Shown here: positions 1-56,723 of the stretch, piece by piece
Position numbering within the stretch: the first letter of the stretch is position 1
Layout of the letters: every line of letters starts with the position of its first letter
From: Bacteroidota bacterium
GTDB lineage: Bacteria > Bacteroidota > Ignavibacteria > Ignavibacteriales > Melioribacteraceae
NCBI GenBank assembly: GCA_021801605.1
Contig: JAJYXU010000114.1
Coordinates: forward strand, 1 to 56,723
Length of the DNA stretch: 56,723 nt
Direction of reading: 5' to 3'
Position numbers and translations under genes: made by a program
Notes under the pieces: generated by a model
Database searches by the model: none
What the model was told of the DNA's origin: nothing
What the model saw: the letters and a program-made list of their open reading frames with translations, nothing else

Positions 1-44
1 AGTTGTACAACAGACTCGGCAGGCAAGTCCGTTTTTATTCGTTC

Positions 45-106
45 ACCCCGTGGAATAGTATTATCAATATTCAATAAGAATTCAATTTCACTTTATTCCA
101 CGGGGT
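45..106. repeat. Inverted repeat with 13-bp arms
   Basis: ACCCCGTGGAATA at 45-57 is followed at 94-106 by its exact reverse complement, separated by a 36-nt AT-rich spacer. It lies downstream of the minus-strand permease gene and has no clear T-run. It may be a short palindromic intergenic repeat or a weak terminator. No coding sequence is visible in 1-175. Confidence 0.6.
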
Positions 107-175
107 AAATCTGTGTTCTATTTTTTAAATAATAGTTTTTAGAGATACCCTTTATCAAATCACATGAAGAAAAGA

Positions 176-1312
176 TCAACTGCCCATTAAGTTGGTTATA
201 AAGCGTATGTTTTTAGAAGTTGCGTTGGACATGATAATCTTTCCAATCGCAGTTAACGGAACCGCTAGAAACATTCCTACTATTCCCCAAATATAGCCCC
301 AGATTAAAAGAGAAAGAAGAATTACCAACGGGTTCAATCCAAGACGGTTACCAAATATTTTAGGTTCGACTATGTTACCAATTATATTCTGTACAACAAT
401 TATTACTGCCGTAAGCAGCAATGCATACCCGAAAGATCCATATTGTACAAGCGCCATCAAAGCAGGAAGAATCACAGCAATCACCGAACCAACATTAGGA
501 ATGAAATTCAGAAGAACAGCCAGAAATGCCCAGATAATAAAAAACTCGATCTTAAAGAGCCATAAAATAAAACCAACAATCACTCCAAGCGATAGACTAA
601 TCAACAATTTTGTAATTACATACCTTTGGACTTGCTCGGTGATATCTTTTATTGCCTTCTGAAGTTTTATTTCGCGCTGAACGGTCATCGTCTCAAGGTC
701 TGTCTCTGTAGCATCTATTGTATCTGCACTGTTAGATTTACTTCCCTTCATAATTTTTTTTAATGATGACCTAACTCCTTTTTCAACGTATCGCATCCTG
801 ATAGCTTCAAAAATTTTATCGTGCCCGCTATTAATAAAAATAAAAAAGAAAAATACCAGCAATACTGCCACAATCACAGATAAAGTTGAGGAAAAAACTC
901 CGCTTGCCAAAATGCCTACATCAACAGACTGGAGAATTTGAGAGATGTTAAAATGTGTAAGCAGTTTGTTCTTTAATCCAATAGAAACCGCCGATGTACT
1001 GATAATATGATTAAGTTTCGTCTCGTACATTGGGAATTGTGAACTGAACGCTATAAATCTATCAATGATTATTTTTGTAATTCCGTAGAAAAGGGAAGTT
1101 GTCAATAATAGGTCGACGAATATTATGATTGGTAACGGTATCTTTTTTGATTTCAGAAATTCGTTGAGCGGTTCGAAAAAGAAAAAGAGTAAGTAGGCAA
1201 TTACAAGAGGAATGAATATGTGCTGAAGTTCTTTCAATACAAAGCAGATAAAATATAAGCCGATAAAGGAAACGAAAAATTTTACGACAGGGTCGCTTAA
1301 TGATTTCTTCAT
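176..1312 (-). CDS. AI-2E family (PerM/UPF0118) transporter
   Basis: Predicted 378-aa inner-membrane protein. It has hydrophobic segments near residues 10-45, 60-80 and 140-160 and a block of several helices from about 230 to 360. The C-terminal signature of the family is present: LLNFIPNVGS at about 267-276, IVEPKIFGNRLGLNP near 314-328 and the GMFLAVPLTA end. A charged, Asp/Glu-rich hydrophilic insert at about 180-228 separates the two membrane halves and looks longer than usual. Family members export small molecules or ions (autoinducer-2 in E. coli TqsA, Na+/H+ in some others), so the substrate here is unknown. It is transcribed away from the amylase gene and appears monocistronic. Confidence 0.85.
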   Translation of the reverse strand: MKKSLSDPVVKFFVSFIGLYFICFVLKELQHIFIPLVIAYLLFFFFEPLNEFLKSKKIPLPIIIFVDLLLTTSLFYGITKIIIDRFIAFSSQFPMYETKLNHIISTSAVSIGLKNKLLTHFNISQILQSVDVGILASGVFSSTLSVIVAVLLVFFFFIFINSGHDKIFEAIRMRYVEKGVRSSLKKIMKGSKSNSADTIDATETDLETMTVQREIKLQKAIKDITEQVQRYVITKLLISLSLGVIVGFILWLFKIEFFIIWAFLAVLLNFIPNVGSVIAVILPALMALVQYGSFGYALLLTAVIIVVQNIIGNIVEPKIFGNRLGLNPLVILLSLLIWGYIWGIVGMFLAVPLTAIGKIIMSNATSKNIRFITNLMGS

Positions 1313-1423
1313 AGTCTTAATTTCTATTTTTTCTGTAGATAATTTACTAAAAATGAATTTATATAACGTAATTTTTTAGTTAAATTTATGTGTAGTTTTA
1401 ATTATTAATTAGGAGAATATTTA

Positions 1424-2788
1424 ATGACACGGCATTTCTTTAAAGTAAAAAGCATCCTTATAATTATCGTCTTTTCATTTATCTCTTTTTCTATTTTAGC
1501 AAATGGTGAGAATGGTAAGGATTCAATTCTAACCCATCCTGCATGGAGCGTTAATTCAACAATTTACGAAGTAAATGTTCGCCAGTACACGCCGGAAGGA
1601 ACATTTAAAGCTTTTGCACAATCTTTACCCAAGTTGAACGAAATGGGAATTGGAATTCTATGGTTTATGCCTATTAACCCGATTGGAGAATTAAATAGAA
1701 AAGGATCTCTCGGAAGTTATTATTCCGTTAAAGATTATACTGCAATCAATTCTGAATTTGGAACGATAGAAGATTTTAAAACTGTGGTTAATCAAGCCCA
1801 TGCTCTTGGTATGCATGTCATCATTGATTGGGTTGCGAATCATACTTCATTCGATAATGTTTGGACTAAAACTCATCCAGATTATTTTAAGAAAGATAAA
1901 AATGGAAAATTTGTTTCTCCTTTCGATTGGACAGACGTTATTTCATTAGATTACAACAACAAAGAATTGTGGAACTCAATGCGCGATGCGATGAAATTTT
2001 GGATTGAGCAGTGCGATATAGATGGGTTTCGATGCGATGTGGCGGCAATGGTTCCGCTTGAATTCTGGAAATGGGTTCGCCCTCAGCTCGATGCGGTCAA
2101 ACCAATTTTTATGCTGGCGGAAGCGAGTGAACCGGAACTTCATCAAGCATTTGATATGACCTACAATTGGCAATTGAAAGATCTATTTGTTGATTGTGCT
2201 AAAGGGAAGAAGAATGCGGAAGATTTCTACAAATATTACGACAAAGAAAAAAACGAATATCCTGTTGACGCTTATAGAATGGACTTTACATCAAATCACG
2301 ATGAAAATACGTGGAATGGAACGGACAAAGAAAGATTTGGTCCTGCAGCTGAAACGTTTGCCGTTGCTTCAGCGCTTCTACCCGGAATGCCGCTTGTATA
2401 TAACGGTCAAGAAGCCGGTTTAGATAAGCGCTTACTTTTTTTCGAAAAAGATTTAATTGATTGGAAAGAAAATAAAATGCGCGATATTTATACAAAGCTT
2501 TTCCAACTCAAAAAAGAAAACAAAGCTTTGTGGAATGGCGCATCCGGCGGCGAATTTCAAAAAATTACTGCCGGTGATCAAAATATTTTTGCGTATGTTA
2601 GAGAAAAAGATGGCAATAAGATTGCCGCGTTCTTCAATTTTTCGGCATTGAAAAAACAGATATCAATTTCGGATTCCAAACTTGAGGGAACATATAAAAA
2701 TCTTTTCACCGGCATGGTAATACAATTAAGTTCACCGTACCAATTAATTCTTGAGCCATGGAGCTACCAAATATTAATTAAGATTTAG
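1424..2788 (+). CDS. Secreted alpha-amylase family (GH13) glycoside hydrolase
   Basis: A 454-aa protein with an N-terminal signal peptide (about residues 1-27, cleavage likely after ILA or ANG). The GH13 (beta/alpha)8 barrel follows. Conserved region I is DWVANH (135-140), region II GFRCD with nucleophile D205, region III LAE with acid/base E233, and region IV NHDE with H292-D293. The short C-terminal beta domain ends in SPYQLILEPWSYQILI. All catalytic residues are present, so it should hydrolyse or rearrange alpha-1,4-glucans outside the cytoplasm; exact specificity (amylase versus maltogenic or transferase) cannot be read from sequence. An AGGAG ribosome-binding site precedes the ATG. The gene stands alone between the divergent permease and a sensor kinase. 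Confidence 0.88.
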   Translation: MTRHFFKVKSILIIIVFSFISFSILANGENGKDSILTHPAWSVNSTIYEVNVRQYTPEGTFKAFAQSLPKLNEMGIGILWFMPINPIGELNRKGSLGSYYSVKDYTAINSEFGTIEDFKTVVNQAHALGMHVIIDWVANHTSFDNVWTKTHPDYFKKDKNGKFVSPFDWTDVISLDYNNKELWNSMRDAMKFWIEQCDIDGFRCDVAAMVPLEFWKWVRPQLDAVKPIFMLAEASEPELHQAFDMTYNWQLKDLFVDCAKGKKNAEDFYKYYDKEKNEYPVDAYRMDFTSNHDENTWNGTDKERFGPAAETFAVASALLPGMPLVYNGQEAGLDKRLLFFEKDLIDWKENKMRDIYTKLFQLKKENKALWNGASGGEFQKITAGDQNIFAYVREKDGNKIAAFFNFSALKKQISISDSKLEGTYKNLFTGMVIQLSSPYQLILEPWSYQILIKI

Positions 2789-2848
2789 GGGGAGAGATGG
2801 TTGATGACTAAATGTTAAAAATATAATATCTCATAAACTCTCTAAACT

Positions 2849-5413
2849 ATGGGTCATAAAGAGAAAATATCTTCTTCTAACAAAATCGTTTATATACTAA
2901 TTCTTAGTGCCGGATTAGTGATGGCGCTTACCGTTCTATTTAGTTTGTTTATGGGACTTAGAACAAATTTCTTTTATTCAACACTTCTCAACTCTGCCTT
3001 CGAAATCAAATCTAACATATTGAAGGCACGAATGGAATTCATTAAAAACATTGAACAGCCGTCTCAGGAAACTGTTAAAAGCGCTTTAGAGTATCTTGAA
3101 TTTGTAGAATATAATGCAGCGTTGGTTCTTGAACAAAAGGATGCCACAAATATTCTTCCAATTCCCATTGATAATCGTGATTTAAAAGTTAGTGTTCAAA
3201 AGCTTCAGGTTCTGCTTTTCGATTACCGCGCTCTTTCTTTAAAAATTTCTTCCAAGGATAAAAATGCTGCAGACACCGATTTAAGGATGAAATGGGAAGA
3301 ACTTTTCAATCAAATAGAAAATAAATCAAACCAAATAGAAAAAGAAATTCATACAATAGTAAAGGCACAGGTTAATAATTTTAGAATTACTCAATTTGTA
3401 TTAATCGGCATAAGTCTAATCCTTTCCTTTAGCACCGCATTCATACTTTACCGTTCGGAAAAAATCAGAGTAGCATTCATACGCAAAATTGAAAATGCAA
3501 ATCTCGATTTAGAAAAAGGATTGAGAAAGACTACCCGCGTTGAGGAAGCGCTTCAAAAAAGCCAGCGGCAGTTAGATACACTAATTCAAAATTTACCGGG
3601 AATGGTTTACCGGTGCAGACTTGATAGCCCATGGGATTTCGAATTTGTTAGTGATAAATGCCTGATAATAACGGGATATAAAGCCGCAGATTTTATGTCC
3701 GGTAAATCTGTTCTGTACTACGATCTTATTCATCCCGACGATAAAAAGAAAACTTTAGCGCAGGTTCGAAATGCCGTTGAAGAGAGAAAACCATATCAGC
3801 TGGTATATAGAATTAAAACAACCGGCGGTTACGAAAAATGGGTTTGGGAACAGGGTGTGGGAATTTTTTCTGAAAAAGAGGATGAACTAATTGCACTTGA
3901 AGGATTTATTACTGATATCACAGAGCAGAAGACTGGTGAAGATCAAATCTCTCTTCAAAGTAACGCGCTTGAAGCTGCGGCAAATAGTATTGTTATCTCC
4001 GATATCGAAGGAAAAGTTATTTGGGTTAATTCCGCATTTACTAAGTTGACAGGCTACACAATCAGCGAGATATTTGGTAAATCTCTTAGCATTTTGAAAT
4101 CCGGTGTGCACCCGCAAAGTTACTACGAGTATATTGAACATACTGTAAAAACCGGTGAGATTTTCAGAGGAGAAATAATTAACAAACGCAAAGATGGTTC
4201 TCTTTATACCGAAGAATTCACAATTACCCCGGTTAAAAATTTATCGGACGAAATTATTTATTACGTTGAGATTAAGCAGGATGTTACCGAGCGGAAAAAC
4301 GCAGAAGAAGCATTAAGAGAAAGCGAGCTTAGATTTAGAGGATTATACGAAAACGCAACCATTGGAATTTACCGCACCACTCCGAAAGGCAAAATCCTTA
4401 TGGCTAACCCTACTCTTGTAAAAATTCTTGGCTACGATTCATTTGAAGAAGTTGCTAACTTAACCGCAATGGAAACTTATGTAGATCCTAAAGCCCGCGA
4501 ATTTTTTAAAAATGAACTTGAACAATATGGAAAGATTTTTGGGTTCGAAACCAAATGGAGAAAAAAAGACGGATCAATAATTTTTGTTAGAGAAAGCGCG
4601 CGCGCTGTAAAAGATGAAGAAGGGAACATTTTGTATTACGAGGGCACTCTTGAAGACATTAACGACAAGAAGAGAATTGAAGAAGCGCTGGTTGAAGCGA
4701 AAGAACATGCTGAACAATCGGATAAACTTAAATCTGAGTTCCTCGCACAAATGTCTCACGAAATCCGCACGCCGTTGAATGTGATTTTAAGTTTTACTGG
4801 AATGATGAAAGACGAACTTCAAGACCAGGTTGATGATGAATTGAAAAATGCCTTTGATGTGATAGAAGATGAAGGCAGGCGAATAATGAGAACCGTCGAA
4901 CTTATACTTAACATGTCCGAGCTTCAAACCGGATCTTATTCTTTCCGTTCTAAAAAAATTGATCTTTTAAAAGATGTGCTTCAAAAGAGTCATAAAAGTT
5001 TTCAAAAAATTGCCGAAAAGAAAAAAATTCTTTTTGGTCTTTATAATAACAGCGCCGATACAATAATTGATGCCGATGAATATTCTATTAACCAGGTTTT
5101 TCATCATTTGATTGAGAATGCCATTAAGTACACTTCGACGGGAAAAGTTGATATAACAATCGGTCGGGATCCTCGCAACAATTTATATGTTGACGTTATA
5201 GATACAGGCATTGGAATTGCCAGTGAGTTTTTGCCAAAATTGTTTTCCCCCTTTACCAGAGAAGAACAGGGTTACACAAGAAATTTTGAAGGAAATGGTC
5301 TCGGATTAGCTTTGGCAAAAAAATATTGCGACCTTAATGGAGCTGATATAAAAGCAACAAGTGTTAAAGGAAAAGGAACAACGTTCCGCGTTACGTTTCC
5401 AAACCCAAGCTGA
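2849..5413 (+). CDS. Membrane sensor histidine kinase with three PAS domains
   Basis: An 854-aa protein. Two membrane helices (about 14-37 and 178-200) bracket a roughly 140-residue periplasmic helical sensor region. Three PAS/PAC modules follow at about 240-365, 374-490 and 494-615. The HisKA dimerisation domain carries phospho-acceptor H637 in SHEIRTPLN, and the HATPase_c domain has N757 in the N-box, the DTGIGIA G1 box and the GNGLGLALAKKY G2 box. All kinase motifs are intact. No response regulator is adjacent, so it is an orphan kinase; the next gene (GNAT) starts 5 nt after its stop. The signal is unknown, and the triple PAS array suggests several cytoplasmic inputs such as redox state or ligands. 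Confidence 0.92.
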   Translation: MGHKEKISSSNKIVYILILSAGLVMALTVLFSLFMGLRTNFFYSTLLNSAFEIKSNILKARMEFIKNIEQPSQETVKSALEYLEFVEYNAALVLEQKDATNILPIPIDNRDLKVSVQKLQVLLFDYRALSLKISSKDKNAADTDLRMKWEELFNQIENKSNQIEKEIHTIVKAQVNNFRITQFVLIGISLILSFSTAFILYRSEKIRVAFIRKIENANLDLEKGLRKTTRVEEALQKSQRQLDTLIQNLPGMVYRCRLDSPWDFEFVSDKCLIITGYKAADFMSGKSVLYYDLIHPDDKKKTLAQVRNAVEERKPYQLVYRIKTTGGYEKWVWEQGVGIFSEKEDELIALEGFITDITEQKTGEDQISLQSNALEAAANSIVISDIEGKVIWVNSAFTKLTGYTISEIFGKSLSILKSGVHPQSYYEYIEHTVKTGEIFRGEIINKRKDGSLYTEEFTITPVKNLSDEIIYYVEIKQDVTERKNAEEALRESELRFRGLYENATIGIYRTTPKGKILMANPTLVKILGYDSFEEVANLTAMETYVDPKAREFFKNELEQYGKIFGFETKWRKKDGSIIFVRESARAVKDEEGNILYYEGTLEDINDKKRIEEALVEAKEHAEQSDKLKSEFLAQMSHEIRTPLNVILSFTGMMKDELQDQVDDELKNAFDVIEDEGRRIMRTVELILNMSELQTGSYSFRSKKIDLLKDVLQKSHKSFQKIAEKKKILFGLYNNSADTIIDADEYSINQVFHHLIENAIKYTSTGKVDITIGRDPRNNLYVDVIDTGIGIASEFLPKLFSPFTREEQGYTRNFEGNGLGLALAKKYCDLNGADIKATSVKGKGTTFRVTFPNPS

Positions 5414-5418
5414 TTTTC

Positions 5419-5979
5419 ATGAAATTTACATTTAAACCTCTAACAGAAAAAACCTGGAATGATTTCGAAAATCTTTTTGGTGAGCGCGGCGCTTGCGGAG
5501 GATGCTGGTGTATGAGCTGGCGTTTAAAATCTTCCGAATTTGAAGAACAAAAGGGCGCCGGAAATAAAAAAGAAATGCTGGGACTGGTCAAAAAAAATGA
5601 ACAGATCGGAATAATCGCATATCTGGGAAAACAACCGATTGGCTGGTGTGCGGCGGCACCGAGAGAAAAATTTATACGATTAGATAATTCACGTGTATTA
5701 AAAAGAATTGATGACGAACAGGTTTGGTCTATAACATGTTTTTTTATAACTAAAGAATTCAGAAGAAAAGGACTATCAACAGAATTGCTTAACGCTGTTA
5801 TCAACTTCTGCAAAAAGAAAAAAGTGAAAATACTTGAAGGTTATCCAACTGTTCCTTACAACAAAAACATTCCGGCAGCTTTTGCTTGGACGGGTATTCC
5901 AATTTCGTTTGAAAAAGCTGGCTTTGAAGAGGTAAAAAGAAGAAGCAAATCACGATCTATTATGAGGTACTATTTATAA
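5419..5979 (+). CDS. GNAT family N-acetyltransferase
   Basis: A 186-aa cytosolic protein. The acetyl-CoA pyrophosphate-binding loop FRRKGLSTELL is at about 113-123 (R-R-K-G-L-S), preceded by the VWSITCFFI strand. The N-terminus has a Cys-rich GACGGCWCMSW motif at about 24-34, seen in a GNAT subfamily that is otherwise poorly characterised, and the C-terminal half has GYPTVPYNKN and a FEKAGFEEV motif typical of GNAT folds. The substrate is unknown. It begins 5 nt after the PAS kinase stop codon, so the two are probably co-transcribed. Confidence 0.8.
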   Translation: MKFTFKPLTEKTWNDFENLFGERGACGGCWCMSWRLKSSEFEEQKGAGNKKEMLGLVKKNEQIGIIAYLGKQPIGWCAAAPREKFIRLDNSRVLKRIDDEQVWSITCFFITKEFRRKGLSTELLNAVINFCKKKKVKILEGYPTVPYNKNIPAAFAWTGIPISFEKAGFEEVKRRSKSRSIMRYYL

Positions 5980-5984
5980 TTATT

Positions 5985-6125
5985 AATTCACCTTACGCAA
6001 GGTGTCATTCTGAACGGAACGAAGTGGAGTGAAGAATCTCGCAATCGAGCAAAAAAGAAGTTTTTAGATTCTCCCCCCGATAAATCGGGGTCAGAATGAC
6101 AAATAATAATGTCTGTGCGTAACAT
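5985..6125. repeat. Nested palindromic intergenic element
   Basis: This non-coding stretch between the GNAT and TlpA genes is built from nested inverted repeats. Outer ends are TTCACCTTACGCA (about 5986) and TGCGTAA (about 6115), which share seven complementary bases. Next, GTCATTCTGA at 6004-6013 pairs with TCAGAATGAC at 6091-6100, and AGAATCT (6033-6039) pairs with AGATTCT (6066-6072). A tight CCCCGA-TAAA-TCGGGG hairpin sits at 6075-6090. The TTCACCTTACGCA end also occurs at 34681. Confidence 0.7.
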
Positions 6126-6152
6126 CAGTTATTAAAATATAGAGAAGAGAAA

Positions 6153-6671
6153 ATGAGATCAAAGTTAAATGTAATTGTTTTACTAATATTTTTCAGCTCG
6201 CTCACTTTTGCGCAAGACGATATTAATTCAGCCACAATTAAAAATGTTGGAGATAATATTCCGGCATTTACTACAACATCACTCAATGGAAATTCATTTT
6301 CATTCGAAGCGCTTAAAAATAAAGTGGTTTTAATAAATTTTTGGGCTACCTGGTGTCCTCCATGTAAAGCGGAACTCCCTCTTCTGCAAAAACATATTTA
6401 CGACAAAATCAAAGACGCTAACTTTACACTCCCTTGCATCTCACGTGGAGAGAAAGAAGAAGTTGTTAAAAAATTTATCGAACAATACAAATACACTTTC
6501 CCGGTCTATCTTGATACAGAGGCAAAAACATATAATCTGTTCGCCTCAAAATATATTCCAAGAAATTTTGTTATTGGTAAAGATGGGAAAATAAAATGGG
6601 CAAGCACCGGTTTCGTTCAAAAAGAATTTGAGAAGATGATAAAATTAATTGAGGAAGAATTAAAAAAGTGA
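6153..6671 (+). CDS. TlpA-like thioredoxin family protein
   Basis: A 172-aa protein with an N-terminal signal peptide (residues 1-20, SLTFA followed by QDD). The thioredoxin fold contains the WATWCPPC active site with redox cysteines C68 and C71, followed by KAELP and a cis-proline region around YIPRNFVI. The family (TlpA/ResA/redoxin) acts in the periplasm or at the membrane to reduce disulfides, often for cytochrome c maturation or oxidative-stress repair. No cytochrome biogenesis genes flank it here, so its client is unknown. The start is supported by an AGAAGAGA purine-rich stretch upstream. Confidence 0.88.
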   Translation: MRSKLNVIVLLIFFSSLTFAQDDINSATIKNVGDNIPAFTTTSLNGNSFSFEALKNKVVLINFWATWCPPCKAELPLLQKHIYDKIKDANFTLPCISRGEKEEVVKKFIEQYKYTFPVYLDTEAKTYNLFASKYIPRNFVIGKDGKIKWASTGFVQKEFEKMIKLIEEELKK

Positions 6672-6682
6672 GTTACTGAATC

Positions 6683-6735
6683 AAGATGCTCGATAACGGA
6701 ATTTATGACATTCTATCTCCGGCATCGAGCATCTT
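6683..6735. terminator. 12-bp inverted repeat between convergent genes
   Basis: AAGATGCTCGAT at 6683-6694 is perfectly complementary to ATCGAGCATCTT at 6724-6735, with a 29-nt loop. It lies between the convergent TlpA-like and PPK2 genes, directly at both stop codons. There is no strong U-run, so a bidirectional terminator is plausible but unproven. Confidence 0.45.
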
Positions 6736-6738
6736 ATA

Positions 6739-7617
6739 TCAAGCATCGGCTTTCAAAAGTTTCTCTTTGCAAACCTCCAAATTTTTCTTTTGCTCATCAC
6801 TCACTTCGGGATATTTTAAATCCATGCTTCTCATTGTTTCAATTATCACATCCGATATTGCAAGACGAGTAAACCATTTTTTATCTGCCGGGATTATGTA
6901 CCATGGCGCAAACTCAGTACTTGTTGCGCTAATTGCTTCTTCGTAACATCTCATATAGTCGTTCCAATAATCCCGTTCTGTTAAATCGCTTGTAGAGAAT
7001 TTCCAGTTTTTTGCCGGGTCTTCAATTCTTTCGAGAAACCTTTTCGATTGTTCTTTTTTTGAAACGTTCAGATGGAATTTTAGAATATATGTTCCGTTTT
7101 CATAAAGATATTTTTCAAAATTTCGAATCTGATTGAATCTTTCTTCCCAAATATTTTTGGTTATAAACTCTGCCGGGATTTTTTGTGATTTAATTAAATT
7201 ATGAACGCGGACGATTAAAACCTCTTCGTAGTATGAACGGTTAAAAATTCCAATCCGTCCCCGTTCGGGTAATGATTTGCTTGTCCGCCACATATAATCG
7301 TGATTAAGTTCTTCCGTCGAAGGTTGCTTGAAACTGAAGACTTGCGTTCCTTGCGGATTCAGTCCGCTCATCACATGTTTAATTGCGCTGTCTTTACCTG
7401 CGGCATCCATTGCCTGAAAAATAATGAGGAGCGAATATTTATCCTGCGCGTAAAGTTTTTCCTGAAGCTCTGTCATTTTTTTTATGTTTTTTTCCAGCAA
7501 TTCTTTGCCGTCTTCTTTTGAATCAAGTTCGCCGGTGTAATCGGTTTCAATTTTTGAAAGATTTATTTTATCATCTTTGTGCGCTTTAAATTTTTCTAAG
7601 TCCATTGCTTTATCCAT
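6739..7617 (-). CDS. Polyphosphate kinase 2 family protein
   Basis: A 292-aa cytosolic protein of the PPK2 family. The Walker-A-like loop is QAMDAAGKDSA at about 68-78 and the Walker-B/lid region is GIFNRSYYEEVL at about 123-134, followed by LKFHLNVSKKEQ and the WKFSTSDL.ERDYWNDY stretch. A single PPK2 domain of this length and the DAAGKDS motif fit the class that phosphorylates AMP and/or ADP using polyphosphate. This links polyphosphate reserves to nucleotide regeneration. It is convergent to the TlpA-like gene and appears monocistronic. Precise nucleotide preference cannot be assigned from sequence. Confidence 0.9.
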   Translation of the reverse strand: MDKAMDLEKFKAHKDDKINLSKIETDYTGELDSKEDGKELLEKNIKKMTELQEKLYAQDKYSLLIIFQAMDAAGKDSAIKHVMSGLNPQGTQVFSFKQPSTEELNHDYMWRTSKSLPERGRIGIFNRSYYEEVLIVRVHNLIKSQKIPAEFITKNIWEERFNQIRNFEKYLYENGTYILKFHLNVSKKEQSKRFLERIEDPAKNWKFSTSDLTERDYWNDYMRCYEEAISATSTEFAPWYIIPADKKWFTRLAISDVIIETMRSMDLKYPEVSDEQKKNLEVCKEKLLKADA

Positions 7618-7910
7618 TTTATTTACAAAGTGATGATAAGCGAAGCAAGCGGAATAATCAAGAAGATGTTTTTAATGGGCTTATTAATTTATTTAGCGTA
7701 AGCGTGTTGAACCCATAATATTTTTCAGTTATCGTTTCTTTGCGATCTTAGCGCCTGCCTGCCGTAGTCATGTTACCTTTGCGCCTTTGCGTGAAATTTG
7801 TTTCTTTTTTACGCAAAGACCGCAAAGAAAAACGCCACCATGTGTAACTTCAATTAATCACTAAATCCGTAGATCGGGAAAATAAAAAATGAAACATTTT
7901 TCGTAACAAC
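7618..7910. repeat. Intergenic region with Gs/CGCAAAG-type palindromes
   Basis: No gene is visible in these 293 bases. The stretch 7735-7830 holds complementary copies of a CTTTGCG motif: TTTCTTTGCG (7735-7744) pairs with CGCAAAGAAA (7821-7830), and TTTGCGT (about 7787-7793) pairs with ACGCAAA (about 7811-7817). This looks like a short intergenic repeat element rather than a gene. Confidence 0.5.
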
Positions 7911-8924
7911 TTACTTTATCAAGATAAATTTTGTGTGTTGAGATGGGGCATATTTAATAAACCCTTTTTCAATTAAAGTCTTATTTGTTTGTGTAATGAT
8001 GAATTGATAAAACCAGGCAAACCATTCACGAAAAGTTGTTTGATCTTTGTAAATAGAATTGAGATACAATTTCACAAAGAGAGTTCTGTTTCTTTCAAGA
8101 TAGTTGATCAAATCCGGCAAAATAATTGAAGCAAGATCGTTCAGCTTTTTTTGATCTGCTGCGTTTAACACTGGCACCGTTGAATATTTATCTTTTAGCA
8201 GTCCATCTAATTCTCCGCGTGTAATTACTGAATCTGATTCGGTGTGTCTATTTCCATAATAACCGCAAGTATAATTGCCAATCATTTGAAATCTATTTAA
8301 GAAGAGACCGAACGGCTCAAATTCGTTTTCGATTTTATTTTCTAAGACCGCCAAATAGTATTTATTTGCACCTCGGTGCGGTGGGTCCGCTTTGATGAAT
8401 TTTTCCGCCATGTTCGGCATTTGCCAATAATTATGAATAACGTTTCCAAGAATAAAAAGTGACGCTGCATCAAAAGGAATATTTTTGAAAGCAGGAATCT
8501 TTTGATATGCTTCTTTGATTTTGGCAAGACGGTCAATTGCAATAAGACTCATTTCTCTACCAAGAGAATCGGCGGTTTTTTTAATTTTGTTCCCCTCTTC
8601 AAAATTAATTACCATACAAGCAGGCACAAATTCACCCCCCGCTGTTGTCTTAATCAGTCCTTCGCCAAAAAGATCGTTAATACATAAATTGTAACTGGTA
8701 TCGCTAAGCTTGAAATGTTCTTTTATTTCCGCAGCCGAAAATTTATTGTGAAGGAGAACAAGAATTTCTTTCAAATGATTTTCGTTTAGATTGATTGCGG
8801 GCGCCGAGAAATCATTTGAAATAGAACGCACTTCAAAATTGTTCTGGAGTGTTTCTGAAATATCTTTTTTGTGACTGCAAGCCGAAATAAAAATCAAGCT
8901 TAAAAAGAGGATTGTTTTTTTCAT
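7911..8924 (-). CDS. Lipoprotein of unknown function
   Basis: A 337-aa protein that I do not recognise. It has a lipoprotein signal peptide with lipobox FISAC, so the mature protein would be lipidated at C16. Residues about 48-108 (HLKEILVLLHNKFSAAEIKEHF... onward) look like a small winged-helix-like fold, unusual for an exported protein. The remainder is mixed helical, with several aromatic residues and a C-terminal stretch rich in Trp and Phe. It ends about 20 nt from the O-methyltransferase gene on the same strand, so the two may form an operon with the methyltransferase first. Confidence 0.75.
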   Translation of the reverse strand: MKKTILFLSLIFISACSHKKDISETLQNNFEVRSISNDFSAPAINLNENHLKEILVLLHNKFSAAEIKEHFKLSDTSYNLCINDLFGEGLIKTTAGGEFVPACMVINFEEGNKIKKTADSLGREMSLIAIDRLAKIKEAYQKIPAFKNIPFDAASLFILGNVIHNYWQMPNMAEKFIKADPPHRGANKYYLAVLENKIENEFEPFGLFLNRFQMIGNYTCGYYGNRHTESDSVITRGELDGLLKDKYSTVPVLNAADQKKLNDLASIILPDLINYLERNRTLFVKLYLNSIYKDQTTFREWFAWFYQFIITQTNKTLIEKGFIKYAPSQHTKFILIK

Positions 8925-8942
8925 TTGTTGTGCCGTTATTAA

Positions 8943-9941
8943 TTATTCCTTGTATCCAATCATAAGCGATGAACCGAAGCTGGTATTCTTTCTTTCTATT
9001 TTTTTGATGCCTGCATTTGTAAACCAACTTTTCATTTCTGTTTCCGTGTATGTATCGCCCCGTTCGGTTCCGACAAGCATATTCAAGGCAAAAAATGCGC
9101 CGCCCGCCGGTTCGGTTCTATCTTCATTCATCACCCAATCTTTAATAACTATCTGTCCACCGGCATTGAGCGAGTCATAACATTTTTTTATTAGAAAATT
9201 ATTTTCATCAAAACTGTTTATATGAACAATCGCCGAAAGAAAAATTAAATCGTATCCGCCGCCAAAATCATCAACAAGATAATTGCCGTTTAAGAATGAA
9301 ATTTTTTCGGTCATCTTTTCTTGTTCAACATAACGGTTTGTAATAGGAATAACATTTGGAAGATCAAAAATAAGAGCATTCAGATTTGGATTTTTTTTGA
9401 TGAACTCCATAGCGAACACTCCCGAGCCGCCGCCGAGATCAAGCATTTTGTTCACATTAGTCAGATCGAGCATCAATGCAGTTATCTTTGCTTCTTTAAC
9501 GCCGCGGTAATGCATTGCGCCGATAAACGATTCTAACCAATCAATTCCACCCGGAGAAGGTTTATGCTCAGCGGCAGAAGTCCCCGCTTTCACCGATTCA
9601 GTTAACGAACCCCATGTATTCCATAAACCCAACGAATGAAATAGACCGCCCATAAATTCCGGTTTACCTTTCACTAAATATTGAGAAGCGTTTTCGGAAT
9701 TATAAAATTTACCGTGAACCTTCCGTAAAAAACCAAGAGCAACAAGTGCGTTCATCAATCTGTCGGTTGCATGTTCGTTACAATTAATTTTTAGAGCAAC
9801 TTCTTTTGAGGGCAGCATCTGTTTATCAAGTATTGTAAATAGATCCAGCTCAATTGCGGTTAGCAGAATTCTGCTTTGCTGAAATGAATTTGCAAGCGCG
9901 CGGATTTCATCCGGTTTAAGGTAATCGTTTTGTGTGTTCAT
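8943..9941 (-). CDS. Methyltransferase_2 family O-methyltransferase
   Basis: A 332-aa protein with an N-terminal winged-helix dimerisation domain (about 10-90) and a C-terminal class I SAM-dependent methyltransferase domain. The SAM-binding glycine loop is MLDLGGGSGVFAM at about 166-178, followed by the acidic IFDLPNV strand 2 end and GGQIVIKDWVMNED near the post-II motif. The architecture matches small-molecule O-methyltransferases of the hydroxyindole/plant type, and in bacteria also tRNA-unrelated natural-product enzymes. Substrate is unknown. Downstream on the same strand is the unknown lipoprotein; SAM for the reaction would come from MetK encoded in this window. Confidence 0.85.
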   Translation of the reverse strand: MNTQNDYLKPDEIRALANSFQQSRILLTAIELDLFTILDKQMLPSKEVALKINCNEHATDRLMNALVALGFLRKVHGKFYNSENASQYLVKGKPEFMGGLFHSLGLWNTWGSLTESVKAGTSAAEHKPSPGGIDWLESFIGAMHYRGVKEAKITALMLDLTNVNKMLDLGGGSGVFAMEFIKKNPNLNALIFDLPNVIPITNRYVEQEKMTEKISFLNGNYLVDDFGGGYDLIFLSAIVHINSFDENNFLIKKCYDSLNAGGQIVIKDWVMNEDRTEPAGGAFFALNMLVGTERGDTYTETEMKSWFTNAGIKKIERKNTSFGSSLMIGYKE

Positions 9942-10128
9942 GCTGTCGCTGTCTGTTATTTTTTACTAATTAAATTTAACTCTCTTCAGATCATATTTCC
10001 ATTTTTATAACAACATGACTTCTTTTAGAAAAAATTATTCCAGCTAATAGTTTTTTTACTTCCTAAACTGATGAAAACAAAATTATAAGACATGATTTGA
10101 TGAGACTGTATTTTATTTCGTATTAGAA

Positions 10129-10155
10129 AGCCACGTCCTTTGGGCGTGGTAGTTT
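10129..10155. mobile_element. IS200/IS605-like end hairpin (remnant)
   Basis: AGCCACGTCC-TTT-GGGCGTGGTAGTTTAC forms a compact imperfect hairpin (CCACG.CC with GG.CGTGG). Its sequence closely resembles the subterminal right-end hairpins of IS200/IS605 family elements, which end in a GGCGTGGTAGTT-like sequence. No tnpA or tnpB reading frame is nearby, so this would be a solo end or relic. The call rests on recall of the motif. Confidence 0.4.
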
Positions 10156-10471
10156 ACTCAGAATATTGATCGCGTGTGTTATAAAAATTTTTAGACCAAA
10201 TCATGTTGCCATCTGGTGAGTACTTTTGAATTATTGCAAAATCCTATGATGTGCCAAAAGAAGCGTTCCCGATGCAGTATAAATTATTAAATGAGTCAAT
10301 TGCTATAGACTTTGCTTCTTCCCATGAAGAAGATGAAGATACAAAACGAATTTCTGAAAGTAGTTTACCAAAGGGGGAATATTTGAGAATTATTAAATCC
10401 TGACTTAGATCGATGCCTGCACTTTTTCCAGCTAAATAAATATTGTTATCTCTATCCATTTTTGCATCATT
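10154..10471 (-). pseudogene. SBBP-type beta-propeller repeat fragment, interrupted
   Basis: Minus-strand frame that reads MDRDNNIYLAGKSAG, DLIILKYSPFGKLL, SIAIDSFNNLYCIGNASFGTS, then an in-frame TAG at 10244-10246, then DFAIIQKYSPDGNMIWSKNF to a TAA at 10154-10156. The units D..NN.Y..G and ..I.KYSP.G are characteristic of SBBP/seven-bladed propeller repeats of secreted proteins. The TAG replaces what is probably Tyr (GTS-Y-DFAII). The fragment lacks a signal peptide and start, and TGA lies just upstream of it. It is a relic of a larger secreted propeller gene, abutting the IS605-like hairpin. Confidence 0.7.
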
Positions 10472-10482
10472 TCATGCAAAGT

Positions 10483-10520
10483 GTTTAACAACACCGACCG
10501 TGGCGAGCTGTATGTTATAT
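10483..10520. other. attC-like short hairpin
   Basis: TAACAACA (10486-10493) can pair with TGTATGTTA (about 10509-10517) leaving one bulged base, around a CCGACCGTGGCGAGC core. Short stems with an extrahelical base recall integron attC sites, and GTTTAAC on the left fits the R-box pattern, but the right box does not fit cleanly. There is also an 8-bp outer pair GCAAAGTG (10476-10483) with CACTTTGC (10559-10566). Nothing else supports an integron here. Confidence 0.2.
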
Positions 10521-10695
10521 AATATTATCAGCGCTGTCATGGATCATTCCTTGACCGCCACTTTGCTCTGTTAATTATTAGTCCTTGATCTATCTGGAAG
10601 GAATTCCCAAACAGATTTTTCTATTCCCAACATCTTTTTCGTTTTTATATTATTTTAGAACCGGATTTCCATCAACTAATCTTAGGAAATTATTT

Positions 10696-13185
10696 ATGGC
10701 ACTTCTTAAAGCTCGCACTTTGAACGAATTAAAATCAGATGATCTAAAATGGACCTGTGACACGGATGTATTTGATTTCGAGAACACAAAAAATGTTAAA
10801 CCAATCGAAGGAATAGTCGGTCAGGAACGCGCGTTGAAAGCTTTACGGCTCGGTGTTGAATTGAAAAGTCCCGGCTACAATATTTTTATTACCGGTCTTT
10901 CCGGCACGGGTAAGTTTACCGCAATAAAACAGATGCTGGAATCGATCACGCCGGATTGTTCTAATCTTAACGATTACGCATACGTAAATAATTTTAAGGA
11001 TGAAGACAGACCAATACTGCTGCAGTTTCCTGCCGGACAAGCAAATAAATTCAAGAAAGATTTATCACGCGCAATTAAATTTTTACAAGAAAAAATTCCG
11101 CAGCTTCTTTCCGCCGAACCATTCGCAAAACAGAAGAAACAAATTTTCTCGGAATTCGGCAGAATACAGCAGAAGATGATGACTGAGTTCGAAGAAAAAC
11201 TTAAAAAAGATAAATTTACTCTCGGTCAGGTTAAAGTGGGTGAACTTGTCCGTCCCGAAATTTTAGCCGTAGTTAATGAACAACCCGTTTTTGTACAACA
11301 ACTTGATGAACTAATCCACTCAGAAAAAATCACAAAAGAAAAAGCAGAAGAGATCGTAACAAAATATTCTTCTTATCAAGATGAACTTCAGAGAGTTTTC
11401 AGAGAAAGTTTAAAACTCACACAAGACTTCCAAGAAAGAGTTGCGAAACTTGAAAGTGAGTTTGTCAATGAGTTTATAGCGCTTACACTTGAAGACTTGA
11501 AGAAAAAATATAAAATTCATTCCGTTAAAGACTATTTAGACCAGGTTCACGAAAGTATTCTTATTAATCTGGATGTATTTAAAGGACAAAAACCCGCACG
11601 CGAAGAAGCTAATGGCGGAGTTATAATTGACTATCTGAAGGAGTATGAACTCAATATTATACTCGATAATTCGCGTACAAAAAAATGCCCGGTAATAGTT
11701 GAAACATCTCCAACATACAACAACCTATTCGGCACAATTGAAAAATACAGCGACGGAAAGGGCGGCTGGTATGCAGACTTCACAAAAATTAAAGCCGGTT
11801 CTCTGCTTCGCGCAAACGGAGGATATATAATAATCAATGCGATGGATGCTTTCGGCGAACCGGGTGTGTGGAAAACTCTCAAACGAGTTTTGTTATTCGG
11901 TCAACTGGAAATTCAAGACGTTGCCAATCTTTATCAACTATCCCCCAGCATATTAAAACCGGAACCGATTGACGTTGACACAAAAGTGATAATGATTGGG
12001 AACAACTACATCTATTCGGTGCTCTCTTCATATGAAGATGACTTCAATAAAATTTTCAAGGTTAAAGCCGACTTCGATTATGAAATGAAACGTTCAGAAT
12101 CAACGATGACAGAATATGCAATGATAATTAAGAAACTGATTCAATCGGAGAAACTTTTAGAGTTTGATAAATCCGCAATTGCAAAAATTATTGAATACGG
12201 CGCGCGTTATGCCGGTGAAAAGAATAAACTGACTACTCGTTTTGCATACATTGCCGATCTTGTTCGGGAAGCTTGTTTCTGGGCGCGCGACAACAAACAT
12301 AAAATGGTAACAAGCTTTCATGTTGATGAGGCATTCAATTCTTCCAAAGAACGGCACGGGCTGTATGAATCCAAACTTTCTGAAATGATTAATGACGGAA
12401 CAATTTTAATTGATACCGATGGTGTGCGCGTTGGAACGATAAATGGACTGGCTGTTTACGAAAGTGGGAAATTTGCATTCGGAAAACCAACACGAATTAC
12501 TGCATCTGTTTCGCTCGGCAGTGGAAATATTATTAATGTTGAGCGGGAATCCGGGTTAAGCGGAAACACTCACAACAAAGGCGTGTTAATCATTTCCGGT
12601 TACTTCAGAGAAAATTTCGGCACCCGCATTCCGCTTTCATTTACGGCAAGTTTGGTTTTTGAACAAGGATATGGAATGATTGACGGAGACAGCGCATCAA
12701 TAACGGAAATTTGCGCGCTTCTTTCTGCTCTTTCCAATATTCCTCTTAAACAATCTTTTGCAATTACAGGATCGGTAAATCAGAAAGGAGAGATACAACC
12801 AATTGGCGGAGTTAACGAAAAGATTGAAGGATTTTTTGATGTCTGCAAATCGAAAGGATTGACAGGTAGACAAGGTGTTGTAATTCCGGCACAGAATGTT
12901 AAAGACTTGATGCTTAACGATGAAGTGGTTGATGCGGTGAAAAAAAATAAATTTCATATCTATGCCGTCAGAAAGGTTGAAGAGGCGATTGAAATTCTTA
13001 CAGGTATTCGTGCAGGCACAAAATTGAAGAATGGAAAATTTGAACCGAACACGGTTTTCGGCGAAGTGGAAAAAGAACTTACATCAATGAGAAAAAGATT
13101 ACGTCCAATCGAAAAGAAAAAAAATAATTCTAAAACAAAAGAAAATGGTGAAGAGAAATCACTCAAAAGCAGAAAGAAAAAATGA
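10696..13185 (+). CDS. Lon-like ATP-dependent protease
   Basis: An 829-aa cytosolic protease of the LonB-like AAA family. The frame opens further upstream, but the ATG at 10696 is preferred: it follows a TAGGAAAT ribosome-binding region and gives the usual MALLKARTLNEL N-terminus. Walker A is GLSGTGKF at 67-74, followed by a long coiled-coil insertion (about 110-290) and the rest of the AAA module. The C-terminal proteolytic domain has nucleophile S666 in DGDSAS and general base K709 in GGVNEK; their 43-residue spacing equals that of S679/K722 in E. coli Lon. The tail is Lys-rich. Its TGA overlaps the pyruvate kinase ATG (ATGA), implying translational coupling. Confidence 0.9.
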   Translation: MALLKARTLNELKSDDLKWTCDTDVFDFENTKNVKPIEGIVGQERALKALRLGVELKSPGYNIFITGLSGTGKFTAIKQMLESITPDCSNLNDYAYVNNFKDEDRPILLQFPAGQANKFKKDLSRAIKFLQEKIPQLLSAEPFAKQKKQIFSEFGRIQQKMMTEFEEKLKKDKFTLGQVKVGELVRPEILAVVNEQPVFVQQLDELIHSEKITKEKAEEIVTKYSSYQDELQRVFRESLKLTQDFQERVAKLESEFVNEFIALTLEDLKKKYKIHSVKDYLDQVHESILINLDVFKGQKPAREEANGGVIIDYLKEYELNIILDNSRTKKCPVIVETSPTYNNLFGTIEKYSDGKGGWYADFTKIKAGSLLRANGGYIIINAMDAFGEPGVWKTLKRVLLFGQLEIQDVANLYQLSPSILKPEPIDVDTKVIMIGNNYIYSVLSSYEDDFNKIFKVKADFDYEMKRSESTMTEYAMIIKKLIQSEKLLEFDKSAIAKIIEYGARYAGEKNKLTTRFAYIADLVREACFWARDNKHKMVTSFHVDEAFNSSKERHGLYESKLSEMINDGTILIDTDGVRVGTINGLAVYESGKFAFGKPTRITASVSLGSGNIINVERESGLSGNTHNKGVLIISGYFRENFGTRIPLSFTASLVFEQGYGMIDGDSASITEICALLSALSNIPLKQSFAITGSVNQKGEIQPIGGVNEKIEGFFDVCKSKGLTGRQGVVIPAQNVKDLMLNDEVVDAVKKNKFHIYAVRKVEEAIEILTGIRAGTKLKNGKFEPNTVFGEVEKELTSMRKRLRPIEKKKNNSKTKENGEEKSLKSRKKK

Positions 13186-14609
13186 CAACAAAATTCGCAA
13201 AGACGAAAATACTTGCTACAATTGGACCGGCGACGGATTCAAAGGATAAATTAGAAGCATTAATAGATGCCGGCTGTAACGCGTTCAGACTTAATTTTTC
13301 TCACGGCAATCCGGACTATTTCGAAAAAGTTTTTAATTCTATAAATGACCTTTGCATTTCAAAATCACTTCCGATTCCTATTCTTATTGATTTACAAGGA
13401 CCTAAAATTAGAATCGGTGAGTTAGAGAAACCGGAAATTGAAATATTTGACGGGAATAAAATTGAGATAACGAACGAAAAGGTAATTGGAACAGCTCAAA
13501 AAATTTCCACTTCATATTTTCCCTTACCGGTAGATGCGGAGGTAGGCGATAAAATTTTGATTGATGATGGATTGATAAATTTAAAAGTTATTTCAAAAAC
13601 CAAAATATCCGTCATATGTGAAGTTGTTAACGGCGGAATTCTAAGACCCAAAAAGGGAATGAATCTTCCCGGTATGAAACTCAGTTCTCCATCCGTCACA
13701 GAATTAGATCTAGCTAATCTTGAATTTGCGTTGAAACACCGTGTTGATTTTATAGCGCTCTCTTTCGTTAGAAAAGCATCGGATATTTATGATTTGAGAA
13801 AGTGGTTACAAGATCGCGGTTTCGATAAACCGGTAATCGCAAAAATTGAAAAACCGGAAGCAGTCACAAATTTTGAAAGCATCCTAAATGCGGCGGATGG
13901 AATAATGGTTGCACGGGGTGATCTTGGCGTTGAGTTAAAACCGTACGATGTGCCGATCATTCAAAAAAAAATAATTAAGCGTTGTAACACAGTGGGTAAA
14001 CTTGTAATCACTGCAACGCAGATGATCGAATCAATGATCCATAATCCGGTTCCGACTCGGGCGGAAGCATCTGACATAGCAAACGCTGTGTTGGATGGAA
14101 CGGACGTTGTAATGTTGAGCGGCGAGACATCGGTCGGTAAGTTTCCTGTTGAAGCGGTAAAATTTATGAATAACATTTTGCTAACCACAGAAGAACAAAA
14201 ATCTTGGAAAGCAAAAGTAGATTACGAAATTCCAAAAGACCTTACAGATAATATTTTTGATTCTACCGGAAGAGCAATTGCAGACATTGCAAAACAAATT
14301 AATGCTGCGGCAATTGTCATCTTTACACATCAAGGAAGAAAAGCGAAAGTGGTTTCAAAGTTCCGTCCCGATTCTTCGATCTTTGCGATCTCAAATGAAT
14401 TTAAAACTCTTAACACACTTAATTTATATTCCGGAATTCATCCATTGTTTTTAGAAAATATAGAGGACGAAGAATTAGCATTTCAAAATGCTCTTAAGAT
14501 GCTTAAGGAAAAAAATTTTGTAGGGAGCGGTGATGTAATTTTATTTACAGCCGGCGCACCGCACACCGATAAAGGAAGAAGAACGTGGATAAGGTTCACT
14601 GTTGTGTAA
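13182..14609 (+). CDS. pyk: Pyruvate kinase
   Basis: A 475-aa glycolytic enzyme converting phosphoenolpyruvate and ADP to pyruvate and ATP. Visible landmarks are KILATIGPA at the N-terminus, RLNFSHG (36-42), the LIDLQGPKIR strand, the AKIEKPEA catalytic lysine region, MVARGDLGVEL metal/substrate motif and TATQMIESM at about 277-285. The C-terminal domain is present and there is no extra PEP-utiliser domain. Its ATG overlaps the stop of the Lon-like protease gene by four bases, so expression is probably coupled. No terminator is obvious after the stop. Confidence 0.96.
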   Translation: MTTKFAKTKILATIGPATDSKDKLEALIDAGCNAFRLNFSHGNPDYFEKVFNSINDLCISKSLPIPILIDLQGPKIRIGELEKPEIEIFDGNKIEITNEKVIGTAQKISTSYFPLPVDAEVGDKILIDDGLINLKVISKTKISVICEVVNGGILRPKKGMNLPGMKLSSPSVTELDLANLEFALKHRVDFIALSFVRKASDIYDLRKWLQDRGFDKPVIAKIEKPEAVTNFESILNAADGIMVARGDLGVELKPYDVPIIQKKIIKRCNTVGKLVITATQMIESMIHNPVPTRAEASDIANAVLDGTDVVMLSGETSVGKFPVEAVKFMNNILLTTEEQKSWKAKVDYEIPKDLTDNIFDSTGRAIADIAKQINAAAIVIFTHQGRKAKVVSKFRPDSSIFAISNEFKTLNTLNLYSGIHPLFLENIEDEELAFQNALKMLKEKNFVGSGDVILFTAGAPHTDKGRRTWIRFTVV

Positions 14610-14754
14610 TAATTTTGAATTGTGGATTATTCAATTAGTCTTCAAACCCGACTTAGACTTGTTTAAGGGGTTAGATTCTACGTTGATAAGTGCATTTCTT
14701 TTATGAATCAAAAGTCGTATCTTTCAAACGAAAAACAGAAAAAAGAATAATAGT

Positions 14755-14985
14755 ATGAAGAAAAAAATATCTTACCCTGTTATTTATGAAGCTGCCGAAG
14801 AAAGTGGATATATTGCTTATGTTCCTGCGCTGCCGGGTTGCCATACCCAGGGAGAAACCTTTGAAGAAACAGAACAAAACATAAACGAGGCAATTGAAAT
14901 ATATTTAGAAACATTGAAAATAACCAAATCGCCAATCCCGCTGCCCAGGAGTATTTATCAAGGAAGAATTGAAATAGTAATATAA
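14755..14985 (+). CDS. hicB: HicB family antitoxin
   Basis: A 76-aa protein with the HicB fold: the YPVIYEAAEESGYIAYVPALPGC strand-loop-strand core and the TFEETEQNINEAIEIYLETL amphipathic helix. It has no extra C-terminal DNA-binding domain, so autoregulation may depend on another element. It is immediately followed by hicA, 4 nt downstream, so the order is antitoxin first, the reverse of the classical E. coli hicAB arrangement but common in other bacteria. The antitoxin binds and neutralises the HicA RNase. Confidence 0.85.
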   Translation: MKKKISYPVIYEAAEESGYIAYVPALPGCHTQGETFEETEQNINEAIEIYLETLKITKSPIPLPRSIYQGRIEIVI

Positions 14986-14989
14986 GATT

Positions 14990-15220
14990 ATGAAAAATCT
15001 TCCTTCATTAAAATCTTCTGAAGTAATAAAAATTCTGGAAAAAATAGGTTTCAAGAAGTTAAGACAAAAGGGAAGTCATGTTATTCTGTTCAATTCTAAG
15101 CTGAATAAACTCACTGTAGTTCCTCTTCATAAAGGTAAAGAAATTAAAAAATCACTTCTAAGAAAAATTATTATCGAAGATGCAGGTTTGACTATTGACG
15201 AGTTTTTACACAACCTGTAA
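14990..15220 (+). CDS. hicA: HicA family mRNA interferase toxin
   Basis: A 76-aa basic protein with the double-stranded-RNA-binding-like HicA fold: SSEVIKILEKIGFKKLRQKGSHVIL, where the conserved histidine (GSH) is the catalytic residue, followed by LTVVPLHKGKEIKKSLLRKII. The toxin is expected to cleave mRNA and stop translation when HicB is lost. The catalytic histidine is present, so the module looks functional. It ends 21 nt before the radical SAM gene with no terminator visible between them. Confidence 0.87.
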   Translation: MKNLPSLKSSEVIKILEKIGFKKLRQKGSHVILFNSKLNKLTVVPLHKGKEIKKSLLRKIIIEDAGLTIDEFLHNL

Positions 15221-15241
15221 ACTGTATTTTATTTAATTGAT

Positions 15242-16285
15242 ATGAAAACTGAAACTCTACATCTGGCAAACTGGTGGAAAGATGCAGAGAACCTGCCCGG
15301 ATCCAAGTCGGGTGGAAAAATTCTTTGCACGCTATGTCCCCGTTACTGTACAATCGGAGAAGGTCAAGCGGGTTTTTGTTACATCCGCCAAAACATTGAT
15401 GGTAAACTGTATTCTATCGGTTATGGCAAACCAACAGGATTTGCAATAGATCCAATAGAGAAGAAACCGCTTAACCATTTTTTGCCCGGCACGGAGATAT
15501 TAAGTTTTGGAACCGCCGGCTGTAATCTCGGCTGCAAGTTTTGTCAAAACTGGTCGATCTCTAAATCAAAATTGGACAGTGTCCGTTCACTCTCCACATC
15601 TCCCGAAGATGTTGTAGCTCTTGCTAAAAAACAGAGAGTCCCTTCAATCGCTTATACGTATAATGACCCTGTGATTTTTGGCGAATACGTAATTGATATC
15701 TCAAAACTTGCACGAGAAGAAGGCATTAAATCCGTAATGGTAACTGCAGGTTACATTGATAAGGAAGCTCGAAAAGATGTTTATAAATATATTGACGCAG
15801 CTAATGTTGATCTGAAAGCGTTCACAGAAAATTTTTACCACAAATTAACTTCATCGCATCTCTCCGACGTTTTAGATACACTCGTCTGGCTTAAAAAAGA
15901 AACTGATGTATGGTTTGAAATAACTAATTTATTGATCCCCGGTGAAAACGATTCTCAAGAAGAAACTAAACAAATGTGCGAATGGATAGTGAATAACATT
16001 GGAGATGAGGTTCCGCTTCACTTCACAGCATTCCATCCCGATTTTAAGATGACCAATAAATCACAAACTCCTGCTGCCACATTAATAAATGCGCGAAAGA
16101 TTGCTTTAGATATTGGTATTAAGTTTTGCTATGTTGGAAATATTCATGATAAGACCGCACAAAACACATATTGCCCGCATTGCCACAAAACTCTGATCAC
16201 CCGGGATTGGCATTCCGTTCTAACTAATAATGTGATCGGGAATAATTGTCCCTATTGTAACGCACAAATTCCTGGATTTTTTTAA
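15242..16285 (+). CDS. amrS: AmmeMemoRadiSam system radical SAM enzyme
   Basis: A 347-aa radical SAM protein. The 4Fe-4S cluster motif is CNLGCKFC (C94, C98, C101). An N-terminal cysteine cluster CTLCPRYC plus C46 precedes it, and the C-terminus has a zinc-ribbon-like pair CPHC and CPYC. The FGTAGCNLGCKFCQNW signature, a GEYVIDI region and NVDLKAF fit the AmrS family, usually encoded with Memo and AMMECR1 proteins. Neither partner gene is in this window. The modification carried out by the system is unknown. Iron-sulfur and SAM binding residues are intact. Confidence 0.85.
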   Translation: MKTETLHLANWWKDAENLPGSKSGGKILCTLCPRYCTIGEGQAGFCYIRQNIDGKLYSIGYGKPTGFAIDPIEKKPLNHFLPGTEILSFGTAGCNLGCKFCQNWSISKSKLDSVRSLSTSPEDVVALAKKQRVPSIAYTYNDPVIFGEYVIDISKLAREEGIKSVMVTAGYIDKEARKDVYKYIDAANVDLKAFTENFYHKLTSSHLSDVLDTLVWLKKETDVWFEITNLLIPGENDSQEETKQMCEWIVNNIGDEVPLHFTAFHPDFKMTNKSQTPAATLINARKIALDIGIKFCYVGNIHDKTAQNTYCPHCHKTLITRDWHSVLTNNVIGNNCPYCNAQIPGFF

Positions 16286-16379
16286 AAAATGATTTGTAAA
16301 AAGGTCGTAAATCTATATATTACAAAAGCTATAATTGAGTAATTGTAGCAAGAATAAAAAATAACAGCCAGGAGTTCAT

Positions 16380-16901
16380 ATGAAAAAAATATTATTATCA
16401 TCCATCTCTATTTTTCTTCTTTTAATACTGTTCGCTACAACATCTACTGCACAAGGTAAATTGGGCGTTGTGGGAAAAATGTTCAATAAGAACGAAGCAA
16501 ATGTACTTTTTGGTAAGGTAATTGGTTCTCTCACCATAAGCGTAGCTGATTTGAATGCCGCCCTTGATAAGGGAAATGATTATATCTTAATAACTGTAAA
16601 AGATAATCAAGTTGTTATCCGCAACGAAAAGAGAGATTTTTTATCCAGAGAACGTGTAGATATGGGTAAGGATGAAAAAATGTACCTTTTCAGCAAAAGC
16701 ATGATACAAAATTTATTAAAAGCTCAGAAACCGGTTAAACATAGAAGCTCTGCAGTTGGCACAAATGCATTGAGTACTGCAGCTTCTGCAACTGCCGCTG
16801 ATCTTGTTACTGTAGAAGTTAGAGCAAGCGTTCTTACTCTATCAACGGATACTGCCGTGCTTGAATGGGCCTTAATATGTCCACCAACGTGCGCTAATTA
16901 A
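16380..16901 (+). CDS. Secreted protein of unknown function
   Basis: A 173-aa protein that I do not recognise. It starts with a signal peptide (MKKILLSSIS, hydrophobic core, FATTSTAQ) and a CCAGGAGTT ribosome-binding site lies upstream. The mature part has a low-complexity Ala/Ser/Thr stretch (LSTAASATAADL) at about 130-143 and a C-terminal pair of cysteines, CPPTC, close to the end. It sits 6 nt before a six-TM protein gene and heads the cluster with the histidine kinase and response regulator, so it may be a secreted or periplasmic partner of that sensor. That link is inference. Confidence 0.7.
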   Translation: MKKILLSSISIFLLLILFATTSTAQGKLGVVGKMFNKNEANVLFGKVIGSLTISVADLNAALDKGNDYILITVKDNQVVIRNEKRDFLSRERVDMGKDEKMYLFSKSMIQNLLKAQKPVKHRSSAVGTNALSTAASATAADLVTVEVRASVLTLSTDTAVLEWALICPPTCAN

Positions 16902-16906
16902 AAATA

Positions 16907-17485
16907 ATGTCTACAATTACATTCTCTAAATTTTTAATTTACCTCAGTATTATTGTTTGGTTGATACCTCCATTCAGACAATTTCGGAAAAGTAAGTTTT
17001 ACTTTTTTTTAATTCTCGCTTTAATGGACCCAATTGCATTGATTTACTTTGAAATCTTTAAAAATACAATTTCAATAGAGTATTATTTAATATGCGCTTA
17101 TTTATTATTGACAAGTATTTTATGGAACAAAAATTCAAGTAAGTTTAGTTACTTATTTATCCTTGGGGGTTTGTGTCTTGAATTATTGTTATTAGTTCTT
17201 AATTTGAATATAAAAGAAGGTTTATTGTTAATAATTTTTATTCAGCTTGTTATCCTATTCACATTTCTCAAAGCTTTTGTTGTTGATTATGCCGCCAATT
17301 CTAAATTTAATTTTTTCTACATTACTTTAATTTTTTATACACTCACTGTCATTACAAAACTCTTCATTGTTCTAATAGGTTTAGCTGATGCAACTGCTTT
17401 TTTCCATTTTACAACAATCGCGCAAATCTTCCTTGGATTCTACTTTTCGATCTACAGAGAAGATAAAACCGGAAACGCTGTTTAG
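16907..17485 (+). CDS. Six-TM membrane protein upstream of histidine kinase
   Basis: A 192-aa hydrophobic protein with about six membrane helices (near residues 8-22, 28-50, 58-72, 80-98, 103-124, 135-185). It has no recognisable family. It overlaps the following kinase frame by about 98 nt, in the +1 frame. If the A-run around GATAAAACCGG carried a one-base difference, its end FYFSIYREDK would run directly into PETLFSTENPILF of the kinase, giving a single sensor with a 6TM input domain. Either it is a separate partner protein, or one half of a split sensor. Confidence 0.65.
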   Translation: MSTITFSKFLIYLSIIVWLIPPFRQFRKSKFYFFLILALMDPIALIYFEIFKNTISIEYYLICAYLLLTSILWNKNSSKFSYLFILGGLCLELLLLVLNLNIKEGLLLIIFIQLVILFTFLKAFVVDYAANSKFNFFYITLIFYTLTVITKLFIVLIGLADATAFFHFTTIAQIFLGFYFSIYREDKTGNAV

Positions 17486-18686
17486 TACAGAAAATCCAAT
17501 TTTATTCTCTATTCTTGCGTTGACTTTTATCCTTGTGATAACGTTTATTTATTATCGTTACGTTATAATTCCGATGAAAAAGAAGCATCTTGAAGAGGAA
17601 AAAAACCTGAAACTGGAACAAGCAGAACTAATGGCTTTATTTGCTTCTCTTTCTCCGGACCCGATTTTCAGATTCGACCCATCGGGGTTTATTATACTTG
17701 CTAACAATTCCGCACACAAAATATTTCCTGGCAAGAATCTTCTAGGAGAACATGCTCAAAAAGTTCTCCCATTTGTAAACGATCACGACATAAAAGAAGT
17801 TATTTCCAATAACCAGACAATCAGCGATACGGCTCTCTTGGGCGGAAGAGATTTTCAATTCATAATAGAAGGTGTTTCAAAATTTCATGTCTGCCAGGTT
17901 TATGGGCGCGATATTACTGAACTAAAAAATACTGAACGCGATCTGAAGGAAGCATTGATAAGAGCGGAAGACGCCAAACGGATGAAAGAATTTTTTCTCG
18001 CCCAAATTTCTCATGAAATTCGCTCGCCTTTAAATGTTATAGTCGGCTATTCAGATTTATTAGCCGATGAATTAAAGGATGAAAAGAAGGATGAGTATAC
18101 GAATATTCTGCGTTCGATGAAGAATAACAGCAAACGTCTCTACAGAACTTTTGATCTTCTGCTTAACGTGTCCCAGCTTCATACCGGTAAGTATGATGCC
18201 CGTTTTGAATTGGTAGATCTCTATTCACTTTTAAAGACCCTTCAAAATGAATTCATGTCTATGGCAGAAGAGAAAGGTCTTTTATTAGAATTGACCAATT
18301 CAATTAACGAAGATGTTTCTGTAATTGTGGATCATTATGCATTAGCTCAAATCTTTATGAACTTACTCGATAATGCAATTAAGTACACCGATAAAGGATG
18401 GATTAAAATGAACATCTACCAGAGCGGTTCATCTGTCTGTGTTGATGTCTCAGATACAGGGAAAGGAATATCTAAAGAATATGTTGACAAACTGTTTGTT
18501 CCATTTACACAAGAAGAGATGGGATATACCCGGCGTTATGACGGGACAGGTTTAGGTCTTTCTATGGTTAAAAGCTTTATAGATATCATCAAAGCTAAAA
18601 TTAAAGTAAAAAGTGAAATAAATCACGGAACAAATTTCACAGTAATTTTGAGCGGAGAAAAAAGATGGGGAATACAACGGAAGTAA
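17388..18686 (+). CDS. PAS-containing sensor histidine kinase
   Basis: Reads as 432 aa from the ATG at 17388, but its first 35 residues lie within the upstream gene and look like noise; a TTG at 17433 is another candidate, and the real N-terminus may differ. A membrane helix lies at about 37-60, followed by a coiled coil (about 64-78), one PAS domain (about 80-185), HisKA with H209 in SHEIRSPLN, and HATPase_c with LLDNAIKYT, DTGKGI and GTGLGLSMVKSF. Kinase motifs are intact. The C-terminus overlaps the response regulator by 22 nt, so it most likely phosphorylates that regulator. It resembles the orphan 854-aa kinase at 2849 in the HisKA region. Confidence 0.85.
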   Translation: MQLLFSILQQSRKSSLDSTFRSTEKIKPETLFSTENPILFSILALTFILVITFIYYRYVIIPMKKKHLEEEKNLKLEQAELMALFASLSPDPIFRFDPSGFIILANNSAHKIFPGKNLLGEHAQKVLPFVNDHDIKEVISNNQTISDTALLGGRDFQFIIEGVSKFHVCQVYGRDITELKNTERDLKEALIRAEDAKRMKEFFLAQISHEIRSPLNVIVGYSDLLADELKDEKKDEYTNILRSMKNNSKRLYRTFDLLLNVSQLHTGKYDARFELVDLYSLLKTLQNEFMSMAEEKGLLLELTNSINEDVSVIVDHYALAQIFMNLLDNAIKYTDKGWIKMNIYQSGSSVCVDVSDTGKGISKEYVDKLFVPFTQEEMGYTRRYDGTGLGLSMVKSFIDIIKAKIKVKSEINHGTNFTVILSGEKRWGIQRK

Positions 18687-19102
18687 AACCAAAACTTCTT
18701 ATTACAGAAGATGATTTCGAGAATCAAAAATTTCTTCAACTATTTCTCAAAAAATATTTTATGGTTGATGTTTGCGACTCATCAGATTCTTTCTATAATT
18801 TGATGAGTAGAGAGAAATATGACATCATCTTGATGGATATTTCAATCAAGGGAGAAAAAAATGGTCTCGACTTGACTAGAGAGATGAAGAGCAATCCGGA
18901 CTACTCAGAGATTCCGGTGATCTGCTACACAGCTCATGCTTTCAATAAAGACAGAATAAACGCTCTTGATGCAGGCTGCGATGTTTATTTGAGCAAACCA
19001 TCCGATATTCATACACTTCTCAACGCACTATTTGATCTTCTGAAATTGAGAGGCAAATTCTTTTTAGGATCTAATACTACTCAGAGTTTCGTTACAACTT
19101 AA
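18665..19102 (+). CDS. Single-domain response regulator
   Basis: A 145-aa receiver domain without a DNA-binding output. Landmarks are the acidic pocket TEDD (15-18 region), phospho-acceptor D58 in IILMDIS, T89 in CYTAHAF and K111 in YLSKPSD. It overlaps the kinase gene by 22 nt and is probably its phospho-partner. CheY-like stand-alone receivers signal by protein-protein contacts, here with unknown targets. A strong terminator follows its stop. Confidence 0.88.
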   Translation: MGNTTEVKPKLLITEDDFENQKFLQLFLKKYFMVDVCDSSDSFYNLMSREKYDIILMDISIKGEKNGLDLTREMKSNPDYSEIPVICYTAHAFNKDRINALDAGCDVYLSKPSDIHTLLNALFDLLKLRGKFFLGSNTTQSFVTT

Positions 19103-19110
19103 CAAAAAAA

Positions 19111-19135
19111 ACCTCCGCTTATGGCGGAGGTTTTT
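19111..19135. terminator. Rho-independent terminator, possibly bidirectional
   Basis: CCTCCGC (19112-19118) pairs with GCGGAGG (19124-19130), loop TTATG, followed by TTTTT, with an A-run directly before it. It ends the response-regulator operon and, read on the other strand, also ends the ahcY gene 25 nt away. Confidence 0.85.
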
Positions 19136-19159
19136 ACTATCATTCTCCAAAAATATTTT

Positions 19160-20479
19160 TTAGTATCTGTAATAATCTGCCTTATAAGGACCTTCAACTT
19201 TAACACCGATATATTTTGCTTGTTTCTCGTTCAGAATATCTAACTCAACACCTATTTTTTCTAAATGTAATCTTGCGACTTGTTCATCGAGATGTTTTGG
19301 AAGCATATAAACTTTCTTTTCGTACTTGTCGGAATTATTCCAGAGTTCGAGTTGAGCAAGAACTTGATTTGTAAATGAATTAGACATTACAAAAGAAGGA
19401 TGACCTGTTGCGCAGCCAAGGTTGACTAATCTTCCTTCTGCGAGAACAATTATATCTTTTCCATCAATTGTATATTTATCCACCTGCGGTTTGATAGTAT
19501 CTTTTGTACTTCCATAATTTTCATTCAACCATGCCATATCAATTTCATTGTCGAAATGACCGATATTACAAACAACAGTTTTATCTTTCATCAATCGAAA
19601 ATGTTCTTCAGTTATAATATCAACGTTGCCAGTTGCTGTAACTATTAAATCGGCGCGGGGAACTGCATTTCTAATTTTCTTAACCTCATAACCATCCATC
19701 GCCGCCTGCAAAGCACAGATCGGATCAATTTCAGAAACGATTACGCGCACGCCAGCACTTCTTAATGATTGTGCGGAACCTTTTCCAACATCACCATAAC
19801 CGGCAACCACCGCTACCTTTCCAGCCATCATTAGATCGGTTGCTCTGCGAATTGCATCAACTAATGATTCACGGCAGCCATACTTGTTATCAAATTTTGA
19901 TTTTGTCACGGAGTCGTTTACGTTTATTGCAGGAATTGGAAGCGTTCCCTTTTCAACTCTCTCATATAAACGGTGAACGCCTGTTGTAGTTTCTTCAGAA
20001 ATTCCTTTGATGCCACTTACAAGCTCTGGAAATTTATCAAGCACCATATTGGTTAAATCGCCGCCGTCATCTAAAATCATGTTTAACGTTTTTTTATCAT
20101 CGCCAAAGAATAATGTTTGTTCAATGCACCAATCGAATTCGTCAAGGTTCATACCTTTCCAGGCAAAAACCGGTGTACCAGCAGCAGCAATTGCCGCGGC
20201 GGCATGATCTTGAGTTGAAAAAATATTACAAGAAGACCATCGAACTTCTGCGCCCAGCTCAATTAATGTTTCTATTAGAACCGCGGTTTGAATTGTCATA
20301 TGGAGACAGCCGGCAATTCTTGCATTTTTTAACGGCTTTATCTTGCCATATTGTTTTCTTAAAGACATTAGTCCAGGCATTTCGGCTTCTGCTAATTGAA
20401 TTTCTTTTCTGCCCCATTCCGCCAGTGAAATATCTTTTACTTTATAATCTAAAGATTTTGTTTCAGCAACTCGACTCAT
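19160..20479 (-). CDS. ahcY: Adenosylhomocysteinase
   Basis: A 439-aa cytosolic enzyme hydrolysing S-adenosylhomocysteine to adenosine and homocysteine. Landmarks are [15 protein letters not shown] (23-37), [15 protein letters not shown] (82-96), the [12 protein letters not shown] region (187-198), the NAD-binding GYGDVGKG (227-234) and the C-terminal [12 protein letters not shown] with the conserved Lys-Tyr end. It lies 17 nt downstream of metK on the same strand, so the two enzymes of the activated methyl cycle are co-transcribed. A purine-rich AGGAAGTAAA precedes the ATG. Confidence 0.97.
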
Positions 20480-20496
20480 TTTACTTCCTTTTTTTA

Positions 20497-21639
20497 TTAT
20501 AAATATTTTTTGAACGTAGGAACAAGATTCAATTGTTCCCAGGTGAAATCTTTATCATTACGCCCAAAGTGACCGTAAGCAGAAGTTTTTTGGTAGATTG
20601 GTCTTCGTAGTCTAAGACGTTCGATAATTCCGCGCGGTGTTAAATTAACTTCTTTTTTGATCATGTTAGCAATTTGTTTGTCGGAAATTTTTCCGGTCCC
20701 TTTTGTATCAACAAAGATTGAAACCGGTTCGGCAACGCCGATTGCATAAGCGACTTGAACAAGACATTCTTTTGCGAGACGAGCAGCAACAACATTCTTG
20801 GCAATATGTCTTGCTGCATATGTAGCACTGCGATCAACTTTGGAAGGATCTTTACCGGAGAAAGCGCCGCCGCCGTGAGGAGCCCACCCGCCGTAAGTAT
20901 CAACAATTATTTTTCTACCGGTCAAACCGCTATCACCGTGAGGTCCGCCAATTTCAAATCTTCCGGTTGGATTTACAAAATATTTCGTTTTGCTATCCAA
21001 ATATTTTCCCGGAATAACTTTTTTGATAACGTGTTTAATGACATCTTCTTTAATTTTTTTCTGGTTCACATCGCCATCGTGCTGGGTTGAAATTACAACA
21101 GCGTCAACACGTAGCGGTTTATGATTGTCATCGTATTCAATGGTTACTTGAGATTTTGAATCGGGTCTTAGATACGGCATCAATTTTAAATTCTTTTTAC
21201 GGATATCCGCAAGACGTTTCATGAGTTTATGTGCGTATACTATTGGCATCGGCATATATTCCGGAGTTTGATCGCAGGCAAATCCAAACATAATTCCTTG
21301 ATCGCCTGCACCGCCGGTATCAACACCCATCGCAATATCCGGAGATTGAGAATGGATCGCATTTAATATACCGCATGAATCAGCGTCAAATTTATATTCG
21401 GCTTTTGTATAACCAATTTTGCGGATTGTTGTGCGGACAACTTCTTGAACATCTATGTAAGCATTTGTTGTAACTTCGCCGCCTACAACAACAAGTCCGG
21501 TAGTAACAAAAGTCTCGCAAGCTACACGGGCTTTGGGATCTTTAGTAAAGATTGCATCTAATACGCCGTCAGAAATCGCATCGCAAACTTTATCAGGATG
21601 CCCTTCCGAAACGGATTCTGATGTGAATAGGTAAGACAT
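20497..21639 (-). CDS. metK: S-adenosylmethionine synthetase
   Basis: A 380-aa enzyme forming SAM from methionine and ATP. The methionine/ATP loop GHPDK is at 13-17 and the [12 protein letters not shown] signature at about 110-121. Domain-closing motifs [15 protein letters not shown] and [11 protein letters not shown] are visible. The gene begins 18 nt after the stop of the upstream nucleotidyltransferase, leaving no room for a SAM riboswitch between them; transcription probably comes from the operon upstream of the nucleotidyltransferase. It precedes ahcY. Confidence 0.97.
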
Positions 21640-21657
21640 TCATTCCTCTATTTAGTT

Positions 21658-22635
21658 TTAATTAAATTCTATTTCAGATGAATCGCCGGTATTCATTTTC
21701 TTATAATTACTGTTTACAATTGCGTTGCTTCCAATTATCGAGTCTTCTAAAATTACTCTTCCGATCTTTGCGCCGGAACTGACAATCGAATTACGAATGA
21801 TCGCATCTTTAACCTCACAATTTTCAGAAATTGTTGTGTATGGACCGATAACAGAATTTTTAACAATCGCACTATCGGCTATAAACACCGGATCATTTAT
21901 AACAACATTATTAACCATTCTATTCGTTCCGCGTTTCGTCAATAAATATTTATTTGTTGAAAGAAGCGTTTCAGGTTTTCCGCAATCGTACCATCCCTCG
22001 ACCGGGAATGTAGTGATAGTTTCCCCCTTCTCAATCATGATTTGCAAAGCATCGGTTAACTGGTATTCGCCGCGTGTTTTGATATCATTAGAAAAAAGTT
22101 CGTCTAATGATTCGACCAATAATTTTGTGTTGGCTATATAATACAAACCGACAAGAGCAAGTTTGGAAATCAATTCTCTCGGTTTTTCAACAAGCTTAAT
22201 AATTTTTTCTCCTTCGCAAACGGCAACGCCAAAACGAGAAGGATCATCAACTGTCTTTACGCCAAGAGAACTTACTTTCTTTAAAAGAACGGGCTTCAAA
22301 TCAACATCAAATATTGTATCGCCGAGAATAATAAAAATATCTTCGCCGTTATATGTTGGAACTGCAATCTGTATTGCATGTCCAAGTCCCAGCATCTCTT
22401 CTTGATGAATAAAATCGGCATGAAGAGCAGGATAATTGTTTTCAACAAACTCAACAATCTGCTCGCCTAAATATCCGGTTATAAAAGTTGCTTTGTTAAT
22501 TTTTTCATCTAGCAACTTTTCGATGATATGACCAAGAATCGGCTTACCACCAACATTGAGTAAAACTTTTGGAAGTGAATATGTATGCGGCTTTAATCTT
22601 GTACCAAATCCGGCTGCAGGAATAACGGCTCTCAA
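21658..22635 (-). CDS. NDP-sugar pyrophosphorylase-like nucleotidyltransferase
   Basis: A 325-aa protein with the nucleotidyltransferase signature AAGFGTRLKPHTYSLPK at 7-23, the DTIFDVD metal-binding aspartates and a GxxVEKP-type motif (KLVEKPRE). The C-terminal third reads as left-handed beta-helix hexapeptide turns (IADSAIVKNSVIGPYTTISENCEV). This combination matches glucose-1-phosphate thymidylyl/uridylyltransferase-like enzymes, which make NDP-sugars for cell surface or storage; the exact sugar is not assigned. It is the first gene of the minus-strand unit with metK and ahcY, an unusual partnership. Confidence 0.85.
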   Translation of the reverse strand: MRAVIPAAGFGTRLKPHTYSLPKVLLNVGGKPILGHIIEKLLDEKINKATFITGYLGEQIVEFVENNYPALHADFIHQEEMLGLGHAIQIAVPTYNGEDIFIILGDTIFDVDLKPVLLKKVSSLGVKTVDDPSRFGVAVCEGEKIIKLVEKPRELISKLALVGLYYIANTKLLVESLDELFSNDIKTRGEYQLTDALQIMIEKGETITTFPVEGWYDCGKPETLLSTNKYLLTKRGTNRMVNNVVINDPVFIADSAIVKNSVIGPYTTISENCEVKDAIIRNSIVSSGAKIGRVILEDSIIGSNAIVNSNYKKMNTGDSSEIEFN

Positions 22636-22677
22636 TATTTTCCTTCTTTATTAAAATAAGCAATAACAATTTAATTA

Positions 22678-22693
22678 ATAAACGTACGTTTAT
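22678..22693. promoter_or_regulatory. 16-bp perfect palindrome in divergent promoter region
   Basis: ATAAACGTACGTTTAT reads the same on both strands. It lies in the about 170-bp space between the divergent nucleotidyltransferase and FabK-like genes. Such perfect palindromes are typical operators for dimeric regulators (TetR-like), though no regulator gene is adjacent. Confidence 0.5.
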
Positions 22694-22802
22694 CAAACGA
22701 AGCATCATAATTGCAACTATTAATTACATGACTTGGATTTTGAGTTTTGAATTTTCCATTTTGGATATGTGGGAAAAGTCTATCATCATATAATGGCTTA
22801 AA

Positions 22803-23762
22803 ATGAAAATTAGTAATCGAATTACACAGCTCTTTGGAATTAAATATCCTATCATTCAAGCGGGAATGGTATGGGTCAGCGGTTGGAAACTGGCATCGGC
22901 AGTATCGAACAACGGAGGATTAGGATTGATCGGTGCTGGCTCGATGAAACCGGATCTTTTGCGTGAACATATTCAGAAATGCAAAGCCGCAACCAATAAA
23001 CCTTTCGGTGTAAACATTCCATTATTACGAGGTGATGCCGCTGATTTGATTAAGGTAGTAATTGAAGAAAATGTCAAAATCGTCTTTTCGTCTGCTGGTC
23101 ATCCCGGAAAATTTATTGATGAGTTAAAAAAGAATAATATTACTGTCGTTCATGTTGTTCCCTCGGTTAAGTTTGCGCTCAAAGCAGAAAGTGTTGGATG
23201 CGATGCAATTGTCGGAGAAGGAGTTGAGGCGGGCGGACATAACGGCGCCGATGAGATTACAACTTTTTGTTTGATTCCTCAGCTTGTAGATGCTCTGAGA
23301 ATTCCGGTTATTGCTGCCGGAGGAGTTTCCGACGGACGCGGAATTCTTGCAGCTTTAGCTCTTGGAGCTGAAGGCGTTCAAATAGGAACACGATTTGCGG
23401 TTACCGAAGAATCATCTGCTCACTCTAATTACAAGCAGAAAGTTATTTATGCAAAGGATAATGATACAATCCTTGTTTTGAAAAAAATCGGCGTTGCTCG
23501 TATGATCAAAAATGAATTCACTGCTGAAGTTCATAAAGCAGAATTAAACGGGGCGGATGAAGAGATGCTGAAACAATTGCTCGGAGAAAAACGGGAACGT
23601 CTTGGAATCTTTGAAGGCGATGAGGCTAATGGAATGATGGAAGCAGGTCAAGGTGCGGGATTAATAAAAGAAATTCTTCCGGTTAAAGATTTGATGGAAA
23701 AATTGATAAAAGAATTTGATGAAGCGGCTGAACGATTTAATAGAGTTTTATTACGGACTTGA
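22803..23762 (+). CDS. FabK-like enoyl reductase / nitronate monooxygenase family flavoprotein
   Basis: A 319-aa TIM-barrel FMN enzyme. The motif VGEGVEAGGHNG with H146 and the following IPVIAAGGVSDGRG, ALGAEGVQIGTRFAVTEESSAHSNYK match the FabK branch of 2-nitropropane dioxygenase-like proteins very closely. FabK reduces enoyl-ACP in fatty-acid synthesis; nitronate monooxygenase would use the same fold, so the call is family-level. The N-terminus (ITQLFGIKYPIIQAGMVWVSG) is also FabK-like. It is divergent from the nucleotidyltransferase, with a palindrome in between. Confidence 0.85.
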   Translation: MKISNRITQLFGIKYPIIQAGMVWVSGWKLASAVSNNGGLGLIGAGSMKPDLLREHIQKCKAATNKPFGVNIPLLRGDAADLIKVVIEENVKIVFSSAGHPGKFIDELKKNNITVVHVVPSVKFALKAESVGCDAIVGEGVEAGGHNGADEITTFCLIPQLVDALRIPVIAAGGVSDGRGILAALALGAEGVQIGTRFAVTEESSAHSNYKQKVIYAKDNDTILVLKKIGVARMIKNEFTAEVHKAELNGADEEMLKQLLGEKRERLGIFEGDEANGMMEAGQGAGLIKEILPVKDLMEKLIKEFDEAAERFNRVLLRT

Positions 23763-23840
23763 CAATCTCAAAAAAAACCTTACTTATATAGTAGAAATTT
23801 AACATAACAGAATTTACTATATGTCCATATTGGGAGTGAT

Positions 23841-24362
23841 ATGAAACTCTTCATCAAAGTCCCAGCACTTTTTTTGTTACTTACAATTCTTATCTCTTGT
23901 AACGAACAAATCATAAACCCTGCGGAACAGATAAAAGATCCAAGAGAAATGACATGGACGGTGGATACAATTGCTTACCCGGGTAGCATTCAAACAATGA
24001 TGACATCAATATGGGCAAGTTCTCCAAATGATGTTTGGATTAGCGGGCACGAGGCAATGGGAGGTAGCGGCGCAATCTGGCATTACGACGGTTCAAAATG
24101 GAAAGTTGCCGAACCAATGAAAGATATTCCCTTGTGGTCTATTCAAGTAAATAAAATTATGGGATTAACGCCAAACAATATCTGGGCTGTAGGAGCCAGA
24201 AATTACCAAGATCTAATTGATCCAAGCAAGAAATGGTATAAAGATATGATCATAAATTACGACGGTTCAAAGTGGAGGGAATACACACAGAACAGCGGCT
24301 ACAGAGTTATTGGGCTTTATTGTAACACCCCTAACGATATATGGGCTTGCGGTGATGAATAA
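23841..24362 (+). CDS. Beta-propeller lipoprotein, apparently truncated
   Basis: A 173-aa lipoprotein precursor with lipobox LISC (C20). The rest consists of repeated units of the form S.NDVW.SG, IWHYDGSKWK and NNIWAVGA..., the Asn-Asp-Ile-Trp strands of a glycosyl hydrolase-like propeller. Only about three blades are present, ending abruptly after DIWACGDE, whereas propellers need six to eight. A stretch with WFSGKWNF can be read in another frame after the stop (about 24395-24425), so a frameshift or deletion may have removed the remaining blades. It may still be expressed; it has a clear GGGAGTGAT ribosome-binding site. Confidence 0.7.
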   Translation: MKLFIKVPALFLLLTILISCNEQIINPAEQIKDPREMTWTVDTIAYPGSIQTMMTSIWASSPNDVWISGHEAMGGSGAIWHYDGSKWKVAEPMKDIPLWSIQVNKIMGLTPNNIWAVGARNYQDLIDPSKKWYKDMIINYDGSKWREYTQNSGYRVIGLYCNTPNDIWACGDE

Positions 24363-24454
24363 TACAGCCTATCTACTGGCATCTGTTATGTATTGGTTCA
24401 GCGGAAAATGGAATTTCGGGTTAATTAAGTAAGGGGAAAAATCAGCTAGCATTT

Positions 24455-24556
24455 TTCACCTCAAAAGTAATTATTCAAATAAAAAATCAGCGGAAATCAG
24501 TTATATCTGCGTCATCAGCGGGCTATTCTAAGATAAAACATTACTTTTGAGACGGC
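24455..24556. repeat. Inverted-repeat element (ACTTTTGAG family copy)
   Basis: CTCAAAAGTAAT (24460-24471) is the exact reverse complement of ATTACTTTTGAG (24540-24551). The right end continues GACGGC, resembling the GGGCTGTCC..AAAAGTA ends of the elements at 30197 and 40655. The interior has GCAGATATAACTGATTT when read on the minus strand, matching the interior of the 30-kb copy. It lies just after the truncated propeller gene. Confidence 0.6.
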
Positions 24557-24614
24557 ATCTTTATTTACCGCCACACTAATTCTCTCAATAAGTTTTTGAA
24601 AGAGAATATTGCAG

Positions 24615-25991
24615 TTAATCAATATTCAAATTTATTTGATTACCAACTTGTGCTGAATAAAGTTTTATCTTTTTATATGATGTAAGAATTTGCAGACCAA
24701 GCCAATCATGCGATTGATTTTCGCCATGGACAATTACTACACGTTTAGGAGATGTGATTGCGACAATCTTGATCAGTTCCTCTCTCTTAGAATGAGAAGG
24801 AAAATAAAATCTTTTAACATGGCAGTTGATTTTTTGCGGAGACCGAAATTCGGTTAGTTGAACAACATCTCCCCTCTTTGAATTCATAATTTTGTATCCT
24901 GGTGTTTCAGAATCCATGTAACCGACTCCAAAAATTCCAAACGATTCTTGCCGCAGCCAAAAATCCAAAAGCCGGAATGAGGTTGTTCCTTCAAACATCA
25001 TTCCGCTTGAAGCCAGAACAATGCCCGGATTCTTCTTAAAATAATTATAGTCTTCAATTTCGAATAAATTGTTTTGGGCAATTTCCCGAAGCTCAAGTTC
25101 AATATTTTTTCTTCTTACCAGATACCGGTTACGATCATATAATGACGAAATTTCTTTCCCGATTCCGCCTGTATAAATATTTGTCTCGGTCAGCGCTCCT
25201 TTTTTCATCAACAAATGAATTGATGCCAGCAGCTCTTGCGTCTTACCAAGTGCAAAAACCGGAATTAGAATAGCCCCGCCATTCCGCAAAATTTGATTTG
25301 CCTCCCAGGTAAATCTCTTTTGTTCGCTCTGCCACGTGCCAAGTTTGACGGAATCCGTTCCGGCATAAGTAGATTCTAAAATAAGCGTGTCAATTTTTTT
25401 TACCTTCGATAAATCGGCGCCGGTCATTATTGTTTGATTCGAGAGATTGATATCTCCCGTGTAAAGAATTTTTTGTTCATTGTGCTCAATTAGAATAGCG
25501 GCGGCACCAAGTATATGCCCCGCATCATAAAACGTTATATTAATTGGCGAAGGAGAGAAATGTCTTAATCCTTTCAACGAAAAAATTTCTTCATATTCCA
25601 TAGTGCAAATACTTCTAACCAGGAGATCAATCTCATCGTGCGTATATATTCTGAACCCGTTCTCTTCGTTTAGACTGTTAGCTAATATGTTGGCAGCATT
25701 GTGAAGCGTGAGTTCTGCAATTTCTTTTGTCTGCGGAGTGGAAAAAATTATTACGTGAGGAATGCGTTGAATTAAAAACGGAAGTGACCCGATATGATCT
25801 TGATGAGCATGGCTGATAAAAACATAATCGAGCGGCAAATCTTTCAATAGTTCAAACTTAGGAAGTGAGTCTAAACCTTTTTTACGCGGATGTATTCCGC
25901 AATCGAGAAGTATGCCTGTGCCGGAAATGTTTAGATAAAAACTACTTGCACCGATATCATCGGCGCCGCCAAGCGGTAAAAATTTTATCAT
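24615..25991 (-). CDS. Metallo-beta-lactamase/beta-CASP RNA-processing exonuclease
   Basis: A 458-aa zinc-dependent nuclease. The metallo-beta-lactamase zinc motif is SHAHQDHIG with H61, H63, D65 and H66, and a further GDINLS site follows. The beta-CASP cap is seen as ILESTYAG, GGAILIPVFALGKTQELLA and the GIVLASSGMMFEGTTS region, and the C-terminal VIVHGEN histidine completes the site. The family includes eukaryotic CPSF-73 and bacterial YSH1-like RNases acting on RNA. It is separated by 6 nt from the upstream RHS-like gene. Confidence 0.9.
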   Translation of the reverse strand: MIKFLPLGGADDIGASSFYLNISGTGILLDCGIHPRKKGLDSLPKFELLKDLPLDYVFISHAHQDHIGSLPFLIQRIPHVIIFSTPQTKEIAELTLHNAANILANSLNEENGFRIYTHDEIDLLVRSICTMEYEEIFSLKGLRHFSPSPINITFYDAGHILGAAAILIEHNEQKILYTGDINLSNQTIMTGADLSKVKKIDTLILESTYAGTDSVKLGTWQSEQKRFTWEANQILRNGGAILIPVFALGKTQELLASIHLLMKKGALTETNIYTGGIGKEISSLYDRNRYLVRRKNIELELREIAQNNLFEIEDYNYFKKNPGIVLASSGMMFEGTTSFRLLDFWLRQESFGIFGVGYMDSETPGYKIMNSKRGDVVQLTEFRSPQKINCHVKRFYFPSHSKREELIKIVAITSPKRVVIVHGENQSHDWLGLQILTSYKKIKLYSAQVGNQINLNID

Positions 25992-25997
25992 ATAGTT

Positions 25998-26942
25998 CTA
26001 TTTGTAATACTCGTATTCGTAAACATAGTGAAGAACTACAGCTTCATTATTATCGTACCGTATCTGTTCGCTCTGCAATCCTTTCCGATTATACTTGAAT
26101 ACCAATCTTAGCTGTCTTCTTCCGTCCAGCAGAAACATTTTGTGCTCAACTATGTTTCCATTTTCATCTGAAATGTAAATTCGTTTGGTTTCAGCATCTA
26201 CCATTTCACTAAGATTACCATTCGAATCATATTTATATACGATATTTTGATTCGTACTTTTCTCGCCTATTAATTTACCGTCAGAATTATATTCTGGAAT
26301 TGAAACGAGAACCGTATCTCCTTTTTCATTTAGCATGGTTGTTCTTATTCTAATTCCATTTTTGTACTCATTATTTTGTCGATCAGTAAATTTATTGTCA
26401 AAATAGTTTTTTATCTCTATAAGATTATTTTCTTTATCATATTTGAAGAGCGACTTTGATTCTGTTTTTTTTCTTCCGATTGAAATTAAATTTCTTTCAA
26501 TCTCGTTCCCGCGTGAATCGTATTTTGAAACTTGTGTATTCGATCTGCCGGTATCATCAACTCCTTCGGCTTTCTTCGGTTTCCCTTTGGCATCATAACT
26601 AAATTTATACGACGAGATAATATTCCCCGAAGAGTTATATTCTACCATTTCCGAAAGCGATCCCCGTTTATTAAAAGTTTCCTTTACTATCAAAATTTTC
26701 TTATTGTTCATGTATCCTTTTATATCATTGTAAACAGAATATTTCAAGCGGGTCTTTACCTTTAGCTGTTTAATTTTATTAAACTCTTTCTCGTCCTGAG
26801 AAACAAAATCAGATTTGCCCTTGGAGGATGGATTAATGTTTTGAGCTATGCTTGCTTTATAAGTGAATGAAAAAGCTACAATTAGAATTAGCACAACTAA
26901 ATTTATCTGAAAACGAAAGTATTTTTTTTGTAAAGAAGGCAT
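25998..26942 (-). CDS. RHS/YD-repeat-like secreted protein
   Basis: A 314-aa protein. Residues 10-34 form a signal peptide or signal anchor ending SIAQN. The body contains repeats of the pattern Y(D/N)..G(N/K).., such as YDAKGKPKKAEG, YDSRGNEIERN, YDKENNLIEI, YNSDGKLIGE, YDSNGNLSEM and YNRKGLQSEQ, each about 20-30 residues. This is the antiparallel strand repeat typical of YD/RHS-type or DUF-repeat lipoproteins in this phylum, involved in surface or periplasmic scaffolds of unknown function. No toxin domain or Cys lipobox is seen. It ends 6 nt before the beta-CASP nuclease gene. Confidence 0.75.
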   Translation of the reverse strand: MPSLQKKYFRFQINLVVLILIVAFSFTYKASIAQNINPSSKGKSDFVSQDEKEFNKIKQLKVKTRLKYSVYNDIKGYMNNKKILIVKETFNKRGSLSEMVEYNSSGNIISSYKFSYDAKGKPKKAEGVDDTGRSNTQVSKYDSRGNEIERNLISIGRKKTESKSLFKYDKENNLIEIKNYFDNKFTDRQNNEYKNGIRIRTTMLNEKGDTVLVSIPEYNSDGKLIGEKSTNQNIVYKYDSNGNLSEMVDAETKRIYISDENGNIVEHKMFLLDGRRQLRLVFKYNRKGLQSEQIRYDNNEAVVLHYVYEYEYYK

Positions 26943-26993
26943 TACTTATCTCCATTAATTAACAAATATTTTTTCAATCCCAACAAATAATTA

Positions 26994-27914
26994 TTATTTA
27001 TCATTCTTTAATAAATGTCGTTCCCTGAAGAGCTGACCAATCTCTGCTCCAACAATGAATAAACAAGCAGAGTAGAAAACCCACAATAGTATTGCAAGAA
27101 TGAGGACAAAAGCGCCATAAAGCGGATTGCTGCTTAGAGTAGTATTGATGTAATATCTAAAAACATTGCGTGCAACTTCCCAAAGCAGTGTAGCCCATAA
27201 CGCACTTACATATGCAACTTTTTTACCAAGCTGTTCATATGGAATTAAATAATAGAGCAGGAAAAACATTCCGAACATCAGTCCGAGCGATAAAACATAT
27301 AAACCTAAGGTCCAAAGAGGACTGGCGGTTAAATGCTGTATTGAAGGATAGTATTTTGTTAGCTCATAAAATAATTTTACCGCCGGGTACATAAAAGTTG
27401 TAAGTGAAATCAAAAACACAAGTAAGATTACCATCAAGATATCTCGGAACAATCCGTAAAGATACCCTTTCAAAATTTTTACATGATAGATTTGATTAAG
27501 AATCGTTCTTATGCTGCTGAATATCCATGTAGATGTAAAAAGCAAACCTATTGCCCCGATGAATCCCGCAATAGTTTTATATTGTATTACTTCCGGTAAT
27601 CTCGAGATGATCAATCGTTTTACATAATTTGCATAAGCGGGATAAGGAATAGTTTGATCTATAAGATTGTTCAGTTGAGTCTCTATAACCGATTGATCGA
27701 ATATATTTCCCAGAAGAGAAAACATAAAAAGAATAAAAGGAATCATTCCAAGAAAAAGTGAAAATGAAATACCCGCACCGGCAAAAAAAAGATTATTCTC
27801 ATCCATCCGTTTGAAAAGACCGAGAAAATAATAACGTATAAATTCAATTATTTTTCTGTAAGAGGTTAATGAAATTACAGAACCAATCCTTTTTAGAATT
27901 TTAATGCGCGACAT
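26994..27914 (-). CDS. YihY/virulence factor BrkB family membrane protein
   Basis: A 306-aa integral membrane protein with about six helices. The signature [28 protein letters not shown] near residues 43-70 and [30 protein letters not shown] near 265-294 are typical of the family (formerly mislabelled RNase BN). Function is not established; some members are reported as envelope transporters. Its start overlaps the purL stop by 14 nt, implying translational coupling. The cytoplasmic C-terminus is short and basic. Confidence 0.88.
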
Positions 27915-30129
27915 TCATTCTCTTTGGAATTGCAGTGTAATACAAATCAATCAGAAGTTGAAATGGATAATCGTATTGGTCGTTTACATTCAAACTCTTG
28001 CCCCCTGTTTCACCAATCAATACAAATGGAGTAAAACTTTTTGATGCAGCTTCTTCGAATTTTTCTTGATTATCCGGATTTACAGAAATGATAACACGGG
28101 ATTGAGATTCGGAGAAGAATGAAAAATCTTCCCGCGTTTTAACCGGGATATGAACGTGTGCACCGATCGGTTTTTCTTGATTGATAATGCAGCACTCGGC
28201 AAGTGCACACATTATTCCGCCGTCGGAAATATCATGTGCGGAATTTATCAAACCATTTTCGATGAGGTATAAAAGAAATTTATGTAAATCTTTTTCGGTT
28301 TGAAGATCAATCTTAGGAATTTCTCCGGTGACCAAATTATGAATCACTTTCATATACTCGCTTCCGCCAACTTCTTCGTAATCTTCGCCAAGCAGATAGA
28401 CTAAATCGCCGTCATTTTTAAATTGTGCTGTTGTTATATTTTCGAGTTTTTCAATCAAACCAACCATTCCAATAACGGGAGTCGGATAAACGGAAGTGTC
28501 GGGACTTTCATTATAAAAACTTACGTTGCCGCCGGTGACAGGCGTTTTAAAAAATTTGCATGCTTCTCCCATTCCTTCAATTGCTTTCTTAAATGTCCAA
28601 TACATTTCCGGTTTGTAGGGATTACCAAAATTTAGACAGTTAGTAATAGCAAGCGGAACCGCTCCACTGCAAACCACATTCCGGGCAGATTCTGCAACCG
28701 CAATCTTTGTTCCTTCTTTGGGATTTAGATAAACATATCTTCCATTGCAATCCGTCTTTGCGGCAATTGCCTTGTTGGTATCTTTAATTAAAATTACAGC
28801 CGCATCTGATCCGGGACCAACTACCGTATTGGTGCGAACCATTGAATCGTATTGCTGATAAACCCATTGCTTGGATGCAATGTTTGGCGATGAAAATATT
28901 TTTTCGAATGCTTCGGAAACACAATCTGGTTCAGGTAAACTTTTTAGATTAAAATTACGCGTCTCTTCAAGATATTTCGGTTCTGCAGTCTCCCGGATAT
29001 AAACGGGAGCGTTACCACCAAGGACCAATTCAATAGGCGAGATTTCTACTTTCTTTTCACCCTCATAATTAATAACCACTTTTTCTTTATCGGTCACTTC
29101 ACCAATTGTCTCACAATGCAAATCCCACTTCAAAAATATTTCTTTAATTTTTTCTTCGCATCCTTTTTTAGCTACGACAAGCATTCTTTCCTGACTTTCG
29201 GAAAGCATTATTTCATAAGCACTCATACCTTCTTCGCGAAGCGGAACTTTGTTTAGGTCAATGATCATTCCTGATTCACCTTTGGCACTCATTTCCGAAG
29301 TTGAACAAGAAATACCCGCAGCACCCATATCCTGAATTCCAATTACCAAATCTTGTTTTATAATTTCTAAAGTTGCTTCGAGTAAAAGTTTTTCTGTGAA
29401 TGGATCTCCAACTTGAACTGAAGGACGTTTGGCTTCCGATTTTTCCGAAATTTCTTCCGATGCAAAAGTTGCACCGTGTATTCCATCTCGACCGGTTGAT
29501 GAACCCACAATCATTACCGGATTGTCTTTACCTTTTGCAGTGGCGGAAACAACGTGTTTTGTATCTACAATTCCAATTGCCATTGCATTTACAAGCGGGT
29601 TTCCTTTGTATGATTCATCAAAATAAATTTCGCCACCGACTGTTGGAACACCAAAGCAATTTCCATAATTGCCAATACCCTTTACAACTCCTTCGAATAA
29701 ATATCTTGTGCGGGGATCTGAGAGAGTACCAAACCGGAGCGAATTTAAACATGCAATGGGGCGTGCGCCCATTGTAAAAATATCCCGTAAAATTCCGCCT
29801 ACACCTGTTGCGGCGCCCTGATATGGTTCCACCGCTGATGGATGATTGTGACTTTCTATTTTAAAAGCAACTGCAAGCCCATCACCAATATCTACAAGTC
29901 CAGCATTTTCTTCTCCGGCACTAACTAATAACCTGCCGCCGCTTCGCGGTAAAGTTTTGAGAAGTGCAATTGAATTTTTATAACTGCAATGCTCGCTCCA
30001 CATCACCGAAAAGATTCCAAGTTCCGTAAATGTCGGAGTCCTTCCCAGCCGTTCACAAATCCAACCGTATTCTTCTTCAGTTAATCCGTGTTCTCGTGCT
30101 AAACTTAAATTTACTTCTGGTTCTTTCAT
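27901..30129 (-). CDS. purL: Phosphoribosylformylglycinamidine synthase subunit PurL
   Basis: A 742-aa small-type PurL that works with PurQ and PurS in purine synthesis (step 4, FGAR to FGAM). The N-terminal [19 protein letters not shown] motif, [22 protein letters not shown] and the second-half repeat of the AIR-synthase fold ([26 protein letters not shown]) are all visible. Partners PurQ/PurS are not in the window. A BrkB-like gene overlaps its end. The start ATG at 30129 is preceded by a weak purine stretch only. Confidence 0.96.
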
Positions 30130-30196
30130 TCTCTTATTAAAATATTATCAATTTGCGAAAGCAATATAATAATTTTTCTTCTTTGCTCTGTGCAGA

Positions 30197-30407
30197 GACT
30201 GTCCAAAAAGTATAGTTTTAATTGTAGAACGAACCTGCCCAATGCTGTCAGGTTAAGGAAAGTTGAAGAAGTATAACAAAAAAATAGAACGCAGATAACA
30301 CAGATTAAACTGATTTACGCAGGCAGGCTTCAGTTCGTTAAAACCTTCTTAAAGCGAAATAAATTTCGCTCTACAACAAACCAATTCTTACTTTTAGGAC
30401 AGCCCCA
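30197..30407. repeat. Inverted-repeat (MITE-like) element, long copy
   Basis: Left end GACTGTCCAAAAAGTA (30197-30212) and right end TACTTTTAGGACAGCC (30390-30405) are complementary except for two bases. Inside are GTAGAACGAAC near 30224, a GTTCGTTAAA, an AGCGAAATAAATTTCGCT hairpin (about 30354-30371) and TCTACAAC, all shared with the copy at 40655, plus an insert with CAGATAACACAGATT. No coding frame spans it. The remaining bases up to the phosphatase gene hold no recognised feature. Confidence 0.65.
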
Positions 30408-30520
30408 CAGCACAGAATATGACTCTTTGCTGCAAGAAGATACAATTGATACTCATACTAAACATTTCTATTTTTAAGCCGTCTTAAAGATTGGTGAAAA
30501 CTAAAAAACAGGCACCTGCA

Positions 30521-32947
30521 ATGAAAAATTCTTTTCAGAATCATAAATACTGGTTTGTTGCTGCTGCAATTATTTTTGTTTTGATTATTGCTCTATATCC
30601 CTTCAGCGTTTTTAATACTATGGAAATGGATGTAACCCGTCCCGAAGCAATAGCTATAGCACAAAAATATTTGCAGAGAGAGCATTTTGATCTGAAAGGT
30701 TTCGGCAGTGAAGCTTTTTTAGATAACTCTCCCATTGAAAACAGATACATATTAAAAAAATTAGGCAACGCAGAATTCAAAGAGTATATAAAAAATAAAA
30801 AGAGGTCCACATTAAGCTGGATTGTAATGTTTCATCAGGATTTACCAAAGCAAATTGCACAGACAACTTATTATGTTGATGTTTCAAGCGAAGGTGAAAT
30901 TTTCGGATTCAACCGTGAAATTCCGGATACAGCCAGCAGTAAATCTCTTTCAAAACTGGAAGCAACGGTATTAATTGATAATTATATTAAACAAAATCTT
31001 GGTGATGAATTTCAAGGATTCAATTTAGTTGAATCGAAAGAAGATACGTACCGCAACAGAAGCGATTATTCCTTTCGATGGGAAAAAAATGAAACAAAAT
31101 TGAATGGTAAACTGATAATTTTAGCAAAGGTCCAAGGAAATAGAGTTGGTAAATTCTCATATTATTTTGAAGTCCCTCAAGTTGAACGTGGTTACTTTAC
31201 TTCGGCTGAAGCAATTTATGGAACAGTCTCTGCAATCTTTATTATTGTACTGATCTTAATTGCTTTTTATCTATTCCTTAAGAAATATCACCAGGGCGAA
31301 ATTTGGGTAAGTGTCGGCAGAAATATTTTCATTTTATTTTTTACAATTTCGTTGATTGATATTATCAATACATGGCCTGGAATCGGGAGGGGTTCTCAAC
31401 TGGGGAATCTGTCTTTTACTTATGTGAAAATTATTATTCTGCTCATCAACGGATTAATAATTTATTTCTTCCTTTCGCTTTTGGTTTTTGCCAGCTGGAC
31501 TGTTGGCGAATCTTATGCAAGAAGTTTGTGGCCGGAAAAATTAAAAGGTGCCGATGCATTTATTAAAGGTCACTTTTTCGTTCTTGATTCCGGCACTTCT
31601 TTGATGAAAGGATTTGTTATAGGCGCGGCACTCTCTCTTAGTGTTTTGATTGGAGGCGTTCTGTTAAACACTCCTAACAGCCAGGTATTTATTAGTCCCA
31701 TCGGTTTTCAAGAAATCTTTCACGGCTGGTTACCGGCTGTAAGCACTCTTTTTGGCGGTGTTTCCGTTTCAATAATTTCATCAGTTGTTATCACATTTTT
31801 CATAGTTAATATTTCCTACCAACGATGGAAAAAGAAATGGGTTTCAATTTTATTAACCGGGTTAGTTACTCTTCTGGGATTTTCAATTTCGGTAACTCCG
31901 CCGTCTCTTAATAATTTTGAATTAAACTTGATCTCATATTTTATCTTCGGTTGTTTTCTTGCATATCTCTATTTTCAATTCGATCTGATGGTAATCGGCA
32001 GTGCAATGTTTTTTTATACGATTATTCCAAAAGGATTTACTCTTCTAACTACAAACAATTCTTTCTATTCATGGAATTTTGCTTTAATAATACTTGCCAT
32101 TGTATCGGCGCCAATAATTTATTTCATCAGCAGAGTTCGTAAAGAAGAATTTGTGATGGAGAATTACGGGTTGCCTTCACATATTCAAAGAATTTCAGAA
32201 CGGGAAAGATTGAAGAAAGAACTTGAGATCGCAGCAAAGGTTCAGCTTAGCTTACTTCCAAAAGAAGAACCAAAAATTCCCGGTTACGAAATTTCTGCCA
32301 TAAGTATCCCCGCAATAGAAGCGGGCGGAGATTATTTTGATTTCGTAAAACTCAGTGGCGATAAATTGGGAATTGCAATCGGCGATGTTTCCGGTAAAGG
32401 TGTCGGCGCCGCAATATACATGACCTTAACAAAAGGAATTTTACAAGCGCATGCAGAAGAAGATGTTTCACCTAAAAATGTTTTGGGTAAAGTAAACCGC
32501 CTGCTCTATAAGACTATCGAGAAAAATACTTTTGTAAGTATGTTCTATGCAATTCTTGATACACATAAGCATTCAATTCTTTACTCACGCGCGGGACACA
32601 ATCCCGGAATTCTTTGCAGTCAAAAGAGCGGGGGCACAAAACTTCTGCTAAGTAAAGGGATGGCGCTTGGGTTGGAAGAGGGACACATATTTACTTCAAC
32701 ACTTAATGAAGAAGAAATTTCAATCAAGCAAGGTGATGTCTTTGTTCTTTACACAGATGGCTTTACAGAAGCAATGAATGAGCGGCATGAAGAGTACAGC
32801 GAAGAAAGATTAGTTAAACTGATTGAAAGCAATAGGAATTTGAGCGCCCATGAATTACTTAACTTGATTCTGAAAGAGGTTAAAAGATTTGTTGATAATT
32901 ATCCCCAGCACGACGATATGACTTTGGTTATTTTGAAACGACTTTAA
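30521..32947 (+). CDS. Membrane-anchored PP2C-type (SpoIIE/RsbU) serine phosphatase
   Basis: About 808 aa from the ATG at 30521; TTG at 30491 or GTG at 30494 are alternative starts. After an N-terminal TM helix comes an exported region with two PepSY-like halves (VTRPEAIAIAQKYL and LEATVLIDNYIKQNL), then about seven membrane helices (about 240-550), a coiled linker ELEIAAKVQLSLLP, and a C-terminal PP2C/SpoIIE domain. Metal-binding motifs are GGDYFDF (about residue 602), GDVSGKGVGAA, DGFTEAMNE and HDDMTLVILK. Family members dephosphorylate anti-anti-sigma factors or relay partner switching. No STAS or anti-sigma gene lies next to it, so the partner is unknown. Confidence 0.88.
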   Translation: MKNSFQNHKYWFVAAAIIFVLIIALYPFSVFNTMEMDVTRPEAIAIAQKYLQREHFDLKGFGSEAFLDNSPIENRYILKKLGNAEFKEYIKNKKRSTLSWIVMFHQDLPKQIAQTTYYVDVSSEGEIFGFNREIPDTASSKSLSKLEATVLIDNYIKQNLGDEFQGFNLVESKEDTYRNRSDYSFRWEKNETKLNGKLIILAKVQGNRVGKFSYYFEVPQVERGYFTSAEAIYGTVSAIFIIVLILIAFYLFLKKYHQGEIWVSVGRNIFILFFTISLIDIINTWPGIGRGSQLGNLSFTYVKIIILLINGLIIYFFLSLLVFASWTVGESYARSLWPEKLKGADAFIKGHFFVLDSGTSLMKGFVIGAALSLSVLIGGVLLNTPNSQVFISPIGFQEIFHGWLPAVSTLFGGVSVSIISSVVITFFIVNISYQRWKKKWVSILLTGLVTLLGFSISVTPPSLNNFELNLISYFIFGCFLAYLYFQFDLMVIGSAMFFYTIIPKGFTLLTTNNSFYSWNFALIILAIVSAPIIYFISRVRKEEFVMENYGLPSHIQRISERERLKKELEIAAKVQLSLLPKEEPKIPGYEISAISIPAIEAGGDYFDFVKLSGDKLGIAIGDVSGKGVGAAIYMTLTKGILQAHAEEDVSPKNVLGKVNRLLYKTIEKNTFVSMFYAILDTHKHSILYSRAGHNPGILCSQKSGGTKLLLSKGMALGLEEGHIFTSTLNEEEISIKQGDVFVLYTDGFTEAMNERHEEYSEERLVKLIESNRNLSAHELLNLILKEVKRFVDNYPQHDDMTLVILKRL

Positions 32948-33684
32948 TCCAGGGGCATTTGGATCAGTAGTTTCAATAATATCATCTAACTCCCAACTAG
33001 TAATTTGATAATCTGAACAACATGGGTCACCAAATCCGAATAAGGAATTAGGACGTTGATTTTTGACTAGAGTATCAAGAGTAAATAATTCCCACGTAGT
33101 AACCTTTTGCGTGGTAGCTGATTCGTCGGTAAAATAAGCCCAAAAATATGTATTAGCGTCTAACCCGTTCCCAATATTTAGAACGCTATTCTTACCATCT
33201 TGATTACACAGTATACCACCCATAAAATTAGTAGCAATTAGAAATCCAGCATTAACACGCCATTATTGCTTCGTAGTTGCCAATACCAGCTAGAATATAA
33301 TTAAAACCCCATTTCGATTTTAATTCACTTAATTTTTAAATCTTATTAGGGTCACCAGAGCCACCAGCATATTGTCTATAAGGATGGGGTAATATCCCAA
33401 ATTCCTTCCCAGCACTTGCTTCATATTTTGAAAATGCTCATACATCAATTTCCATTGTATAACATGATTGTGTACTTTAAGCAAAATTAAAACTAAGATT
33501 ATTTGATGACTTCGAAAGAGAATTATACGTAGCTCTAGATTTTCATTTCTCCTTAGCTAAAATTGATTGAGAAGTTTGAATATTTTCCTTCTTTGATTCA
33601 ACAACTAGCTCTTTTTTACAATTCGTTAATAATAAAAAGTAAGAAGAAAGAGATCATTAAATAAATTACATTTGTGCGTTTCAT
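32948..33684 (-). pseudogene. Decayed lipoprotein gene
   Basis: Reading the minus strand, GGAGG precedes ATG at 33684-33682 and MKRTNVIYLMISFFLLF, then a frame change gives LLLTNCKKELVVESKK, a normal lipoprotein signal with lipobox LTNC. Downstream, frames contain LPHPYRQYAGGSGDPNKI, a TAA, KLSELKSKWGFNYILAGIGN and later VNAGFLIATNFMGGILC, NSLFGFGDPCCSDYQITSWE and TTDPNAPGLK. At least one frameshift in the signal region, one TGA and one TAA, and another frame change near YEAIMA break it. It runs up against the stop of the PP2C gene. The original family is not recognisable. Confidence 0.75.
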
Positions 33685-33756
33685 TTTTCCTCCACTAATA
33701 TGTTTAACATTTAGCTTGGACTAGAATAAAGGGATAAAATTTTAAATTGCTATTTC

Positions 33757-33785
33757 TTGACATTCTAACTGTATAGAAATATATT
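33757..33785 (+). promoter_or_regulatory. Sigma70-type promoter of rplM-rpsI
   Basis: TTGACA (33757-33762) is followed after exactly 17 nt by TATATT (33780-33785). Transcription would begin about 6-8 nt further, leaving a leader of roughly 35 nt before the rplM ribosome-binding site at 33817. Confidence 0.7.
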
Positions 33786-33826
33786 TACACCCTTTGAAAA
33801 ATAGCATTTTGTTTCTGGAGGATGTT

Positions 33827-34267
33827 TTGAAGCAGGAAAGAATTACAAGATTTATTAAACCCGAAGACGCCAATCAAAAATGGTATGTAATTGATGCCAA
33901 AGACAAGGTATTGGGTCGTTTAGCGGCTAAAGTTGCACACGTCATTCGCGGAAAAGAAAAACCAGTCTTTACACCTAATATGGATGCCGGCGATTTTGTG
34001 GTTGTTATTAATGCCGATAAAGTCCGTATGACGGGTAAAAGGGAAATACAGAAAACCTACTTTACGCACTCTACATATCCGGGTGGCGGAAGGTTCAGAA
34101 GTTTTGCAGAAGTAATGGAAAAAAAGCCGGAATTTGCTGTTGAAACTGCTGTAAGAGGAATGTTGCCAAAAACTAAACTTGGCAAACAATTAATTAAGAA
34201 ATTAAAAGTGTATGCCGGCGAAAGCCATCCGCATAGCGCTCAGAAACCAGAAGTACTAAGTTTTTAA
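33827..34267 (+). CDS. rplM: 50S ribosomal protein L13
   Basis: A 146-aa protein of the large subunit that binds 23S rRNA early in assembly. The frame opens at an ATG at 33794, but the TTG at 33827 is chosen: it gives the family's KQERITRFIKPEDANQKWYV start and a GGAGG ribosome-binding site lies 5 nt before it. KVLGRLAAKVAHVIRGK, YFTHSTYPGG and AVRGMLPKTKLGKQ are L13 signatures. It is paired with rpsI (12 nt), the conserved L13-S9 operon, and has its own promoter. Confidence 0.96.
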   Translation: MKQERITRFIKPEDANQKWYVIDAKDKVLGRLAAKVAHVIRGKEKPVFTPNMDAGDFVVVINADKVRMTGKREIQKTYFTHSTYPGGGRFRSFAEVMEKKPEFAVETAVRGMLPKTKLGKQLIKKLKVYAGESHPHSAQKPEVLSF

Positions 34268-34279
34268 CGGAGTGATTTG

Positions 34280-34666
34280 ATGACAGATAAAATTTTTGTC
34301 GGAAGAAGAAAAAATGCTGTTGCTAGAGTTTATCTAAGAAGCGGTTCCGGTAAAGTTGCTGTTAACGATAAAGAAGTAGAAAAGTATTTTCCGCTCAAAG
34401 AACATAGAGATAACCTTTTGCTTCCATTCGTTGCAACCGAAACGCTTGGCAAGTATGATGTATTTGCAAATGCTGCAGGCGGCGGTATTTCGGGTCAATC
34501 AGATGCAATTCGTTTGGCTATTTCAAGAGCACTTGAATCTATTAACGGAGAGTTTAGGCCATCGTTAAAATCAGAAGGACTTTTGAAAAGAGATCCTAGA
34601 ATGGTTGAGCGTAAGAAATACGGGCAAAAGAAAGCACGTAAGAGATTCCAATTTTCTAAGAGATAA
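34280..34666 (+). CDS. rpsI: 30S ribosomal protein S9
   Basis: A 128-aa protein of the small-subunit head with its C-terminal tail reaching the P-site tRNA. The ATG at 34280 follows ACGGAGTG; the TTG directly before it is in frame but less likely. [19 protein letters not shown] near the N-terminus, [19 protein letters not shown] and the basic tail ending [17 protein letters not shown] are diagnostic. It is co-transcribed with rplM. Confidence 0.97.
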
Positions 34667-34680
34667 TAATAGTAAACTAA

Positions 34681-34880
34681 TTCACCTTACGCAGCAGGAG
34701 TATTTCTTAGTGAAATCCCAAATAACAAAAAACAGAATCCAAACAAGCACCAGTTTCCAAATTCCAACTTCTGTAGAAAAATGGGGTTTGTGGTAATTGG
34801 AATTTGAGATTTGTTTGTTATTTGTAATTTGATTCTTGGGATTTTGCTTCATCACCTTTTCTTTGCGTAAGGTAACCTAA
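34681..34880. repeat. Inverted-repeat intergenic element between rpsI and rpsB
   Basis: The left end TTCACCTTACGCA (34681-34693) is matched by TGCGTAAGGT (34864-34873) on the right. Inner arms AATCCCAAATAACAAA (about 34714) and TTGTTATTTGTAATTTG with TTGGGATT pair imperfectly, as do CCAAATTCCAA and TTGGAATTTG. It occupies most of the 313-base gap between rpsI and rpsB, and its left end matches the element at 5986. No gene is present. Confidence 0.65.
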
Positions 34881-34890
34881 TTAATATAAT
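34863..34890 (+). promoter_or_regulatory. Candidate promoter for rpsB-tsf
   Basis: TTGCGT (34863-34868) and TATAAT (34885-34890) are 16 nt apart. The -35-like hexamer lies inside the right end of the inverted-repeat element and the -10 just outside it, so the repeat may supply half of the promoter. A stretch of about 90 nt follows before the rpsB start at 34980. Confidence 0.5.
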
Positions 34891-34979
34891 AATCATACTC
34901 TCGGATTTGTCCCCTGTGTCTCACACAAAAAGAGATGGAAGGCAAAGATGAAAAGAGTAGAAGAAAAACAGGAGAAAAC

Positions 34980-35921
34980 ATGCCACGAGTAGAACTCACA
35001 CAACTTATTGAAGCAGGTGCACATTTCGGGCACTTAACACGCCGTTGGAATCCAAAAATGAAACCATACATCTTCATGGAGAAGAATGGTATTCATATAA
35101 TTGATTTGAAAAAAACACAAGCAGCAGTTGACGCCGCAGCTCAGGCAATGACTGAAATTGTATCGCAAGGTAAACGCGTTCTTTTTGTAGGGACAAAAAA
35201 ACAAGCCAAAGGAACCGTTGCTTCCGAAGCAAGACGTTCAGACAGCAACTGGGTAAGCGAAAGATGGCTTGGCGGAATGCTTACTAATTTTCAGACGATC
35301 CGTAAGAGCATAAAACATTTACAGAATATCGAAAAGATGGAAAGCGACGGCACATTTGAAAAGATTACAAAGAAAGAACGGTTAGTATTAACCCGTGAAA
35401 AAGATAAATTAAGAAAAGTTTTGGATGGTGTTGAAACATTAGCAAAAATGCCCGGCGCTTTATTCATTGTTGATATTAAAAAAGAATCTATCGCCGTTAA
35501 CGAAGCATTGAAACTGAACATTCCAATCTTTGCAATTGTAGATACAAATTGCGATCCGGACCCGATTGACTATATAATTCCGGCTAACGACGATGCTTCT
35601 CGCGCAGTTGAAGTTATTACTAAAGTTATTGCGGATGCGGTTATCGAAGGCAATGCAAAAGCAAAAGAATTAAGAGCCCATGAAGTTGCTGAAAAAGAAA
35701 AAGATAAAAAAGATGAACAAGAAACAGAAAAGAAGGATAGTAAAAGTAAAGTTAGAAGAGTAAAAATTGACGGAAGAGAAGATAGAAGACCTCAGCAAAG
35801 GGACAGAAGAGATAACCGCAGTGAAAGACCGACACAGAGAAGAGAAGATAAACCGGTAGATAAACCAGCCGATAAACCGGCACTTAACACTGAAAATAAA
35901 TCTGAAGAGAAATCAAATTAA
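34980..35921 (+). CDS. rpsB: 30S ribosomal protein S2 with long charged tail
   Basis: A 313-aa S2. The ATG at 34980, with AGGAG 5 nt upstream, is chosen over an in-frame ATG 45 nt earlier because it gives the standard MPRVELTQLIEAGAHFGHLTRRWNP start. The body (1 to about 238) is ordinary S2: KRVLFVGTKKQAK, RWLGGMLTNF, PGALFIVDIKKE, IPIFAIVDTNCDPD, DYIIPANDDASR. About 75 further residues form a hydrophilic tail with runs of K/E/D and R, then Pro-Lys-Asp repeats (DKPVDKPADKPA) before the end. Many bacterial S2 proteins stop near residue 240-260. It is followed by tsf. Confidence 0.95.
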   Translation: MPRVELTQLIEAGAHFGHLTRRWNPKMKPYIFMEKNGIHIIDLKKTQAAVDAAAQAMTEIVSQGKRVLFVGTKKQAKGTVASEARRSDSNWVSERWLGGMLTNFQTIRKSIKHLQNIEKMESDGTFEKITKKERLVLTREKDKLRKVLDGVETLAKMPGALFIVDIKKESIAVNEALKLNIPIFAIVDTNCDPDPIDYIIPANDDASRAVEVITKVIADAVIEGNAKAKELRAHEVAEKEKDKKDEQETEKKDSKSKVRRVKIDGREDRRPQQRDRRDNRSERPTQRREDKPVDKPADKPALNTENKSEEKSN

Positions 35922-35952
35922 AAGTTTTTGAAAAAAATGAGGTATATAAATT

Positions 35953-36822
35953 ATGGCAGTTAGTGCAAATCAAGTTAAAGAGTTAAGAGATAAAACCGGC
36001 GCCGGTATGATGGATTGTAAACAAGCTCTTGCAGAATCCGATGGAGATTTTGAAAAAGCTGTTGAGATATTAAGAAAAAAAGGTGCATCAGTTGCAGCTA
36101 AAAGAGCAGAAAGAACCGCTAACGAAGGTGTTGTTCTTACAAAAGTTTTCAATAATGGAAAAACAGGTGCAATTTTAGAAGTTAATTGTGAAACCGACTT
36201 CGTTGCCAAGAGTGATGATTTTATAAACTTTGCAAACTTTGTTATGGATCTCATCATCAGCAATAATCCTGCAGATGTTACATCATTAGCGAAGAGTACA
36301 AAAGATGGAAAAAATGTTGCCGATGAACTGAATGCTCTAATCGGTAAGATTGGTGAGAAGATTGAAATCTCCCGCTTTGCTCTTGATAATACAATCAACG
36401 GCGAGATTGTAGATTACATTCATATGGGTTCAAAACTTGGTGTGTTGATAGAAGCCGAGAATGTACCTTCAGATAAAGCAATAGAGTTTCAGCCAATCTT
36501 AAAAGATATTGCAATGCAAGTTGCGGCAATGAGACCGCTTTCAATTTACCGCGATGAATTGGATAAATCTTTGATTGAAAAGGAAATAGATATTTATAAA
36601 GAGATTGCACGCAAAGAAGGCAAGCCGGAACAAATTCTTGAAAAAATTGCTCTTGGTAAGCTCAACAAATTTTACGAAGAAAATTGTTTATTTGAACAAG
36701 CATTCGTTAAAGACAACACTAAAAAGATCAGCGTTCTTATTGATGAATTCAATAAAAAGAATTCGGCTCAAACTAAGCTTGTCAAATTCAGACGCTTTCA
36801 TCTCAGCGATGAAAAGAAGTGA
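35953..36822 (+). CDS. tsf: Translation elongation factor EF-Ts
   Basis: A 289-aa nucleotide-exchange factor for EF-Tu. The UBA-like N-terminus contains LRDKTGAGMMDCKQALAES at about 11-29, with the TDFV signature in EVNCETDFVAKSD. The core with two subdomains and the coiled-coil insertion follows, and the C-terminus is unusually long (to FHLSDEKK). It is separated by 31 nt from rpsB and the pair forms the conserved rpsB-tsf operon. A strong terminator follows. Confidence 0.95.
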   Translation: MAVSANQVKELRDKTGAGMMDCKQALAESDGDFEKAVEILRKKGASVAAKRAERTANEGVVLTKVFNNGKTGAILEVNCETDFVAKSDDFINFANFVMDLIISNNPADVTSLAKSTKDGKNVADELNALIGKIGEKIEISRFALDNTINGEIVDYIHMGSKLGVLIEAENVPSDKAIEFQPILKDIAMQVAAMRPLSIYRDELDKSLIEKEIDIYKEIARKEGKPEQILEKIALGKLNKFYEENCLFEQAFVKDNTKKISVLIDEFNKKNSAQTKLVKFRRFHLSDEKK

Positions 36823-36829
36823 TTCTAAG

Positions 36830-36862
36830 AAGGTCTTATTTCTAAATAAGACCTTTTTTTTT
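36830..36862 (+). terminator. Rho-independent terminator after tsf
   Basis: AAGGTCTTATTT (36830-36841) pairs with AAATAAGACCTT (36844-36855), followed by a run of T. It separates rpsB-tsf from pyrH. Confidence 0.85.
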
Positions 36863-36878
36863 ATATTGGAGCGGAATT

Positions 36879-37619
36879 ATGAAAAAGAATCTTAAATACA
36901 AACGAATACTTTTAAAACTTAGCGGTGAATCTCTTGCCGGTGAAAATGATTTCGGAATCAATCCCAAAATTTTAGATTTCTTTTCGGATGAAATTAAAAA
37001 GGTTCATGATCTTGGCGTTCAAGTTGGAATCGTAATCGGCGGAGGAAATATCTACCGCGGATTAAATTCAAACGGGCAAGCTATAGACCGTGTTACGGGC
37101 GATCAGATGGGAATGCTTGCAACAATAATTAATTCCCTCGCTCTTCAAAGTGCTTGCGAAAGCAAAGGTATGTTCACAAGATTAATGACTGCGATTAGCA
37201 TGGAAGCTATTGCCGAACCTTACATTCGCAGAAGAGCAATCCGCCATCTGGAAAAAGGTAGAGTTGTAATATTCGGCGCAGGAACCGGACATCCTTATTT
37301 TAGTACCGATACTGCGGCGTCTTTGCGCGCAGTAGAAATTGAAGCCGATGCAATATTTAAAGGAACTCGTGTTGACGGCGTATTTGATTCGGATCCGGAA
37401 AAAAATCCCGGTGCGGCTCTATTTGAAGAAATTTCTTATCTGGATGTAATGCAAAAGAATCTCCGGGTTATGGATTTAACTGCAATCAGTCTTTGTAAAG
37501 AAAATAATCTTCCAATTATTGTTTTCAATATGGATAAACCGGATAATCTTTTAAAGGTAATCACCGGAGAAAATATCGGCACTTCGGTCAGAAATATTGT
37601 TCAACCAAATAAAAAATGA
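36879..37619 (+). CDS. pyrH: Uridylate kinase
   Basis: A 246-aa UMP kinase of the amino-acid kinase family, making UDP for pyrimidine nucleotide synthesis. It has KLSGESLAG at the ATP site, [24 protein letters not shown] and [14 protein letters not shown], all diagnostic. A GGAGCG motif precedes the ATG. It lies after the tsf terminator, 21 nt upstream of frr, the usual pyrH-frr neighbourhood. Confidence 0.96.
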
Positions 37620-37640
37620 AATAAAAATTTAGAGGATTCT

Positions 37641-38201
37641 ATGATTAATCATCCACAAATTAAAGATGCCCGGCATAGAATGGATAAAAGTGTTGAGGCA
37701 TTTAGAGCGGAAATTTCTAAGATAAGAACTGGCAAAGCCACTACTGCTCTACTCGATGGAATAAAAGTAGATTATTACGGCACTATGAGTCCGCTCAATC
37801 AAGTTGGCAATGTTACCGTTCTTGATGTTCATACTATTGCAATTACGCCGTGGGATAAAAGTATGGTGCAGGCAATAGATAAAGCAATTCTTGCATCCGA
37901 TCTTGGTCTAAATCCCATCAGCGACGGAACGAACATAAAAATTCCTATTCCGGCATTAACGGAAGAACGAAGAAAAGATCTTGTTAAGTTAGTAAAGAAG
38001 TTCGGCGAGGAAGCAAAAGTTGCCTTAAGAAATGTTCGGCGCGATGCTAATGATCATCTTAAGAAATTGGAAAAAGAAAAAAGTATGACTGAAGATGAAT
38101 TGAAAGAAGCCGAAAAGGAAACACAAAAATTGACGGATGAACACATTTCTAAAATTGACGAGATCATCAAACACAAAGAAAAAGAAATTATGGAAGTGTA
38201 G
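37641..38201 (+). CDS. frr: Ribosome recycling factor
   Basis: A 186-aa factor that splits the post-termination ribosome with EF-G. Three-helix bundle features are clear: KTGKATTALLDGIKVDYYG-type loop (SKIRTGKATTALLDGI), PLNQVGNVTVLD, PWDKSMVQAIDKAILASDLGLNP, RRKDLVKLVKKFGEEAKVALRNVRRDAND. Ends in a Lys/Glu helix. It forms an operon with pyrH, and a hairpin terminator follows. Confidence 0.96.
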   Translation: MINHPQIKDARHRMDKSVEAFRAEISKIRTGKATTALLDGIKVDYYGTMSPLNQVGNVTVLDVHTIAITPWDKSMVQAIDKAILASDLGLNPISDGTNIKIPIPALTEERRKDLVKLVKKFGEEAKVALRNVRRDANDHLKKLEKEKSMTEDELKEAEKETQKLTDEHISKIDEIIKHKEKEIMEV

Positions 38202-38239
38202 ATAGCCGTTAGCAATCAGCTTTTAGTATAGTAATTCAG

Positions 38240-38266
38240 AACCCCAGTATATGTTGGGGTTTTTTA
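38240..38266 (+). terminator. Rho-independent terminator after frr
   Basis: AACCCCA (38240-38246) pairs with TGGGGTT (38255-38261) around an 8-nt loop and is followed by a T-run. It closes the pyrH-frr unit. Confidence 0.8.
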
Positions 38267-38391
38267 TTTTCTTCAATCGGAAGGTGGTTTTACTTGTTTT
38301 TTGTTTCCTAATAAATCCATAATTTTTGAAAGACAATAAATCTTCATTGCCCAGACGATTCATTTATAATATCTAAACAAGGAATAATGAT

Positions 38392-40644
38392 ATGAGTAAC
38401 AACAAAGAAGAAGCTCTGCGTTATCATAGTGAAGGAAGGAAAGGTAAGATTGAAGTTATTCCTACCAAACCTTGTTTTACAGCGCACGAGCTAGCGCTTG
38501 CTTATACGCCGGGTGTAGCTGAACCGTGTAGAGAAATTGAAAAAAACGATGACGATGTTTACAAGTACACGGCAAAGGGAAATTTAGTTGCTGTAGTTTC
38601 AAATGGAACCGCCGTTCTTGGATTAGGGGATATTGGTCCTCATGCTGGAAAACCTGTTATGGAGGGAAAGGGCGTGTTGTTCAAAAGATTTGCCGATATT
38701 GATGTTTTTGACATCGAGCTGAAAACACATGATCCTAAAGAAGTAATTCGTACCGTTCAACTTCTTGAACCGACATTTGGCGGAATCAATTTGGAAGATA
38801 TCAAAGCTCCGGAATGTTTTGAAATTGAAGAAGAACTTAAAAAAACTATGAACATTCCTGTGTTTCATGATGACCAGCATGGAACAGCTATCATTTCTTG
38901 TGCGGCATTAATTAATGCTGTTGAAATAGCCGGTAAAAAATTAGACAAAGTACATCTTGTTGTGAACGGTGCCGGTGCCGCAGCTATTTCTTGTTGTAAA
39001 TTATATGTTGCTGCGGGTGTGAAAAGAGAAAACATTTCAATGTTTGACACAAAAGGGCACGTTCACAAAAAAAGAACCGATCTAAATAAATACAAAGAAT
39101 TATTTGCACAAGAGAATCAGTATTCAGACTTAGCCGACGGAATGAAAGGAGCAGATGTATTCGTTGGATTATCGAAAGGGAATGTTGTTTCTAAAGAGAT
39201 GGTGAAATCAATGGCAAAGAATCCGATTGTCTTTGCAATGGCTAATCCGGATCCTGAAATAAAATATGAAGATGCAATTGATGCTCGCAAAGATATTATT
39301 ATGGCAACAGGCAGAAGCGATTATCCAAATCAAGTTAATAACGTTTTAGGATTTCCTTTTATCTTCCGCGGTGCTCTTGATGTACGTGCTTCTCAGATCA
39401 ACGAAGAGATGAAGATGGCGGCAACACGTGCTCTTGCCCAGCTTGCCAGAGAAAAAGTTCCCGAAGTTGTACTCAACGCTTACGGTGGAAAAGAATTTTC
39501 GTTTGGTCCCGAATATATTATTCCGAAGCCGTTCGATCCGAGAGTACTCTGGACTGTTGCCCCTGCTGTTGCAAGAGCAGCAATGGAAACTAAGGTTGCA
39601 AAAAATCCAATTACAGATTGGGAAGCATACAAAGTTGAATTGCAGGAACGTCTCGGTTTTTCTACAGAGATTGCCCGTGTGATGGTTCATAAAGCTCAAC
39701 AGAATCCAAAGAAAGTTGTTTACCCGGAAGGCGAAGAAGAAAAAATTATACGCGCTGCCAATACTTGTTACGATGATAATATTGCTAAGCCAATACTCCT
39801 GGGCAACGAACAAGTTATCAAAACAAGAATAGTTGATTTAGGATTTGATCTTAACAAATTCGAAATTATCGATCCGGTAACAACAACTAAAGGAATTACC
39901 TATGAAGAAGAATTCTATACAAGACGGCAGAGAAAGGGAGTTACTCCGCGCGATGTAAAACTATTAATGCGCGATCCAAATTATTTTGCCGCTATGATGG
40001 TTGAAAAGGGAGATGCTCATGCAATGGTTGGAGGTTTAACTCAGCATTACCCTCAAACAATTAGACCTGCACTTCAATGTATCGGTGTTAAAGAAGGTTT
40101 AAAAATTGTATCAGGAATGTATATCGTCATCATAAAACGTAAAATATTTTTCTTTGCAGATTGTACTGTAAATGTTGATCCGACAGCAGATCAGCTTGCA
40201 GAGATAACAATCAGTGCGGCAGAAGCGGTTAAAGAATTCGACATCGTTCCTAAGATTGCAATGTTGTCATTCAGCAACTTTGGAAGTGCGCCGTATCCTC
40301 AATCAATTAAAGTTGCCGATGCCGTAAAACTTGTTAAACAAAGAAGACCGGATTTAATGGTAGATGGTGAAATGCAGGCAGATACTGCAGTGGTTGCAGA
40401 AAAAATTGAAAAGGAATATCCGTTCTCTTCATTAAGCGGCAGTGCAAATGTTTTAATCTTTCCAACACTTGAAGCCGGAAATATTGCATACAAACTTTTG
40501 CAAAGACTAACAGATGCAACTGTAATCGGTCCAATACTGATGGGAATGAAGAAGCCTGTCCATATAATTCAAAGAGGTGATACCGTAAACGACATCATTA
40601 ACATGACAGCTATTGCTGTTGTGGGCGCTAAAGATCATAAATAG
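38392..40644 (+). CDS. maeB: NADP-dependent malic enzyme with C-terminal phosphotransacetylase-like domain
   Basis: A 750-aa fusion. The N-terminal half (to about 430) is a malic enzyme: [37 protein letters not shown] for NADP binding, and [28 protein letters not shown]. The C-terminal half (about 440-750) resembles phosphate acetyl/butyryltransferase ([55 protein letters not shown]) and in homologues is regulatory rather than catalytic. The enzyme decarboxylates malate to pyruvate. It has a short AAGGA ribosome-binding sequence; it is monocistronic and followed by a repeat element. Confidence 0.93.
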
Positions 40645-40654
40645 ATATGAATTC

Positions 40655-40771
40655 AGGGCTGTTCCAAAAGTATCATCTGTATGTAGAACGAACTTTAGTT
40701 CGTTAAAGATGCTCTGTAAGCGAAATGAATTTCGCTCTACAATTTGCCGTTTTTACTTTTTAGACAGCCCT
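40655..40771. repeat. Inverted-repeat (MITE-like) element, short copy
   Basis: AGGGCTGTTCCAAAAGTA (40655-40672) is complementary to TACTTTTTAGACAGCCCT (40754-40771) at 15 of 18 positions. The 80-base interior has GTAGAACGAACTTTAGTTCGTTAAA and AAGCGAAATGAATTTCGCT palindromes, shared with the copy at 30197. No gene is present in 40772-40876. Confidence 0.75.
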
Positions 40772-40876
40772 AAATTATAATAAGTTTTTTCAATTCACCT
40801 TTCTATTTAACCTACCTCTCGTTTATATTTCGGATAGATATTTTTATCTTAGCCACATATTACCGGCAAGATTATA

Positions 40877-41503
40877 GTGTTAAAAAATATTTTATATATC
40901 TCTGGAAGTATGATCCTTTTTTTTGCGGGATTAATTCTTTATGGAGTAATTCTCAATTTGCGGGAGGTTACTCTTCAAGATGCGCTATTAGAAAAAGGGT
41001 TATCAAAACTGAACGATGTTCGTTTGGTGGTTGATAGAAAAAATTACAGAATTGAATTATACTCGGAAAAAATTTTGGTCAAAACATATAAGGCAGTATT
41101 CGGCAAAAATTCAAGCACACTAAAAACTTCTGCAACCGATAATGTTACGCCAATAGGCGAGTATAAAATTTGTGCGATAGATACGTGGTCAAATTATCAT
41201 AAATTTTTACACCTTAATTATCCAAACGAACGCGATGCGGCAGAAGCATTCAAACAAAAATATATTCTTACAGATGAGTTAAGTGTAATTTTACTTTCAG
41301 TTAAAAATAACGAATGCCCGCCAAAAGAGACTAAACTCGGTTCCGATGTTGGCATTCACGGAATTGGAAAGTATAACGCAATATTCAAAAATCTGCCCTT
41401 CTCGTTTAATTGGACTAACGGTTCAATAGCCGTAAGCAATGAAAACATTGATGAATTATATTCGGTAATCAAAATCGGAACGCCGGTTAAAATAACTTAT
41501 TAG
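40877..41503 (+). CDS. L,D-transpeptidase (YkuD)-like protein lacking the catalytic cysteine
   Basis: A 208-aa membrane-anchored protein: an N-terminal TM helix (about 4-24) leads to a YkuD-type domain. The fold is visible in DVRLVVDRKNYRIELYSEKILVKTYKAVFGK, TPIGEYKIC and the C-terminal NIDELYSVIKIGTPVKITY. The active site should read HG...(about 20)...GC; here H161 (GIHGIG) is present, but the nucleophile position reads NWTNGSIAVSN, with S183 where homologues have Cys. A GTG start is used. It may be inactive, or a serine variant. It is 12 nt upstream of the Omp85 gene, in the same operon. Confidence 0.75.
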   Translation: MLKNILYISGSMILFFAGLILYGVILNLREVTLQDALLEKGLSKLNDVRLVVDRKNYRIELYSEKILVKTYKAVFGKNSSTLKTSATDNVTPIGEYKICAIDTWSNYHKFLHLNYPNERDAAEAFKQKYILTDELSVILLSVKNNECPPKETKLGSDVGIHGIGKYNAIFKNLPFSFNWTNGSIAVSNENIDELYSVIKIGTPVKITY

Positions 41504-41515
41504 CGGATTGGTCTA

Positions 41516-43639
41516 TTGAAAAGCAAATATTGGTTTATAATACTTTTTCTTTTTTCAATTGCTCTTTTTGCACAAGCGAATAAAAAATTTGAGCTTTCCA
41601 AGATACTATTCATAGGAAATGATGCTTTTTCTTCTTCAGTCTTAAGTCCTATCATTCTATCTAAAGAATCACCTAACTGGCTTTCTCAATTTGTTAATAA
41701 ATTTTCCAGTATTGGCGGTAAAGCTATTTATTTTGATTCTCTAACTATTCCTAATGATTTAAATGCCTTGAAAGGGTTTTACCAATCAAAAGGATATTTC
41801 AAAGCTAGAATTAAATCTCATTACAATCTGGATACTTCTAACAACAGTGCATCTTTGACATATACAATTACCGAATCACAGCCTGCGCATTTCAGATCAT
41901 TTGCTCTTAAGGGTTTGGAATGGATTGCACCGGAATTCCAGAAGACACTTGGAGATTACGCTCATATTGATACTACAACAATTTACGAAGATGCAATAGT
42001 TGATGAAAAGAAAAATTACATTACAACTTTTTTACGCGATCACGGATACATGCTGGTAAAAACAGATCGTCCAAAAGTTGTTATTGATACGATGAAAAAT
42101 TATGTGGATGTTGAATTGCAATTTGAAACCGGGATGAGGTATAAAATTAGCGACATTAAGACTCAACGTTCAGGTAAAGGTGCAAATCTGGTTGATGATG
42201 ATTTATTGAAAGAAATAGTCGGTATTAAAATTGGAAACTGGTACAGCAATTATGATAATCAAAGAGGTATTGTTCGTCTCTTCAGAACAAACTTATTTAC
42301 ATCAGCATCTGTTAATGGTATTATAGCCGATACAAACGGAATAAATGTCCCTCTCAATATTACCGCAGAGATCGGATTAATGCATGAGTTTTCGCCTGAA
42401 GTAATTGTTAACAATGAAGACAACACTTTTAATCTTGGTTTGGGATTAAGCCTAATCAAAAAAAATTTTTTTGGAGGTGCTCGTAAAATTACATTCGGAA
42501 CCTCAATTGCAGCACAAAACATTTCCGAATTCTTAAAACATCCTTCATTCGCCGATTCAACTTTTTACGGTTACGCAGATGCACGCGTTGCAATTGAACA
42601 GCCGTTTCTTTTTGGGGCACCGATCAATACAAAATTTGAAGTTTATCTGACAACTCAAAAAAGAAAAAATGAATACAATTCTACTCTATACGGCGGTAAG
42701 CTGAGTTTTGATTTTGAGTTACCGCAATTTGCTTATTTCAATTCTTTCAATGCATATTTTAATATTGAACGTGCCGAATATTCTTACAAGCCCGATTATC
42801 TGATTCGTCTGATGAGTACATCGTATCAGTATCAGGGTTATCCCAAAAGTATAGCGGATTCTTTGGCAATATTAAAGTTACATAATACTTTGGGCGGTAA
42901 ATTGATATCCGCAAATACTAATGCAGTAATCGGCGCCAATATTGGTGCAAATAAAACAAACGATTTGTTCTTTCCAACAAGAGGTTATGCCATTTCATTC
43001 TTGTTAGAAGATGGTAACTCAATTCCATACCTCTTTAGCAGAATATCAAATTCAGAATTTAATAGACCGTTGTTTTTCAAAACGGTTCTTACTACATCAT
43101 TCTATCTTCCGGTTTACGATTCAAAGGTTAACTCGCTTGGAATGAAATTTAAGGTTGGACAAATCTTTACATATCTAGGCAACAAAGCCAACATTTCTTT
43201 GAACCAAAGATTATATGCCGGCGGCAGCAATTCTGTGCGCGGCTGGGCTACACGTCAGCTCGTTCCTAAAAATGAAGAGTTCAATCTTAATGAAAACCTT
43301 ACACAAGAAGCTATAGAAGCAATTCTTGTTAGAGGTGCGGCGACTGGCGGTTTTTTCCTTTTTGAAGGTTCAATTGAAACACGCAACCGTTTATTCGGTC
43401 GTTTTGGATCGGCTGTTTTTGTTGATTACGGCAATACATGGAATTCGTCAAAAGAACTTCGGTTTGATGGAATAGCTGTTGCGGCAGGTTTCGGTCTTCG
43501 ATATTATTCCGATTTCGCACCGTTCAGAATTGATTTTGGTCTAAAAGTATATGATCCAAACGACCGCCGTCCAATCTCTCAAAAACAGTTTTGGAAAGAT
43601 GTTTTGCAGTTCCATATTGGTATCGGTGAAGCATTCTGA
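41516..43639 (+). CDS. Omp85/BamA-TamA family outer membrane protein
   Basis: A 707-aa protein starting at TTG with a signal peptide (IILFLFSIALFAQA). About 250 residues of POTRA-like domains follow (FELSKILFIGNDAFSSSVLSP, LKGFYQSKGYFKARI, GLEWIAPEFQKTLGD), then a C-terminal beta-barrel of about 400 residues. The barrel shows the L6-type motif RLYAGGSNSVRGWATRQL near 568-585 and ends RIDFGLKVYD..., F as the last residue. It inserts or exports proteins at the outer membrane; whether it is BamA or a paralogue (TamA-like) is not decided, but the short POTRA part suggests TamA or a surface-protein paralogue. It follows the YkuD-like gene by 12 nt. Confidence 0.85.
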   Translation: MKSKYWFIILFLFSIALFAQANKKFELSKILFIGNDAFSSSVLSPIILSKESPNWLSQFVNKFSSIGGKAIYFDSLTIPNDLNALKGFYQSKGYFKARIKSHYNLDTSNNSASLTYTITESQPAHFRSFALKGLEWIAPEFQKTLGDYAHIDTTTIYEDAIVDEKKNYITTFLRDHGYMLVKTDRPKVVIDTMKNYVDVELQFETGMRYKISDIKTQRSGKGANLVDDDLLKEIVGIKIGNWYSNYDNQRGIVRLFRTNLFTSASVNGIIADTNGINVPLNITAEIGLMHEFSPEVIVNNEDNTFNLGLGLSLIKKNFFGGARKITFGTSIAAQNISEFLKHPSFADSTFYGYADARVAIEQPFLFGAPINTKFEVYLTTQKRKNEYNSTLYGGKLSFDFELPQFAYFNSFNAYFNIERAEYSYKPDYLIRLMSTSYQYQGYPKSIADSLAILKLHNTLGGKLISANTNAVIGANIGANKTNDLFFPTRGYAISFLLEDGNSIPYLFSRISNSEFNRPLFFKTVLTTSFYLPVYDSKVNSLGMKFKVGQIFTYLGNKANISLNQRLYAGGSNSVRGWATRQLVPKNEEFNLNENLTQEAIEAILVRGAATGGFFLFEGSIETRNRLFGRFGSAVFVDYGNTWNSSKELRFDGIAVAAGFGLRYYSDFAPFRIDFGLKVYDPNDRRPISQKQFWKDVLQFHIGIGEAF

Positions 43640-43652
43640 TTGTATTTAACGG

Positions 43653-43677
43653 AAAAACGGTCTTATCGACTGTTTTT
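43653..43677 (+). terminator. Terminator hairpin after the Omp85 gene
   Basis: AAAAACGGTC (43653-43662) pairs with GACTGTTTTT (43668-43677), one G-T pair, loop TTATC, ending in a T-rich stretch. Confidence 0.6.
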
Positions 43678-43730
43678 GTTTACCATCCCATTTTTCCATA
43701 AATTTGCCATCACTTTTTTAAGGGATACTA

Positions 43731-44606
43731 ATGATTTCAAGTATGACCGGATACGGTAAGGGAATTGTTCAGAAAAACGATATTACTATTGAAGCGGAAA
43801 TTAAAAGTCTGAATAGCCGTTATCTGGATCTTTCGCTCCGTGTGCCAAAATTTTTGATGAACAAAGAATTTGAAGTCCGCGAAAAAGTTAAAAGTAGAAT
43901 TAAACGCGGGAAAGTATATCTCAATGTTACAGTCCGTAAAGGCGATTTTGAAGAAAAATTTAATGAGATTGATCCTGCTGCAGTAAAATTTGCGGTTAGC
44001 TTGCTAAAGGAAATCAAGAAGTCTGCAAAGATCACCGAAAAACTTAGACTTAGCGATTTGATGCTCTTTCAAAATATGTTGTTCAAGGACGATAACGAAC
44101 AGGCAAGCGAAGAATTTGGTTTAGTGGCTGAAGCCATTGATAACGCCATTGATAATCTAAATACAATGCGTGAAGCGGAAGGACGCGAACTCGAAAAAGA
44201 TTTACATAAGAGAGTTCTGATAATTGAAGATGCGCTTAATAAGATTGAGAATACCTCCGATGAAAGCGTTAAATCCTATTTTGAAAAGATAAAAGAAAAA
44301 GCTAAACAATTGGTCGCTGATCTATCTAACAACCACGACCGTCTTAACATGGAACTTGCTCTGATTGCTGAACGCGCTGACGTTACAGAAGAATGTGTTA
44401 GGTTGCGAAGCCATATCAAAATGTTTATTGATACTATTGCAAAATCAGACGATGCGGGAAGAAAATTAAATTTCATCGTTCAAGAAATGAACCGTGAGGC
44501 AAATACAATTAACAGCAAATCGGTTTCATCCGAAATTTCTCACAGCGGAATTTCAATTAAAGAAGAGATAGAAAAAATCCGGGAACAAATTCAGAACATT
44601 GAGTAA
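43731..44606 (+). CDS. YicC family endoribonuclease
   Basis: A 291-aa protein with the family N-terminus MISSMTGYGKG and the LNSRYLDLSLRVP motif, a middle helical region, and the C-terminal EMNREANTINSKS...KEEIEKIREQIQNIE typical of YicC (DUF1732). The IAERADVTEECVRLRSHI region is a conserved block. Recent work shows YicC proteins to be RNases; in several bacteria they act on small RNAs. It is followed by gmk (4 nt) and rpoZ (6 nt), a conserved cluster. Confidence 0.92.
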   Translation: MISSMTGYGKGIVQKNDITIEAEIKSLNSRYLDLSLRVPKFLMNKEFEVREKVKSRIKRGKVYLNVTVRKGDFEEKFNEIDPAAVKFAVSLLKEIKKSAKITEKLRLSDLMLFQNMLFKDDNEQASEEFGLVAEAIDNAIDNLNTMREAEGRELEKDLHKRVLIIEDALNKIENTSDESVKSYFEKIKEKAKQLVADLSNNHDRLNMELALIAERADVTEECVRLRSHIKMFIDTIAKSDDAGRKLNFIVQEMNREANTINSKSVSSEISHSGISIKEEIEKIREQIQNIE

Positions 44607-44609
44607 AGC

Positions 44610-45182
44610 GTGGCAAATCATAAAGCAAAACTATTCGTATTTTCTGCGCCCAGCGGTTCCGGTAAAACTACCATTGTCCGCGATGTGCTGAAAAATTTTC
44701 CCGATTTTGTTTTTTCGATCTCGGCAACAACAAGAAAGAAGAGATCGAATGAAAAAAACGGAATTGATTACTTCTTTATAAATGAAGAAGAATTTAAACA
44801 GAAGATTGATGCCGGTGAATTTGTTGAGTGGGAAAAATTCTACGATTATTATTACGGCACGTTGAAAAGTTTTGTTGACGGGATGTTGGCTAAAGGCATT
44901 TCAACCGTATATGAAGTTGATGTTAAAGGCGCGCTTAGAATCAAGAAAAAATATTCTAATTCCGTTTTGATTTTTATCGCACCGCCAAGCATTGAAGAGT
45001 TGAAAGAAAGATTGATAAACCGCAAAACTGAAACCGACGATGATTTGAATAAAAGAATTGAACGCGCTGAGATGGAATTGAGTTTCAAAGATCAATTCGA
45101 TTATGTAGTTTCCAATATTAATTTAGCAAATGCAAAAACGGAAGTAAAAAGAATTATAGAAAGAGAAATAACAAAGGAGTAA
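44610..45182 (+). CDS. gmk: Guanylate kinase
   Basis: A 190-aa enzyme phosphorylating GMP to GDP. The P-loop SAPSGSGKTT occupies about 12-21, and the GMP-binding TTRKKRSNEKNGIDYFF and EFVEWEKFYDYYYGT motifs follow. It uses a GTG start and begins 4 nt after yicC, while rpoZ follows 6 nt later. The yicC-gmk-rpoZ order is conserved in many bacteria. Confidence 0.96.
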   Translation: MANHKAKLFVFSAPSGSGKTTIVRDVLKNFPDFVFSISATTRKKRSNEKNGIDYFFINEEEFKQKIDAGEFVEWEKFYDYYYGTLKSFVDGMLAKGISTVYEVDVKGALRIKKKYSNSVLIFIAPPSIEELKERLINRKTETDDDLNKRIERAEMELSFKDQFDYVVSNINLANAKTEVKRIIEREITKE

Positions 45183-45187
45183 ACATC

Positions 45188-45481
45188 ATGGCAATTAAAC
45201 CAATTAATTTGACGAAGATAAAAGCAAGTATTCCGAATCTTTATGAAGCTGTTATCGTTGCTGCAAGACGGGCACGTAAAATTAACGACGATAATAAAAC
45301 TGAATTCAATTCATTGCTGAGTACAATGACTACCGGGCATGAAGATGAATTCGAAGAGAGAGAAAATCCGGAACAAATGAAACTTTCTCTTGATTTTGAA
45401 AAGAGAGAAAAAGCGCATATTCAATCGCTAAAAGAGTTAGTTGATAACAAAATTGAATATAGATACAAAGACGTAAAGTAA
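45188..45481 (+). CDS. rpoZ: RNA polymerase omega subunit
   Basis: A 97-aa protein. The motif LYEAVIVAARRARKIN (about 18-33) is the conserved core of omega, followed by an acidic and charged C-terminus. It helps assemble RNA polymerase. It has a clear AAGGAG ribosome-binding site and lies directly after gmk. A hairpin terminator follows its stop. Confidence 0.92.
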   Translation: MAIKPINLTKIKASIPNLYEAVIVAARRARKINDDNKTEFNSLLSTMTTGHEDEFEERENPEQMKLSLDFEKREKAHIQSLKELVDNKIEYRYKDVK

Positions 45482-45501
45482 CCTGCGAAGTTTTTTCGGA
45501 G

Positions 45502-45534
45502 GCGGAGACACTGAAAGGCATCTCCGCTTTTTTT
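45502..45534 (+). terminator. Rho-independent terminator after rpoZ
   Basis: GCGGAGA (45502-45508) pairs with TCTCCGC (45521-45527), loop of 12 nt, followed by a run of T. Confidence 0.8.
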
Positions 45535-45572
45535 ATTTCCTTCCTAATCTTCTATCTCACCATGAAATCATC

Positions 45573-45621
45573 TTTATAAAATCTTTACACAGTTAAACAA
45601 TCATTTTACAGCCGCTTTATA
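45573..45621 (+). promoter_or_regulatory. Candidate KdpE operator region
   Basis: TTTATA-N5-TTTACA at 45573-45589 is identical in layout to the E. coli KdpE site as I recall it (TTTATA-N5-TTTACA). A second arrangement, TTTACA-N5-TTTATA, lies at 45605-45621, about three helical turns away. Both are upstream of the 96-aa gene rather than directly ahead of kdpF. A -10/-35 pair is not obvious. Confidence 0.35.
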
Positions 45622-45689
45622 AATCAAAATTTATCTTTGTCACGAGTTTTAGAGAAGATAAACATGATCTAACATTTGGAAATTATTTT

Positions 45690-45980
45690 GTGAAAGATAG
45701 ATTAATAGTCAGATTGGAAAATTCTTTCGTCAAAGCAAAGTCAAAGTTAATATTGACTGTTTATGCTGTGTGGGTTGTAATTTCAGTAATACTTGCAGTT
45801 TTACATTCCCATAAGTATGCAACTTACTTTGCCGATCTACCCGACAACTTGAAAAATATATCACCATTCGTTCTTTCGCTTGGATATCTAGTTCTATTTA
45901 TTCCAGCAATTGCAGTTATAATTATTTTAATATTCTATTTATTCTTTAATATTCTAAAAAATGTGTGGTCTAAACAATAA
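45690..45980 (+). CDS. Small two-TM membrane protein upstream of kdp
   Basis: A 96-aa protein with no family I recognise. It starts at GTG with a weak GGA upstream. A short basic N-terminus (MKDRLIVRLENSFVKAKSK) precedes helix 1 (about 20-40), then a short hydrophilic loop LHSHKYATYFADLPDNLKN, and helix 2 (about 61-90) with a basic end. It ends about 100 nt before kdpF and on the same strand. If the operator-like sequence at 45573 is real, it belongs to the Kdp regulon and may be an accessory or regulatory subunit. That role is inference. Confidence 0.6.
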   Translation: MKDRLIVRLENSFVKAKSKLILTVYAVWVVISVILAVLHSHKYATYFADLPDNLKNISPFVLSLGYLVLFIPAIAVIIILIFYLFFNILKNVWSKQ

Positions 45981-46080
45981 TCGGACTCACAGCCAAAACT
46001 TAAATTCATCTTATAAGTGCATTGTATGGCATATTTAATTTATAAGACAAGAAAATTCCGATACAAACTCAGAGGAAAAA

Positions 46081-46176
46081 ATGGAAAGTCCTTTAGAAAT
46101 AATAATCTCTCTTATAATTTCATTCGTAATTTTAGTGTATCTCATTTACACGTTAATTAAACCGGAAAAATTTTAA
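46081..46176 (+). CDS. kdpF: KdpF, small subunit of the K+-transporting ATPase
   Basis: A 31-aa single-helix peptide: MESPLEIIISLIISFVILVY followed by LIYTLIKPEKF. The end LI.PEKF matches KdpF (E. coli ends LLRPERF). AGAGGAAAAA provides the ribosome-binding site and kdpA starts 16 nt after the stop. KdpF stabilises the KdpFABC complex in the inner membrane. It is short enough to be missed by automatic gene finders. Confidence 0.88.
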   Translation: MESPLEIIISLIISFVILVYLIYTLIKPEKF

Positions 46177-46192
46177 TTGCTTAGGTCATATT

Positions 46193-47887
46193 ATGATTCC
46201 GTTTAACGAAATAATTCAAGTAGTAATCTTTATAATAGGACTAATTATAGCAGCGCCGTTATTTGGCGGTTACATTTCAAAATTATTATCCGGTGAGAAA
46301 AATATTCTGACCCCGGTCTTCGGAAAAGTCGAATCTTTAATCTATAAATCTGCCGGAATCAATCCATCCGAAGAAATGGATTGGAAGAAATATACATTTT
46401 CAATTCTGATATTCAGTTTCACCGGAATAATCTTGCTGACTGTTATTCAGCTAATTCAATCAATCCTTCCATTGAATCCGCAAAAATTATCGAACGTGGA
46501 GTTCACATTAGCGGTTAATACTGCTATTAGTTTTGTAACGAATACTAATTGGCAGTCATATGCCGGCGAAACATCACTAAGTTATTTTGTACAGATGATC
46601 GGCTTGACAGTACAGAATTTTGTTAGCGCAGCTACCGGAATTGCGGTATTGCTAGCATTGACAAGGGGATTGGTTACCCGGCAGGGAAACAGTTTAGGAA
46701 ATTTTTGGGTTGATTTAGTACGCTCAACTCTTTACTTGCTCGTACCGCTATCGGCAATATTTGCAATTGTGCTGGTAAGTCAAGGTGTAGTTCAATCATT
46801 CTCCTCCTACAAAGAAATAACGACATTGGAAGGATATAAACAGATAATTCCATTAGGTCCGGCAGCATCTCAAATAGCAATAAAACAACTAGGAACAAAT
46901 GGCGGCGGATTCTTCAACACAAACAGTGCCTTTCCTTTCGAGAACCCAACACCGCTAACAAATTTTCTGCAAATGTTCTCAATACTTCTTATTCCTGCTT
47001 CATTAGTTTTTACATTTGGAAAATTGATCGGCTCAAAGAAACAAGCATGGATAATATTTTTTGTGATGATGATTGTTTTGGTTTTGGGTCTGATAGTATC
47101 CACTTACTCGGAATATTCGACCAATAATATTTTTCATACAAGCGGATTAATGGAAGGGAAAGAGACACGAATTGGAATACTAAATAGCGTTTTGTGGTCA
47201 ACTGCAACCACAGCTGCATCCAACGGATCTGTAAACGCGATGCACAGCAGTCTTTCACCGTTAGCCGGTTTAGTCGCAATGTTTAACATACAACTTGGAG
47301 AAATAATTTTCGGCGGAGTGGGATCAGGTTTATACGGGATGCTTCTATTCATACTAATTACAGTTTTTATTTCGGGATTAATGATTGGCCGTACGCCTGA
47401 ATACCTCGGGAAAAAAATAGATGCGTTTGAAATTAAATGGGCAATAGTTGCAATACTGCTACCCAATACAGTTATTCTACTTTTCTCTGCCCTTGCGCTC
47501 AGAACAAATGCCGGTTTATCAAGTTTAGCAAATTCCGGTCCTCATGGTTTTTCTGAAATACTTTATGCATTCTCATCGGCAGCTGGAAATAACGGCAGTG
47601 CATTTGCAGGGTTAAATGCTAATACCGTTTTCTATAATTTAATGATGGGCGTGGGAATGTTGATAGGAAGATTCGGTGTAATTATTCCTTGCATGGCAAT
47701 AGCAGGTAATCTCGTAAAGAAAAATATTACTCCGGCTTCTAAAGGAACATTGCAAACCGATAATTTTCTTTTTGCATTACTATTGTTAGGAGTGATATTT
47801 ATTGTTGGAGCGCTTACATTTTTCCCTGCATTGTCGCTTGGTCCTTTGCTTGAACATTTATTGATGAACAACGGAATTACTTTTTAA
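46193..47887 (+). CDS. kdpA: K+-transporting ATPase subunit A
   Basis: A 564-aa channel-like subunit with about ten membrane helices and four selectivity-filter-like repeats; the motifs [43 protein letters not shown] and [13 protein letters not shown] are visible. Length equals E. coli KdpA (557 aa) closely. It binds and conducts K+ with nanomolar affinity as part of KdpFABC. kdpF lies 16 nt upstream, kdpB 17 nt downstream. Confidence 0.97.
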
Positions 47888-47904
47888 TTATTACGAAGAT
47901 ACTT

Positions 47905-50013
47905 ATGGACACCAGAGAAAAAAGAAAATTATTTGATAGAAAAATTATCTCACAGGCAATAGTGGATTCATTTATTAAGATAAATCCAAAATTGCTTCTG
48001 AAAAATCCTGTTATTTTCCTGGTTGCAATAGGAGCAATGCTAACCTCTGCTTTATTTGTTATTAACTGGATTAATGGAAATTTTTCATCATTTAATTTCC
48101 AAATAATTATTTGGCTCTGGTTTACCGTTCTCTTTGCCAATTTTGCAGAAGCAATTGCCGAGGGAAGAGGGAAAGCGCAATCAGAAAACCTTCGCAAACA
48201 AAGGACGCAAACGGTTGCGCGAAAATTGACAAATAATAAAGAAGAAAAAGTCTCTGCAGTTGATCTGCGTATGGGCGATCTTGTGATTTGTGAAACCGGC
48301 GATTTAATTCCCGCCGATGGAGAAGTTGTTGATGGCATTGCCAGTGTTGATGAATCTGCGATTACGGGAGAATCTGCGCCTGTAATTCGAGAAAGCGGAG
48401 GCGATAGAAATGCTGTAACGGGCGGAACTAAAGTTATAAGTGACAAGATTATTATAAAAATTACTGCTAACCCGGGAGATACTTATTTAGATAGAATGAT
48501 TTCTTTAGTAGAAAGCGCTAAACGGAAAAAAACTCCAAACGAAATAGCCCTTTCAATTTTACTCTCCGGGTTGTCAATCATTTTTCTTCTTGTAGTTGTA
48601 ACATTCAGAATATTCTTTGAATACGACCAAGCCGGTAGTCTATCACAAAGCAATAATGTTTCTATTCCAATTCTTGTTTCTCTTTTAGTTTGTCTAATAC
48701 CTACAACTATCGGCGGATTGTTAAGTGCAATAGGTATTAGCGGAATGGATCGTTTGCTCAGTCATAATGTAATTGCTATGAGCGGAAGAGCTGTTGAAGC
48801 TGCGGGAGATATTGATGTTCTTCTTCTTGATAAAACCGGCACTATAACACTCGGTAATAGAATGGCTACGGAATTTATTCCCGCTTCCGGATTCAGTGAA
48901 AGATATTTGGCAGATGCCGCTCAGCTGGCATCACTTGCAGATGAAACACCGGAAGGGAGGTCAATTGTAATTCTTGCTAAAGAAAAATTTGATATACGTG
49001 CCAGAAACATTCATGATCTTAACGCTCACTTTGTTCCGTTTAGTGCTCAATCGCAAATGAGCGGTGTAGATATTCTTTCATTAAACAACTCACCGGAACG
49101 TATTATCAGAAAAGGTTCTATTGATGCGATAAAAAAATATCTTGCCTCAGACAGCAGTGAAAATATCAATTTGATTACGGATTTAAATTTTTCTCAAATG
49201 ATTGGTGTTGATATTGCGCTCGCGGGCGGAACACCTTTATTGGTTACGGAAAACAAAAAAGTTCTCGGTGTTGTTCAATTAAAAGATGTAGTTAAAGGCG
49301 GAATCAATGAACGGTTTGCTCAACTAAGAAAAATGGGAATCAAAACAGTTATGATAACCGGCGATAATCCTTTAACCGCAACAGCAATTGCTGCCGAAGC
49401 CGGAGTTGATAGTTTTATTGCTCAAGCAAAACCGGAAGATAAACTTAGAACAATTAGAGAAGAACAATCTTTAGGCAGAATGGTTGGAATGATAGGAGAC
49501 GGAACAAACGATGCGCCTGCACTTGCTCAAGCCGATGTTGGAATTGCTATGAATAGCGGAACTCAAGCTGCACGCGAAGCGGGAAATATGATTGACCTCG
49601 ATAGTAATCCTACAAAATTGATTGAGGTTGTTGAAATCGGAAAACAATTATTAATGACTCGCGGATCTTTAACGACTTTTAGCATTGCTAATGACGTTGC
49701 AAAATATTTTGCGATAATTCCCGCAATTGCAACTACACTCTTTGCAACTAAAAACGGAACCGGACCGCTTTCTGCTCTTAATATTATGGGTCTCGCTTCA
49801 CCGCAAAGTGCAATTCTAAGCGCGGTGATATTTAATGCAATAATAATTATTCTGTTAATACCACTTGCATTAAAAGGTGTTAAGTATCGTCCGGAAGGAG
49901 CCGCTGAAATTCTGAAACGTAATATTACAATCTATGGCTTAGGCGGTTTAATCGTTCCCTTTGTTGGAATAAAAATTATTGATATTGTTTTAACATCTTT
50001 AAGATTAGTTTAG
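47905..50013 (+). CDS. kdpB: K+-transporting ATPase subunit B
   Basis: A 702-aa P-type ATPase (IA). D309 in DKTGTIT is the phosphorylated aspartate (D307 in E. coli). The TGES motif is in [10 protein letters not shown], and [26 protein letters not shown] hinge motifs are intact. Serine at the E. coli S162 equivalent is part of TGES, so inhibition by phosphorylation is possible. It drives K+ uptake with KdpA and KdpC. kdpC follows after 17 nt. Confidence 0.97.
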
Positions 50014-50030
50014 AAGGTAAATTCAAAATC

Positions 50031-50606
50031 ATGAAAAAGAAAATTTTAACAACTATAAAACTCTTTCTTATTTTGACTTTATTGGTTGGCATAATATATC
50101 CGCTGTTTATTTCGGCAATTTCAATGTTGTTCTTTTCACATCAAGCAGACGGAAGCATGATCAGTTTAGACGGAAAAATTGTTGGTTCTAAATTGATAGG
50201 ACAAAAGTTTACTTCGGGCAAATATTTTTGGTCCCGTCCATCGGCAATTGATTATAATCCTTTTCCTTCCGGCGCAAGCAACTTAGCTCCTACAAGCGCT
50301 AAACTGAAGCAGTTATATGTAAATAGAAAAGAAAACTTTGCTAAAAGTAACTTCATTAAAAATTCGAGTTTAATTCCAAATGAAATGCTATTTGCATCCG
50401 GAAGCGGAGTTGACCCGCATATAACACCTGCTTCAGCATTTCTGCAAGTTGACCGCATATGTAATTCTAGAAATTTCAATACAACACAAAAAGAGGAATT
50501 GATTAAATTAATCACGAGAATAATCGAAAATCCTCAGATCGGCTTTTTCGGTGAAAGTAGAATAAATGTGTTGATGTTAAATATGGAGTTAGATAAAATA
50601 AAATGA
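50031..50606 (+). CDS. kdpC: K+-transporting ATPase subunit C
   Basis: A 191-aa periplasmic-facing subunit with one N-terminal TM helix (about 7-32). Conserved stretches are GSKLIGQKFTSGKYFWSRPSA, LFASGSGVDPHITPASAFLQVDRI and the C-terminal FGESRINVLMLNMELDKI. It assembles between KdpA and KdpB. Its stop overlaps the start of kdpD (ATGA at 50603-50606), so translation of the sensor is coupled to the transporter. Confidence 0.95.
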   Translation: MKKKILTTIKLFLILTLLVGIIYPLFISAISMLFFSHQADGSMISLDGKIVGSKLIGQKFTSGKYFWSRPSAIDYNPFPSGASNLAPTSAKLKQLYVNRKENFAKSNFIKNSSLIPNEMLFASGSGVDPHITPASAFLQVDRICNSRNFNTTQKEELIKLITRIIENPQIGFFGESRINVLMLNMELDKIK

Positions 50607-53251
50607 ACACAGATGAAGAAAAACGTCCGGATCCATTAAAACTATTAGACTCAATTCAAAGAGAAGAAGAGAAAGAAAAAAAGGGGAAGCTTAAGATATT
50701 TTTTGGAATGTGCGCAGGAGTTGGAAAAACCTATTCATTACTTGAAGCCGCACAAAAATCGAAAAAAGATAAAATTGATGTAGTGATCGGTTATGTAGAA
50801 CCTCACAAAAGGAAGGAAACAGAAAAACTCCTGGAGGGGTTGGAGTATCTACCGTTAAAGGAAATTACTTATCGAGATACAATATTTAAAGAGATGGATC
50901 TCGATGCAATTCTATCCCGCAAGCCGCAGTTAGTTCTAGTAGATGAACTTGCGCACTCAAACATTCCCGGCTCTAGACATGTTAAGCGTTTTCAAGATGT
51001 TGTGGAAATACTGAATAATGGCATTGACGTTTACACAACTCTAAACGTTCAGCATCTTGAAAGCCGTGCTGAAACCGTTTTCCAAATAACCGGCGCTCAG
51101 ATTAAAGAAACAGTTCCGGATTCGATATTCGCAAATGCTGATGAGATAGAACTTGTGGATATTACACCGGATGAACTTCTTCAAAGATTAAGTGAAGGCA
51201 AAGTTTACACGCCGGAAAAATCCCAGCAAGCAATAGAAAATTTCTTTCGTAAAGGAAATTTGACTGCGCTTCGTGAAATGGCTCTTCGATTAACCGCCGA
51301 GAGAGTGGATTACCAATTACGAGATTATAAGACCGAAAAAAATATTACAAGCACTTGGAAATCGGGACAACGATTAATGGTTGCAATCAGTCCCAGCCCT
51401 TACTCTGCCAAGTTAATTAGATGGACACGCCGCCTTGCATACACAATGGAAGCATCCTGGATTGCAGTCTATGTAGAAACAGATCAAAAAATTTCTGAAG
51501 AAAATAAAGAAGTCTTAAAAAAGAATTTTGAACTGGCTAAAGAACTGGGCGCTGAAATAATTATAACAAACGATCTGGATATAGTACGTGCCTTGCTTCG
51601 TATAGCTTCTGAGAACAATGTAACACAGATAATAGTCGGTAAATCAAGAGCGTTCCGCAAATCGAAATTGATAGAAAGATTATCAAAAGAGAGCGGTGAG
51701 ATTGATATTTATATTGTTGGCGGGGAAAGAACAGATTCTCGAAAAGTATTAAGCAATCTAATCTCCAAATTTCAATCGGGTAAATATCAGTATCTAGTCT
51801 CTTCATTAATAATCAGTGCTGTATTATTAATTTGTTATTCTTTGCTGGCACAAATCGGCTATCAAACTGTTTCTTTGATTTTACTTTTAGTTGTTTCACT
51901 GATGCCGCTTATAAATCTCGGCAGGGGACCTATGATCCTTGCTGCTTTAATAAGTGCACTTAGCTGGGATTACTATTTTATTCCGCCGCGGTTTACATTT
52001 CATATAGACCGGGTTGAAGATGTGTTAATGTTATTTGTCTTTTTTATTGTAGCAATGGTTTCGGGAGTTCTAACTTCTCGTTTAAGAACGCAGCAGAAAT
52101 TATTGACTATTAGAGAGACCCGTACAAATGCTCTTTACAATCTTCTTAAAGAATTGGCTACTGGAAGAAGTCTTGATGATCTTGTCGAAATCAGTATAAA
52201 AAACATTAAAAAAGTTTTTGATGCAGAAACAGTTATTATCTTTCCGTTAAATGAAAAGAAACTTTCTCCTGCGCCACATTCTGCAAGCAGTTTTATATTA
52301 GATGACACCGAGTGGCACATTGCAAATTGGTGCTTCACCGGTGGACAAAAAGCGGGAAAATTTACAAACACGCTTCCGATATCAGACACACAATTTATTC
52401 CGTTGATCGGTTCACGCAGAAAAATTGGAGTGATAGGATTAAAATTTAATAACAACCAGCCGCTTCATTTTGAGCAGGAAACTCTTCTTGAGGCGTTCGT
52501 TAATCAAATTACAATCAACTATGAAAGAGAACTTCTAAATGAATTGGCAAAAAAATCTTTAGTTGTTTCCGAATCGGAAAAATTATATAAAACATTATTC
52601 AATTCTATTTCTCACGAATTAAAAACTCCTATTACAACAATCATTGGCGGAATCAGTTCAATTGCGGATGATTCGATCTCCGAAAATAAAGAGATGAGAA
52701 AAAATCTTAGCAATGAAATTAATATTGCCGCTGAAAGATTAAACCGTCTTGTTGAGAATTTACTTGATATGACACGTTTAGAATCCGGACAAATGAAATT
52801 AAGACTGGATTGGCATGAAATAAATGATCTAATTGAGAGCGTTCTGAAAAGATTGAATAGTGAATTAAAGGATCACGAAGTTATAACAGAGATTCAGGAA
52901 AACATTCCTATTTTCAAATTCGATTTCGGTTTGCTTGAACAAGCATTGATAAATGTCATTCATAATTCGTTAATTTACACTCCGGAAAAAAGTACTATCC
53001 GGATTAGTGTAAAAGTAGAAAAAAGTAATTGTGTAATTGAAATATCGGATGATGGTCCCGGTTTTGCTGAAGAAACATTAAATAAATTATTCGAAAAATT
53101 TTATAGAATACCCGGAACTAAAACCGGAGGGACGGGGCTTGGGCTGTCAATCGCAAAAGGATTTATTGAAGCACACTCCGGAAGCATTACGGCAAAAAAT
53201 AGAAAAGAAGGCGGTGCCGTTTTTATCATAAATATTCCGATTCAAAAATAA
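50603..53251 (+). CDS. kdpD: Sensor histidine kinase KdpD
   Basis: An 882-aa K+ and osmotic-stress sensor. The N-terminal KdpD domain contains a P-loop GMCAGVGKT (35-43) and a second motif LVDELAHSN; a universal-stress-like domain follows (about 250-370). Four membrane helices lie at about 395-495, then a GAF domain (about 520-650) and HisKA with H671 in SHELKTPIT, and HATPase_c with DDGPGFAEE and GTGLGLSIAKG. Architecture equals E. coli KdpD (894 aa; H673). It overlaps kdpC by 4 nt and precedes kdpE by 10 nt. Confidence 0.96.
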   Translation: MNTDEEKRPDPLKLLDSIQREEEKEKKGKLKIFFGMCAGVGKTYSLLEAAQKSKKDKIDVVIGYVEPHKRKETEKLLEGLEYLPLKEITYRDTIFKEMDLDAILSRKPQLVLVDELAHSNIPGSRHVKRFQDVVEILNNGIDVYTTLNVQHLESRAETVFQITGAQIKETVPDSIFANADEIELVDITPDELLQRLSEGKVYTPEKSQQAIENFFRKGNLTALREMALRLTAERVDYQLRDYKTEKNITSTWKSGQRLMVAISPSPYSAKLIRWTRRLAYTMEASWIAVYVETDQKISEENKEVLKKNFELAKELGAEIIITNDLDIVRALLRIASENNVTQIIVGKSRAFRKSKLIERLSKESGEIDIYIVGGERTDSRKVLSNLISKFQSGKYQYLVSSLIISAVLLICYSLLAQIGYQTVSLILLLVVSLMPLINLGRGPMILAALISALSWDYYFIPPRFTFHIDRVEDVLMLFVFFIVAMVSGVLTSRLRTQQKLLTIRETRTNALYNLLKELATGRSLDDLVEISIKNIKKVFDAETVIIFPLNEKKLSPAPHSASSFILDDTEWHIANWCFTGGQKAGKFTNTLPISDTQFIPLIGSRRKIGVIGLKFNNNQPLHFEQETLLEAFVNQITINYERELLNELAKKSLVVSESEKLYKTLFNSISHELKTPITTIIGGISSIADDSISENKEMRKNLSNEINIAAERLNRLVENLLDMTRLESGQMKLRLDWHEINDLIESVLKRLNSELKDHEVITEIQENIPIFKFDFGLLEQALINVIHNSLIYTPEKSTIRISVKVEKSNCVIEISDDGPGFAEETLNKLFEKFYRIPGTKTGGTGLGLSIAKGFIEAHSGSITAKNRKEGGAVFIINIPIQK

Positions 53252-53261
53252 AATTAATGTT

Positions 53262-53951
53262 ATGAGCGTAAAACCGGTAATACTGATTATTGATGATGAA
53301 TCCCAGATAAGAAAGATTTTGCGGATCACTCTTGAATCCGACGACTATAAAGTTATTGAAGCGGAAAACGGTAAAGACGGAATTATACAAGCAGCAACTG
53401 CACACCCTAATCTTATCATTTTGGATTTAGGATTACCCGACCAGGATGGTTTTTCTGTGCTGCATGAAATTAGAACGTGGAGTTCACTGCCGGTTATGAT
53501 TTTATCTGTCAGAAATTCCGAAGAAGATATTGTAAAAGCTCTCGATTTAGGAGCTGATGATTATCTAACCAAACCTTTTTATACGGCAGAATTGCTGGCG
53601 CGGATAAGAGCTAGTTTACGAAGAGCAAGTCAGGTTCAAGAAAGCAGCATATTTATGAATGGTTCGCTTAAAATTGATCTGGTCTCAAGAACCGTTACAA
53701 AAAAAGATGAAGAAATTAAATTGACTGCCACTGAATATTCATTACTAATACTATTAGTGAAAAATTTAGGAAAAGTATTAACGCATCAGTTGATATTGAA
53801 GGAAGTATGGGGTCAAAGTTATGTTGAGCAATCCCAATCATTACGAGTATTTGTAGGACAGTTGAGAAAAAAAATTGAAGACGATCCTGCTCATCCCAAA
53901 ATGATTATAACTGAATCAGGAATTGGTTATAGGATGATAAATATCAAGTAA
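53262..53951 (+). CDS. kdpE: Response regulator KdpE
   Basis: A 229-aa OmpR/PhoB-type regulator. Receiver domain with IIDDESQ, D55 in LIILDLGLPDQDG and K in LTKPF; winged-helix effector with TATEYSLLILLVKNLGKVLTH and SLRVFVGQLRKKIEDDPAHPK. Phosphorylated by KdpD, it activates kdpFABC. Its likely operator is discussed under the region upstream of the 96-aa gene. No hairpin terminator is apparent after it; 105 nt of AT-rich sequence follow. Confidence 0.95.
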   Translation: MSVKPVILIIDDESQIRKILRITLESDDYKVIEAENGKDGIIQAATAHPNLIILDLGLPDQDGFSVLHEIRTWSSLPVMILSVRNSEEDIVKALDLGADDYLTKPFYTAELLARIRASLRRASQVQESSIFMNGSLKIDLVSRTVTKKDEEIKLTATEYSLLILLVKNLGKVLTHQLILKEVWGQSYVEQSQSLRVFVGQLRKKIEDDPAHPKMIITESGIGYRMINIK

Positions 53952-54056
53952 TTCCTATTTTTAACAGAATAATTTTCAACTCTCTTTCTTAAATAACTTC
54001 TTTTTTACTAAATTCATTCGTAAAAATTTCTTTATAACCCATCAAAAATTATTATT

Positions 54057-54809
54057 TTGAATTCAGACGATAAAAAATTATTAATCGAAGCAATCAAAGA
54101 TCAGCGGGATATATTTGGTGATTTTCTGTTTGAAAACGTGAATGAATCCGTGGAGGAAGCGTTGAACAAAAAAAGTGCGACGGTCAAAGTAACAGACAAA
54201 ACTGAAGTGTCTTTGGTCGAAAATTTATTTGTTGAAGATTTTCAAAAAGCGGAATCACTTACTGATCTTAATAATCAAATTTGCGATTGTCAGAAGTGTG
54301 CCCTTGGAAAAACAAGAACTAAATTTGTCTTTGGAGTTGGCAATCCAAATGCAAATGCAATGTTAATTGGCGAAGCCCCCGGACGTGACGAGGATTTGCA
54401 AGGAGAACCTTTTGTCGGACGTGCTGGCAAACTGCTCAACGATATTTTAAAAGCTATTAAGTTTGACCGTGAAGATGTTTACATTGCAAATATTTTGAAA
54501 TGCCGACCGCCGAATAATCGCGATCCGCTTCCCGGTGAAATGGAAACATGTATTCCTTATCTGCACAAACAGATTGCTCTAATTAAACCAAAAATTATTT
54601 TGTGTCTGGGAAGAGTTGCAGCGAATGGACTGCTCGATAAAAAATTATCGCTCGGTCAGTTTCGCGAAAACGTATACGATTTCAACGGTATAAAAGTAAT
54701 GGCAACATATCATCCTGCAGCGCTTCTGCGTAATCCAAATTGGAAACGCGGCTGCTGGGAAGATGTTCAAAAATTTAGAAAACTTTACGATGAGTTAACG
54801 GCAAACTGA
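54057..54809 (+). CDS. Type-4 uracil-DNA glycosylase
   Basis: A 250-aa Fe-S uracil-DNA glycosylase (family 4). Cluster cysteines are C78, C81 (DCQKC), C149 and C165 in about the expected spacing. Motif [10 protein letters not shown] is at 105-113 and motif [10 protein letters not shown] at 219-227. About 70 residues precede the first cysteine, longer than the minimal enzymes. It excises uracil produced by cytosine deamination. The start is a TTG codon. dnaB follows 1 nt after the stop, suggesting replication-linked repair expression. Confidence 0.9.
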
Positions 54810-54810
54810 A

Positions 54811-56286
54811 ATGGCAAAACGAACTATGACACGGCAAAGCGGGAAAAAAGACGGTGACATTGAGAAATTGAAAGCCGCTTCAAAAATTCCTCCTTCTGTT
54901 CCGGAAGTAGAAATGGCTGTGCTTGGCGCAATGTTGATTGACAACGAAGCTGTTCCAAAGGCAATAGAAATCTTAAAACCGGAATCCTTCTTTGATCAAC
55001 GGAACAGAATTATTTTTGAATCAATGTCTTCTCTTTATGAATCTAATGAACCGATTGACACTGTTTCAGTTTATGAAGAGTTGAAAAAATCCGGCAAAGG
55101 CGAAGAAACCGGAGGCGCTGCTTACCTTAGTAAACTTACTCAAGATATTTCTTCCGCTGCAAATATTGATTACCACGCGCGCGTTGTTCTGGAAAAATGG
55201 ATTCTACGGCAGCTCATTCATTCATCTTTTGAAATCGCAAGTTCTGCATACGAAGGAAGAGAAGATGTTTTTGATCTTCTCGATGCCGCCGAAGCAAAAA
55301 TATTTCAGATATCTGAAAAGGGAATTAAAGAGTCGTTCAAATCAATGGATAAAGCCGTTAAAGAAGCGCTCGAATTGATTGAGGCAATCCATTCAAAAAG
55401 TATTGGTACGTTTGCTGTTCCTTCTGGATTTTTTGAATTGGATGATCTTCTCGGCGGTTTCCAAAAATCGGATTTGATAATTGTTGCGGCAAGACCCTCC
55501 ATGGGAAAGACTGCATTCGCTATGTCCGCTGCTCGTAATGCGGCAATTGATCACGGTGTTCCAATAGCGGTCTTTAGTTTGGAAATGGCTACGATACAAC
55601 TTGCAACCAGATTAATCTCTGCAGAGGCGCGCATCAATGCACATAACGTTCGTACTGGAAAATTTAAACCGGAAGAAGGTGCAAAGATCAGCCGTACAGT
55701 TCACAAGTTGAGCAAAGCGCCGATTTATATTGATGATACACCTGCAATCTCAATTCTAGAACTTCGCGCGAAAGCAAGACGACTGAAGAATGAAAAAAAT
55801 ATCGGTTTGATAATTATCGATTACTTGCAGCTTCTAAGTGCATCTTATAATATGGAAAGCCGTGAGCGTGAGATTTCTACAATCTCTCGTTCATTAAAAG
55901 CTCTTGCAAAAGAATTAAACATACCTGTAATCGCACTATCACAGTTAAACCGTCAAGTTGAATCACGAACCGATAAGAGACCAATGCTTTCGGATTTACG
56001 CGAGTCCGGTTCTATCGAGCAGGATGCCGACGTTGTATTATTTTTATATCGACCGGAAGTATATGGTATTACACAATTTTCGAGCGGTGATATGAATGGC
56101 GAAACTACTGAAGGTGTTGCGGAGGTAATAATTGGCAAGCAAAGAAACGGTCCTATCGGCGATGTAAAATTGCGTTTTATAAAAGATTATGCCCGGTTTG
56201 AAAATTTGGAACGCTTTAGACAACAATTACCTGCCGGCGCAGAACAGGTTGCTATTGGTGCAGGCACCGAGGACTTTCCGATATGA
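54811..56286 (+). CDS. dnaB: Replicative DNA helicase
   Basis: A 491-aa hexameric helicase. The N-terminal domain (about 25-130) begins PSVPEVEMAVLGAMLID. The RecA-like C-terminal domain has Walker A ARPSMGKTA with K233, H2/H3 motifs (IDDTPAISILELRAKAR, LIIIDYLQLL) and the EQDADVVLFLYRPEVYG arginine-finger region. No intein is present. It begins 2 nt after the UDG gene and ends with an ATGA overlap with the following gene. Confidence 0.96.
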   Translation: MAKRTMTRQSGKKDGDIEKLKAASKIPPSVPEVEMAVLGAMLIDNEAVPKAIEILKPESFFDQRNRIIFESMSSLYESNEPIDTVSVYEELKKSGKGEETGGAAYLSKLTQDISSAANIDYHARVVLEKWILRQLIHSSFEIASSAYEGREDVFDLLDAAEAKIFQISEKGIKESFKSMDKAVKEALELIEAIHSKSIGTFAVPSGFFELDDLLGGFQKSDLIIVAARPSMGKTAFAMSAARNAAIDHGVPIAVFSLEMATIQLATRLISAEARINAHNVRTGKFKPEEGAKISRTVHKLSKAPIYIDDTPAISILELRAKARRLKNEKNIGLIIIDYLQLLSASYNMESREREISTISRSLKALAKELNIPVIALSQLNRQVESRTDKRPMLSDLRESGSIEQDADVVLFLYRPEVYGITQFSSGDMNGETTEGVAEVIIGKQRNGPIGDVKLRFIKDYARFENLERFRQQLPAGAEQVAIGAGTEDFPI

Positions 56287-56723
56287 AAAAATTGTTTTTA
56301 TTTGTTTTTGTATTGTGGTTCTCATCTAATGGTTTCGCACAAACAATTTATACCCAGAAAGATGTTGACCTCTGCAATTCCAAGTTTCAGTTAGCAGTTG
56401 ATAAAAATCTCTCTTCACTTCCGGTCAATCAAATAATAATTGAAATCGGGAAAAGTTTTCTCGGAACAGATTATACCGCAAGTTCACTTGAAAAAGGGGA
56501 AGAAGAAAAACTTGTGGTTCATCTAACCGGGTTAGATTGTTATACATTCCTTGAATCGTCTCTGGTCTTTGCTAGATGTATTAAAGAAGGGAAGAAAAGT
56601 TTTGATGATTATCAGAATGAGCTTACAAACATTCGTTATAGAAATGGAAAACTTGCGGAATATCCTTCGCGACTTCACTACTTCTCCGATTGGATCTTTG
56701 ATATGAACAAACGAGGAATCGGT
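56283..56723 (+). CDS. DUF1460 (N-acetylmuramyl-L-alanine amidase-like) protein, partial
   Basis: The gene runs off the window; 147 residues are visible. A signal peptide (MKKLFLFVFVLWFSSNGFAQ) is followed by a segment with IEIGKSFLGTDYTASSLE and LVVHLTGLDCYTFLESSL, the Cys of the GLDCYTF motif being the likely nucleophile, then FDMNKRG. This matches the DUF1460 family (NlpC/P60-like fold, PF07313), implicated in peptidoglycan turnover. Its ATG overlaps the dnaB stop (ATGA). Its C-terminus and the rest of the domain are outside the window. Confidence 0.85.
   Translation, partial: MKKLFLFVFVLWFSSNGFAQTIYTQKDVDLCNSKFQLAVDKNLSSLPVNQIIIEIGKSFLGTDYTASSLEKGEEEKLVVHLTGLDCYTFLESSLVFARCIKEGKKSFDDYQNELTNIRYRNGKLAEYPSRLHYFSDWIFDMNKRGIG

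Follow-up and report, generated by a model that had tools for sequence, protein, structure and literature searches.

The DNA analysed here (the window; 56,723 nucleotides of contig JAJYXU010000114.1 from a member of the Melioribacteraceae, genome G000 below) carries gmk and rpoZ followed by a 96-residue open reading frame with a GTG start, which we call X (45690–45980, forward strand, the stop codon ending at 45980). Behind X and on the same strand lie kdpF (46081–46176), kdpA (46193–47887), kdpB (47905–50013), kdpC (50031–50606), a full-length kdpD (50603–53251) and the response regulator gene kdpE (53262–53951). KdpF was identified through PF09604 (33.6 bits, cut-off 21.2) and TIGR02115 (30.6, cut-off 26.85), KdpA through TIGR00680, KdpB through TIGR01497 and KdpC through TIGR00681 and NF001454. 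KdpD possesses the KdpD sensor domain, DUF4118, GAF, HisKA and HATPase domains, and KdpE possesses Response_reg and Trans_reg_C, its best NCBIfam match being KdpE NF007820 at 260 bits, under the cut-off of 325. A terminator-like hairpin behind rpoZ (45498–45534, forward strand; stem GCGGAGA/TCTCCGC, then seven T residues) separates X from gmk-rpoZ. The fold of 45490–45540 has a computed energy of -16.4 kcal/mol (z -3.0; 2 of 200 shuffles were as good), and a terminator consensus scan with loops of 3–8 nt did not list this hairpin.

The preliminary description of this DNA presented X as a GTG-started protein of 96 residues with two transmembrane segments and no recognised family, directly upstream of kdpF, and in this it was right: the frame and two hydrophobic stretches (residues 20–38 and 67–85) were confirmed, and no family reached its cut-off in Pfam or NCBIfam. 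When the seven X proteins of the genus were searched no Pfam or NCBIfam family reached E 0.005, and no Kdp family (KdpF, KdpA, KdpB or KdpC) was among the matches of X. AlphaFold2, given five sequences, models X as a two-helix hairpin (helices 2–38, 40–47 and 59–95; pLDDT 83.7, pTM 0.59). Among the X proteins the first tail carries 3–6 K/R against 1–2 D/E, the last tail 2–6 K/R against 0–1 D/E and the loop 2–3 of each, so both ends are probably cytoplasmic, and the predicted topology is that of an inner-membrane helical hairpin. The best-conserved regions are the loop and the second helix (mean pairwise identity 0.49 and 0.47; 0.30–0.36 elsewhere), the short outer loop being conserved around xD(L/I)P with D49 and P51 invariant. 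Eleven residues are invariant across the seven proteins, whose pairwise identity ranges from 22 to 88%. The dN/dS of X (Nei-Gojobori) is 0.15–0.45 in 15 of 21 pairs, the remaining six being saturated, and 0.18 in the closest pair, G003–G005; for comparison, kdpF gives 0.26–0.33 and kdpA, kdpC, kdpD and kdpE 0.03–0.14. Judged from these comparisons X is a real protein-coding gene, conserved under purifying selection.

The X frame of G001, G004, G005 and G008 has an extra ATG some 8–11 codons upstream; this start reads MNLIF or MDLIF in G001, G005 and G008, and G004 has an upstream ATG of its own. The preliminary description did not mention this leader, whose frame is interrupted in G003 and in the window; within 45664–45690 of the window, the ATG at 45664 is out of frame with X and opens only a two-codon frame. 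It may be that the upstream leader is not needed, or that the assemblies are in error.

DUF4212, the small subunit of sodium/solute symporters, resembles X in having two helices and 80–100 residues. Membership in DUF4212 or TIGR03647 was rejected: the former matched at E 0.0056 and 17.5 bits (cut-off 30) in one of the seven X proteins, the latter scored 13.3 (cut-off 26.05), and profile comparison, with a thin two-sequence profile, returned a probability of 6.8% over 25 columns of the first helix only. An origin from the membrane domain of KdpD (DUF4118) was also discarded (profile comparison, 0.8% probability). Nothing in the PDB matched X by sequence below E 0.38, and by fold the PDB gave no convincing likeness, the one match having E 9.9. 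Neither the plasmid collection nor PHROGs held a match to X. The protein family is undescribed in the literature searched (small kdp ORFs, KdpFABC and KdpE in Bacteroidetes, with subscription journals poorly covered), but there are precedents for a small hydrophobic ORF upstream of kdpF, to which we return below.

A single-sequence search found X in 7 of 96 related genomes, all of the same genus, that is, in 7 of the 12 genus genomes sampled. kdpA is present in 24 of the 96 and 8 of the 12. X occurs in seven of the eight kdpA-bearing genomes of the genus, always inside the kdp locus, and in none of the four that lack kdpA (G002, G006, G009 and G011, two of which are only 66% and 72% complete). 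Lack of conservation beside kdp in relatives, which the preliminary description had named as evidence against its reading, is not what we find: within the genus the gene is conserved there. G010 has kdp without X, in a genome 84% complete with kdp at a contig end. Two of its contigs (L073 and L161) have the sequence of the kdpF promoter at an end, so that the assembly is broken there and the upstream neighbour of kdp is unsure; the contig sharing the promoter sequence carries two other genes. A profile search of 79 family genomes returned the same seven, all genus members, and no X beyond the genus; since the genomes searched include the sequences on which the profile was trained, it is the single-sequence search that supports the seven independently. 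Class-wide, the profile matched 43 of 391 genomes at E of at most 0.05, six of them genus members, and only G163 among the others fell below 1e-3 (8.5e-4). No convincing further X was found in these 391 genomes, though G163 (L049) may hold one. Frames were inspected for 7 of 10 chosen class-level matches: those of L050, L055, L065 and L068 are longer multi-helix proteins and were rejected as X, and L051, L064 and L066 showed no clearly matching frames, the other three of the ten being L049, L052 and L058.

Upstream of X, exactly where the preliminary description had placed it, is the sequence TTTATA-N5-TTTACA (45573–45589, forward strand), and the likeness claimed there to the E. coli KdpE site is borne out, since it equals the half-sites S1 and S2, TTTATA and TTTACA, whose footprint extends from -72 to -50 according to PMC3264566. 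As operator evidence a single such pair was set aside because it is too common: the 3.24-Mb genome holds five exact copies, that of X included, and with up to one mismatch there are 78 matches against 118 for the reversed control. The preliminary description did not include a proximal pair, TTTACA-N5-TTTATA (45605–45621, forward strand), nor a predicted -7 box, TATCTTTG (45632–45639, forward strand), of the TAnnTTTG type, for which PMC9723704 gives a consensus at -12 to -5. The four half-sites, at 45573, 45584, 45605 and 45616, conform to TTTAYA with a spacing of 11-21-11 and score 24 out of 24. When the window was cut into 1078 half-overlapping tiles and both strands were scored, the two tiles holding the operator scored 24 and the next best 19.

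The four-half-site operator lies ahead of X in all seven genomes, the other six scoring 20–24. A spacing of 11-21-11 is best at every X promoter, with G007 tying at a 20-nt gap; the X box of G001 is weak (20/24). X of G007, which is apart from kdpF, still has its own box, and no box scoring at least 20 was found between X and kdpF in G000, G003, G005 or G008. Such boxes also occur at kdp promoters without X (G010, G032, G041, G064 and G087 score 21–23; G065 only 18). In 11 order-level kdp loci (L079–L089) without an OmpR-type KdpE in the stretch seen, no site of at least 20 stands directly ahead of kdpF or kdpA; L081 has a score-20 site ahead of a regulator gene upstream of kdpF, and L082 has another at the stretch edge. 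Scanning the 12 genus genomes with a 49-bp pattern gave 11 places at 0–2 mismatches, all of them in kdp or X loci (one each in G000, G003, G005 and G008, three in G004, two in G007 and two, of the same sequence, in G010); G001, with its weak X box and a 20-nt gap at kdpF, was missed. At up to three mismatches the 12 genomes yielded 18 places, some outside kdp, against 27 for the reversed control, so only close matches are meaningful, and operator specificity is to be read from those at 0–2 mismatches, the control having no breakdown by mismatch.

Sixteen sites scoring at least 20 at X or kdp promoters were aligned without using the dinucleotide TA; G065 (18), the gap between porin and kdpF in G008 (15), the second set ahead of X in G007 and the L081 and L082 sites were left out. 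TA falls exactly +10 behind the fourth half-site in 16 of 16, and in at most four at any other offset from 0 to 29. This fits the TAnnTTTG box and predicts a transcription start near 45644, which would put the proximal pair at about -39 to -23 and the distal pair at about -71 to -55, close to the footprint of the E. coli site (PMC3264566). The preliminary description had also stated that the site is not between X and kdpF; the window indeed has no second operator there, and X therefore seems to be the gene nearest the promoter in an operon X-kdpFABCDE. Its suggestion that X is induced with the pump fared well in so far as the sequences support KdpE-type control and membership in the kdp unit, the single half-site pair on which it leaned being weak alone. 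The predicted co-regulation of X with kdp is, we consider, well supported by the sequences.

The kdp loci with X have four arrangements and occupy at least two chromosomal sites. The order X-kdpFABCDE is found in G000, G003 and G005, and X-porin-kdpFABC-KdpD_N-kinase-KdpE in G001 and G008. G004 has X-porin-second kdpABC-first kdpFABC with further genes after, and G007 has porin-kdpFABC-KdpD_N-X-histidine kinase up to the contig end, the X frame overlapping that of the kinase by 20 nt. At one chromosomal site rpoZ is followed by a UDG-like gene in seven genomes (G002, G003, G004, G005, G006, G007 and G008), and X through kdpE is found between them in G000 and G001. At the other, sufE is followed by a cation-efflux gene in G001, G002 and G006, with X through kdpE in between in G003, G004, G005 and G008 (SufE and Cation_efflux confirmed in G005). 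These empty and filled sites indicate that X lies inside a kdp unit gained or lost at both; the kdp contig of G007 carries the neighbours of neither.

Several features of these loci deserve mention in their own right. G004 (L012, L090) has two pumps at one locus, the KdpA and KdpB of the second being distant (40–45% and 55–57% identical to the others) and its KdpC, of 340 residues, giving two matches to the KdpC model; a YnfA/UPF0060 gene adjoins the first kdpC. G001 (L008 14601–19332) has both a kinase-less KdpD of 677 residues (sensor, Usp, DUF4118) and a full-length KdpD, an apparent hybrid of two kdp types. BBP2-type porin genes occur in kdp loci at L008 8819–9907, L010 10125–11510, L012 7970–9058 and L013 8803–10272 (Pfam-tested) and, by similarity, at L084 8856–9965 and L089 3346–4758, which suggests that they encode K+-limitation porins. 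G032 has a 33-residue, one-helix ORF between kdpB and kdpC (L074 6462–6563).

KdpA and KdpB fall into two types, one in G000, G003 and G005 (91–94% identical within) and one in G001, G008 and G004 (91–95% within), with 73–76% identity between them. The KdpA/B tree, in which G004 enters through KdpB alone (its KdpA is truncated where the stretch ends) and without its second, distant pump, separates the types at 100/100 and joins G007 to the second. The species marker YicC divides the genomes otherwise, setting G000, G001, G002, G006 and G007 against G003, G004, G005, G008 and G009 with support of 100/100, and it rejects G000, G003 and G005 as a group, which is how the pump joins them (p-AU 6e-5). 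KdpE also rejects it (p-AU 4e-5) and groups G008 with G000 and G001; the kinase parts of KdpD disfavour it (p-AU 0.039), pairing G000 with G001 and G003 with G005 and leaving G008 and G004 apart. The X tree disfavours the pump grouping at p-AU 0.028 with the long G007 row and 0.037 without it, a modest test (p about 0.03, six or seven short rows, uncorrected). Without G007 this tree recovers G000–G001 at 95/93 and G003–G005 at 97/97; with G007 the G000–G001 pair is not resolved. X does not reject the larger grouping of KdpD (p-AU 0.22 with G007; present at 68/73 without) and fits the species grouping about as well, KdpD not being singled out. Because the pump grouping conflicts with those of YicC, KdpE, KdpD and X, we conclude from the trees that pump modules are exchanged between species and that X followed the resident locus. 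KdpD and KdpE have been exchanged too, as seen in the separate KdpD of G008 and G004 and in the KdpE of G008.

How, then, might X be related to the pump? One explanation, which we think rather unlikely, is that it is a structural subunit (KdpXFABC) that packs against KdpA or KdpC and holds its outer loop close to where K+ enters. Its place directly upstream of kdpF in G000, G003 and G005, the hairpin fold and the conserved loop with D49 and P51 would suit such a subunit, and small pump subunits exist, KdpF among them (PMC3618439). X is the fastest-diverging product between G000 and G005 (X 46%, KdpF 77%, KdpA 93%, KdpB 91%, KdpC 80%, KdpD 87%, KdpE 74%), although pump exchange accounts for part of that gap, and again between G000 and G001 (X 53%, KdpA 76%, KdpD 88%, KdpE 96%), closely related species that keep X beside pumps only about 75% identical. 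In G003–G005, however, X at 88% is as conserved as KdpF (84%) and KdpC (83%) and close to KdpD and KdpE (both 89%), its dN/dS of 0.18 there standing between those of KdpF (0.33) and KdpC (0.14), and the rate of divergence therefore argues weakly against a subunit. To this must be added the modest leaning of the X tree away from the pump grouping (p-AU 0.028 and 0.037), and G007, where the gene for the KdpD N-terminal part separates X from kdpFABC.

It is also improbable, in our estimation, that X is a K+-limitation gene which shares the KdpE promoter and has no contact with Kdp. It might, for instance, assist the BBP2-type outer-membrane porin, act on lipids or the envelope, or form a small ion leak. 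X is followed immediately by the porin gene in G001, G004 and G008, and in G007 the porin gene adjoins the pump; X also diverges faster than KdpA, KdpB, KdpD and KdpE in the compared pairs, save for near equality with KdpE and KdpD in G003–G005; but no porin gene stands between X and kdpF in G000, G003 or G005, and similar porins occur in kdp loci without X in G082 and G083. That the ORF is an operon leader, acting as RNA or as a translated spacer, would agree with its promoter-proximal position and with the broken frame of the upstream start region in G000 and G003, yet we find this very hard to credit given eleven invariant residues in seven proteins, a dN/dS below 0.5 in every computable pair and no unusual RNA fold in 45644–45720 or 45981–46080 (z 0.1 and -0.2).

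X is very probably a co-regulated accessory protein and, on the evidence assembled, a good candidate for an additional factor that aids or restrains the potassium system. That it acts on KdpD or the pump at all is reasonably probable; that it modulates the Kdp system from the membrane, with KdpD as its leading partner, is, in our view, slightly favoured; and action on KdpD in particular is put forward tentatively. KdpD comes first as partner because X persists through pump exchange, the trees agree in the resolved pairs and X adjoins the kinase in G007, the kinase overlap being confined to that one divergent genome. The preliminary description had offered an accessory subunit or a sensor-coupling protein; the trees of X tend away from the pump and can accommodate KdpD. 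It would follow with good likelihood that X has some part in the Kdp response, whereas the partner is one that we infer, and what the conserved outer loop faces could just as well be KdpC, KdpA or something else. Two-hybrid contact of KdpF with KdpD is reported in PMC3618439, though with no clear consequence for kdp regulation, so that a small Kdp membrane peptide can evidently touch KdpD.

In the scheme we propose, low K+ would activate KdpD/KdpE, and KdpE would bind the four phased half-sites, whose sequence and conservation are observed, the fourth at the -35 position just ahead of the -7 box. Transcription would start near 45644. X would then insert in the inner membrane as a hairpin, presenting its conserved short outer loop and second helix, and would modulate the Kdp machinery from within the membrane. 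It would most likely do so by joining the membrane part of KdpD once induced; a loose association with KdpFABC is less likely.

The mechanism by which KdpD senses K+ is in dispute. The kinase also switches the pump off, through serine phosphorylation (PMC11018627). More speculatively, and with little probability in our judgement, X would be the first of a family of two-helix proteins, induced by KdpE, which adjust any resident Kdp pump via KdpD. They would do this by feedback either on the kinase as sensor or on the serine kinase activity with which it inhibits the pump, and pumps could then be exchanged between species while the operator and X stay. Predicted to be induced with the pump and kept through pump exchange, X is a concrete candidate for an extra layer of Kdp control, and the four-half-site operator with its fixed -7 box can serve as a mark by which to recognise KdpE promoters within this part of the Bacteroidota.

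Like X, KdpF (30 residues) is a small membrane protein encoded at the front of the kdp operon; its induction runs through KdpDE, as is predicted for X, and it touches KdpD in the two-hybrid assay (PMC3618439). Unlike X it has one helix, a separate and recognisable kdpF follows X, and Pfam and NCBIfam revealed no sequence relation between the two. Small hydrophobic ORFs ahead of a kdpF-like gene and within the kdp transcription unit are known as orfZ of Clostridium acetobutylicum (orfZ-orfY-kdpABCXDE) and kdpZ of Alicyclobacillus acidocaldarius (kdpZFABCN); these belong to other phyla, and the likeness is one of description rather than of compared sequence. In the case of MgrB and PhoQ a small induced membrane protein feeds back on a sensor kinase. 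MgrB has one helix and X two, and the effect of X on KdpD is offered here as a proposal, but the principle would be the same: the product of a regulon acting on its membrane sensor kinase.
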